Source: a virus
Length of the DNA stretch: 36,764 nucleotides
IMG/VR virus record: IMGVR_UViG_3300022221_000004
Span: 1 to 36,764 of that record
Reading direction: 5' to 3' (one strand)
A program made the position numbers and the translations under genes. Under the pieces are notes generated by a model. It made no database searches. It saw only the letters and a program-made list of their open reading frames with translations, and was not told where the DNA came from. Each line of letters starts with the position of its first letter. The first letter of the stretch is position 1. Positions 1-36,764 of the stretch are shown here, one piece after another.

Positions 1-127
1 GGGCAATGCTGGAAGACTTAAAGAGAACAAATCCTTATTATTACACAGTGTACACACAAGGGAAATGGGGAACAAAAGTAGTGACTGGCAGATTTTACCA
101 GGAGTTTTCGCAATCAATACACACTTA
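1..127. repeat. Terminal direct repeat, left copy (circular-contig overlap)
   Basis: These 127 bases are identical to the last 127 bases of the window (36638-36764). Both copies lie inside one continuous terminase reading frame, so they are one locus read twice. A length of 127 matches a common assembler k-mer, which suggests overlap of a circular contig and not a physical direct terminal repeat. Confidence 0.93.
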
Positions 128-776
128 TAAGGGGAATAGGTATAATCCAGATATTGCCCTACATATTAGTTTTGATTTTAACGTCCATCCTTATGTTTCC
201 ATTAGCATTTGGCAAATTGTGGGCAAGCAGCTAACATGTATAGATTTGATCGCAGCACGTGATCCAGACAATAGGACAGATTTAGCATGTCAGCTATTCT
301 TACAAGGGTATGGGAGTCATGATGCAGGTTTGTTTGTTTATGGCGACCCAGCAGGAAGGCATGAGGATACTAGAAGCGAGCTAGGGGCTAACGATTTTAA
401 TATCATAAGAAAAGAATTAAGACCTATGCACCCACAGGTGATGCTATTAATGAAAGCACCAAGCGTATCTATGCGAGGTAATTTCATTAACGCTATATTC
501 AGAGATAATGAGCAAGGTATCAGTATAGAGATAAATGAGAAATGTACCGAGTTGATTAATGACTTACTGTTTGGTAAAATGGCCAGTGATGGTACGAAGT
601 TTAAAGAGAAGCATAAAGACAAAGAAAGTGGAATACAGGTAGAGAAGCACCACCATTTTAGTGATAACATGGATTACCTGATATGCAAGGCTTTTATTAA
701 CGAATACAACGAATTTAAGAGGGGATTTAGTACTTTTGATTATTCTATGCCCTACAAACGTAATTTTAAAAGATAA
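1..776 (+). CDS. terL: Terminase large subunit, C-terminal part (nuclease domain)
   Basis: This is the 3' part of the large terminase, cut by the window edge; its 5' part is at 35977-36764. Bases 1-2 finish a codon and the frame continues from base 3. Joined across the circle the protein is 478 residues. This half holds the RNase H-like headful or site-cutting nuclease: acidic residues in SFDFN (full-length Asp about 279) and VYGDPAGRHEDTR (Asp about 336) are the likely metal ligands. It cuts concatemeric DNA and works with the ATPase domain at the portal. The ATG at base 6 is internal and not a true start. Confidence 0.92.
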   Translation, partial: AMLEDLKRTNPYYYTVYTQGKWGTKVVTGRFYQEFSQSIHTYKGNRYNPDIALHISFDFNVHPYVSISIWQIVGKQLTCIDLIAARDPDNRTDLACQLFLQGYGSHDAGLFVYGDPAGRHEDTRSELGANDFNIIRKELRPMHPQVMLLMKAPSVSMRGNFINAIFRDNEQGISIEINEKCTELINDLLFGKMASDGTKFKEKHKDKESGIQVEKHHHFSDNMDYLICKAFINEYNEFKRGFSTFDYSMPYKRNFKR

Positions 777-796
777 ATTAGTATATTGGCGATCAA

Positions 797-1261
797 ATGG
801 CTTACTTACAGAAAGAAGATTACACAATTAGTGCTTCAATATTACATGTTGACGAGATAATGACAGCAGCCGCAGAATCAAGCGGCAAGTCTCAGGATGT
901 AATTCGGGGAGAATCGGAAGACACCGCAGAGGCACAAATTAGAGCATATACGACATCAAGATATGACATGGCCGCAGAGTTCGCCAAAGATGCACCAGAC
1001 GCAACAAGGGCTAGAATGATAATAAAATTCATGGTCGATATATCTTTGTTTCATTTGCATTTTACGATAAATCCAAGGAATATACCAACGCTAAGAATCA
1101 AGGCTTATGAATCAAGCTTAGAGACTTTGCAGTCTATGCAAGAGGGCAGCATGACGCTTATAGGAGTGCCAGAAGTAACAGAGCCATTAGTTAGTACTTT
1201 CCTAAACTCACAGAGGAAATTTATTAGCAGGTCATTTCAGGACAACACATTAATAGAATAA
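797..1261 (+). CDS. Mu gp36-like head completion/connector protein (DUF1320-like)
   Basis: This is a 154-residue protein of mostly helical character. It begins with a 'YLQKEDY' segment, followed by an acidic helix with 'AEAQIRAYTTSRYDM' and a hydrophobic helix near residues 72-90. This layout matches the Mu gp36 / DUF1320 group, which form part of the head-tail connector. It lies 20 bp after terL and 2 bp before the portal gene. The family call rests on pattern and position only; another neck-protein family is possible. Confidence 0.6.
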   Translation: MAYLQKEDYTISASILHVDEIMTAAAESSGKSQDVIRGESEDTAEAQIRAYTTSRYDMAAEFAKDAPDATRARMIIKFMVDISLFHLHFTINPRNIPTLRIKAYESSLETLQSMQEGSMTLIGVPEVTEPLVSTFLNSQRKFISRSFQDNTLIE

Positions 1262-1263
1262 TA

Positions 1264-2511
1264 ATGGGAGTGTTTGACATATTCACTAGCAAAAAGCCAG
1301 AAGTTCATAACGTGGTAAAAAAGAGTCACGTCAATAAGGTTGCAGAAAAGGCGATTACAAAAAGGGCGATATATGAAGTTTTCAACGACCTTGAAACCCT
1401 AAGAACAGCCTTAGACCAAGCTAATACGCAGAAATTCTATAATAGGGAGGAGTTGCACCAAGTTTATAGACAGATTTGGCGTGACCCACACTTACAAAGT
1501 CAGTGGAATACCAGAAAGCTTAAAACACTGTCAAGAGAGTGGAAGATAGTAGACAGCAGTGATAATGAGAATGATCAGCTAACAGAAATATTAGAAAGGC
1601 CTTGGTTTGGCGACTTTGTAGGCATGTGCCTAGATTCTAAGATGTGGGGATTTAACCTTATACAGTTTGGCTCATGGGGCGGCAAATCTTTTGACCCTTT
1701 TATGCTTAATGGCGAGATGAAAGACAACATCTATCCAATAGATAGAGATTATGTTAAGCCAGAATTAGGGCTAATTGTAACAACTCCAAGCTCCGTGGAA
1801 AATGGGATCGATATGTTTGACAAAAAGTTCTGGACGCTATATGTCGGCAAAACACACGATTTAGGGCTAATGGAATATTTGGCAGCTACGATACTGATAA
1901 AGAATAATGCCAACACCAATTGGAGTGAGTGGGCGGAGATTTTCGGAATGGATTTGAAAACCGTAAAAACGGACAAGACAGATAACGCCAGAAGTCAGCT
2001 ATTAACAGCATTAAAGAATTTAGGGTCTAACGGGTACGGGGTTTTTAGTCCAGAAGATGAAATTGAGTTTGCTGGCACATCAAGAACAGACGCTTACAAG
2101 GTTTATGAGAATCTAATAAGATACTCGGATGAGCAGATAAGTAAAATTATATTCGGCCAAGATGTAGTGTCAAATAATACTGGTCAGGTTGTTGGCAAGA
2201 CGGGCGAAAACATTGCAAAGCTTTACGGCAATGCAGATGCTAAGTTTATAAAAGCGCAAGTAAATGACAAATTACTTCCTTTTCTTACAAGGATAGGAGC
2301 AGGTAATTTCGAGGGCTATAAGTTTGTATATGATACTAGTGAGGAATTAACGCTTACGGAAAGATCGGATATAGACCTTAAAATCTCGCAAATGGGTAAG
2401 CAGCATAGTGACAATTATATTAATGATACTTACGGGGTGGAAGTAGAGGCAATAAGCACGGCAAATGATACGGCACAAGTTGCCGAGGCAATACAAAACT
2501 TATACAAGTAA
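1264..2511 (+). CDS. Portal protein, Mu gp29-like (DUF935)
   Basis: A 415-residue portal protein. The middle part (residues about 115-220) has the DUF935 signature: 'DSKMWGFNLIQFG' followed by 'NWSEWAEIFGMDLK', which corresponds to the family's conserved W-x-E-F-x-E-x-F-G-x-P-x segment. Portal subunits form the dodecameric ring at the unique capsid vertex, through which terminase pumps DNA. The gene follows the DUF1320-like gene and ends in a TAATG overlap with the Mu F-like gene, the usual partner of this portal type. Confidence 0.85.
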   Translation: MGVFDIFTSKKPEVHNVVKKSHVNKVAEKAITKRAIYEVFNDLETLRTALDQANTQKFYNREELHQVYRQIWRDPHLQSQWNTRKLKTLSREWKIVDSSDNENDQLTEILERPWFGDFVGMCLDSKMWGFNLIQFGSWGGKSFDPFMLNGEMKDNIYPIDRDYVKPELGLIVTTPSSVENGIDMFDKKFWTLYVGKTHDLGLMEYLAATILIKNNANTNWSEWAEIFGMDLKTVKTDKTDNARSQLLTALKNLGSNGYGVFSPEDEIEFAGTSRTDAYKVYENLIRYSDEQISKIIFGQDVVSNNTGQVVGKTGENIAKLYGNADAKFIKAQVNDKLLPFLTRIGAGNFEGYKFVYDTSEELTLTERSDIDLKISQMGKQHSDNYINDTYGVEVEAISTANDTAQVAEAIQNLYK

Positions 2512-3329
2512 TGTGTGATTTTGCAATAGATGATATTGTTAATGTTTTAGAGACAGAAATACCAGACCCTCCATTTAATACTGATGAATCAGAATTATTT
2601 ATTTCTAAAGTGTTTTATGGCGCAATAACAACAAGCACACTAGACCCTTTGATGTACGGAAAAACCATTAATTATTTAATGGATGCTACAATAGGAGGCT
2701 TTGGCGGCTTTGCAGATGACTTTGTTTTTGGCACAGCTCCGTATAATGTGGGCAAAGGATTAGAGGAAAATATATGGCGTTTTAGTGCAGCCAAACAATA
2801 TCAACAGGTGCGAATAATGTCGAATTTGTCTAGTGCTGGCGTGGATTGGCCGACATTCAACAGGACAGCAAGAATCGTATTTGATGATTATAATGTAAAC
2901 TATCTTAAAAGTGAGTGGATAACCTCAACGCTTCAAGCTCAACAGGCGAGGGAGTGGGTAGATTTTCAGGATAATGAGGAAATAGAGCTATTGACATACC
3001 ACACACAACGAGACGGGAGGGTAAGGCCAGCTCATAGATCATTGGACGGGATAACAAGACCCAAAAACGACCCGTTTTGGCATGACTACAGCCCATCTAA
3101 TGGCTGGCGGTGTAGGTGCTTTCTTACAGGTAAGAAGATAGGAAAAACAACGGATTTAGCAAGGCGCAATATTCCAGAGTTCGGCACTAAGGAGTTTCCT
3201 AAAGAGTTTAAAATGAACCCAGGGAAAGACAAATTGATATTTAAGTCCAACCACCCATATTTCAATATCAAAAAGGGCGATGCTGGGCTAAAGAGAAATA
3301 ATTTTAATTTACCATTACCACCAAGATAA
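2511..3329 (+). CDS. Mu F-like minor head protein (gp30 family)
   Basis: A 272-residue protein. The C-terminal part carries the Mu F signature: 'VRPAHRSLDG' near residue 168, then 'DPFW', then 'SPSNGWRCRC' near residue 200. These Cys/His-rich residues define the family, which is a minor capsid protein bound to the portal and needed early in head assembly. The start ATG shares its A with the portal stop (TAATG), indicating coupled translation. The N-terminal 100 residues are less conserved in appearance. Confidence 0.88.
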   Translation: MCDFAIDDIVNVLETEIPDPPFNTDESELFISKVFYGAITTSTLDPLMYGKTINYLMDATIGGFGGFADDFVFGTAPYNVGKGLEENIWRFSAAKQYQQVRIMSNLSSAGVDWPTFNRTARIVFDDYNVNYLKSEWITSTLQAQQAREWVDFQDNEEIELLTYHTQRDGRVRPAHRSLDGITRPKNDPFWHDYSPSNGWRCRCFLTGKKIGKTTDLARRNIPEFGTKEFPKEFKMNPGKDKLIFKSNHPYFNIKKGDAGLKRNNFNLPLPPR

Positions 3330-3454
3330 TGAGTGTTAAAAAATGTGTACCATATAGTAAGGATAATAAGTGTAAGCATATATTTATACCATTAACAAAT
3401 GTTGGCGAAGTTAATTTGGTTTGCGTTAAATGCCACACAAAAAAGGGTTATTAA
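3329..3454 (+). CDS. 41-residue zinc-ribbon-like protein
   Basis: This short gene starts at a TAATG overlap with the F-like gene and ends two bases before the next ATG. The 41-residue product has Cys at positions 6, 15, 32 and 35 and His at 17 and 36, ending in a CxxCH knuckle, so it could bind one zinc ion. Size, position and TAATG coupling support a real gene. Mu has a small zinc-finger translational regulator (Com), but I see no specific similarity beyond being small and Cys-rich; the function is unknown. Confidence 0.6.
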   Translation: MSVKKCVPYSKDNKCKHIFIPLTNVGEVNLVCVKCHTKKGY

Positions 3455-3456
3455 TT

Positions 3457-3843
3457 ATGCCAATAAACCTAGGTAAGCAACTAAAAGACTTTCAAAGGGG
3501 CAAAAAGGCACTAATGAGAACCATAGGAAACAATGGCGTGAAAATGTTTAAGCTCAACAACTTTGAAGCGCAGGGTTTTATTGATAGTGGTGTTAGAAGC
3601 TGGAAGCCTAAGAAAAAGAAAGATGGAGATCGACTATTAATCAAAACTTCCAAGTTAAGGAATGGCATATTTTATAAGGCATCAGGTACAAAAATAGCAT
3701 TTGGCACAATTATGAAATATGGTCAATATCATAACGAGGGCACTAGGAAATTACCAAAACGCCAATTTATGGGCGATAGTGAGGCACTTAATAAGATTAA
3801 TAATAAAGATATTCTTAAATTTACAAAAAAACATTTCAGTTGA
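3457..3843 (+). CDS. Mu gpG-like virion morphogenesis / tail completion protein
   Basis: I start this at the ATG at 3457 (MPINLGKQ), two bases after the zinc-ribbon gene; an in-frame ATG at 3430 would lie inside that gene. The product is about 128 residues and basic. It shows the family pattern: 'RSWKPKKKKDGDRLL', then a 'TSKLRNGIFYKASG' segment, then 'YHNEGTRKLPKRQFMG', close to the usual Y-x-x-x-H-x-x-G ... PxRxFLG pattern of phage virion morphogenesis proteins (gpG / P2 gpS). Such proteins complete or stabilise the head-tail joint. Confidence 0.75.
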   Translation: MPINLGKQLKDFQRGKKALMRTIGNNGVKMFKLNNFEAQGFIDSGVRSWKPKKKKDGDRLLIKTSKLRNGIFYKASGTKIAFGTIMKYGQYHNEGTRKLPKRQFMGDSEALNKINNKDILKFTKKHFS

Positions 3844-4346
3844 AGTTATTAAGAGACTATATTATCAATGAGATTAAAACGAGAGTGCCAGATTTAAAAA
3901 CGGTACGATCGTGGAATAATCAATTTGACAGGTCAAACAATGAGAATGAAGATAACAACGATGAACAGGCTTTTGATTACCCAGCGTGTTTTGTTGAGCT
4001 ATCTACAGAGGAAGTAAAGAATGTAGCCCTGGGGATTAAATATGTAAGCTTAATAGTTAGGCTTCATTTAGGCTTTGAGGGGTACTCCAAGGAGCGACCA
4101 CAAGACTACACTATATTAGACACTATTGATGCTAGTATAACAGGAATGCGAGGAGGAGAGGGCGACACGGTGCAATTCAGTTCGCTTGTTGAATCGGATA
4201 CGTTTTTAGATACTGATTTTGATAATGTTAACAATCCGATACTTGAATACACAACGGTTTGGACTAAGAAAACAGCATACAATAGGAGTGGTTTGGCTAC
4301 TAAGGTCGCCCCAACAGGTTTAGATATTATTGAGGAAATTATATAA
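3840..4346 (+). CDS. Putative neck/tail-completion protein
   Basis: A 168-residue protein of unknown family. No in-frame ATG is available near the front and an in-frame stop lies at 3816, so the start is the TTG at 3840, overlapping the previous stop as TTGA. Residues 40-90 alternate strands ('ACFVELSTEEVKNVALG', 'SLIVRLHLGF') like small tail-terminator or Mu gp37-type proteins. Its position between the gpG-like gene and the baseplate gene supports a role at the head-tail joint. The function is inferred from position. Confidence 0.55.
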   Translation: MKLLRDYIINEIKTRVPDLKTVRSWNNQFDRSNNENEDNNDEQAFDYPACFVELSTEEVKNVALGIKYVSLIVRLHLGFEGYSKERPQDYTILDTIDASITGMRGGEGDTVQFSSLVESDTFLDTDFDNVNNPILEYTTVWTKKTAYNRSGLATKVAPTGLDIIEEII

Positions 4347-5218
4347 TGGCACGTACATTAGCAGAAATCGAAAGTGAAATAAAAGTCAAATTAAGGACAT
4401 ACACCTCTTTAGATGTGTTTAAGTTTCCAGAAGATGGCGGATCTTCTTTATCGGTCTTTAATATCTTTATTTCCGTTGCGGCAAATATGATATTCTTAGC
4501 CGATGTTATTTATGACATTCTAAAAACGGATATAACAGCAATTGCGGACAGGGCTTTTAGTGGAAATAGTGCATGGTTGAGAAATCAAATATTAGGCTTT
4601 CAGTTTGGCGATATTATAACCTTAGATTCTGACTTTGTGCCAGTTTATGCCGTTCCCGATGTATCAAAACAGATAATTACAAGGGTTGCTATTATAGACC
4701 TAGAAAACGGAGGGATAAGCATAAAAGTAGCAAAGGGAGTAGTTCCTACCCTAGCACCTCTAACCACGCCAGAATTAGAGGCCGTTAAAGACTATTATTA
4801 TGGTACGACAACAGCCGAAGGAATTGGATTTGCAGGGATAACAGCCAACTTTATAAGCCTTAACCCTGACAGAATGAAGGTCGGGGCTACCATACATTAC
4901 TTAGGCCAATTCGCAAGCGCAACGGTAAAGACCAACGTAATAACAGCTATAGATAACTTCTTTGCTACGTTTGCAGATACCGCATTTGACGGCACAGTAT
5001 TTATGATAAGATTAACGGACGCTATACAGGCCGTTGACGGAGTTTCAAGGGTGGAATATACAGAGGTGAAGGCTAGAGATGCAGCAACGCCATACGCAAG
5101 CGCAGCAAGTGTAGATTTTCAAGGCTTTTATAATACATTGGCTGGGTATCTAATTAGTGAGGATACAGTTGCACAAACATTGAACGATACAATAGTCATG
5201 CAACTAGAAACAGTATGA
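4346..5218 (+). CDS. Baseplate protein, probable gpJ/Mu gp47-like
   Basis: A 290-residue protein starting at a TAATG overlap. The N-terminal helices (residues 1-90) end in 'WLRNQILGFQFGD', followed by strand-rich segments, and the C-terminal part has 'VITAIDNFFATFADTAFDGTVF' and 'DAIQAVDGVSRVEYTEV'. That order (helical start, then 'xxxAIxxYF...L...I..VxGV') is seen in baseplate wedge J-like proteins of contractile tails. It is followed with an ATGA overlap by an I-like gene, the usual neighbour. The assignment is by pattern, without alignment. Confidence 0.55.
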   Translation: MARTLAEIESEIKVKLRTYTSLDVFKFPEDGGSSLSVFNIFISVAANMIFLADVIYDILKTDITAIADRAFSGNSAWLRNQILGFQFGDIITLDSDFVPVYAVPDVSKQIITRVAIIDLENGGISIKVAKGVVPTLAPLTTPELEAVKDYYYGTTTAEGIGFAGITANFISLNPDRMKVGATIHYLGQFASATVKTNVITAIDNFFATFADTAFDGTVFMIRLTDAIQAVDGVSRVEYTEVKARDAATPYASAASVDFQGFYNTLAGYLISEDTVAQTLNDTIVMQLETV

Positions 5219-5718
5219 GTTTATTTGGCACAAATTTTAGAACACAGGTATTTAATTACTTACCTCCTGTTTTAAGGGAAACTTCCTTTGTGAGTTATCT
5301 CTATAGCCTTGTTTCTCCTGTAGAATCAAAAATAAATAGCGATGTTGCTTTTGAGGCTAAGATAAGAGACGAGTCCAGATATAATGGTCAAAAAATACTT
5401 ATGCAAGCAGGGCTTAACGAAATATTCGGCATTGCTATATCGCCATTTATATTAGTAGAGACCAACAGGTCTGTTGTTGGTGCTGGTCTTATAGTCGATG
5501 AAAGCGAGCTTATTGACCCAGCGTTAATTATGGACGAAGGCGAGGGGTTAGATACTTTCTTGGTACTTGATGAAAGCGAAGATTCAGGATTTTCTGAAAG
5601 ATTAAGGGTAAAAATACCAGTATCATTGTCTACTCCTGACTTTGATAATAGGGTGGAGGCTGAAATGCTTAGGCTGAAATCTGTAGGAGTGACATACACA
5701 ATTGAAACATATGTATAA
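5215..5718 (+). CDS. Putative baseplate protein (gpI/Mu gp48-like position)
   Basis: A 167-residue protein, coupled to its upstream neighbour by ATGA and to the fibre gene by TAATG. The start 'FNYLPPVLRE' recalls the LPP motif near the start of P2 I/Mu gp48-type proteins. A central acidic stretch repeats 'VDESE', 'MDEGEG', 'LDESED' three times (residues about 97-125). The position between a J-like gene and a tail-fibre gene matches tail protein I. Sequence evidence alone is weak. Confidence 0.45.
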   Translation: MSLFGTNFRTQVFNYLPPVLRETSFVSYLYSLVSPVESKINSDVAFEAKIRDESRYNGQKILMQAGLNEIFGIAISPFILVETNRSVVGAGLIVDESELIDPALIMDEGEGLDTFLVLDESEDSGFSERLRVKIPVSLSTPDFDNRVEAEMLRLKSVGVTYTIETYV

Positions 5719-6518
5719 TGAAAAAGTTTAAATCTACATTTCCAATAAATCAAGGTCTTAAGTTCTTTGATAAATATCTAGAAAGTGAGCTTAGTGCAGA
5801 GGTTTTTGACGCTATGCAAGCTTTAATAGCAGATTTTAGCACAGAAACAGAAGGGTTTATTCTAACAGGAGGCACAGTAGCAGGGCTAACAGGCGCAGCA
5901 ACTATTACAGATAGCATTGTAGTGCTTAACGGCAAGATATTAAGACTGGCAGCAGATACCGCATTATCTTATCCTTTCTATATTCAGGAAGCTACAACAG
6001 TATCCATAAATGGAGCTTTTGGCGATGGAACAAATCAGCCAATAATTGACAACGAAGCAGCAGAAACAGCAGTATCCCCACCAGGAGCTGGGCAATATAT
6101 CACCATTGCAGCCGCAGGTGATTACGTGGCAGGGCTTAACGCAAAAATAACAGCGAAAGCAGACGCATCATTGGAGGCGTGGGCAGATGTTACATTTGCG
6201 AATAGCTGGGAGGCTGGCGAAAACTCAATGTATAACGGTCTTAGATATAGAAAAGATAACTTTGGAAATCTTTGGCTAAATGGCGTTATAGAAAGCCCTA
6301 TTGTGGGAGATTATTCAGGAACAATTATAACAACATTGCCAGCAGGGTACAGGCCTGTAAATGGGATACGGTTTCTGGTAGGTAGTTTTGTTGGAAAAGT
6401 AGGCTACATAGAGGTAAGCGCAACTTCGGGAGTTGTTAGTTTAGGCGTAAATGAGCATTTAGGAACATTTGCAGCTAATGATGAACTATTTATTAACGAG
6501 CAGATTCCAATGGATTAG
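5718..6518 (+). CDS. Tail fibre / receptor-binding-type protein
   Basis: A 266-residue protein. Residues 45-160 are low-complexity and Ala/Thr/Gly-rich with strand character. The C-terminal 90 residues contain 'YNGLRYRKDNFGNLWLNG' followed by 'LPAGYRP', a motif pair typical of phage tail-fibre tip modules (Y-R-K-D-x-x-G-x-x-x-L-x-G ... LPxGYRP). It follows the baseplate genes and precedes the reverse-strand cassette, ending the first structural transcript. Confidence 0.7.
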   Translation: MKKFKSTFPINQGLKFFDKYLESELSAEVFDAMQALIADFSTETEGFILTGGTVAGLTGAATITDSIVVLNGKILRLAADTALSYPFYIQEATTVSINGAFGDGTNQPIIDNEAAETAVSPPGAGQYITIAAAGDYVAGLNAKITAKADASLEAWADVTFANSWEAGENSMYNGLRYRKDNFGNLWLNGVIESPIVGDYSGTIITTLPAGYRPVNGIRFLVGSFVGKVGYIEVSATSGVVSLGVNEHLGTFAANDELFINEQIPMD

Positions 6519-6520
6519 CA

Positions 6521-6553
6521 GCACGGGATATAATATAGGCTGGGTTACCGTGC
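6521..6553. other. Inverted repeat between convergent genes
   Basis: GCACGG at 6521-6526 is the perfect complement of CCGTGC at 6548-6553, with a 21-base loop. It starts 2 bp after the fibre stop and lies 10 bp before the end of the minus-strand genes, where a two-way terminator would be expected. There is no T-run on either side, so termination is uncertain. Confidence 0.35.
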
Positions 6554-6563
6554 AATATGAGGA

Positions 6564-6752
6564 TTAAGATATTGTCTTATGTATTGTGTTTAAACTTTGA
6601 ATTACTCCAATAAAGGAAAACAAAAAAAACAACCATGCCCACCCTCCCATGAAATCTTTATCGCCCATGCTGTTAGCGTGGATAATACAAGACCACAAGC
6701 ACAAGAAAAACCAGATAAGCCCCCATATAAACGATCTAGTTTCTTTGTTCAT
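6564..6752 (-). CDS. Small membrane protein (62 aa, two TM segments)
   Basis: A 62-residue protein on the minus strand. Two hydrophobic helices are visible, residues about 8-25 and 37-56, joined by a short polar loop. It overlaps the upstream regulator by ATGA, so the pair forms a two-gene operon pointing against the surrounding structural genes. The arrangement (regulator plus small membrane protein, opposite strand, inside the late region) is typical of morons such as superinfection-exclusion genes. That role is inference; no known family is recognised. Confidence 0.65.
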   Translation of the reverse strand: MNKETRSFIWGLIWFFLCLWSCIIHANSMGDKDFMGGWAWLFFLFSFIGVIQSLNTIHKTIS

Positions 6753-6922
6753 AACTTCTTATTTTTAGGAAAAGTATTAAATAATTGCCTTAGTCCTTCT
6801 TTAACGACCTCGCTTTCTTTCATGTCGTTACTGCTTGCGTAATTGATCAATTTGCTCTTGACTCCGTGGTTTAAAGTTGCCGAAACTCTATAACCTTCTT
6901 TCCTATTGCGTCCCATGCGCAT
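6749..6922 (-). CDS. Ribbon-helix-helix (Arc/CopG-like) regulator
   Basis: The protein has the ribbon-helix-helix layout: a short basic start, a strand 'GYRVSATLN', a helix 'HGVKSKLINYASSN' and a helix 'KESEVVKEGLRQLF'. Such dimers insert the strand pair into the DNA major groove. The start is the ATG at 6922 (57 residues) or 6916 (55 residues); a TTG at 6967 would add an unlikely extension. A possible promoter (6922-6953, minus) favours 6916. It probably controls its own operon and perhaps the head promoter that faces away from it. Confidence 0.7.
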   Translation of the reverse strand: MRMGRNRKEGYRVSATLNHGVKSKLINYASSNDMKESEVVKEGLRQLFNTFPKNKKL

Positions 6923-6953
6923 AAAGATACCCACTATTACCCATTTTACCAAG
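6922..6953 (-). promoter_or_regulatory. Candidate Bacteroidota-type promoter for the reverse operon
   Basis: On the minus strand TTGG (6952-6949) is followed after 19 bp by TATCTTTA (6929-6922), one mismatch from TAnnTTTG. The ATG at 6916 would then start 5 bases after the box, as at three plus-strand sites in this genome. Confidence 0.4.
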
Positions 6954-6972
6954 CCTGAGAACGTCAATACAA

Positions 6973-6980
6973 TATATTTG
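6973..6980 (+). promoter_or_regulatory. Promoter -7 box for the capsid/tail operon
   Basis: TATATTTG matches the Bacteroidota -7 consensus TAnnTTTG exactly and lies 5 bases before the ATG of the prohead protease. I see no clear TTTG at the -33 position. A promoter is needed here because the two preceding genes run the other way. Transcripts would have almost no leader. Confidence 0.6.
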
Positions 6981-6985
6981 GTTTA

Positions 6986-8086
6986 ATGGTGACAAATAGA
7001 ATTATAGACGGCATTGCACACGTGTTTATTGATGGGGAGATAGGCACGAAAATACTAGGCAGTAGCATATCCAGAGAAATTCTAGATTTTAAAGCGCAGG
7101 GCTTCCATGTCGTTGTTAATATTAACAGCGCAGGGGGTAGCGTCTTTGATGGTTATCAAATAATTGATGCTATGCTAAAAGTCGGAGCTGACACCCATGT
7201 AAGCGGAATGGCTGCAAGTATAGCAGGGATAATTGCTTTGTTTGGCAGAAATGTAACAGCAAATGACTTCTCTATACTTATGGTTCATGCGCCTAGTGGT
7301 GGCGATAAAGGTCTTGTTGAATTGGTTAGGGGTCGTTTAAAGAAAATCTTACTAGACAAAACAAGTTTTTCAGAAGGCAAAATTGAAGATATGCTTAGCA
7401 AACAAAAGGGGTCATTCTTTGATGCTGACGAGGCCTATCAAATGGGTCTATTAACAGAATCACCGATTAACACGGGCAAAAAAAGGATTGAAAATCAGGA
7501 GCTAGTAAATCTAAGCTCCAAGCAGCAATATGAAGTATTTAACAAATTAACAGTTGATAGTAAAATGACAGAGGTTACTAACAAGCTACAATTGAAAGAC
7601 GATGCAACCGAAAAGGACATTGTAAATAAAATTGAAGGCTTACAGAATGAAGCCAAGGACGCCATAGATATGGCTACAAAGGCCGAAGCCGATAAGTTGG
7701 CAGTGGAAAAGGAAAACAAGGAGCTTAACGAGAAAATCGAGAACCTTGAAAAGACAACAAAAGAAACAGCTCAAAAAGCTGCATCTATGTTGGTGAACAA
7801 TGCCGTGGAAAATGGCAAAATCAAAAAAGAAGATTCTAAGGAGTGGCAAGAAATGGCCGTAGAAAATTACGATCAGGCGGAAAAGCTTATCGGCTCTATT
7901 GTTATAGATCACTCAAACAGGGCGGTTGACGTTGGCAACAATGGCAATGCCAGCAATGAGGACTTAACAAAGAATCCTGAAAAACTAAAGGCATTCATGA
8001 GAAATGAAGCCGAGGTTAAAAATCTGATAGAGACAGACGTAAAGAAATTTGAAAAGTACCAAGAGGCGTACATTAACTTAAACTAA
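6986..8086 (+). CDS. Prohead protease (ClpP-like) fused to a scaffold domain
   Basis: A 366-residue protein. Residues 1-165 form a ClpP-like serine protease: 'NINSAGGSVFDG' (46-56), nucleophile Ser78 in GMAAS, and His101 in 'LMVHAPSGG'. The third catalytic residue is not obvious to me. Residues about 205-268 are a charged coiled coil, and the C-terminal tail is polar, which fits a scaffold. Protease-scaffold fusions direct capsid assembly, then degrade the scaffold. The gene is 1 bp from the capsid gene, the usual order. Confidence 0.88.
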   Translation: MVTNRIIDGIAHVFIDGEIGTKILGSSISREILDFKAQGFHVVVNINSAGGSVFDGYQIIDAMLKVGADTHVSGMAASIAGIIALFGRNVTANDFSILMVHAPSGGDKGLVELVRGRLKKILLDKTSFSEGKIEDMLSKQKGSFFDADEAYQMGLLTESPINTGKKRIENQELVNLSSKQQYEVFNKLTVDSKMTEVTNKLQLKDDATEKDIVNKIEGLQNEAKDAIDMATKAEADKLAVEKENKELNEKIENLEKTTKETAQKAASMLVNNAVENGKIKKEDSKEWQEMAVENYDQAEKLIGSIVIDHSNRAVDVGNNGNASNEDLTKNPEKLKAFMRNEAEVKNLIETDVKKFEKYQEAYINLN

Positions 8087-8087
8087 A

Positions 8088-8999
8088 ATGGCAGCAGAAT
8101 TATTAAAACGTACATTTGCCTCAGAAATTACAGAGGCATTGCGCAAAGACAATTCATTCGTGCAATTCGCAAAGAATGATGACGCTTTTGTAAACAGCAA
8201 CAGCGTAGAATTACCACACGCAGGGGCAGACCCTACAATAGTAATAGATAGGGCTTCATTCCCTGGTACTATTACACAGCGAACAGATACAGCAACGCAA
8301 TACCTATTAGAAGAATTATCTTCTAATCCTACGCATTTGCAGTATAGTGAAGAATTGATTGTAGCGTATAACAAGAGAGCGTCAATTATGGACGGACATA
8401 TAAAGTCTATCCTTCAAAAGAAAGCAGATAGAATGGCTTTTAAGTGGGCGGAAAATGTAACAGGTGCAGGGCTAACGAATACCACAGGAACAGTAACTAG
8501 AACGTCAAGTGCTCCAGGTAGTACGGCCGTAGTGAAGAAAGTCGTTAAGGCTGACTTACTTTCTATAAGAGCAAAGTTTGACGGTGACGATATACCACAG
8601 GCAGGAAGAAAGTTAATTCTTAATTCTGCAATGTATAACGATATTTTAAATATTGATGATTTTACTCATGCTGATAAGTTAGGAATGTCAACAATTCCCG
8701 ATGGCATGGTCGGCAGGATATTTGGATTTGACATTTTTGTTAGATCATCTGTTAATCGTTACGCAACAGGTGGAGCAACAATAAAAGATACAGAGGCGGC
8801 CAATGTTATTACTGACTTAGGTGCTGGATTTGCTTGGCATCCTGATTTTGTTCGTAGAGCGCAAGGATCGGTTAAAGTGTTCTTAGAAATAGATAAGGCT
8901 GATTATTTCGGCTCTATTATGTCGGCAGCTTGTCGATTTGGAGGCTTAAACGCCCGTACAGATGTTAAAGGTGTTCAAGCATTAGTTGAAGCAGTATAA
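8088..8999 (+). CDS. Major capsid protein (HK97 fold, Mu-like)
   Basis: A 303-residue protein directly after the protease-scaffold gene. It shows an N-terminal helix, an E-loop-like stretch around residues 40-75 ('VELPHAGADPTI ... ASFPGTITQRTD'), the 'KADRMAFKWAENVTG' spine helix (about 112-126), 'GRKLILNSAMYNDIL' (A-domain, about 181-195) and 'GMVGRIFGFDIFVRSSV'. These are typical of the major capsid proteins that build the icosahedral shell. It may be the most abundant virion protein. Confidence 0.88.
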   Translation: MAAELLKRTFASEITEALRKDNSFVQFAKNDDAFVNSNSVELPHAGADPTIVIDRASFPGTITQRTDTATQYLLEELSSNPTHLQYSEELIVAYNKRASIMDGHIKSILQKKADRMAFKWAENVTGAGLTNTTGTVTRTSSAPGSTAVVKKVVKADLLSIRAKFDGDDIPQAGRKLILNSAMYNDILNIDDFTHADKLGMSTIPDGMVGRIFGFDIFVRSSVNRYATGGATIKDTEAANVITDLGAGFAWHPDFVRRAQGSVKVFLEIDKADYFGSIMSAACRFGGLNARTDVKGVQALVEAV

Positions 9000-9277
9000 T
9001 GTCTAAGAGGAGCAATAAAAGTTATTCAAAGCCAGAGCCTAAAGGCCAGCTTATGGATAATAAGGATGTTGCTGAAGAAAGTAAATCGGTTGTTCCTGGT
9101 GAAATATCAAGCCAGGAGCAAGCCGATAAGTTGGCAGCAACTTACGAAGGATTGAAGGGTAAGTATATCTATGTTGTTTCAGATAAAAACGTATTTGAAA
9201 ATGATAAGGAAGTTTACGCCCAAAAGTACGCAGCTAGAAAAGGGCTGGTAGTTTTCAAATGTAATAACAAAGAATAA
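8999..9277 (+). CDS. Small protein between capsid and sheath genes
   Basis: A 92-residue protein joined by TAATG at both ends. The first 45 residues are polar and low-complexity (Ser, Lys, Glu, Pro). The second half contains 'EGLKGKYIYVVSDKNVFEND' and 'KYAARKGLVVFKC', a small mixed fold. The position suggests a capsid-associated or connector protein. No family is recognised. Confidence 0.6.
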   Translation: MSKRSNKSYSKPEPKGQLMDNKDVAEESKSVVPGEISSQEQADKLAATYEGLKGKYIYVVSDKNVFENDKEVYAQKYAARKGLVVFKCNNKE

Positions 9278-10452
9278 TGGCAGGACTTAGCAGTATTACA
9301 TTTAATGTCGGTGAAGGTGGCCTAGGAAGGCGCACACCTAACCAAGACAAAATATCTGCTTTGCTGTTCTATAATAACACTTTACCAACAGGCTTTGCAG
9401 CCGATGACAGGGAAAAGAAAGTTTACACATTAGGACAAGCGGAAGCACTAGGTATTATTGAGGGATCGGTAAACCATGCGGTTGAATGGTATCATATTAG
9501 CGAGTATTTTAGAATTAATCCAGAGGGCGAATTATGGATAGGCTTTTATCCTGTTCCTGCTCTTACATATGATTATGCAGAAATAACAACGTTAGCAACA
9601 GCCGCAGCAGGTGAGATAAGGTTAATGGGTGTTTACAATGGCAATGATGAAGCTTTTGCAACAGCAGAAGTGACAAAAATGCAGACTCTTGTAGACGCTT
9701 TGGACGCTTTAGGCTATAATCTTAGCATTATCTATGCTGGTGATTTTAGTGCCGTAGCGGATTGGCTAGCAGTAGGCGATCTAAGGGCGTTAGCAGCTCG
9801 CAAAGTTTCGGTATGTGTAGCACAAGACGGAGGAGGTGCAGGAGCAGCGTTATACGCCTCAAAAGCTTATTCTATCACAGCTATAGGAGCGCAATTAGGG
9901 GCACACAGTAGGTCGGCAGTACAGCAGTCTATCGGTAACCCAGCTAACTTCAATATGAGTGACGGCACAGAGCTTGAAACTATTGCGCTGGCCAATGGCG
10001 ATGCAGCCAATGACCTAACGATATTAGCAAGCCTGAAAGATGATGGTTATTCAGTTATGCGAAAATATTTGCCAGAAATATCAGGAAGCTATTTTGAAAG
10101 AATACCAACATCAATACCAGCAACCAGCGACTTTGCTTTTATTGAAAACAACAGGGTAATAGATAAGGCGATACGCTTAACTCGTACGGTTATGACTCCA
10201 GAGATTCAGAAGGATTTACTTTTGAATGCTGACGGAACATTAACGGACGATGTTACGGGGTATTTTAGTGACATTGTAGGCACTAAGCTAGAGGCTATGG
10301 TAGCTAATGGCGAGATCAGCAATTATAATGTTCTGATCGACCCAGCGCAAGATGTTTTAGCTACGGATACAGTGGTAGTGACGATTCAGATTCTACCATT
10401 AGGAATAGCGGAATTTATAACGGTAAATATAGGACTTGTAACCAGTTTGTAA
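9277..10452 (+). CDS. Tail sheath protein (DUF2586-like)
   Basis: A 391-residue protein with alternating strands and helices. Features include 'SALLFYNNTLPTGF' near the start, an Ala-rich subtilisin-like inserted domain in the middle, and 'DDGYSVMRKYLPEISGSYFER' around residues 254-275, followed by a 'NRVIDKAIRLTRT' segment. This is the layout of contractile sheath proteins, and it resembles the DUF2586 group of Bacteroidota phages. The sheath contracts to drive the tube through the envelope. The next gene is a tube protein, as expected. Confidence 0.78.
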   Translation: MAGLSSITFNVGEGGLGRRTPNQDKISALLFYNNTLPTGFAADDREKKVYTLGQAEALGIIEGSVNHAVEWYHISEYFRINPEGELWIGFYPVPALTYDYAEITTLATAAAGEIRLMGVYNGNDEAFATAEVTKMQTLVDALDALGYNLSIIYAGDFSAVADWLAVGDLRALAARKVSVCVAQDGGGAGAALYASKAYSITAIGAQLGAHSRSAVQQSIGNPANFNMSDGTELETIALANGDAANDLTILASLKDDGYSVMRKYLPEISGSYFERIPTSIPATSDFAFIENNRVIDKAIRLTRTVMTPEIQKDLLLNADGTLTDDVTGYFSDIVGTKLEAMVANGEISNYNVLIDPAQDVLATDTVVVTIQILPLGIAEFITVNIGLVTSL

Positions 10453-10453
10453 G

Positions 10454-10891
10454 ATGGCAGTATTAGGAAAACCAACAAATATTAACGGTGTAGCTTATTC
10501 GCACTCTAATATAGTAATAAACATTCTAGGAGTGCCAATTATAGGTGTTACAGATATTTCTTATGCAGACCCTCAAGATATAGTGCCGAATTATGGCACG
10601 GGCAATAAGCCCATATCTGTAGGGTTTGGCAAAATATCGCCTGATGGTTCTATTACCTTGGAGATGGGTGAAGTTGAGAAACTTACGGCCGTTGCACCAG
10701 ATGGAAGAATACAAAATATAGGATTCTTCGATATTGGTGTTAACTTCTTAACCGAAGACGGGAAATTTGCTAGGCATAGACTAAAGCAATGCAGATTTAA
10801 AGGGCGTGCCGCATCAAGTGCAGTAGACAATAACCAACTTACGGAGGTTTTGGCGTTGCATATTAGCGACATCTCTTGGGATGGTAAATAA
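10454..10891 (+). CDS. Tail tube protein
   Basis: A 145-residue, strand-rich protein directly after the sheath gene. It has 'GITDISYADPQD'-type and 'SITLEMGEVEKL' segments and ends in 'VLALHISDISWDGK', consistent with the single beta-sandwich of contractile tube subunits. It would form the inner tube through which DNA passes. Family membership is judged by size, composition and position between the sheath and the chaperone genes. Confidence 0.72.
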   Translation: MAVLGKPTNINGVAYSHSNIVINILGVPIIGVTDISYADPQDIVPNYGTGNKPISVGFGKISPDGSITLEMGEVEKLTAVAPDGRIQNIGFFDIGVNFLTEDGKFARHRLKQCRFKGRAASSAVDNNQLTEVLALHISDISWDGK

Positions 10892-10911
10892 AATAAACTA
10901 AATATAATAAC

Positions 10912-11211
10912 ATGGAGAATTTAGATATTTATGAAGTAAAGCTTCCTAAAAAGCGAGGCGGTAAAGAGTTTTATAAAATAGAGCTCAAAGAGATTGACGA
11001 GGAAACCTATATCATGGCTTCCTCATTGGTGAAAGCTGGCAAAGACGTTGAGGCAACGAAAATGGTTTTAAAAGGTCTCCATGTTGGGGGTGATGTTATT
11101 GACGAGGTTCTAAACAACTTTATTGCTGTGCAGGCAGGAATGACAGTAGTTTTAGACCTTATCACCCCTATGGAAGTTGAGCTTAAAAAAAAATCCAACG
11201 TTACGAAATAA
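10912..11211 (+). CDS. Tail assembly chaperone, short (zero-frame) form
   Basis: A 99-residue protein between the tube and tape-measure genes, where the G/E-type chaperone always sits. The start 'MENLDIYEVKLPKKRGGKEF' leads into a helical body with 'AGKDVEATKMVLKGLHVGG', resembling small chaperones that coat the tape measure. The zero frame ends at TAA 11209-11211, 16 bases beyond an A9 run (11185-11193) that allows a -1 shift. Confidence 0.8.
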   Translation: MENLDIYEVKLPKKRGGKEFYKIELKEIDEETYIMASSLVKAGKDVEATKMVLKGLHVGGDVIDEVLNNFIAVQAGMTVVLDLITPMEVELKKKSNVTK

Positions 11212-11417
11212 AGGCAACATATAACAACGGCAGTGATAATGTTGTTTTAAACGGTTTGGACGATGAAAATGGATTTGAGCAAATGATAGCTTTGATCCAT
11301 TTTTATTTTGGTGAAGAACCTAAGAATTTAGATCGTTTTGCCGTGCTTTGGGGTAGGCTTGAATTTGCTTTGCAGTTTGATGGTAAGTTAAAGAAAAAAG
11401 AAGTAAAGATAGTATAG
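10912..11417 (+). CDS. Tail assembly chaperone, frameshifted fusion (G-T type)
   Basis: Slipping back by one base at A_AAA_AAA (11187-11193) joins the 99-residue frame to an open frame running to TAG at 11415-11417, giving a 168-residue product. The second part reads through 'NGLDDENGFEQMIALIHFYFGEEPKNL' type sequence (split here: NGLDDENGFEQ, then MIALIHFYFGEEP), with no early start codon of its own, so frameshifting is the way to express it. Lambda, Mu and P2 make the same kind of pair in this position. It overlaps the tape-measure start by one base. Confidence 0.78.
11185..11193 (+). other. -1 ribosomal frameshift site (A9 run)
   Basis: Nine As read in the zero frame as AAA AAA AAA provide a perfect A_AAA_AAA heptamer at 11187-11193. 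The codon frames on either side (position mod 3 = 1 before, 0 after) require exactly a -1 shift. Confidence 0.78.
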
Positions 11418-12982
11418 TGGCCGAAAATAAGAGCTTATATGTAATTGACTTAAAGGACGCTTTTAGCCCCAAGATAAAGCGTGCAGACGCTTCCTTCAAT
11501 AAGTTCGATAACAGCGTAAAGAAAGGTACTTCTAAGCAAGGAGGAATAGGAGGATTTGCCAGTATGATGTCGGGCGGTGTTCTGGCTGGTGGACTGGTCG
11601 CCCTTGCGGCTGGTGCTGTTCTGGCAGGAAAAGAGATTATAAGTCTTGGAGCTTCAATGGAGCAAACACGGGTAGAGTTTGAGGTATTGCTAGGTAGCAA
11701 AGGGGCGAGCAAGCAAATGATAGAAAACCTTAATGAGTTTGCAAATGTTACTCCCTTTGTTAATGACGCCTTATTGGATTCAACCAAAAAACTTTTAAAT
11801 TTCAAGTTCTCCCAAGAGAAGGTATTGCCCATTCTGAAAATGCTTGGAGACGTTGCAGGTGGCAACAAAGAAAAATTAGACGGCTTAACCACGGCTTTTG
11901 CTAGAACTTCGGCTAATGGTCGATTGATGGGTATGGAGCTTGACATGATGATAGATAGGGGCTTCAACCCTCTAAATAATATATCCAAAAAGACTGGAAA
12001 ATCTATCCTTGAACTTCGAAAAGATATGAGCAAAGGGCTTATAACTTTCGACCAAGTTCAGGACGCTTTTATTACGGCAACAAGTGAGGGAGGCCAGTAT
12101 TTTAATATGATGGATAAGCAATCTAAGACATTTAGCGGCCTAACCTCAACAATCAAGGGTAAATTAGGGTTAATGTTTACAACAATGGGAGAAGGATTCA
12201 CCAACTCTTTAAAACCTCTTTTAGAGGGATTTGTTGCATTCTTAGACATGCTCCCAAGGCTTAACCTTAAGCCGTTAGCTGATTCGTTTAGGATGGTTAA
12301 AAACATTTATATAGAAATGCTATCCCCGTTTAAAGAGTTTTTTGGCGGTCTTGATGCTAACCTTACACTTCTTGAATTATTTCAATTAGGTATTAACAGG
12401 CTAGCAGTTCTAATGAGAGTAGGACTAACGCCCTTTAGATTAATGGCTGCGGCTGTCTCTTTCCTGAGTCAGCCTTTTGAAGATATAGTAAAAGATTTAG
12501 AACCCGTTGTAGATGCATTTAAAGGGCTAGGAAATTTAATGTTTGGCGTTGTCTCGTTCAATCCAGCCATGATTGCAAAAGGTGTGAGCCAATTTAAAAC
12601 AGGATTTGGGAAGATTGCAAGCGGTGTAAAAGACCTTGCAACAAAAGAGCTTGAAGCTTATAGAGATATATTCGCAACAGGCCTGAAAGGAGAGACAGGA
12701 AAAGGCTTTGATATGGCAGCCCTCACAGATGTGAGCTTATTAAGGGGTGCAGGTGGTGCAAAAGGCGCAGGTGGCCCAGGAGCAAAAGGAACAAAAAGGT
12801 CAAGCATTGCAGGAATATCTAGTGGAGGCGTTAAAAATGTAGAGCTAAACATTGATAAGCTAATTGAGCAAATTAATTTTAATAACACGAATATAAAAGA
12901 AGATTTTGACACGCTAAAAGAGCAAGTAACCCGTATCTTAGTAGAGGCTAGTACAGACGCAACAAGACTAATAGGCACATAA
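11417..12982 (+). CDS. Tail tape measure protein
   Basis: A 521-residue protein starting at a GTG that overlaps the chaperone stop (TAGTG). A Gly/Ala-rich hydrophobic segment lies at residues about 48-80, followed by the 'SMEQTRVEFEVLLGSKG' tape-measure signature and long helices, with further hydrophobic stretches in the middle. A Gly/Ala-rich linker ('GAGGAKGAGGPGAKG') precedes a C-terminal helix. Tape-measure length sets tail length; 521 residues is short, so the tail is expected to be short for a myovirus. Confidence 0.85.
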   Translation: MAENKSLYVIDLKDAFSPKIKRADASFNKFDNSVKKGTSKQGGIGGFASMMSGGVLAGGLVALAAGAVLAGKEIISLGASMEQTRVEFEVLLGSKGASKQMIENLNEFANVTPFVNDALLDSTKKLLNFKFSQEKVLPILKMLGDVAGGNKEKLDGLTTAFARTSANGRLMGMELDMMIDRGFNPLNNISKKTGKSILELRKDMSKGLITFDQVQDAFITATSEGGQYFNMMDKQSKTFSGLTSTIKGKLGLMFTTMGEGFTNSLKPLLEGFVAFLDMLPRLNLKPLADSFRMVKNIYIEMLSPFKEFFGGLDANLTLLELFQLGINRLAVLMRVGLTPFRLMAAAVSFLSQPFEDIVKDLEPVVDAFKGLGNLMFGVVSFNPAMIAKGVSQFKTGFGKIASGVKDLATKELEAYRDIFATGLKGETGKGFDMAALTDVSLLRGAGGAKGAGGPGAKGTKRSSIAGISSGGVKNVELNIDKLIEQINFNNTNIKEDFDTLKEQVTRILVEASTDATRLIGT

Positions 12983-13542
12983 TGGCAATATTTACCTTAC
13001 CAAATAATCCTAATATATCAACAATAAGCAGCCATGCTAATTTGTTTCCAAAACAAACGGCAGAGCCTTCCGATACACCCGTTGCAACATCATATCTAGG
13101 AACGCCAATATATGACTTATTGATATTCCAAAATAAAGACACTGGCATATCCGAAGATATGAACTTGGCAGATGTGTTACTGACCGTTTCACAATCTAAG
13201 AATATTGTAAAAACACAAATAAGCGGCAGGGCTGGCACGGTTAAAGAGTACATTTCGCTAAATGATTTTCAGATAAATGTGCAGGGTTATTTAATAGGTG
13301 TAAACCCTAATGAATTTCCTAAAAACCTTGTAGCTCTATGGGAGCAATACATGAATTTAAACACTCAAATAAGCGTAGCCTCTAATTTCCTAAGCATATT
13401 TGATATTACCAGCGTAGTTGTTGACACTTTCAGAATTGCGCAACAGGAAGGCTTTAGAAATGCTGTTCCGTTTACCATGTCATTAATTAGTGATGAAGAC
13501 ATAGAATTACAACTTTCAGACGATGCTAATTCTACAATCTAA
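12982..13542 (+). CDS. Tail/baseplate protein (DUF6046-like)
   Basis: A 186-residue protein starting at TAATG after the tape measure. It has an N-terminal Pro/Asn-rich part and then 'KTQISGRAGTVKEYISLNDFQINVQGYL' type strands (KTQISGRAGTVKEY, then SLNDFQINVQGYL) and 'FRNAVPFTMSLISDED'. This pattern resembles a DUF6046-type tail protein found in Bacteroidota phages, probably linking tube and hub. It overlaps the hub gene by 20 bases. The exact role is inferred. Confidence 0.55.
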   Translation: MAIFTLPNNPNISTISSHANLFPKQTAEPSDTPVATSYLGTPIYDLLIFQNKDTGISEDMNLADVLLTVSQSKNIVKTQISGRAGTVKEYISLNDFQINVQGYLIGVNPNEFPKNLVALWEQYMNLNTQISVASNFLSIFDITSVVVDTFRIAQQEGFRNAVPFTMSLISDEDIELQLSDDANSTI

Positions 13543-14545
13543 CACAGAAATATCTGGCTATAATCTGGACTTTGTTACAGATGTAGAAATAACATCGTCT
13601 TGGGATAACTTAACCGATACAGCAAAGTTTACAATTCCCAAGAAATTAGTGTTTAAAAGAAAGGGCGAGGTTGTAGATGATATTGTAAGAGGGAGCACCC
13701 CTATTTTCGATATTGGCGACCCAGTAACGCTTAATGCTGGCTATCTTGGAGGGATTAACACATCGGGCATAACAGAAAGATTTAAGGGCTTTATTTCAAA
13801 TATCAATCCTAGTTTACCCATAGAGATGGAGTTTGAAGATGATATGTACAGCTTCAAGCAGTTGAAAGTAGGCAAATATTCGGTTAAGGGCAAAACAATC
13901 AGCGAGGTGTTAACCGCTATATTGCCAGAAGGTAGGAATGTAGAGGGTAGGGATTTTATAGGTAGTGACAGAAAGATAGGCTATATTAGGGTAAATGATC
14001 CAAGAACAACAATCGCACAATTATTAAAGCATTTAAAAGACAAGCATGGAGTGATAAGTTACTTTAGAGATGGCGTACTAATTTCGGGGTTTGCCTATAT
14101 TACAGAAAACCCAGGAGGAGCACCAACAAATCATATATTTAACGCTAGAAAAAATATTATAAATAGTGATAGTTTAGAGTATTCAAAAAAGGAGAATTAC
14201 AAAGTAAATTTAAAAGTAATTAGCACCTTTTTAGATAACACAAAAATTGAAGCTACCGCAGGCGATCCAGACGGTGACAGGCGGACTATCTATGTCTTTG
14301 AAGTGCCAGAGGCCGATTTACAAGAAAGAGCAGATCAGGAGCTTTTAAAATTCAAATATGAAGGGTTTAGAGGGTCTTTTGAAACATTCTTAGAACCGCA
14401 GGTAAAACACGGGGATAGTGTAACTTTGATAGATGATAGGATAACAGATAAAAACGGCACATACTTGGTAAAAAGCGTAGTTACTAGGTACGGTATTAGT
14501 GGAGGCCGTCAAATGGTAGAATTAGACAGATTGATAAGTGAGTAA
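13523..14545 (+). CDS. Baseplate hub protein (gpD/gp27-like)
   Basis: A 340-residue protein. The start 'GYNLDFVTDVEITSSWDNLTDTAKFTIPKK' type sequence (two beta segments, residues 11-42), 'DPVTLNAGYLGG' (about 75-86), 'GKTISEVLTAILPEG' (about 125-139) and 'KHGDSVTLIDDRI...GTYLVKSV' near the end are typical of hub proteins related to P2 gpD. The hub connects the tube to the spike. The next gene is spike-like, as expected. Confidence 0.65.
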   Translation: MLILQSNTEISGYNLDFVTDVEITSSWDNLTDTAKFTIPKKLVFKRKGEVVDDIVRGSTPIFDIGDPVTLNAGYLGGINTSGITERFKGFISNINPSLPIEMEFEDDMYSFKQLKVGKYSVKGKTISEVLTAILPEGRNVEGRDFIGSDRKIGYIRVNDPRTTIAQLLKHLKDKHGVISYFRDGVLISGFAYITENPGGAPTNHIFNARKNIINSDSLEYSKKENYKVNLKVISTFLDNTKIEATAGDPDGDRRTIYVFEVPEADLQERADQELLKFKYEGFRGSFETFLEPQVKHGDSVTLIDDRITDKNGTYLVKSVVTRYGISGGRQMVELDRLISE

Positions 14546-15053
14546 CGAGAGGATAAGATCGGCAATTAAAGGGATAGCCCAAAACGATTTTAAAGAAGAT
14601 TACGGCATTGTGTGCATTGTGGTTTCTGTAGATGTTCCCACTCTTACTTGTGAGTGTGAGCCAATAACGGGCGACTCTAATTTGCTTGATGTTCGACTGC
14701 AGACCGAAGCTGGCAACGGTGTTATAATGATACCAACCGAAGGGAGCAAGGTAATAGTTCAGCCGATTAACGACATGACGGGTTATGTTTCTATGTATTC
14801 GAGCCTTGACAGTATCCAACTATTAGACGGCACCTATGGCGGTCTGATAAAAATTAGCGATATTGTAGGAAAATTAAACAATTTAGAAAACGATATTAAC
14901 GATTTAAAAACCGTTTTTGGTAGCTGGGTAGTTGTGCCCTCAGATGGTGGCGCAGCATTAAAGACTATAACAACAACGTGGGCAACAAGTGCATTAACGC
15001 CAACAGTAGAGGCAGACATTGAAAACGATAAAATAACACATGGCAACACATGA
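14538..15053 (+). CDS. Baseplate spike protein (gpV-like)
   Basis: A 171-residue protein starting at GTG 14538, overlapping the hub gene by 8 bases. Residues 20-90 look like an OB fold ('YGIVCIVVSVDVPTLTCECEP', 'VIMIPTEGSKVIVQPIND'), followed by a helix and a strand-rich C-terminus. Such OB-fold spikes pierce the outer membrane when the sheath contracts. Position between hub and wedge genes supports the call. Confidence 0.6.
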   Translation: MSNERIRSAIKGIAQNDFKEDYGIVCIVVSVDVPTLTCECEPITGDSNLLDVRLQTEAGNGVIMIPTEGSKVIVQPINDMTGYVSMYSSLDSIQLLDGTYGGLIKISDIVGKLNNLENDINDLKTVFGSWVVVPSDGGAALKTITTTWATSALTPTVEADIENDKITHGNT

Positions 15054-15357
15054 TATTATATTAGATTCTAACGGATCATTTATTGCAAAGGATGGTGACT
15101 TTTTACAAGGTGACAATACTAACAATCTAATGTATTACAATATAATTAGCAGCGTTGGCCATTTTCGTAGTGCTCCATTGCTGGGTGTTGGCATAACAAA
15201 TTATTTAAATCAGGATATATTGCCCACCGTTATAGAAAGAAATATTAAAAGCTCATTGGCAAACGATGTATTTCCAAAGGCCAATGTAGACGCTTCCAAT
15301 TTTCCTGAGATCATAATAAATAAAGAGATAATAATAAATGTAAATGGAAACGATTAG
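15040..15357 (+). CDS. Baseplate wedge protein (gpW/gp25/Mu gp46-like)
   Basis: A 105-residue protein overlapping both neighbours by 14 bases. The 'DGDFLQGDNTNNLMYYNIISS' segment and 'SAPLLGVGITNYLNQ' (residues about 42-56) match the small wedge proteins of contractile tails, where a phrase like 'G..R..P..GVGL' is common. It probably binds the baseplate J protein, which here is encoded far upstream at 4346. Confidence 0.5.
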   Translation: MATHDIILDSNGSFIAKDGDFLQGDNTNNLMYYNIISSVGHFRSAPLLGVGITNYLNQDILPTVIERNIKSSLANDVFPKANVDASNFPEIIINKEIIINVNGND

Positions 15358-15877
15358 CACACTAGAAGGCCAGAATATCTGGGATATTGCCATTAGATAC
15401 CAAGGCAATACGGAAAATCTAGGTGCTATTGTTTCTCAATTCCAAGACATTGACACTCAAATACCTACGTTTACGCCTGTAGAAATAGATATTGTAGGCA
15501 GCTCGATAGTGGCGTTTTATGATAACAGCAATTTGCAGGTAGCTTCATTTGAAAGTGAGGTTTTCAATCAGGTAGCAATCGAGGTTAAAGCAGGAGATAT
15601 AACGCCTGTTAGTAGCGAGGCAATTAGTGTGCTTGATGGCCAAAATGCATGGGATTTAATTATTCAGCATTATGGCGATACCTCCAAGATGCGTGAGGTA
15701 ATATCGCAATTCAGCAACCTAGACATTAAAATAGCAGTATTTACAAGTTTACCAATAGTGCAGACCTCAAACAAAATAGTATCTTTGTTTAAAGCGAATA
15801 ATACGGCAATAGCCTCTTATCAGGGTGACGAAACAGAGGGCGGCCTTGATTATATCTTAGATTCTGAATTTGAATAA
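15344..15877 (+). CDS. Tandem LysM-like tail protein
   Basis: A 177-residue protein with two related halves. Residues 5-46 contain 'LEGQNIWDIAIRYQGNTENL' and residues about 96-135 contain 'LDGQNAWDLIIQHYGDTSKM', each followed by a 'QF..(L/I)D..I..FT' segment. The G-Q-N-x-W-D-(I/L) pattern with a following YxG is LysM-like. In contractile tails LysM proteins link the tape/tube to the baseplate. An internal duplication is clear from sequence; the precise role is inferred. Confidence 0.6.
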   Translation: METISTLEGQNIWDIAIRYQGNTENLGAIVSQFQDIDTQIPTFTPVEIDIVGSSIVAFYDNSNLQVASFESEVFNQVAIEVKAGDITPVSSEAISVLDGQNAWDLIIQHYGDTSKMREVISQFSNLDIKIAVFTSLPIVQTSNKIVSLFKANNTAIASYQGDETEGGLDYILDSEFE

Positions 15878-15880
15878 AAA

Positions 15881-18013
15881 ATGGCAGCAAATAAAATAAC
15901 GTATGTAGATAAGGAAACGCTAACAGCGTTGCCTTTAATCGCTGAAAAAAACAAAATAACTGGTGATAATGCAACAGAGATAAAAACCGTTGTTAATAGT
16001 CATGCTGATAATATAGATACATTAACCGCTAACAACCACCAACAAAATACGGACACAGGCACTAATCAAAATGCGTTCTCACTTGGTGATGGTCTAATAG
16101 GTAATAAGGTTTTAGAGGCTAATAATTCAGCAGTACAAAAGCCTAAAATTAGGTTTAACGAGACCTCGCAAGTTTGGGAGCGTACCAACGATGGCACAAC
16201 ATACGCAGACTTGGGAGGAGGTGGGGGCAATCCTCTTGATTCATCCAGTGGCGTTATCTCGTTTGGTGGCTTTACGATAGCCAGTGCAACGACTTTCGAC
16301 ATTGGCGAGATTAAAGCGCAATTTATAGATTTTACAGATCCAGAAAATCCAATAATTGCGCCCGTAGTAACCAGAGCAGCACAAGCAGGAATAACAGACC
16401 CGTTAATCGCCACGGCAAACATTACCTATGTACTAATGAATAGTGCTGGGGTGCTGTTATATCAAGGCACAGAGCCAACAGCAACCGACATGACAGATAA
16501 GGCTTTTGTCGGACAGATAGGCCATCCAGACAGGGCAACCATTACATCCGCTATATCGGTAACAAGCAACGTTCAGAATCCAATATCTCAGGTTCGGGAG
16601 TTGTTTACAGGCCTGGGGCCGATTGTTCAAAGCGGCCTAACATTTGAGGCAGCAGCAACACTAATGAAGGTATCTCTGGCGGCTGGCACGGTTGTAGATT
16701 TAGGCTTAGGGAGTGATGGAAATGAACCTTATTCAGCAACGCCAAACACGAAGAGCTATGCAGCGGTTGACCCCGTTACAACATTTTTATACGTTGCCAG
16801 TGATGGAAGCAATGCTTCGGCAACAGTTGTCGATCCAGATAATTACGACCCTAACGGGGATATATTGAATTTGGTTGCCGTTCCAAACAATAAATTTACG
16901 GTTCAGTATATCGTAGTTTTTAAAGGTGGATTTGTTAATATCCAATACGGCCAAACGGTTTATGACTCTTTAGATAATGCTTTAAATGCAGTAATAAGAG
17001 GTGAAAGCTACACTTTTGCCGATGTAATAAATGAATCAGCTTTAGTTCGATCAGCCTTAATTCTACAAAAAGGGATAACAGGCAATTTAGCGGATGCGGT
17101 AACAGCAGGAACAGCGCACTTTCATAATTTCGGAAAGTTTGGCGCTGAGTCGGGCAGTTCAGGACATAGTGGAGTAGCTGGCACGACTTTTCAGGTAGTC
17201 TACGAAAATTCGGTAATACCTCAAATAATAACAGACGCAACAAGAGGGGCAGTGTTTCTACAAAGGGGCACGGCTTTAGATACCGACACTGTTATAGGTG
17301 TTAAAAATGGTGCTGGAACGACTGCCGCAACAATATCAGGAGAGGGAAAAATAACGGGGAAGGTGTTATCTGTAAGTGGGGAAATATTATCCTCTGTAAG
17401 TGATGCAGCAGAAGTCAGACACGCATTAATTCAGGCAGGGAACGGTGATTTAGCCGTGGAAATAGCAGCAAACGGAACGGGCGACCCGTTTGTTATGTTT
17501 GAAGGATCGTCGGCTAGATACGGGTTTGGAATAGATGAAAGTGACGGGCAAGCCTTGCAACTAAGAGCGGCGTCAGCTCCAAGCGCAGCCTCACCATCTA
17601 ATGGTGCTTCATTGGTTAAAATAGAATTAGGCGGATTATTTACCTTTAATTCTAATGTCGGGGGCATAGCGTCAACGGCAGCACTAACAGATGGGGCGGC
17701 AATTGCTTTTAATATGGCCAGTAATACACTAGGTATAAAAACCTTATCAACTGTTCAGGCCGCTATAACATTGACATTAAGCAACGTTACGCAGGGCGCA
17801 AACCAAGTGCTTAGTGTTGAGAAAAATATTGCTGGAGATGTTACTATAACATTGGCAGGAACAGGGCTTTCATTCTACGGTTATAATGATGCAGATTTAA
17901 GCACTACGCCATCAATAGTATTGACGGGAGCTATTGGAGATATATTCGATGTTTCTTTCTTAGCAAGAACGGCAACAAAAATAGGTGTAGCAGTTGGGCA
18001 AAACGGAAATTAA
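15881..18013 (+). CDS. Large tail fibre / baseplate-attached protein
   Basis: A 710-residue protein, the longest in the genome. It begins with a helical attachment-like segment ('VVNSHADNIDTLTANNHQQ', coiled coil likely, residues about 38-65), then 'KIRFNETSQVWERTNDGTTYADLG', a Gly run, and long strand-rich repeats. The C-terminal 100 residues ('AALTDGAAIAFNMAS' ... 'FDVSFLARTATKIGVAVG') resemble a fibre tip. Probably a trimeric tail fibre that contacts the host. Confidence 0.7.
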   Translation: MAANKITYVDKETLTALPLIAEKNKITGDNATEIKTVVNSHADNIDTLTANNHQQNTDTGTNQNAFSLGDGLIGNKVLEANNSAVQKPKIRFNETSQVWERTNDGTTYADLGGGGGNPLDSSSGVISFGGFTIASATTFDIGEIKAQFIDFTDPENPIIAPVVTRAAQAGITDPLIATANITYVLMNSAGVLLYQGTEPTATDMTDKAFVGQIGHPDRATITSAISVTSNVQNPISQVRELFTGLGPIVQSGLTFEAAATLMKVSLAAGTVVDLGLGSDGNEPYSATPNTKSYAAVDPVTTFLYVASDGSNASATVVDPDNYDPNGDILNLVAVPNNKFTVQYIVVFKGGFVNIQYGQTVYDSLDNALNAVIRGESYTFADVINESALVRSALILQKGITGNLADAVTAGTAHFHNFGKFGAESGSSGHSGVAGTTFQVVYENSVIPQIITDATRGAVFLQRGTALDTDTVIGVKNGAGTTAATISGEGKITGKVLSVSGEILSSVSDAAEVRHALIQAGNGDLAVEIAANGTGDPFVMFEGSSARYGFGIDESDGQALQLRAASAPSAASPSNGASLVKIELGGLFTFNSNVGGIASTAALTDGAAIAFNMASNTLGIKTLSTVQAAITLTLSNVTQGANQVLSVEKNIAGDVTITLAGTGLSFYGYNDADLSTTPSIVLTGAIGDIFDVSFLARTATKIGVAVGQNGN

Positions 18014-18787
18014 ATGTATTATCATAACCACATATTAAGGAGTCAAAGTGAAGTGTATTCAGCAGAAGCCGAAGCAGTTTTTTTGCTGATGCCTAATCCA
18101 TTAACTACTACAGAAAAACAGAATATAAACACGGTAGTAAACGCAATGGTATTGTCTGGGAATTGGGCTAAGATGGATTACTTCTTTTTTAATACATTAA
18201 CTGATGAAGCTAACTCGTTAATGTGCGCTATACGTGGAATTTCGGCATCAAATGTTAACGGGTGCGTTCATACGCCAAATCAAGGATTTCGAGGAAACGG
18301 AACTACTAAGTACATCGATACTAACTTCAATCTAGCGACAGATTCTGTCAATGCAACTTTAAATATCAATAATATTGGTGCTTATTGTTATGATAATTTT
18401 GATGTTTTGACACAAAATTTATTCGGATCACGGGCTGGGCTTGCTTTCACTGGAATTGTGCAAACAGGAACATCAATTAATTACGTTAACAACGCTGGCA
18501 CAGGCGCAGTATATGCCCCTTCAAATGTTTTTGTAAAGGGTAGATACTCGACTCATAGAATAGACTCCGTTAATAGTTATTATCAGGAAAATGGAGTGAC
18601 AGTAAGCAGCTCAACTGTTTCAAGCTATGGTATCCCAGCCGAAACGATGGGGATTCTTGCTCAAAAATATACAAGCATAACTGGACATTTGGACGGCACC
18701 GTATCTTATGCCTATTATGGAGGAAACCTAGATAGGGTTGCCCTAAACAATGAATTAAATTTACTCGAATCTTTATTTATAGTATAA
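18014..18787 (+). CDS. Putative fibre-tip or carbohydrate-binding tail protein
   Basis: A 257-residue protein directly after the large fibre gene. The N-terminal 75 residues are helical and contain 'AEAEAVFLLMPNPLTTTEKQ'; the rest is strand-rich with 'GNGTTKYIDTNFNL' and 'VFVKGRYSTHRIDSVNSYYQ', recalling lectin-like (LamG/concanavalin-type) domains. It may form the receptor-binding tip or help the fibre fold. No family is recognised with certainty. Confidence 0.55.
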   Translation: MYYHNHILRSQSEVYSAEAEAVFLLMPNPLTTTEKQNINTVVNAMVLSGNWAKMDYFFFNTLTDEANSLMCAIRGISASNVNGCVHTPNQGFRGNGTTKYIDTNFNLATDSVNATLNINNIGAYCYDNFDVLTQNLFGSRAGLAFTGIVQTGTSINYVNNAGTGAVYAPSNVFVKGRYSTHRIDSVNSYYQENGVTVSSSTVSSYGIPAETMGILAQKYTSITGHLDGTVSYAYYGGNLDRVALNNELNLLESLFIV

Positions 18788-18789
18788 TT

Positions 18790-19008
18790 ATGGCCTTTTT
18801 AAAACTAAGATCCCCAAATCAGTTATATGGACAGTTGCACGGACAAACAGATGGAGTTCATCGGCTTGAATTAGTAGAAGATGCTAACGGGGATCATTAT
18901 ATCCACGAGGAAATAAAAGATCATCCTGTTTGGAGTAAGTTTAATAATCTATTCAATCAGCTTGAAGTTGTTGAAACAATAGAGCCTATACTTCACGAAC
19001 TCCCATGA
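18790..19008 (+). CDS. Small protein downstream of tail fibres
   Basis: A 72-residue soluble protein. It has a repeated 'LYGQLHGQTDGVHRLEL' start and an acidic C-terminal half with 'HPVWSKFNNLFNQLEVVE'. It sits 2 bp after the fibre-tip gene and overlaps the next tiny gene by ATGA. It may be a fibre-associated protein; function unknown. Confidence 0.5.
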   Translation: MAFLKLRSPNQLYGQLHGQTDGVHRLELVEDANGDHYIHEEIKDHPVWSKFNNLFNQLEVVETIEPILHELP

Positions 19009-19106
19009 TACAGATTACAGAAGCTTTAATGCATCAAGATGGCAATATTTTAGATAGAAAAATAAAAAATGATTATATTTGGAATACAACAGAAATAATC
19101 CAATAA
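19005..19106 (+). CDS. 33-residue hypothetical protein
   Basis: A tiny gene starting in an ATGA overlap with the 72-residue gene and ending at TAA 19104-19106. The product (MIQITEALMHQDGNILDRKI...) is polar, with no TM segment or motif. The overlap supports translation, but size makes it uncertain. It resembles the XkdX/short linker genes found after tail fibres only in size and position. Confidence 0.4.
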   Translation: MIQITEALMHQDGNILDRKIKNDYIWNTTEIIQ

Positions 19107-19118
19107 AATAAAAAAATT

Positions 19119-19244
19119 ATGAAACAATTTAACAAATTTCAGGAGTGGCGAAATGACAAGCCAGACAAGCCAGAAGAGGAGGAGGTTAATGTAACAACGC
19201 AAACAGTGCCACCAGTACCAGAGCCAGTACCACCAGGGTCGTAA
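19119..19244 (+). CDS. 41-residue Pro/Glu-rich protein
   Basis: A tiny gene whose stop is coupled by TAATG to the following membrane-protein gene. The product starts MKQFNKFQEWRNDKPDKP, then has a run of four Glu, and ends in a Pro-rich tail ('VPPVPEPVPPGS'). The end looks like an extended linker. Coupling to the next gene supports it being real; function unknown. Confidence 0.45.
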   Translation: MKQFNKFQEWRNDKPDKPEEEEVNVTTQTVPPVPEPVPPGS

Positions 19245-19657
19245 TGAGCAAAGGGTTAGCGGCTATAGTGCTAATGGTTATATATCATGCACTCCCGTAT
19301 TCGTGGGAGGCTTTTTCCATAGAAATATGGGTTAAGCCTTTCCCTTTTATGGTGTATGAAGGAGGTTTTGAGAATGGTATTAGATTAGTGACCTATGTCA
19401 GCTATATCTCTGACTTTATGAGACACATAGTAATAGCTATTGCGATACTTTTGTTTGTGCCAAGAAACACACTACTTGGAGAGATTGCAATCATTAGCCT
19501 AATTATTTGCATATTTGATCTTTTCTGGTACGTGGTGTTTTACAATAACCCTTATTCAATACCAGAATTGGCAATAAAAGGAGTTGTTATAGTACTTGTT
19601 TTTCTTATGTTAATTAACTCAAAAAATGGATACTCAAATATTGACAGCGATAATTAG
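19244..19657 (+). CDS. Multi-TM membrane protein, lysis region
   Basis: A 137-residue protein with several hydrophobic segments: residues about 3-18, 60-75 ('IVIAIAILLFV'), 80-100 ('IAIISLIICIFDLFWYVVF') and 110-125 ('GVVIVLVFLMLI'). Its last 11 residues (KNGYSNIDSDN) are encoded by the start region of the next gene. The position just before other membrane genes and the endolysin suggests a role in lysis, such as an antiholin, but this is inference. Confidence 0.6.
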   Translation: MSKGLAAIVLMVIYHALPYSWEAFSIEIWVKPFPFMVYEGGFENGIRLVTYVSYISDFMRHIVIAIAILLFVPRNTLLGEIAIISLIICIFDLFWYVVFYNNPYSIPELAIKGVVIVLVFLMLINSKNGYSNIDSDN

Positions 19658-19696
19658 CGGTTGTATTTTCGGTGCTGTTATAGCATGGCCAATAAC
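19621..19696 (+). repeat. Duplicated gene-overlap segment, copy 1
   Basis: About 76 bp that align without gaps to 19901-19976 at an offset of exactly 280 bp, with scattered substitutions. It encodes, in two frames, the C-terminal end of one protein and the N-terminal TM segment of the next. Confidence 0.75.
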
Positions 19697-19937
19697 GAGA
19701 CTAATTTATATGCACAAAATCAAAATGAACGAGATGGACAAAGACAGAGAGGTCTTTGAATTAAAGGCCGAGCAGTGCCTTAAGAATTACAGGTATCATA
19801 AGATAAAAACAGAGCTAAACGACAAAATTCAAAAACTAAGCAGCGATTTAGAAAACTCAAGATTCGCATACAGCGCACCAATGATTAATATCAAAGAACT
19901 AAAAAATGGAACTACAAACATTGATAGCGATGGTTAG
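19626..19937 (+). CDS. N-terminal TM, coiled-coil protein (copy A), spanin-like
   Basis: A 103-residue protein starting with a TM segment ('ILTAIISGCIFGAVIAWPI', residues about 4-22), followed by a charged helix (about 30-85). The start 'MDTQILTAIISGC' closely resembles that of the next gene ('MELQTLIAMVSGC'). The architecture resembles inner-membrane spanins (Rz) near an endolysin gene. It overlaps the previous gene by 32 bases. The spanin role is inferred; no outer-membrane partner was identified. Confidence 0.55.
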   Translation: MDTQILTAIISGCIFGAVIAWPITRLIYMHKIKMNEMDKDREVFELKAEQCLKNYRYHKIKTELNDKIQKLSSDLENSRFAYSAPMINIKELKNGTTNIDSDG

Positions 19938-19976
19938 TGGATGTGTGTTTGGTGCGTCAATGATGTGGCCTATTGC
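19901..19976 (+). repeat. Duplicated gene-overlap segment, copy 2
   Basis: Second copy of the 76-bp segment at 19621-19696. Both coding frames of the overlap are kept open: the upstream protein ends KNGTTNIDSDG here versus KNGYSNIDSDN in copy 1, and the downstream start codon is at the same place. Confidence 0.75.
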
Positions 19977-20193
19977 AAACATGGTATGCCGTAGAAAAAC
20001 AAAAGCGAGCAATAAGGTTAGTAGGGAGGTAATAAAAGATTTAAATGATAGTTTGTTTATTGCAAATGCGCAGTATATTAGAGCTAATAAGGCATTAAAA
20101 GAGAGGGGATTAATGAGTAGCCAAATTGAGGAAATGAGCAAGGACATAGTTAGCGCACAAAGAGTGCTTGCAGATATTTTAAAAGGGTTATGA
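19906..20193 (+). CDS. N-terminal TM, coiled-coil protein (copy B)
   Basis: A 95-residue paralogue of the gene at 19626. The TM segment is at residues about 4-22 ('QTLIAMVSGCVFGASMMWPI'), then a basic stretch and a long helix ending in 'EEMSKDIVSAQRVLADIL'. Similarity to copy A is clear only in the first 30 residues, so the C-terminal parts have diverged or have a different source. It overlaps the next gene by ATGA-like 4 bases. Likely anchored in the inner membrane with a soluble helix. Confidence 0.55.
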   Translation: MELQTLIAMVSGCVFGASMMWPIANMVCRRKTKASNKVSREVIKDLNDSLFIANAQYIRANKALKERGLMSSQIEEMSKDIVSAQRVLADILKGL

Positions 20194-20585
20194 TTATACA
20201 GTCAATATTATTGTTTGCAGATACGCACCCTGAAGTTATAGAGCCATCTATTTCAATTGTCACAATTATTGGAGCGATATTTTCTTTTATTGCTTCTGTT
20301 AGTATGATAATATTTAGTGTTTGGCTAAAAAGCTCTAGTGATAGGAAATATGCAGAACAACAAAAAGAGGAGGGTAAAAGAGAAGAGAGCTTTGAAAGTC
20401 TAAAAAAACAGGTGTATGCTAACAAAGAGAATATCCTAACAAATACAATACACGATGAAAATAATATCAAGGAAAATAGCAGAATGCAAAAATCTATTGA
20501 AGAAATGAGAAAATCCGTAGACGGGTTGGCCAAAGAAGTTCACGACTTAGCCAAGATAGTTGCAGGATTAAAAAACGGAGGGTAA
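20190..20585 (+). CDS. TM plus coiled-coil protein, lysis region
   Basis: A 131-residue protein with a hydrophobic segment at residues about 20-45 ('SIVTIIGAIFSFIASVSMII', then 'FSVWL') followed by a long charged helix with heptad-like spacing (about 50-125). It ends 1 bp before the endolysin gene. The architecture suits a holin-associated or spanin-like protein. No family is recognised. Confidence 0.55.
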   Translation: MIIQSILLFADTHPEVIEPSISIVTIIGAIFSFIASVSMIIFSVWLKSSSDRKYAEQQKEEGKREESFESLKKQVYANKENILTNTIHDENNIKENSRMQKSIEEMRKSVDGLAKEVHDLAKIVAGLKNGG

Positions 20586-20586
20586 T

Positions 20587-21081
20587 ATGTTCTACTTAGG
20601 AAAAACCAGTAAGCGCAGAATAAAAGGCGTAAGTGAATATTTAGTTATTGCTTTAAGCGAGGTTTTAAAACTTTCGCCTATAGACGTTACTATACCGTGG
20701 ATGGGAGGAGTTAGGACAGCAGGAGAGCAAAACGAGATATTTTCAAGAGGCGCTTCGCAACGAGATGGGTACGAAAAGAAATCTTATCACCAATCGGGGG
20801 GGGCTGTTGACATTGCCCCTTATGTGGATGGCGAAATATCAAACACAAAAGAGCATGCTTTAATCGTTGCATACTACATGATTTTATCATTTGAATTATT
20901 AAAGAAAGAGAAGAAAATACCAAAAGATATTTATTTGCATTGCGGCATATTTTGGGGCGATAAGGATTTGGATAATGATGGATTCTTAACCGAGCAAGAT
21001 AAGATTGGTTGGGATGCACGGCATTTCGAGTTAAGGCCTTATCCACAAGAAAATACATTTGAAATAAAATTATCAGCATGA
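20587..21081 (+). CDS. Endolysin, zinc L-alanyl-D-glutamate peptidase (M15/VanY-like)
   Basis: A 164-residue peptidase of the T5/VanY-like M15 group. The zinc ligands are His68 and Asp75 in 'SYHQSGGAVDIAPY' and His146 in 'WDARHFEL', with Glu148 as the likely catalytic base. Arg43 in 'GGVRTAGEQ' is also conserved in the family. Between the motifs, residues 127-138 (DLDNDGFLTEQD) fit an EF-hand calcium loop. It cleaves the L-Ala-D-Glu bond in peptidoglycan stem peptides after the holin releases it. There is no signal peptide. A run of eight Gs (20796-20803) encodes part of the zinc motif. Confidence 0.88.
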   Translation: MFYLGKTSKRRIKGVSEYLVIALSEVLKLSPIDVTIPWMGGVRTAGEQNEIFSRGASQRDGYEKKSYHQSGGAVDIAPYVDGEISNTKEHALIVAYYMILSFELLKKEKKIPKDIYLHCGIFWGDKDLDNDGFLTEQDKIGWDARHFELRPYPQENTFEIKLSA

Positions 21082-21485
21082 AGGCAAAAGAAATAATCAA
21101 GGCCAGTACAGAGCTTGTAAGCGAGGCTGGCAAGGTTGCTGATAATCTTACCACCTCTAAAAAAGAGGAGGCCGAGGCGATCAACGAGAGGCACGACAGA
21201 GATATGATTAGTGACTCTTGGTGGTCTAAGAATATACGACCACTAACATTAGCCTTTTTGTTAGTAAACTTTGTAATTATGGGGTATTTGGACGGGTTTG
21301 CTTTTTTTACGTTAAATGTCACATTTTTATCTCAAATGTCCATCTTATTAGGGAGTGTTTTTATATTCTATTTTGGAGATCGTGCAGTAAATGGATTTAT
21401 GAAAATTAAAGGTCAACATGAAAGGTCGAACAAAAGAGAGGAAAACAGACAGGCCAGAAGATTAAAAAGGATCGATAAAGATTAA
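21078..21485 (+). CDS. Holin (3-TM GTA-holin-like)
   Basis: A 135-residue protein overlapping the endolysin by ATGA. A polar N-terminal helix is followed by 'SWWSKNIRPLTL' (residues about 47-58), hydrophobic segments at about 56-72 and 74-98, a 'FGDRAVNGF' motif and a very basic tail. This order (WxxKxxRPL, TMs, GDR) is characteristic of the GTA_holin_3TM group. It would form the inner-membrane lesion that frees the endolysin. It is the last gene of the late transcript. Confidence 0.75.
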   Translation: MKAKEIIKASTELVSEAGKVADNLTTSKKEEAEAINERHDRDMISDSWWSKNIRPLTLAFLLVNFVIMGYLDGFAFFTLNVTFLSQMSILLGSVFIFYFGDRAVNGFMKIKGQHERSNKREENRQARRLKRIDKD

Positions 21486-21546
21486 TTCATATATTTGTAA
21501 AGCTATTCGTAACAACAAAAGTTTGTGATTTAGGTGTTTTGTTTTT

Positions 21547-21576
21547 AGGAGCGTTTCTCATGCGCTCCTTTTTTTT
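21547..21576 (+). terminator. Rho-independent terminator after the late operon
   Basis: GGAGCG (21548-21553) pairs perfectly with CGCTCC (21563-21568), a flanking A-T pair extends the stem, and eight Ts follow. It ends the late genes 60 bp after the holin. Confidence 0.92.
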
Positions 21577-21598
21577 GCCCAAAAAGTTTAGCAAATAC

Positions 21599-21629
21599 TT
21601 TTCTTTGTAAAACAAATACACTACCTTTG
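21599..21629 (+). promoter_or_regulatory. Early-region promoter
   Basis: TACCTTTG (21622-21629) matches the TAnnTTTG box and is 13 bases before the next ATG. TTTT (21599-21602) is at the expected -33 spacing (19 bp), and a TTTG lies closer at 21604. It follows the late terminator, so it starts the early/replication transcript. Confidence 0.65.
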
Positions 21630-21642
21630 AAAATAAAAAGAT

Positions 21643-21867
21643 ATGTTAAGAGTAAGGACAGAAAATAAGAAATTCAATTTATGCGAGGCGTACAAGAAAA
21701 GCGTATTTGCGCAAATGTATTACAGAATCAGTTTAGGCAAGGAGCTAGACAGGAGGCAAGCGAGCTGCAAATTCGCACAGGAGGAAGCCGCTAATATGAT
21801 AGATAGCCATACTTGTGGCTTGGTTTTTAAGCAAATAAATGATAGACAAAACAAACTTAATAAATAG
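21643..21867 (+). CDS. Small early protein (74 aa)
   Basis: A 74-residue basic, helical protein, first gene after the early promoter. It has no TM segment; features include two Cys and 'LGKELDRRQASCKFAQEEAANM'-type helix (LGKELDRRQASC, then KFAQEEAANM). First-transcribed early genes often modify the host, but nothing here shows a function. Confidence 0.55.
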   Translation: MLRVRTENKKFNLCEAYKKSVFAQMYYRISLGKELDRRQASCKFAQEEAANMIDSHTCGLVFKQINDRQNKLNK

Positions 21868-21868
21868 C

Positions 21869-22219
21869 ATGGAACAGATACAGCAACTATTAGAGATTTT
21901 AAAAGAAACCCCACAGATGGCATTATGGGGATTGGGTTTATTCTTCCTTTTCACCTTATTAAAGATGGCGAGCTGGATAGGGGCGTTAACGGTGACGGCT
22001 AAATTATTCGTAAATAAATATTATGACTATAAAAATAATAAGATAGATAAGGACGAAGCAGCAGAGTTACTCACCTACTTTAAGGGCAAATGTATCGGGG
22101 AATCAACTTCCAAAGCACTTATTGCACTAATAAGTGAAATGAGCAACTCTCCATATCTGTATGAAAGTGACATAAATAATACAATAAAATTAATAAAAGA
22201 AAGCAGAAAAAATAAATAG
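21869..22219 (+). CDS. Single-TM early protein
   Basis: I start at ATG 21869, which sits in the same 'aaatagcATGGA' context as the next gene; an upstream in-frame ATG at 21839 would overlap the previous gene by 29 bases. The 116-residue product has a hydrophobic segment at residues about 19-48 ('LWGLGLFFLFTLLKMASWIG') and a soluble helical C-terminus. Function unknown. Confidence 0.55.
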   Translation: MEQIQQLLEILKETPQMALWGLGLFFLFTLLKMASWIGALTVTAKLFVNKYYDYKNNKIDKDEAAELLTYFKGKCIGESTSKALIALISEMSNSPYLYESDINNTIKLIKESRKNK

Positions 22220-22220
22220 C

Positions 22221-22886
22221 ATGGAAACGAATAGCAAAGACAAGATAGCAAAGGCCATAATTGAGGTTATGAAAACCGTAAAAGGCATGGAGAAAAACAG
22301 CCGTGTTGGTAGTGGTCAACATGCCTATGACGGAACAAAAGACATGGACGTTAAGGAGGTGTTTAATGAGGCTCTGGCGAATAACGGCTTATGTATTCTA
22401 CCTATTGACATAGAAAAAAGCGAAGAGGTTACCAGATGGGAGGAAATAGACCAATATAGCAAGGTTACGCCCAAGCCTATGAAATCAAAGCAATCTATAT
22501 TCACAAGCGTAAAAACTAAGTATCTGCTTATGCACGAATCGGGGCAAAGTGTAGAGCTTGCTGGATACGGTCAAGGCGTGGACACTCAGGACAAAGGGGC
22601 AGGAAAGGCCACAACATACGCCTTGAAAAATTGCTTATTATTGACTTTCTTAACGCCCGTAGGTAAAATGCCAGACACGGACGCTACACATTCAAATGAC
22701 TTGCCAGTAAAAACAGCAAAGCCAACCATCAAGGAAGGTGGTACAGCATGGGTAAAGATCGTTGCAGCGTTGGCAAATCCACAAATAAACAAAACTATTG
22801 AGGATGTTAAGAAAGCGTACACGGTAACACCAGCACAGGAGGAGAAAATTAAAAACGAAGTCTTAAACCAAACACCTAAGAAATGA
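22221..22886 (+). CDS. ERF-family single-strand annealing recombinase
   Basis: A 221-residue protein with the ERF signature at residues 115-136: 'GYGQGVDTQDKGAGKA' followed by 'TTYALKNCLLLTF'. This family (P22 Erf) forms rings on single-stranded DNA and anneals complementary strands, serving phage recombination and genome circularisation. A coiled C-terminal part follows. The SSB-like gene two places downstream is a natural partner. Confidence 0.88.
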   Translation: METNSKDKIAKAIIEVMKTVKGMEKNSRVGSGQHAYDGTKDMDVKEVFNEALANNGLCILPIDIEKSEEVTRWEEIDQYSKVTPKPMKSKQSIFTSVKTKYLLMHESGQSVELAGYGQGVDTQDKGAGKATTYALKNCLLLTFLTPVGKMPDTDATHSNDLPVKTAKPTIKEGGTAWVKIVAALANPQINKTIEDVKKAYTVTPAQEEKIKNEVLNQTPKK

Positions 22887-23329
22887 AAAACGAGGCAATG
22901 AGTGTGCTAATGTCAGCACCAGAGAATAAGGAGCAAATAAAAACCTTTACAGATAGCATTATTGAAGGGATTATCGAAGGTGACTTGGATGTCATGAATT
23001 TGGCAAAACAGGTAAAAATATTAAAAGACACGATTAAGAAAATCGAAGATAGTGACAAATACAAAGATGCTTTAATTAAGGAGACAGAAAAATACCCTGA
23101 AAAAGAAGTCGATTATCATGGTGCTGTTTTTACGGTTAAAGAAAGCGGTGTAAGATATGATTTTAAGGGGTGTAATTATTCTGAGTACATTGATGTACTA
23201 GACAAAAAGAAAAGCATTGAAAATATGCTTAAAAACTTATCTACTTCAATGGTCGACCCAAACACAGGCGAGGAAGTATTTAAGGCGGTAAAAACATCAA
23301 CCACCACAGTAAGCGTAAATTTAAAATAA
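22883..23329 (+). CDS. ERF-associated hypothetical protein
   Basis: A 148-residue protein coupled to the ERF gene by an ATGA overlap and ending 1 bp before the SSB-like gene. A helix at residues about 30-70 ('LAKQVKILKDTIKKIEDSDK') is followed by a strand region with 'EKEVDYHGAVFTVKESGVRYDF'-like sequence (two parts: EKEVDYHGAVF, TVKESGVRYDF) and a C-terminal strand pair. Position between the two recombination genes suggests a recombination accessory factor; no family is recognised. Confidence 0.6.
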   Translation: MKNEAMSVLMSAPENKEQIKTFTDSIIEGIIEGDLDVMNLAKQVKILKDTIKKIEDSDKYKDALIKETEKYPEKEVDYHGAVFTVKESGVRYDFKGCNYSEYIDVLDKKKSIENMLKNLSTSMVDPNTGEEVFKAVKTSTTTVSVNLK

Positions 23330-23330
23330 C

Positions 23331-23693
23331 ATGGAAATACAGGGAATAATATATGAGATATTTAATAAACAGCAAATTACAGACTCATTCGCTAAACGTG
23401 AATTTGTGATTAAGTACGCAGAAAATCCAGACTATCCAGAACATATAAAAATGGAGTTTATACAAGATAAGTGCGATTTATTAGATAGCTATGATATTGG
23501 ACAGGAAGTTGTTGTACAGCTAAATGTAAAGGGTCGCAAATGGACAGATCCGCAGGGAGTTGATAAGTATTTTAATACTTTGCAAGCTTGGAAAATATCT
23601 AGTGTTGCCAATAGTATACCAGGCGTTCCGCAGGAGCAAGCAGCGCAAGCAGGGGAAATAAGCGAAGGGATAATAGACGATCTGCCATTTTAG
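23331..23693 (+). CDS. SSB-like protein (DUF3127-like OB fold)
   Basis: A 120-residue protein. Residues 1-95 look like an OB fold: 'KREFVIKYAE', 'IKMEFIQDKCDLLDSYDIGQ', 'VVVQLNVKGRKW', 'YFNTLQAWKI'. It ends in DDLPF (116-120), the acidic tip by which SSB proteins recruit partners. This arrangement matches DUF3127 proteins of Bacteroidota. It would coat single-stranded DNA in replication and recombination. Confidence 0.78.
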   Translation: MEIQGIIYEIFNKQQITDSFAKREFVIKYAENPDYPEHIKMEFIQDKCDLLDSYDIGQEVVVQLNVKGRKWTDPQGVDKYFNTLQAWKISSVANSIPGVPQEQAAQAGEISEGIIDDLPF

Positions 23694-23710
23694 CAAAATA
23701 AATAAAGTAA

Positions 23711-23746
23711 TACATTTGCTAAAGTTAAGCAAGTGTATTACTTTAG
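23711..23746 (+). promoter_or_regulatory. Promoter region before the 126-aa gene
   Basis: Two overlapping readings exist. TACATTTG (23711-23718) matches the -7 consensus itself. Alternatively its TTTG acts as -33, followed after 20 bp by TACTTTAG (23739-23746), 27 bp before the ATG. The second reading matches the arrangement at 31701-31731. Confidence 0.55.
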
Positions 23747-23773
23747 TAAAAGTATTAACAAAACACTAAGCAA

Positions 23774-24154
23774 ATGGCAACTTATAGCGAACTATCACCA
23801 TTGGAACTAGACGAGGCAACAGATGAAAACGCATGGGAACTAATTGACTTCTTAAATGAAGATGGCAAAATAATGTCATTTGATTGTGATGTTAATTCCC
23901 ATAGACAACCAGGTGCAGGGCTGGCAGGTGAAACGATAGTTATAATTGATGTTATCATACCGTTGGCAGCTATCGACTACGCATGTGATCCAGAAGAAGA
24001 TATTAACAACCACTTTGAGGGTATGGCTTATGAGGAGCTAAACACAGAGCATGAGAAGCTAATACCAAAAGCCGAATTTATGGAATTAACAAATCCTCAA
24101 ATGGAGCAAAAAGCAACTATTGAGCAGTATAATAGATTTAATAAATTTTATTAG
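23774..24154 (+). CDS. Acidic hypothetical protein (126 aa)
   Basis: A 126-residue acidic protein, first gene after an internal promoter and directly before a methyltransferase gene. Notable segments are 'ENAWELIDFLNEDGK' and 'AGETIVIIDVIIPLAAIDYA' with two Cys. Strong negative charge is sometimes seen in DNA-mimic proteins, but there is no specific evidence for that here. Function unknown. Confidence 0.6.
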   Translation: MATYSELSPLELDEATDENAWELIDFLNEDGKIMSFDCDVNSHRQPGAGLAGETIVIIDVIIPLAAIDYACDPEEDINNHFEGMAYEELNTEHEKLIPKAEFMELTNPQMEQKATIEQYNRFNKFY

Positions 24155-24155
24155 T

Positions 24156-24767
24156 ATGAATGTATTAAACGGATATGCTGGCCTAGGAGGGAACGCTAAA
24201 TATTGGCAAGATTGCAATGTTGTAGCAGTTGAGAAAGACAGCAAAATAGCAGGAGTTTACAAAACAAATAATGCTAAACATAAAGTAATTATAGGCGATG
24301 TTATTGACCACTTGCTTAATAATTATCAAGATTATGATTTTATTTGGTTGTCTCCACCCTGTCAGGCAAATACAAGAATGATAAGAAGTGGCAGGAATAG
24401 AAAGCCAAGACTTCCAAGCTTAGAGTTATACGAGTTAAAAATATTTCTTGACTATAATTTTGACGGCAAATATGTTATAGAGAATGTTATCCCATATTAT
24501 GACCCACCAATCCATCCAACGGCAAAAATCGGCAGGCACTTGTTTTGGTCTAATTTCGATATATCAGATTTTAAAATGGAGCACCCTAAGAATTTTATAA
24601 ACATAGGCACGGCCAAAGGGTCAGAGCATCTAAAAGAGTGGTTAGGTATTAATTACGAGGGTAATATCTATTACGAGGGCAACCATGACCCATGCCAAGT
24701 ATTACGCAATTGCGTACACCCTAAAATTGGTAAACATGTATATGAATGCATGATTAAATCATTATAA
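24156..24767 (+). CDS. Compact DNA (cytosine-5) methyltransferase
   Basis: I start at ATG 24156; a TTG at 24120 lies within the previous gene. The 203-residue protein shows the SAM-binding motif I variant 'LNGYAGLGGNAKYW' (4-17), the catalytic motif 'SPPCQ' with Cys69, and 'VIENV' (motif VI, Glu109). It lacks a clear C-terminal QxRxR motif and recognition domain, so it is small for the family. It resembles phage-encoded minimal C5 methyltransferases that protect the genome from host restriction. It ends in TAATG. Confidence 0.8.
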   Translation: MNVLNGYAGLGGNAKYWQDCNVVAVEKDSKIAGVYKTNNAKHKVIIGDVIDHLLNNYQDYDFIWLSPPCQANTRMIRSGRNRKPRLPSLELYELKIFLDYNFDGKYVIENVIPYYDPPIHPTAKIGRHLFWSNFDISDFKMEHPKNFINIGTAKGSEHLKEWLGINYEGNIYYEGNHDPCQVLRNCVHPKIGKHVYECMIKSL

Positions 24768-25069
24768 TGAGCAAATACTACTATCATAACGACCCACTAT
24801 TTCAGCAAGAATGCTTTACACTTGATTACTGGAAAGAATTTATGCAGGATAAAGACTTAAAAAGTTTTACTATACTGGAGGCTAAAATGGTGAAAAATAG
24901 TCATGAATTTTATTGCTCTGAGCTTATGGCTGTAGGGCTAACAAAAGAGTCTTGTGGGAGTACTGAATGCGATACCTACGACCCTAGGAATGGTGTCCGT
25001 GGGAGGTGCAGGTATCATAGAAACACTTACGAGCCTACAGATATAGAGAAAATATTAAAAATAAATTAG
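24767..25069 (+). CDS. Cys-containing hypothetical protein after methyltransferase
   Basis: A 100-residue protein starting at TAATG after the methyltransferase. The C-terminal half has several Cys (in 'EFYCSEL', 'KESCGSTECD' and 'GRCRYHR') that could bind a metal ion. The tight coupling suggests functional linkage to DNA modification, such as target recognition, but this is inference. Confidence 0.55.
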   Translation: MSKYYYHNDPLFQQECFTLDYWKEFMQDKDLKSFTILEAKMVKNSHEFYCSELMAVGLTKESCGSTECDTYDPRNGVRGRCRYHRNTYEPTDIEKILKIN

Positions 25070-25077
25070 GGATAAGA

Positions 25078-25108
25078 TTTGAATATTTAAAATATTAAAG
25101 TATATTTG
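25078..25108 (+). promoter_or_regulatory. Consensus Bacteroidota promoter
   Basis: TTTG (25078-25081), 19 bp, TATATTTG (25101-25108): exact match to the Bacteroidota housekeeping consensus. The ATG of the 50-residue regulator gene begins 4 bases downstream, so the transcript would have almost no leader. Confidence 0.8.
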
Positions 25109-25112
25109 AGTT

Positions 25113-25265
25113 ATGGAGACAGTTAAAGTAGATAAAACAAAACTAATTACAGTTAGAAACTTTGCTAAAAAGAAGAATTTAACCGTTCAGCAAATATATA
25201 ACTGGATAAGGGATGAAAAAGTTAAGCACACCAGCATAGATGGCATTAAGTTTATTGTCCTTTGA
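25113..25265 (+). CDS. Small HTH DNA-binding protein (50 aa, MerR/excisionase-like)
   Basis: A short gene with its own consensus promoter. The 50-residue product contains 'LITVRNFAKKKNLTVQQIYN' followed by 'WIRDEKVKH' and a strand end 'SIDGIKFIVL': a winged helix-turn-helix of the type found in excisionases and MerR-like proteins ('...VSQVAKxLxVSxxTVYxWIxxGxL...'). It sits immediately before the replication initiator, so it probably controls early transcription or the initiator gene. Confidence 0.75.
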   Translation: METVKVDKTKLITVRNFAKKKNLTVQQIYNWIRDEKVKHTSIDGIKFIVL

Positions 25266-25315
25266 TTTTTTTTGTTAATAAATTTTAATGTTTAAAACTA
25301 TACAATCTGTAAGTA

Positions 25316-26029
25316 ATGGCTGACAATAAAAAATCTTTTCTCCTTTATTGTGATTTAATACACACGATTGAGAAGATGCCAAAAGAAAAAGCTGGCGAGT
25401 TGTTTCTAACAATTTTAGAGTATGTAAATGATAAAAACCCAGAACCTAAAGACATGATAGTCTCGTTAGTTTTCGAGCCAATAAAGCAAAATTTAAAAAG
25501 AGATTTAAAGAAATATGAATCTATCGTTAACAGAAATAAGGTCAATGGAGCAAAAGGAGGCAGGCCAGCAAAACCCAAAAAACCCAGTGGGTTATTTGGA
25601 AACCCAAAGAAACCCAAAAAAGCCGATATAGATAATGATACAGATACAGATATAGTAAAAGAAAATAAAGAACAACTAAGGGAGGTTAAATTTTCTAAAG
25701 AAGTTGAAAATTGTTTTCTTGAATGCCTTTGCTTTTTTGAAAAACATTTACACCCCGCCGATCTGAAAGCTGAAGAAAGATGGAAGGACACTATTGACAA
25801 ATTAAACAGAATTGAAAAAATACCTTTTGAGCAAATTGTCACAATTGTAAGAAGAACCAAGGCTGACGATTTTTGGTCTAAGCAATTTCTAACCTTGCCA
25901 AAACTCAGGAAAAAGAACGGCGAGGGATTAATGTATATTTTAGTATTTAACGAAAGATTTAAAAATAATGGAAGAGATGAAATCAAACAACTTGCAAAAA
26001 TCGCAGTCGAGCAGTATCCAGACATTTAA
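25316..26029 (+). CDS. Replication initiation protein (DUF6291/lambda O-like role)
   Basis: A 237-residue protein. The N-terminal part (residues 1-75: 'FLLYCDLIHTIEKMPKEKAG', 'LVFEPIKQNLKRDL') resembles DUF6291-type phage replication proteins. A linker follows ('NGAKGGRPAKPKKPSG', 'GNPKKPKKADIDNDTDTD', residues 77-113) that carries DNA repeats in its coding sequence, and a C-terminal helical domain with 'FWSKQFLTLPKLRKKNGEGL' resembles helicase-loader/DnaD-type regions. Lambda O has the same layout: a DNA-binding domain, origin in the linker-coding DNA, then a helicase-recruiting domain. Confidence 0.68.
   Translation: MADNKKSFLLYCDLIHTIEKMPKEKAGELFLTILEYVNDKNPEPKDMIVSLVFEPIKQNLKRDLKKYESIVNRNKVNGAKGGRPAKPKKPSGLFGNPKKPKKADIDNDTDTDIVKENKEQLREVKFSKEVENCFLECLCFFEKHLHPADLKAEERWKDTIDKLNRIEKIPFEQIVTIVRRTKADDFWSKQFLTLPKLRKKNGEGLMYILVFNERFKNNGRDEIKQLAKIAVEQYPDI
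25572..25655 (+). other. Putative replication origin (iterons + GATANN repeats)
   Basis: AACCCA occurs in direct orientation at 25572, 25581, 25601 and 25611, plus one inverted TGGGTT (25588-25593) that forms a palindrome with its neighbour. Directly downstream, five GATANN hexamers (about 25625-25655) form an AT-rich tandem stretch that could be the unwinding element. All lie inside the initiator coding sequence, as in lambdoid origins. Confidence 0.55.
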
Positions 26030-26273
26030 CCAGCCAAAGATTTTGGCCAGCTTGTGTAAAGCGGTTGAAAGAACAGGAAGCGAAAAGACAGACATACCAG
26101 CAATCCTGAAAGATGTTGCTGAGGAGTTCCCAACGATGACAACGGACGAGGTTTGCAAAGCAATACGCAAAGGGTCGTTAGGGGTGTATGGTAAGACCTA
26201 TAAGCTCACAACGCAAGAAGTTTGCATCTGGATAAGAGAACATAAAAAATCACTACCAATGAAAATAAAATAA
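25968..26273 (+). CDS. Replication-associated hypothetical protein (101 aa)
   Basis: A 101-residue protein overlapping the initiator gene by 62 bases in another frame. The C-terminal half has 'TTDEVCKAIRKGSLGVYGKTYKLTTQEVCIWI' type sequence, seen here as 'GVYGKTYKLTTQEVCIWIRE'. Position and this motif suggest a helper of the initiator in Bacteroidota phages (DUF6633-like in general appearance). No enzymatic motif is visible. Confidence 0.6.
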   Translation: MEEMKSNNLQKSQSSSIQTFNQPKILASLCKAVERTGSEKTDIPAILKDVAEEFPTMTTDEVCKAIRKGSLGVYGKTYKLTTQEVCIWIREHKKSLPMKIK

Positions 26274-26275
26274 TT

Positions 26276-26401
26276 ATGACAAAGTTTATAGATAATACTA
26301 AAAGAAGAAAGAAGGAAAGAAGACAGTGTTCCGCAAAAAAATTGGTGAGAATACTGTTATTTCTCCAACTATGTCTCGTCCTGAAAGTTATGATAATGTA
26401 G
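26276..26401 (+). CDS. Upstream frame of a possible frameshifted gene
   Basis: This open frame starts at ATG 26276 and encodes a very basic N-terminus (MTKFIDNTKRRKKERRQC) to Lys22, after which the frame gives an improbable hydrophobic tail before TAG 26399-26401. At A_AAA_AAA (26335-26341) a -1 shift would join it to the frame ending at 26511, giving a 78-residue protein. Either the shift is programmed or the gene is damaged or mis-assembled. Confidence 0.4.
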   Translation: MTKFIDNTKRRKKERRQCSAKKLVRILLFLQLCLVLKVMIM

Positions 26402-26511
26402 AATTCATTAGACATGATAAAATTTATGGAGATATATTCTTTGCTTGGGGAAATGCAGAGGAAGACAATTTTACCATCTTCTTTGGTGAACGAGGAAATG
26501 AATTTGATTAG
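26326..26511 (+). CDS. Small acidic protein body (GTG start or frameshifted)
   Basis: A 61-residue frame that begins only at GTG 26326; the upstream in-frame codons reach TAA at 26299 without an ATG. Its content ('ENTVISPTMSRPESYDN', 'DKIYGDIFFAWGNAEEDN') looks like a normal soluble protein. The better-supported start may be ATG 26276 through a -1 shift. Function unknown. Confidence 0.5.
   Translation: MFRKKIGENTVISPTMSRPESYDNVEFIRHDKIYGDIFFAWGNAEEDNFTIFFGERGNEFD
26335..26341 (+). other. Candidate -1 frameshift site A_AAA_AAA
   Basis: Seven As sit in the zero frame as GCA AAA AAA, the exact slippery arrangement used at the tail chaperone. Codon phase changes by -1 between the frame of 26276 and that of 26511. 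Confidence 0.4.
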
Positions 26512-26513
26512 AT

Positions 26514-26939
26514 ATGATAGCCGACCAACTAAAAGAATTTGTAAAAGAAAATTACAGCGAAAAAACAGAAGTTGTGAATTTCAGGAGTATTATAAAAACC
26601 TTAAACGAAGGTAAATTTATCAACAAAGAAATATTGCTTAACGATCTTATTGCTTTTATTTCGTTTAATGATAATTTTATAAACTCCTTATCTCACGGGT
26701 TAATATTGGCTGGGGCTTCTTACGAAGGCTATAAATACATAGTTGAGCAGTATGAGAAGCAAGCACCGCCAATGCATGAGCTTCTAAGCTTCACAGAAGA
26801 GCTAATAGATGCCGCCACGCAACGAATTAATGAAAAAGGTGTGGATACACCAAGATATAATAAAAGTTGCTTAGATGCGCTTAAAATGGCTTATGTGAGA
26901 CACGAGGAAGAAATACAGGAAATAATAAATAATACCTAA
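26514..26939 (+). CDS. Helical hypothetical protein (141 aa)
   Basis: A 141-residue protein starting 2 bp after the previous stop. It is mostly helical: 'IIKTLNEGKFINKEILLNDL', 'SFNDNFINSLSHGLILAGAS' and a charged C-terminal helix pair with 'LLSFTEELIDAATQRINEKG'. No motif is recognised. It is the last gene before a hairpin-rich gap and a weak terminator. Confidence 0.6.
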   Translation: MIADQLKEFVKENYSEKTEVVNFRSIIKTLNEGKFINKEILLNDLIAFISFNDNFINSLSHGLILAGASYEGYKYIVEQYEKQAPPMHELLSFTEELIDAATQRINEKGVDTPRYNKSCLDALKMAYVRHEEEIQEIINNT

Positions 26940-26995
26940 TACCTAATAGCAACGGCTGCGGCTATGAAGCGTTTGAGGTACGAAAATGATTTTAT

Positions 26996-27016
26996 AGCCT
27001 GTGTTATAGGCTTTTT
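26996..27016 (+). terminator. Weak intrinsic terminator
   Basis: AGCCT (26996-27000) pairs with AGGCT (27008-27012), followed by a T-rich run. It lies in the 96-bp gap before the second methyltransferase. That gap also holds a repeated ACCTAAT and the GC-richer segment at 26949-26964. Confidence 0.5.
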
Positions 27017-27035
27017 ATTTGATTAACGAGATAAT

Positions 27036-28094
27036 ATGAAACATAGATTTAATTACGAATGGACTTTGAAAGATGCAAAGTTTACAAAAGATAAGGGAAC
27101 AGTTTTTAGTTGTTTTGCGTGTGGTGGCGGTTCTACTATGGGTTATAAATTAGCTGGTTTTGATGCATTAGGATGCAATGAGATTGACCCAAAGATGATA
27201 GAAGCATACAAAGCTAACCACAACCCAAAGTATGCTTATTTAGAGCCTATACAAACCTTTAAACTTAGAAAGGATTTACCCAAAGAATTATACAGCCTTG
27301 ATATTTTGGATGGTTCGCCACCTTGCAGTAGTTTTTCTATGGCTGGAAATCGTGAAAAAGATTGGGGAAAAGAAAAGAAATTTAGAGAAGGACAAGCAGA
27401 GCAGGTTTTGGATAACTTATTTTTTGATTTTATAGACCTTGCAAAAGAATTACAACCAAAAGTTGTAGTTGCTGAGAATGTAAAAGGATTACTGCAAGGA
27501 GATGCAAAGGAATATGTTAGAAAAATATACAGGGAATTTGATTTAGCCGGATACTATGTACAACACTTTTTAGTTGATGGCTCAAAAATGGGAGTGCCAC
27601 AAAAAAGAGAACGTGTATTTTTTATAGCATTTAGAAAAGATTTAGCTGAACCATTTTTAAAACAAATGGATTTATTTACGGTTGCTCCTGAAATAATAAT
27701 TGATTTTAAAGAGCCTGAAATAACATACAAAGAAATAAGACAAACTGAAGGCAATGAAAATGCACTTGGATTAAGCCCAATGATTAGAAAGTATTGGCTA
27801 CTTTGTGAAGCTGGGAATAGTTTTAGTAGTGTACACCCCAAAGGAAGTTACTTTAATGAAATTAAACTACACCCGGATAAAGTACTGCCAACGATTAGAG
27901 CAAATGGATTGCCTTATGATTATGAAATTGAAAGGACTTTGTTTGATGATGAATGTAAAAAGGCTGGAAGCTACCCAATGGACTATAATTTTTGTAGAAA
28001 CAAACCTGTTTACTTAATTGGTATGAGTGTACCACCAGTAATGACTGCACAAATAGCAACTGAGATTTATAACCAGTGGCTCAATTGCCTATAA
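27036..28094 (+). CDS. DNA (cytosine-5) methyltransferase, full length
   Basis: A 352-residue C5 methyltransferase with motifs in canonical order: motif I 'FSCFACGGGSTMG' (24-36), motif IV 'GSPPCSSFS' with catalytic Cys97, motif VI 'AENV' (Glu147), motif VIII 'QKRERVFFIAFR' (189-200), a target-recognition region (about 220-310) and motif X 'GMSVPPVMTAQIATEIYNQW' near the end. It transfers a methyl group from SAM to cytosine C5, presumably to escape restriction. It stands alone between a terminator and the first 46-bp repeat; no restriction enzyme gene is visible, so it is an orphan. Confidence 0.92.
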   Translation: MKHRFNYEWTLKDAKFTKDKGTVFSCFACGGGSTMGYKLAGFDALGCNEIDPKMIEAYKANHNPKYAYLEPIQTFKLRKDLPKELYSLDILDGSPPCSSFSMAGNREKDWGKEKKFREGQAEQVLDNLFFDFIDLAKELQPKVVVAENVKGLLQGDAKEYVRKIYREFDLAGYYVQHFLVDGSKMGVPQKRERVFFIAFRKDLAEPFLKQMDLFTVAPEIIIDFKEPEITYKEIRQTEGNENALGLSPMIRKYWLLCEAGNSFSSVHPKGSYFNEIKLHPDKVLPTIRANGLPYDYEIERTLFDDECKKAGSYPMDYNFCRNKPVYLIGMSVPPVMTAQIATEIYNQWLNCL

Positions 28095-28138
28095 CACATG
28101 GATAATAGTAATACTATTTACTGGCAGATAATGGGAAC
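28093..28138 (+). repeat. 46-bp dispersed element, copy 1 (with 15-codon ORF)
   Basis: Runs from AACAC to GGGAAC. It begins 1 bp inside the methyltransferase stop codon region and contains an ORF 28098-28145 encoding MDNSNTIYWQIMGTI. Same length as copies at 30573, 33865 and 35446, with no indels. Eighteen bases after the core the helicase N-half begins. Confidence 0.88.
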
Positions 28139-28155
28139 TATATAAAACAAAAAAC

Positions 28156-28653
28156 ATGGCAGAAATAATAAATTCTTTAAAAGATATATTAAACGGCAAT
28201 CAAAAGCTTACGGACGATAATTTTAAATTCAACAAGCCGTCGGACTTTGAGAAAGAGCTAGATTACTACGCAAAGCACGGGCAAACACACGGCACAACAA
28301 CACACTTTCATTCGCTTGATCCTTATTTAAAATGGCGAGATGGCTTTTTTTATGGCCTGACAGGCTATCCAGGTTGTTTTTATGGAGGACAGAAAGTCCA
28401 CACAAAAAGCGGTGTAAAATGCATCAAGGATATAAAGGCTGGTGAATACGTATTATCGCATAACCATAAGAACAAAGTCAATGAATGGCGCATGGTCACA
28501 GACACCCACAAATTCAAGGAGCACAAAGACCGTTTGTTTGAAATTAAGCTAAAGGATGGCACAAAAATAAGGGTAACAGAAAACCACGAGTTTTTTAATG
28601 GGCACAAGTATGTGAAAATTAAAGATATTTTGCTATCTTTAAATAAAAAATGA
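28156..28653 (+). CDS. DnaB-like helicase N-half with split-intein N-fragment
   Basis: A 165-residue protein. Residues 1-73 are N-extein, ending in 'FFYGLTGYPG', the first half of a Walker A loop. Cys74 (codon 28375-28377) is intein residue 1. The intein N-fragment (74-165) has block A (C...VHTKSGVKCIKDIKAG), and block B with the TxxH pattern in 'VTENHEFF' (Thr141, His144), then stops after 'KYVKIKDILLS'. On its own it lacks the GKS lysine and cannot bind ATP. It must ligate to the C-half at 29168 by trans-splicing. The stop overlaps the HNH gene by ATGA. Confidence 0.92.
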   Translation: MAEIINSLKDILNGNQKLTDDNFKFNKPSDFEKELDYYAKHGQTHGTTTHFHSLDPYLKWRDGFFYGLTGYPGCFYGGQKVHTKSGVKCIKDIKAGEYVLSHNHKNKVNEWRMVTDTHKFKEHKDRLFEIKLKDGTKIRVTENHEFFNGHKYVKIKDILLSLNKK

Positions 28654-29186
28654 AAAAAACGTGGAAAAGAATACCTAATTATAGGGGATACTTGGCCTCT
28701 TCTGAGGGTGAAATATTAACATTTAACTGGAAGGGTTCAGGCCAAAGAAGGGTAATGAAGCCAGCACTAGATAACTGCGGTTATATGAGAACAATGCTAA
28801 AGCGTAATGATGGTATAACACACACAATAAAAGTACACAGAATTATAGCGAGTGCCTTTATTCCTAATCCTGAAAATTTGCCACAAGTTAATCACTTGAA
28901 TGGGATTAGGAATGATAATAGGGTTAAAAACTTAGAATGGTGTACGGCCTCGCAAAATGCCAAGCACTCATACTTTTTAAAAAGAAGTTCACAAATTGGC
29001 GAGAAAAACCCAGCATCTATATTAACAGAAAAGGACGTTTTGGAGATAAGGGCAAATTATGTGTATGGGCGAAAGTCAAGACATGAGGCAGGCGAAACCA
29101 AAACACAAATAGCAAAGCGTTACGGATGTACCGTACACGCAATTAAAAGAGTAATACAAGGAACAACATGGAGGCACCTATTATAA
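28650..29186 (+). CDS. HNH homing endonuclease (NUMOD4) between intein halves
   Basis: A 178-residue protein. An N-terminal NUMOD4 module ('WKRIPNYRGYLASSEGEI', 5-22) precedes an HNH core: His63 in 'VHRIIASAF', 'VNHLNGIRNDN' with His82 and Asn90, 'NLEWCTASQNAKHS' (94-107). A helix-turn-helix near residues 151-176 ('KTQIAKRYGCTVHAIKRVIQ') probably reads DNA. It is in a different frame from both helicase halves and overlaps each (4 and 19 bases), so it is a free-standing gene and not part of a contiguous intein. It would cut alleles lacking the intein and spread the split gene. Confidence 0.9.
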   Translation: MKKTWKRIPNYRGYLASSEGEILTFNWKGSGQRRVMKPALDNCGYMRTMLKRNDGITHTIKVHRIIASAFIPNPENLPQVNHLNGIRNDNRVKNLEWCTASQNAKHSYFLKRSSQIGEKNPASILTEKDVLEIRANYVYGRKSRHEAGETKTQIAKRYGCTVHAIKRVIQGTTWRHLL

Positions 29187-30010
29187 ATATTGAAGATATT
29201 GAGTCGTTTAAGGAGATTGAATATGAGACAACCTACGATTTAACAGTTGAAGAAAACAGCAACTATTATTTAGCCACAGAATCAGCCCCTATATTGGTTC
29301 ATAATTCAGGAAAATCTTCTTTCTCAATTCAGCTAATATTAAACAGGGTAATTAAAGAGGGAGTGAAAGCTGCAATGTACACGCCAGAGAATTACCCAGT
29401 TGAGGACGTTGTGGAAGAATTGCTATTGATGTTTACAGGGAAACACCCTTCTTTTGGCCATAAAAGACAGCTAACAGATCAAGAAAGGAACGAGGCTATT
29501 AGTCACCTGTCAAAATACATAACTATTATTAGCTCTGATAAAACGCCATGTGTTAATGATGTGCTGAATGCATTCAATGTTCTGAACGACAAGAAAGACC
29601 ATAAAATATTCTTAATCGACCCGTTTAATTCGTTGGTAGAGGGCACAAGCCAAAATATGGTATCAGAGTACTTAAAAATGGCATTGACAGAATTTAAGTT
29701 GTTTGCTGTTAATTCTCAATCTTCGCTAGTAGTTGCAGAACACCCAAAGGCAGCAGATAATTTGGATTCAAGGCCTGAGCCGTCGCCCTCCAGGATGTAT
29801 GGCGGATCGATGTGGTGGAACAAGTGCGATTGTATATTCTCTGTAGATAGAGACATGTTTGACTCAACAAATCCAGAGGTAATAATAAAGGTTTGGAAGA
29901 TGAAAAAACAAAGGCTTATGGGTCAGCCAGGGGAAGAAATATTATATTACGATAAAGAAAAATGTCAATATCATGAGCGCAACAACTTTGATTTGGGCAA
30001 TGAGGGTTAA
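29168..30010 (+). CDS. DnaB-like helicase C-half with split-intein C-fragment
   Basis: A 280-residue protein. Residues 1-46 are the intein C-fragment, with block F 'TTYDLTVEENSNYYLA' and block G 'ILVHN' ending in His45-Asn46; Ser47 is the +1 residue (codon 29306-29308). The C-extein begins SGKSS, completing the Walker A loop as GYPG-SGKS. Downstream are 'YTPENYP' (Glu74), Walker B 'KIFLIDPF' (Asp151), 'VVAEHPK' (His192) and 'RMYGGSMWWNKCDCIFSVDR', in the order of DnaB/T7-type helicases. The spliced protein would be 307 residues and act as the replicative helicase. In block F the usual His is replaced by Ser31. Confidence 0.92.
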   Translation: MEAPIINIEDIESFKEIEYETTYDLTVEENSNYYLATESAPILVHNSGKSSFSIQLILNRVIKEGVKAAMYTPENYPVEDVVEELLLMFTGKHPSFGHKRQLTDQERNEAISHLSKYITIISSDKTPCVNDVLNAFNVLNDKKDHKIFLIDPFNSLVEGTSQNMVSEYLKMALTEFKLFAVNSQSSLVVAEHPKAADNLDSRPEPSPSRMYGGSMWWNKCDCIFSVDRDMFDSTNPEVIIKVWKMKKQRLMGQPGEEILYYDKEKCQYHERNNFDLGNEG

Positions 30011-30031
30011 GCGCAGTTAAATATATAAACT

Positions 30032-30268
30032 ATGAATTATAAAGAAAGACAACTAGACTATTTAGAAACAGTAGCGGAAGAAATTAATCTAATGATGGGT
30101 TTGAAAACTGAGGTAGTTAACGAAGCTATTGAAGTAGATACTATTGCTGGCAGAATGAAATTTAAGGTAGGGTTTGGGGAATTAATGCAAGACGTTTACC
30201 GATTCATTTATTGCTATGGCACAAGGCTGCATAAATACGGAATAGAACAGCGTATTAATTGCGCCTAA
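30032..30268 (+). CDS. Small hypothetical protein (78 aa)
   Basis: A 78-residue protein 21 bp after the helicase C-half. It has a helix 'RQLDYLETVAEEINLMMG' and 'GRMKFKVGFGELMQDVYRFI'. It ends in GCC TAA TG, the tail seen on several genes in this region. Function unknown. Confidence 0.55.
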   Translation: MNYKERQLDYLETVAEEINLMMGLKTEVVNEAIEVDTIAGRMKFKVGFGELMQDVYRFIYCYGTRLHKYGIEQRINCA

Positions 30269-30373
30269 TGATTTGGCTAAGAAGCGTAGCCTAAGAAATG
30301 AACGCTTCAATTTATTACTAAACTTGGTTGGCAATGCTTTTTAGCCTTTGTTACCCACCGTTAATTTATTAAA
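30269..30373 (+). other. Hairpin-rich noncoding segment
   Basis: No gene is visible here. GGCTA (30275-30279) pairs with TAGCC (30287-30291). GAAGCG (30281-30286), in the loop of that hairpin, can instead pair with CGCTTC (30303-30308), so the RNA or single-stranded DNA could switch between two folds. It follows a CCTAATG gene end. Confidence 0.5.
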
Positions 30374-30574
30374 ATGAAACAACATATATATTTTAGAGAA
30401 GATTTACAAGAACTAAAAACCCTACCAATTAATGAACCTAACTGTTATTACTTAGGCGAACATGAAAAAAAAGAACTGGACACATTTAGAAAGTTTCTTA
30501 AAATTAGGCCATCTTCATTTATAGAACTAAGTAGGAAAGTGAAAAATGGTGACTTTAGACCTAATGGGGGGTAA
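30374..30574 (+). CDS. Small hypothetical protein (66 aa)
   Basis: A 66-residue protein with 'LGEHEKKELDTFRKFLKIRP' and a basic end. It lies between a hairpin-rich gap and repeat copy 2. No family is recognised. Confidence 0.5.
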   Translation: MKQHIYFREDLQELKTLPINEPNCYYLGEHEKKELDTFRKFLKIRPSSFIELSRKVKNGDFRPNGG

Positions 30575-30618
30575 CACATGGATAATAGTAATACCGTTTA
30601 TTGGCGGATAATGGGAAC
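30573..30618 (+). repeat. 46-bp dispersed element, copy 2
   Basis: AACAC to GGGAAC, with an ORF 30578-30631 encoding MDNSNTVYWRIMGTNEN. The core begins inside the stop codon of the preceding gene, and the following gene starts at 30621, inside the 3' end of this ORF. Confidence 0.88.
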
Positions 30619-30620
30619 AA

Positions 30621-30875
30621 ATGAAAATTAAAGTTAAAGCGCACAATGCGCAAGATAAGCAAGGCACGGAAGACGACAGCGACAACTATAGGCCGTTGCT
30701 CATGAAAGACATTGTGCACGGCCTAGAATACTACGTTATCAATGAAGTCGACGCATTTACTTACGTCAAGTCTAAAGTCGATTACACGCCCTTTAAATGC
30801 AAAAACAGCATGGCTAGATATATGAGATATTTTAAAGTAATGATTAAAAATAAATTTATATTCGTTAAGAAATGA
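30621..30875 (+). CDS. Basic hypothetical protein (84 aa)
   Basis: An 84-residue protein beginning 3 bp after the repeat core and overlapping the DUF1367-like gene by ATGA. It is rich in Lys and Tyr ('DYTPFKCKNSMARYMRYFK'). No motif is recognised. Confidence 0.55.
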   Translation: MKIKVKAHNAQDKQGTEDDSDNYRPLLMKDIVHGLEYYVINEVDAFTYVKSKVDYTPFKCKNSMARYMRYFKVMIKNKFIFVKK

Positions 30876-31291
30876 AAGCTTTAGTAACATGGACGGGAAC
30901 ATATTTAAAGCCATTATACAATAGCGATCATGACGGCATTAGGAGTGCTAAATTAAAGATGGGCGAGACTTACGAAATAGAGATAAAGAAAAAGAGGAAT
31001 GTTTTATTTCATAGGAAGTTTTTTGCTTTGTTAAATTTGGTTTTTCAAAATCAAGACCATTTTAAAGATAATGAGTTTGAGGCGTTTAGGGGCTATTTCT
31101 TAATAAAGGCTGGCGAATATACAAGAACCGACACGCCAAAAGGAGCATTTTACTATCCAAAAAGCATATCATTTTCTAAGATGGACGAAATAGAATTTTC
31201 AAGGCTTTATGATAAAATTATAAATGTGGCATGTGAAGAAATAGGGGCAGATAAAGAGGACATAAAAAACGAGATTGAGCAGTATTTTTAA
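30872..31291 (+). CDS. DUF1367-like phage protein
   Basis: A 139-residue protein. Residues 30-60 contain 'KMGETYEIEIKKKRNVLFHR' and 'KFFALLNLVFQNQ', the hallmark of DUF1367 proteins of many phages, often encoded near recombination or Holliday-junction genes. The next gene encodes a VRR-NUC nuclease, which fits. The biochemical role of DUF1367 is not established. Confidence 0.75.
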   Translation: MKALVTWTGTYLKPLYNSDHDGIRSAKLKMGETYEIEIKKKRNVLFHRKFFALLNLVFQNQDHFKDNEFEAFRGYFLIKAGEYTRTDTPKGAFYYPKSISFSKMDEIEFSRLYDKIINVACEEIGADKEDIKNEIEQYF

Positions 31292-31312
31292 ACTTTCACA
31301 TTTTAGTAGCTT

Positions 31313-31699
31313 ATGAAAAAAGAAGAATCCGAACATTTGCAAATTTGCAATTACATCAAAGCCAAATATCCTGATGTTATATTTACCTCTGACGCTTCGG
31401 GCGTTAGAATGCCTATAGGGTTGTCGGTTAAATTCTCAAAACTAAAGTCAGGGCGAGGGATTCCAGACCTTCTAATATTAGAGCCCAGGGGCGATTATTC
31501 GGGCTTATTCCTGGAGATCAAAAGAACTAACGAAAATATATTTAAAAAAGACGGGGGACTTAAAAAAAACGAGCATTTATATGAGCAAGCAATAATGTTA
31601 GACAGGTTAAAGCATAAGGGATACGCCACTTATTTTGCTATAGGTAAAGAGATGGCAAAACAAATAATTGACGATTATATGAAAATAAATAAGAAATAG
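31313..31699 (+). CDS. VRR-NUC domain nuclease (Holliday junction resolvase-like)
   Basis: A 128-residue, single-domain nuclease. The motif 'GRGIPDLLIL' carries Asp52 and 'GLFLEIKR' carries Glu68 and Lys70, the PD-(D/E)xK core; the later 'YEQAIMLDRLKHKGYATYFA' matches the VRR-NUC Q..ML..L...G pattern. Such phage proteins cut branched DNA during recombination and packaging. Confidence 0.85.
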   Translation: MKKEESEHLQICNYIKAKYPDVIFTSDASGVRMPIGLSVKFSKLKSGRGIPDLLILEPRGDYSGLFLEIKRTNENIFKKDGGLKKNEHLYEQAIMLDRLKHKGYATYFAIGKEMAKQIIDDYMKINKK

Positions 31700-31700
31700 C

Positions 31701-31731
31701 TTGCGTAAGTAAAGTAAGTGTACTACCTTAG
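31701..31731 (+). promoter_or_regulatory. Promoter for the accessory block
   Basis: TTG (31701-31703), 20 bp, TACCTTAG (31724-31731), 30 bp before the ATG at 31762. The -7 box differs from TAnnTTTG at one position, as at 23739; the two sites share the string GTGTAYTACYTTAGTAAAA. Confidence 0.55.
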
Positions 31732-31761
31732 TAAAACAATAGCAAACTAAAGGATACCACG

Positions 31762-32007
31762 ATGAAAGCGATAATAGAAAATAACAAAACATACAAAGTA
31801 ACAGGAGAAAAAGGAGATTTTACAATATGTGAAGATTCAAGAGGAAAATGTAAAATGTTTCAAACCTCTACAGTAGAGATCGTAGAAATCGACAAAATGC
31901 CAAAAGCAAAGAATTACAAGAAAAGTACTGGTAAATTATCAAAAGCCGAGCATTTAGCCTTCCAAGCAGATATTAAAGAGTGCAGAAGATTAGCAAGAGA
32001 ATTTTAA
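31762..32007 (+). CDS. Small accessory protein (81 aa)
   Basis: An 81-residue protein, first gene of the accessory block. The start 'NKTYKVTGEKGDFTICED' looks like a short beta domain, and the end is a basic helix. Two Cys are present. Function unknown. Confidence 0.55.
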   Translation: MKAIIENNKTYKVTGEKGDFTICEDSRGKCKMFQTSTVEIVEIDKMPKAKNYKKSTGKLSKAEHLAFQADIKECRRLAREF

Positions 32008-32030
32008 AAACAAACACAAACTAAAAGATT

Positions 32031-32252
32031 ATGACACCTACAAACGAAAATCGCCCGTATATTTCCAATTCAAGCATAGATGAATCAGTTTTGTTGAGGC
32101 CACATTATACACTGGCAACATTCACAGACAAAAACGGCAATGCATACGCCATTAATACTAACAACAATTACGCTTATCCAATCATAGGAAAACGAAAAAG
32201 CGAAAAGTTTGGCCTGATTAATACATCTATTAAAAGGGCTGATTTAAGATAA
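32031..32252 (+). CDS. Small accessory protein (73 aa)
   Basis: A 73-residue polar protein with 'FTDKNGNAYAINTNNNYAYP' in the centre, likely a strand-turn-strand unit. No family is recognised. Confidence 0.5.
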   Translation: MTPTNENRPYISNSSIDESVLLRPHYTLATFTDKNGNAYAINTNNNYAYPIIGKRKSEKFGLINTSIKRADLR

Positions 32253-32271
32253 TTAACTAACCAAAACCATC

Positions 32272-32559
32272 ATGAATAAAACATTAACGTTAGAGATCGA
32301 AAGCAAACACGCTAAATCAAGAAGCACGGCAAGGGTACAAGAAATGGTATCGTTTCTAAGGCATCAAGCGCACCAAGAGAAAAGGAGATTGCGAAAAATG
32401 CACGGATTGCCAGACACGAAAGAAGACATTCCAGAAGATATAAATGTATCGGAGTTGGTAAGAATGTCTTCAAAAGCATTGCAGAAATGTAATATCAACA
32501 GCCTTTTAGAACTCTTAAATAATAACGGAATAGCAAAATATAAAATCATAAAATCATGA
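32272..32559 (+). CDS. Basic helical accessory protein (95 aa)
   Basis: A 95-residue protein with a strongly basic helix ('RHQAHQEKRRLRKMHGL', residues about 30-46) and a second helix ('VSELVRMSSKALQKCN'). It may bind nucleic acid. It overlaps the next tiny gene by ATGA. Confidence 0.5.
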   Translation: MNKTLTLEIESKHAKSRSTARVQEMVSFLRHQAHQEKRRLRKMHGLPDTKEDIPEDINVSELVRMSSKALQKCNINSLLELLNNNGIAKYKIIKS

Positions 32560-32681
32560 ACAAAGTACAACTATTGGACTCTAAATCTTACGATTTTGGG
32601 GAGCTTAAAACAAAAAAGGCGATAAAGCTAAAGCCTTTAACAGAAAGAATTCTGCCACCAGAAAAGCAAAAGACCTATTAA
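32556..32681 (+). CDS. 41-residue hypothetical protein
   Basis: A tiny gene coupled by ATGA to the previous one. The product starts MNKVQLLDSKSYDFG and is Lys/Leu/Pro-rich at the end. The overlap supports translation; function unknown. Confidence 0.42.
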   Translation: MNKVQLLDSKSYDFGELKTKKAIKLKPLTERILPPEKQKTY

Positions 32682-32719
32682 GGCTATGCACTGATTTTTA
32701 ACGATTAAATACAAACGAA

Positions 32720-33169
32720 ATGAAATACACAGGACAGTTAGTAACAGGTGATTTTAAAGAAGACACAATGACCTTTAAGATAGAAGGTGAAATGACGCTA
32801 CAAGCTGGCAGATATAGTATAGAGCAAATTCAAGTAGGAAATCAAGTTAAAAATTTAGGTTTAGTTGATGATAGCAATATTGAGGAACGAAAGACGATTT
32901 GCCCTAATTGCTTTGATAATAAAGTGACAATTCATAATGGGTACGATAAAGAGACTTGTTTAAAATGCGGATTTCAGTGGCAAACTGTTAAAAATTTAGG
33001 TTTCGTTGATGTTAGCGAGCGTGAGGATGTACAAAACTTCATTCGCATGGTGCTAAATTCATACAAGTTAATTAATAACGAGACAGATCACAGGCAAGTG
33101 TATCAGATAATAATAGAATTAGCAGAAAAATTAAACAACAAATTAATTGATTATGCGAATGCACCCTAA
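32720..33169 (+). CDS. Zinc-ribbon accessory protein (149 aa)
   Basis: A 149-residue protein. A zinc ribbon is formed by CPNC (near residue 63) and CLKC (near residue 82). It is flanked by two similar phrases, 'VKNLGLVDDS' and 'VKNLGFVDVS', which may be a small internal duplication. The C-terminal 50 residues are helical. It ends in CCC TAA TGG. Confidence 0.6.
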   Translation: MKYTGQLVTGDFKEDTMTFKIEGEMTLQAGRYSIEQIQVGNQVKNLGLVDDSNIEERKTICPNCFDNKVTIHNGYDKETCLKCGFQWQTVKNLGFVDVSEREDVQNFIRMVLNSYKLINNETDHRQVYQIIIELAEKLNNKLIDYANAP

Positions 33170-33262
33170 TGGGCGTGTGTATATGCCGTGCATACCCAAA
33201 ATACTAACTAACGGCTACAAACTTTAATTGCATGGCATTATACATGGTGTTGTGTGTGAATT
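33170..33262 (+). other. Noncoding hairpin segment after zinc-ribbon gene
   Basis: No gene is visible. It contains an imperfect hairpin around 33178-33194 (GTA, TGC against GCA, TAC) and later ATGGTGTTGTGTG, which resembles ATGGTGTCGTGG in the segment at 33531. Confidence 0.4.
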
Positions 33263-33508
33263 ATGGAAGCAATAGAAGAACAAAAAACGTACAAAATATT
33301 AGCTAAAAGCATAGTAAACAAGATTTACCAACCGTTAGGGCATTTGCGATGCGGTGTTTCAAATGATGAAATGTGGGAGTATGCTAAAACAAGAGCGATT
33401 GAGCAAGTAGAACTAATGTTGCAAGAAATACCGATGTATACAGGAAACCTAAACCCTAAATGGAAAAAATGGAGCGACATTAAAGCAGAAATTAAATCAA
33501 TGCCCTAA
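33263..33508 (+). CDS. Small accessory protein (81 aa)
   Basis: An 81-residue protein with 'AKSIVNKIYQPLGHLRCG' and 'AKTRAIEQVELMLQEIP' helices and a Trp-containing end. It finishes CCC TAA TGG, like its neighbours. No family is recognised. Confidence 0.52.
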   Translation: MEAIEEQKTYKILAKSIVNKIYQPLGHLRCGVSNDEMWEYAKTRAIEQVELMLQEIPMYTGNLNPKWKKWSDIKAEIKSMP

Positions 33509-33586
33509 TGGCATACAACGCATCTTGTGTATGGTGTCGTGGCATTAAATAACTACTAATTAAATTTTAACAGAAAAACTTAAATA
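33509..33586 (+). other. Noncoding hairpin segment with TGGCAT flanks
   Basis: CATACA (33512-33517) pairs with TGTATG (33528-33533). TGGCAT occurs at 33509-33514 and again at 33540-33545. The gene before it ends CCC TAA. The remainder is AT-rich and leads into the next gene. Confidence 0.5.
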
Positions 33587-33856
33587 ATGGATAACCTTAA
33601 TAAAGAAAACGAAACTAAGCCATGCACTATACATGATGTTGGCAGTAGTTGTACTCTTTATCACGGGACTGAATTTGGAGTTGAGGAACTTAATTTAATA
33701 CTATTAGTCAACTTTAAATTAAACAAAATTATGAGAATTGATTTACACAACCCATCTATTAGAATTATAGACATGCCTAAAAACGGAATACCAAATCACT
33801 TTAAAGAAATAGATAATAATGAATTTAACAGGCTTATTGAGAAATACCGATCTTAA
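33587..33856 (+). CDS. Small accessory protein (89 aa)
   Basis: An 89-residue protein. The start has 'CTIHDVGSSCTLYHGTEFG' with two Cys, and the end is a short helix. No family is recognised. Confidence 0.52.
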   Translation: MDNLNKENETKPCTIHDVGSSCTLYHGTEFGVEELNLILLVNFKLNKIMRIDLHNPSIRIIDMPKNGIPNHFKEIDNNEFNRLIEKYRS

Positions 33857-33864
33857 TTACTGCC

Positions 33865-33910
33865 AACACATGGATAATAGTAATACCGTTTATTGGCAGA
33901 TAATGGGAAC
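33865..33910 (+). repeat. 46-bp dispersed element, copy 3
   Basis: AACAC to GGGAAC, with an ORF 33870-33917 encoding MDNSNTVYWQIMGTN. It lies 9 bp after a stop codon and 19 bp before the next ATG. Confidence 0.88.
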
Positions 33911-33928
33911 AAATTAAATAAAACAAAC

Positions 33929-34162
33929 ATGGGAAAGCAAAAAGGATATTTTACGGAAGAAAACAAAGGAAAAACAGTAAGCCTAAGAAAAACAGGCGTG
34001 CCGCATAGGCTGACAATAGCACACGAGGGCGTAAACTTTTACCATCTCGGAAAACCGTATGGTGTAAAGTGCAAAATTGGAGAAGTAGTATTGGTCTCTA
34101 AAGAACAATATTATCTTACTCCTAAAGCGGAGAATATTGACTTTATAATTGAATCTATATAA
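33929..34162 (+). CDS. Small accessory protein (77 aa)
   Basis: I start at ATG 33929 (MGKQKGYF); a TTG inside the repeat at 33893 would be 12 codons earlier. The product is strand-rich ('GKTVSLRKTGVPHRLTIAHE', 'GEVVLVSKEQYYLTP'), like a small SH3-type barrel. Function unknown. Confidence 0.55.
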   Translation: MGKQKGYFTEENKGKTVSLRKTGVPHRLTIAHEGVNFYHLGKPYGVKCKIGEVVLVSKEQYYLTPKAENIDFIIESI

Positions 34163-34168
34163 ATAGAA

Positions 34169-34384
34169 ATGGATATAATAGAAATGGAGGCTCGATCAAT
34201 ATTTGGAAGGATGCCAAGGATGCCAAGGAAGAGAAAAAAGGTAGTTAAAAAAGCAATTAAGGCATGTATAAAGGCAGAAATTAATAACGGTAATTGGTGG
34301 CTTATAGGATCATTCTATTTTCATGCGTGGCCTAAAAAGAGAGAAGCCGAGACATACGGAAGAGTAAATTGGATAACTAACTAA
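34169..34384 (+). CDS. Basic small accessory protein (71 aa)
   Basis: A 71-residue protein with a Lys/Arg-rich stretch ('RMPRMPRKRKKVVKKAIKA', residues about 14-32) and a Trp-rich C-terminal half. It may bind nucleic acid. Function unknown. Confidence 0.5.
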   Translation: MDIIEMEARSIFGRMPRMPRKRKKVVKKAIKACIKAEINNGNWWLIGSFYFHAWPKKREAETYGRVNWITN

Positions 34385-34388
34385 AATC

Positions 34389-34499
34389 ATGATACATTTT
34401 GTTGATATATTAACTTACATAACATTGGCGTTGATTCTGTCCGCTATCACAACGGTAATAATTCACGCTCTTGTTGTGCCGAAAAACAAGAATAAATAA
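34389..34499 (+). CDS. 36-residue single-TM protein
   Basis: A tiny gene whose product has one hydrophobic helix ('ILTYITLALILSAITTVIIH', residues about 7-26) and a basic C-terminal end (PKNKNK). Typical of small phage membrane peptides. Too short for confident annotation. Confidence 0.45.
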   Translation: MIHFVDILTYITLALILSAITTVIIHALVVPKNKNK

Positions 34500-34505
34500 A
34501 AGAAT

Positions 34506-34700
34506 ATGGTAGGATATTGGACTGTTACGAATTATTTAAGATGGATAATAAGGATTACACCGATAAAGGAAGACTTCGGTGACGGAATTATTGGGTGTGT
34601 AGGACAAAAAGAAGATAAGGTCTTGCAGCAAATGTGGCAATGCTCTAATGGTGAACAAGAGTGGAAAGATATAGAGGCTGTTTTTGATTCTGACCTATAA
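34506..34700 (+). CDS. Small accessory protein (64 aa)
   Basis: A 64-residue protein with several Trp ('GYWTVTNYLRWIIRITP', 'QMWQCSNGEQEWKDIEAVF'). It looks like a small beta domain with an acidic end. No family is recognised. Confidence 0.5.
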   Translation: MVGYWTVTNYLRWIIRITPIKEDFGDGIIGCVGQKEDKVLQQMWQCSNGEQEWKDIEAVFDSDL

Positions 34701-34710
34701 TGTTTAATCT

Positions 34711-34809
34711 ATGGAAATTATAATAACAGTGCTTGCAATGCTAATAGTCGTATGGCTATTGGTTGGAGATGTTAAGAGGCAAGAAAAAGAAAAACGGGAT
34801 ATTGACTAA
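34711..34809 (+). CDS. 32-residue single-TM protein
   Basis: A tiny gene coding for a hydrophobic N-terminal helix ('IIITVLAMLIVVWLLVG', residues about 3-19) followed by a charged tail. It has the same plan as the product at 34389 but no clear sequence match. Confidence 0.42.
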   Translation: MEIIITVLAMLIVVWLLVGDVKRQEKEKRDID

Positions 34810-34827
34810 TAATTTTAAAAAAATAAG

Positions 34828-35169
34828 ATGAAAAGTTTAATAGAAGTATTTAGAATGACAGAAGTTAGCAAGAAGGCAAGAGCTAACATAATAGTAAAAC
34901 TTGGTGGAGCGATAAACGTAGAAGAGGATTATAAACAAGTGCCAATAAGTGTACTTAAGTATATTTCAGAACTTGAGAATCAAGTAAATAAAAATATCGT
35001 TTTAGCTGATGTTAGGCAACGTTTTTCAAAAATGGACTTGGAAGATATGGCTGATGATTATGTAAATGAAAAGTATGAGTCTCTTGACAAACTTGTGTGG
35101 CATGACCAAATGAATTTGGATAGGAAAATATACTTATCTGGACTTAAGAAAATATACTATGATGCCTAA
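34828..35169 (+). CDS. Hypothetical protein (113 aa)
   Basis: A 113-residue, helical protein with 'KKARANIIVKLGGAINVEED' and an acidic C-terminal helix ('FSKMDLEDMADDYVNEKYES'). It ends GCC TAA TGG and overlaps the next gene by TAATG. Confidence 0.55.
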   Translation: MKSLIEVFRMTEVSKKARANIIVKLGGAINVEEDYKQVPISVLKYISELENQVNKNIVLADVRQRFSKMDLEDMADDYVNEKYESLDKLVWHDQMNLDRKIYLSGLKKIYYDA

Positions 35170-35447
35170 TGGTTTGGGTAAATATAGTTCAGGATTTAAA
35201 GAAAAATATTATGAGCAAGTTTAAAGCAAGATTATACGAGAAAATGCAAGAGGCTAAGATGCAGCCTGAATTAGATTTACCTGTTGTTATAGGTCGTCTT
35301 TCTATTTTAGCTGATAAATTCAAAGATGAATCAGATAGCACAATCCCACTACCTATGGAGATAGAGGAGCGAAGATACAAACAGGGGAAACAAGAAGCAT
35401 ACGCACACGCATACATTGAATTGAAAAGGTTAATAGATGACCTATAA
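35169..35447 (+). CDS. Hypothetical protein (92 aa)
   Basis: A 92-residue helical protein. A later ATG at 35211 would give a shorter form (78 residues). The C-terminal helix contains 'KQGKQEAYAHAYIELKRLID'. It ends in CTA TAA CAC ATGG, identical to the end of the methyltransferase gene, and is followed directly by repeat copy 4. Confidence 0.52.
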   Translation: MVWVNIVQDLKKNIMSKFKARLYEKMQEAKMQPELDLPVVIGRLSILADKFKDESDSTIPLPMEIEERRYKQGKQEAYAHAYIELKRLIDDL

Positions 35448-35491
35448 CACATGGATAAGCGTAATACCATTTATTGGCGGATAATGGGAAC
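35446..35491 (+). repeat. 46-bp dispersed element, copy 4
   Basis: AACAC to GGGAAC, with an ORF 35451-35498 encoding MDKRNTIYWRIMGTI. This is the most diverged copy. It lies between the accessory block and the terminase operon. Confidence 0.88.
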
Positions 35492-35525
35492 TATTTAATG
35501 CCGCTACCATTAAATAAAAATTAAC

Positions 35526-35533
35526 TATCTTTG
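35526..35533 (+). promoter_or_regulatory. Promoter -7 box for the terminase operon
   Basis: TATCTTTG matches TAnnTTTG exactly and lies 3 bases before the ATG of the small terminase. No clear -33 TTTG is seen at the usual distance. Confidence 0.58.
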
Positions 35534-35536
35534 GGT

Positions 35537-35977
35537 ATGCCAGCGACAAAAGGAAATCAGTTTTGGAAGGCCAGAAGCTCACACGGCAGGAAGCCAATAT
35601 ATAGCGACCCAGAAAAATTAATGGACGCTTGTGAGCAGTATTTCCAATGGGTAGAAGATAACCCACTGAAGGAACAACGAGCAGCCCAGTACCAGGGGCA
35701 ATGGGTAAAAACAGAGGTTAATAAGATGCGAGCAATGACAATAGGAGGGCTTTGCTTGTTTATTGGTGTCGACATAACAACATGGATAAAATACCGTGAA
35801 AACAAAGATTTTATCCATATCACAAAGGAAGTCGACTCTATTATTAGAAATCAAAAGTTCACAGGAGCGGCCGCAGACTTGCTTAATCCCAACATTATAG
35901 CTAGGGATTTGGGGCTAACTGATAAGAAAGAAGTAGAAACAAAAAGCATAACGGTAAAGCCATTCAATGAGGATTAA
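35537..35977 (+). CDS. terS: Terminase small subunit
   Basis: I start at ATG 35537 (MPATKGNQFW); the frame also has a TTG at 35531, inside the -7 box. The 146-residue protein begins with 'KGNQFWKARSSHGRKPIYSD', then 'MDACEQYFQW', a helix-turn-helix-like 'TIGGLCLFIGVDITTWIKYR' and a C-terminal part with 'AADLLNPNIIARDLGLTDK'. This is a common plan for small terminases, which select and bind the packaging site. It couples to the large subunit by TAATG. Confidence 0.85.
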   Translation: MPATKGNQFWKARSSHGRKPIYSDPEKLMDACEQYFQWVEDNPLKEQRAAQYQGQWVKTEVNKMRAMTIGGLCLFIGVDITTWIKYRENKDFIHITKEVDSIIRNQKFTGAAADLLNPNIIARDLGLTDKKEVETKSITVKPFNED

Positions 35978-36764
35978 TGGACATAAACTGGGATTGGAAT
36001 ATTGTTAATAAGAAATTCAAGCCACTACATAAGAAGACCCACAGATATGTAATAACATACGGAGGGCGTGGTTCTTCTAAATCAGACTACGCAGCAAAAC
36101 AAATGATTTATAATTGCCTTGCACATAATCATTTTAGGTGCATAATGATTAGGAAGGTTCAGGCCAAAGTAAAAGGTTCATGCTATCAGAACATCAAAGA
36201 CCTTATTGATGAAATGGGGCTAAGGGATTATTTTAGATTTGCCTCAACACCCACGCCAAGGATAGAGTGCATAAACGGCAATTTCTTTGTTGGTGCTGGC
36301 CTAGATGATACCAGCAGCATCAAATCTATAAAAGACCCTACATGTGTTTGGTGGGAGGAGGACATTCCAGACGAGGCCGATTTTATCACAATAACAACTT
36401 CAATAAGAACTTTAAAAGCTGATTTGCTACAGGAGATATTTAGCATTAATCCAGAATGTGAGGGCGACTATAAGGAAAACTGGTTTTATAAACGATTCTT
36501 TGATAAGCATTATAGCGAAGGGGAATTAAGCTTTGAAGATGTTGTAACCGTAGAGATGAACGGCAACCAGATAGAGCTACCATACATAGTGCATCACTCT
36601 ACCCATGAAGATAATCCACATCTTCCCGACCAATACAGGGCAATGCTGGAAGACTTAAAGAGAACAAATCCTTATTATTACACAGTGTACACACAAGGGA
36701 AATGGGGAACAAAAGTAGTGACTGGCAGATTTTACCAGGAGTTTTCGCAATCAATACACACTTA
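35977..36764 (+). CDS. terL: Terminase large subunit, N-terminal part (ATPase domain)
   Basis: This is the 5' part of the large terminase, continuing at base 1 of the window. It shares the A of its ATG with the terS stop (TAATG). The Walker A loop 'GGRGSSKS' is at residues 29-36 and the Walker B/catalytic segment 'CVWWEED' at about 123-129. The ATPase drives DNA into the capsid. The joined protein is 478 residues, a normal length. The last 127 bases duplicate the window start. Confidence 0.93.
   Translation, partial: MDINWDWNIVNKKFKPLHKKTHRYVITYGGRGSSKSDYAAKQMIYNCLAHNHFRCIMIRKVQAKVKGSCYQNIKDLIDEMGLRDYFRFASTPTPRIECINGNFFVGAGLDDTSSIKSIKDPTCVWWEEDIPDEADFITITTSIRTLKADLLQEIFSINPECEGDYKENWFYKRFFDKHYSEGELSFEDVVTVEMNGNQIELPYIVHHSTHEDNPHLPDQYRAMLEDLKRTNPYYYTVYTQGKWGTKVVTGRFYQEFSQSIHT
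36638..36764. repeat. Terminal direct repeat, right copy (circular-contig overlap)
   Basis: Identical to bases 1-127. Removing one copy leaves a 36,637-bp circle in which terL is intact. Confidence 0.93.

What the first reader, a model, noticed from the sequence alone, without database searches (positions are those of the whole stretch)
28156..30010. Helicase gene fractured by a naturally split intein with an HNH endonuclease gene between the halves
Seen: the N-half (28156-28653) ends its host part in GYPG and continues with Cys, intein blocks A and B (TxxH as TENH), then a stop. The C-half (29168-30010) begins with intein blocks F and G ending in HN, then SGKSS. Joined, they give GYPGSGKS, a perfect Walker A loop. 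The only gene between is an HNH/NUMOD4 endonuclease in a third frame, overlapping both halves (ATGA, and 19 bases). Known: split inteins with free-standing endonuclease genes ('fractured genes') were described from environmental sequence data; inteins in P-loops of ATPases are also known. Inference: helicase activity depends on trans-splicing, because neither half has a complete ATP-binding loop, and the endonuclease can spread the whole split arrangement. Fragments of 92 and 46 residues give a mini-intein of about 138 residues.
Basis: partly seen in the sequence, partly recalled or inferred. Interest (0 to 1): 0.95.

Follow-up and report, generated by a model that had tools for sequence, protein, structure and literature searches.

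The report
Mobile split-intein cassette in phage helicase
A phage DNA helicase gene is broken in its ATP-binding loop by a two-part self-splicing protein element with its own DNA-cutting gene in the middle, and relatives of the same three-part cassette sit in the same loop of several unrelated phage genes, so it looks like a travelling element that breaks genes while letting the protein be stitched back together.

Summary
The N-half (28156-28653) carries 73 extein and 92 intein residues, the HNH/NUMOD4 ORF is 28650-29186, and the C-half (29168-30010) carries 46 intein and 234 extein residues. Both fragments pass curated intein cut-offs; the joined extein aligns gaplessly at the P-loop (GYPG|SGKS) with uninterrupted phage helicases.

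I found 26 further distinct uncultivated-virus loci with the same cassette (homologous N-intein, HNH, C-intein), always at Walker A, in primase-helicases, DnaB-like helicases and terminase large subunits. Close uninterrupted alleles of a sister locus (93% nucleotide identity, no gap), element similarity far above host-gene similarity, and purifying selection on the compared pairs indicate a mobile, functional unit. Nearly always the C-half start codon is made from the endonuclease's terminal Trp codon (A+TGG). HNH-less relatives keep that codon string, one with fused halves, suggesting endonuclease loss and re-fusion.

Fractured genes with split inteins, and an HNH between intein halves, are already described (Dassa 2009, recalled; phage MIJ3), so the kind is known. 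New are the cassette family, its P-loop specificity, the start-codon overlap and the apparent re-fusion. Trans-splicing and DNA cleavage were not tested.

The parts
28156..28653 (+). N-half gene: N-extein (28156-28374, 73 aa, ends GYPG) plus N-intein (28375-28650, 92 aa) and stop
   Evidence: ORF; TIGR01445 and Pfam Hint above cut-off
28375..28650 (+). N-intein: Cys1 at 28375-28377 (block A), block B TENH at 28576-28587
   Evidence: 47-62% identical to N-inteins of nine aligned relatives
28650..29186 (+). NUMOD4-HNH homing endonuclease-type gene, 178 aa, in a third frame
   Evidence: Pfam HNH_3 and NUMOD4 above cut-off; phrog_59 E=6e-44; 50-60% identical to the HNH of seven aligned relatives of the cassette
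28650..28653 (+). ATGA overlap: HNH start / N-half stop
29168..29186 (+). 19-nt overlap: C-half ATG is formed by the last A of an HNH codon plus the TGG codon of the HNH C-terminal Trp (TWRHLL*)
   Evidence: same geometry in nearly all split relatives
29168..30010 (+). C-half gene: C-intein (29168-29305, 46 aa) plus C-extein (29306-30007, 234 aa, starts SGKSS) and stop
   Evidence: TIGR01443 above cut-off; phrog_239/5482 helicase
29168..29305 (+). C-intein: block F (TYDLTVEENSNYYL) and block G ending His-Asn (29300-29305); +1 Ser at 29306-29308
28363..28374 (+). first half of Walker A (GYPG)
29306..29317 (+). second half of Walker A (SGKS)

Best explanation
This is a mobile 'fractured-gene' cassette: a class-1 split intein whose two halves are encoded on either side of a NUMOD4-HNH homing endonuclease gene, inserted between GYPG and SGKS of the P-loop of a phage replicative helicase. 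The three overlapping ORFs are made from one mRNA (inferred). The N- and C-intein fragments (92 + 46 aa) associate, undergo protein trans-splicing (Cys1, block B TENH, His-Asn, +1 Ser) and release a 307-aa helicase with a complete Walker A loop (inferred). The HNH enzyme cuts cassette-free P-loop alleles in co-infecting phages, and repair copies the whole cassette (mobility shown from relatives; cutting inferred). The C-half start codon is supplied by the endonuclease gene itself (A + TGG of its conserved terminal Trp). When the endonuclease is lost, the intein survives as a split or re-fused mini-intein.
For: Intein profiles above cut-off on both fragments. Uninterrupted homologues of the host gene align through the junction with no gap. 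26 further distinct loci with homologous N-intein + HNH + C-intein at Walker A in several host gene families: primase-helicase, DnaB-like, Terminase_3 and other TerL. N+C intein and HNH trees are broadly concordant, with at least 3 host-gene changes. Sister element L102 versus uninterrupted L187: 93% nucleotide identity over 1,728 joined bases, no gaps. Element 85% identical in L102/L103 while the host flanks are about 65-69% identical or unalignable; L102/L101 98% versus 86% on the C side. dN/dS mostly 0.00-0.16, highest 0.31, where computable for N-intein, HNH, C-intein and C-extein. HNH-less L113 (split) and L142 (contiguous) keep the TWKHL codons of the lost HNH; L095 has an HNH broken by a stop. 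AlphaFold model of the contiguous relative L142: pLDDT 90.6, PDB matches gp41-1, Npu DnaB, Npu DnaE, NrdJ-1 inteins; its only stretch under pLDDT 50 is at the split point.
Against: No splicing or cleavage was shown by experiment. Block F His is Ser here (also in L012, L105, L142, L163), which might slow Asn cyclisation. No near-identical empty allele of the window's own helicase was found (best homologues 23-29% identical over the aligned part); the clean empty-site evidence is from a sister element. The cassette was not found among 50,697 phage records by the queries used, only in metagenomic contigs.
Confidence: 0.9

Rival explanations
1. Genes in pieces without splicing: the endonuclease simply broke the helicase gene and the two polypeptides assemble non-covalently, as reported for the Aeh1 ribonucleotide reductase (recalled).
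For: A free-standing HNH gene lies between two helicase fragments; such a precedent is mentioned in PMC10448857.
Against: Both broken ends carry intein sequence above curated cut-offs, kept under purifying selection in the sister loci compared; the break is inside the P-loop, which is unlikely to work as two separate ends; catalytic residues Cys1, block B TENH and His-Asn are kept in the aligned relatives.
Confidence: 0.04
2. A contiguous intein with an in-frame HNH domain, broken by sequencing or assembly frameshifts.
For: Homopolymer A runs lie near the N-half stop; contiguous relatives exist (L142, L155, L163).
Against: The same three-ORF arrangement with its own HNH start and C-half start recurs in 26 other distinct loci, the C-half frame relative to HNH being constant in all but one; low dN/dS in the separate frames of the pairs compared.
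Confidence: 0.01
3. Dead or decaying element: the cassette inserted recently and either splicing or the endonuclease no longer works in this phage, with the helicase function supplied elsewhere.
For: Block F His replaced by Ser; the N-extein is short (73 aa) and lacks the primase domain seen in relatives.
Against: No stop or frameshift in any of the three ORFs; HNH and intein motifs intact; Ser at that place recurs in several relatives of the cassette; flavobacterial phages also have a short helicase without primase. The genes sampled here did not include another helicase, but not every ORF of the genome was searched.
Confidence: 0.05

Closest known systems
Fractured genes with split inteins (Dassa et al. 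2009, Nucleic Acids Res. 37:2560; cited in PMC10448857, PMC6892783; content recalled, paper not held)
   Same: Conserved phage enzyme gene broken in two by a split intein with a free-standing endonuclease gene between the halves; found in environmental sequence.
   Different: Endonuclease is NUMOD4-HNH, not the Vsr-like family named there; the same cassette occupies the P-loop of several non-orthologous genes; ORFs overlap and the endonuclease gene makes the C-half start codon.
MIJ3 phage DNA polymerase B split intein with HNH (orf153-155; PMC6892783)
   Different: Host gene is PolB, not a P-loop ATPase; sequence relation to this cassette not tested here.
gp41-1 split intein (PDB 6qaz, 6riz)
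   Same: Best sequence-profile match in the PDB for the N-intein family (E=5.7e-9) and among the best fold matches of the contiguous relative.
   Different: Remote sequence similarity; other insertion site and junctions (recalled).
Salmonella phage S16 uvsW (gp114/gp114.1/gp115)
   Same: Fractured helicase: N-intein at the end of gp114 and C-intein at the start of gp115, an ORF between; nearest isolate match to the window N-half.
   Different: Breaks the DE|CH motif, not Walker A; middle ORF has weak NUMOD3/TnsA-like matches, not HNH; annotated only as helicase and hypothetical protein in the record.
Contiguous P-loop inteins of TerL, DnaB, RecA (e.g. mycobacteriophage TerL, PMC5050341; PMC5874633)
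   Same: Insertion in Walker A of phage or bacterial ATPases.
   Different: Contiguous inteins; the classic P-loop site is between Lys and Thr, here two residues before the Lys; here split with a separate HNH gene.

Membership tests
Intein (class 1) | Block A nucleophile (Cys1) and block B TxxH on the N-side | tested here: met
   CFYGGQ..., VTENHEF; TIGR01445 above cut-off; Cys1 and TENH invariant in 10 aligned members
Intein (class 1) | Block G His-Asn and +1 Ser/Cys/Thr nucleophile | tested here: met
   ILVHN|S; TIGR01443 above cut-off; invariant HN in 9 aligned members
Intein (class 1) | Block F His (usual, not universal) | tested here: not met
   Ser in NSNYYL; also Ser in L012, L105, L142, L163
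Intein (class 1) | Removal leaves an exact, uninterrupted host protein | tested here: met
   Joined extein aligns with no gap at GYPG|SGKS to uninterrupted homologues
Naturally split intein | Two halves encoded by separate ORFs | tested here: met
Naturally split intein | Protein trans-splicing activity | not testable with these tools
   needs co-expression; HINT fold predicted for the contiguous relative L142
Fractured gene (Dassa 2009) | Conserved enzyme gene split by a split intein with a free-standing endonuclease gene in between | tested here: met
Fractured gene (Dassa 2009) | Vsr-like endonuclease (in part of the known loci, not required; recalled) | tested here: not met
   HNH_3 + NUMOD4 instead
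HNH/NUMOD4 homing endonuclease | HNH nuclease and NUMOD4 DNA-binding motif | tested here: met
   Pfam HNH_3 37.6 bits (cut-off 24.8), NUMOD4 25 bits (cut-off 23.4)
HNH/NUMOD4 homing endonuclease | Cuts the cassette-free allele and promotes its conversion | not testable with these tools
   indirect: precise empty alleles and element-over-host similarity in sister loci

The most novel reading that the evidence does not exclude
A single family of split-intein/HNH cassettes is specialised on the P-loop as such: it has jumped between dissimilar phage ATPase genes (helicases, DnaB-like proteins, several terminase families) by ectopic homing into the coding sequence for SGK[ST]. The endonuclease gene creates the split by supplying the C-half start codon, and its loss can reverse the fracture, turning a split intein back into a contiguous one.
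Probability: 0.5. Interest if true: 0.75.

Novelty: new variant of a known kind. Interest (0 to 1): 0.66.

Why it matters
How split inteins arise, spread and disappear is open. This family shows, within one lineage, loci with the cassette, precise empty alleles, a broken HNH, a split without HNH and a re-fused mini-intein keeping an endonuclease relic, so the homing cycle of a fractured gene can be read step by step. It also offers 27 natural typical split inteins at P-loop junctions as candidates for trans-splicing tools, and makes phage replication and packaging enzymes dependent on trans-splicing.

Tried and rejected
Close relatives of the window C-half in IMG/VR: none. The one scan of GTDB genome contigs with the N-intein alignment gave only three weak archaeal hits, no cassette, so a bacterial or prophage home is not supported. 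Among phage isolate records (tblastn with N-inteins of the window, L092 and L160) no member of the cassette was found in the rows listed, mostly S16-type UvsW and ribonucleotide reductase inteins; plasmids gave mostly HINT-domain proteins. Of 79 other viral loci with the nearest HNH relatives, none carries the split intein, so most NUMOD4-HNH genes live elsewhere. A first 30-row alignment mixing N and C fragments was misaligned and dropped. The L155 relic of HNH codons is weak and not relied on; its place among HNH-bearing loci in the tree is. The 4-copy mini-ORF next to the gene was not found in viral contigs and has no Rfam match.

Full report
What is in the sequence. Three ORFs on the + strand overlap in three different frames: 28156-28653, 28650-29186 and 29168-30010. 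The first ends its host part in GYPG and continues with 92 residues that match TIGR01445 intein_Nterm and Pfam Hint above their cut-offs; the last begins with 46 residues matching TIGR01443 intein_Cterm above cut-off, ends them in HN, and goes on with SGKSS. The middle ORF matches HNH_3 and NUMOD4 above cut-off. The C-extein matches phrog_239 DNA primase/helicase (E=2.3e-21) and phrog_5482. Joined, the extein is 307 aa; in an alignment with phages PJN03, FCOV-S2, Planktothrix phage Pag-Yong1 and others there is no gap at the junction and the Walker A loop is complete.

The same cassette elsewhere. A scan of IMG/VR for the HNH protein gave 80 loci, one of which (L012) carries the whole arrangement, but in a terminase large subunit gene: FGGSG|C... 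and ...LVHN|SGKSQ (the terminase assignment rests on the related L104, and on the L012 C-half sequence). Window and L012 share 54% of the N-intein, 58% of the C-intein with SGKS and 55% of the HNH. Scans with the N- and C-intein alignments brought the total to 27 distinct cassette loci including the window, plus one split locus without HNH (L113) and three contiguous ones (L142, L155, L163). Host genes are primase-helicases, DnaB-like helicases, Terminase_3 TerL and other TerL families. All insertions lie at the same place in Walker A, just before (S/C)(G/S)K(S/T).

It moves. For the primase-helicase of L102, uninterrupted alleles exist; with its own cassette left out, L102 aligns to L187 over 1,728 bases at 93% without a gap, so the 921-bp insertion is exact with no duplication. 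L111 likewise aligns with empty L200 (79% over 1,281 bases, no gaps). The cassette is 85% identical between L102 and L103, whose host genes are only about 65-69% identical where alignable; L101 and L102 share 98% of the cassette and 97.8% of 180 bases before it but 86% after it, as expected of recent transfer with co-conversion on one side. The window's element is alignable with those of L102, L092 and L012 at 64-69% over part of its length while the flanking genes show no detectable nucleotide similarity. The intein and HNH trees agree broadly and need at least three changes of host gene.

It is kept working. In pairs of sister loci N-intein, HNH, C-intein and host gene have dN/dS mostly between 0.00 and 0.16; two N-intein values (0.31, 0.25) and one C-intein value (0.20) are higher, and several comparisons were saturated at synonymous sites (Nei-Gojobori estimates, approximate). 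The window's own element has no relative close enough for such a test. A contiguous relative, L142, is predicted as a HINT fold with pLDDT 90.6; the only segment under 50 is residues 96-100, at the split point; Foldseek finds gp41-1, Npu DnaB, Npu DnaE and NrdJ-1 inteins. The N-intein profile finds gp41-1 first in the PDB by sequence.

How the split is built. In nearly all split loci (not L152, L162) the C-half ATG is the final A of an HNH codon plus the TGG of its C-terminal Trp, in the common ending W-x-H-(L/I/V) or a variant of it; the overlap with the HNH gene is short and the frame relation is constant except in L162. Free-standing HNH relatives often have the same ending (20 of 48 checked), about half of those with an A before TGG, so an invading HNH gene can bring a ready start codon for the downstream half (inference). 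HNH-less L113 and L142 still read TWKHL in the lost HNH frame; L113 lies among HNH-bearing loci in the tree with starred support, and contiguous L155 nests with HNH-bearing L160/L161. The simplest reading is loss of HNH, followed in L142 and L155 by re-fusion of the halves. The opposite direction for L142 is not excluded, since its place (86/81) is only moderately supported.

Mechanism and limits. Shown: the anatomy, homology, exact insertion in sister loci, mobility, and selection on the compared pairs. Inferred: trans-splicing of the two halves, cutting of empty alleles by HNH, coupled translation. Ser replaces the usual block F His in this intein, but also in several relatives. Helicase activity should depend on ligation because each half has only part of the P-loop.

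Known or new. Fractured genes with split inteins and free-standing endonucleases were described in 2009 (Dassa et al., recalled; not readable here), an HNH between split-intein halves in MIJ3 PolB (PMC6892783), and P-loop inteins in phage terminases (PMC5050341). Phage S16 uvsW is a further fractured gene, with another middle ORF and site. The single locus is thus a new member of a known kind; the P-loop-specific cassette family, its start-codon overlap and its apparent reversal make it a new variant. Literature coverage is partial (open-licence PMC only), so an earlier description of this family cannot be excluded.

Noticed in passing
window 28080-28154, 30560-30634, 33852-33926, 35433-35507: Four-copy 75-nt repeat, one copy directly upstream of the fractured helicase, each holding a 15-17 aa mini-ORF (MDNSNTIYWQIMGTI, MDNSNTVYWRIMGTNEN, MDNSNTVYWQIMGTN, MDKRNTIYWRIMGTI) with several silent changes; no exact pattern match in viral contigs, no Rfam match. 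Leader peptide, regulatory DNA or microprotein unknown.
   Followed up: partly
window 1-127 and 36638-36764: Exact 127-nt direct terminal repeat: the contig is probably a complete circular or circularly permuted phage genome of 36,637 bp.
   Followed up: yes
window 35977-36762 and 6-776: Terminase large subunit of this phage is uninterrupted at its P-loop (GGRGSSKS), although relatives of the cassette break this gene in other phages.
   Followed up: yes
L095 4703-4716: HNH gene of a sister cassette is broken by a stop while the intein halves stay intact, as expected of the decay stage of a homing cycle.
   Followed up: no
L002 2838-5564 (Salmonella phage S16): uvsW is a fractured gene with split intein halves in gp114 and gp115 at DE|CH and an ORF (gp114.1, NUMOD3/TnsA-like) between; annotated only as helicase and hypothetical protein in the record. 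Similar N-halves in L115-L127.
   Followed up: partly
window 24120-24767 and 27036-28094: Two DNA cytosine methyltransferase-like genes, the second just upstream of the helicase; a DnaD-like helicase loader match at 25316-26029.
   Followed up: no
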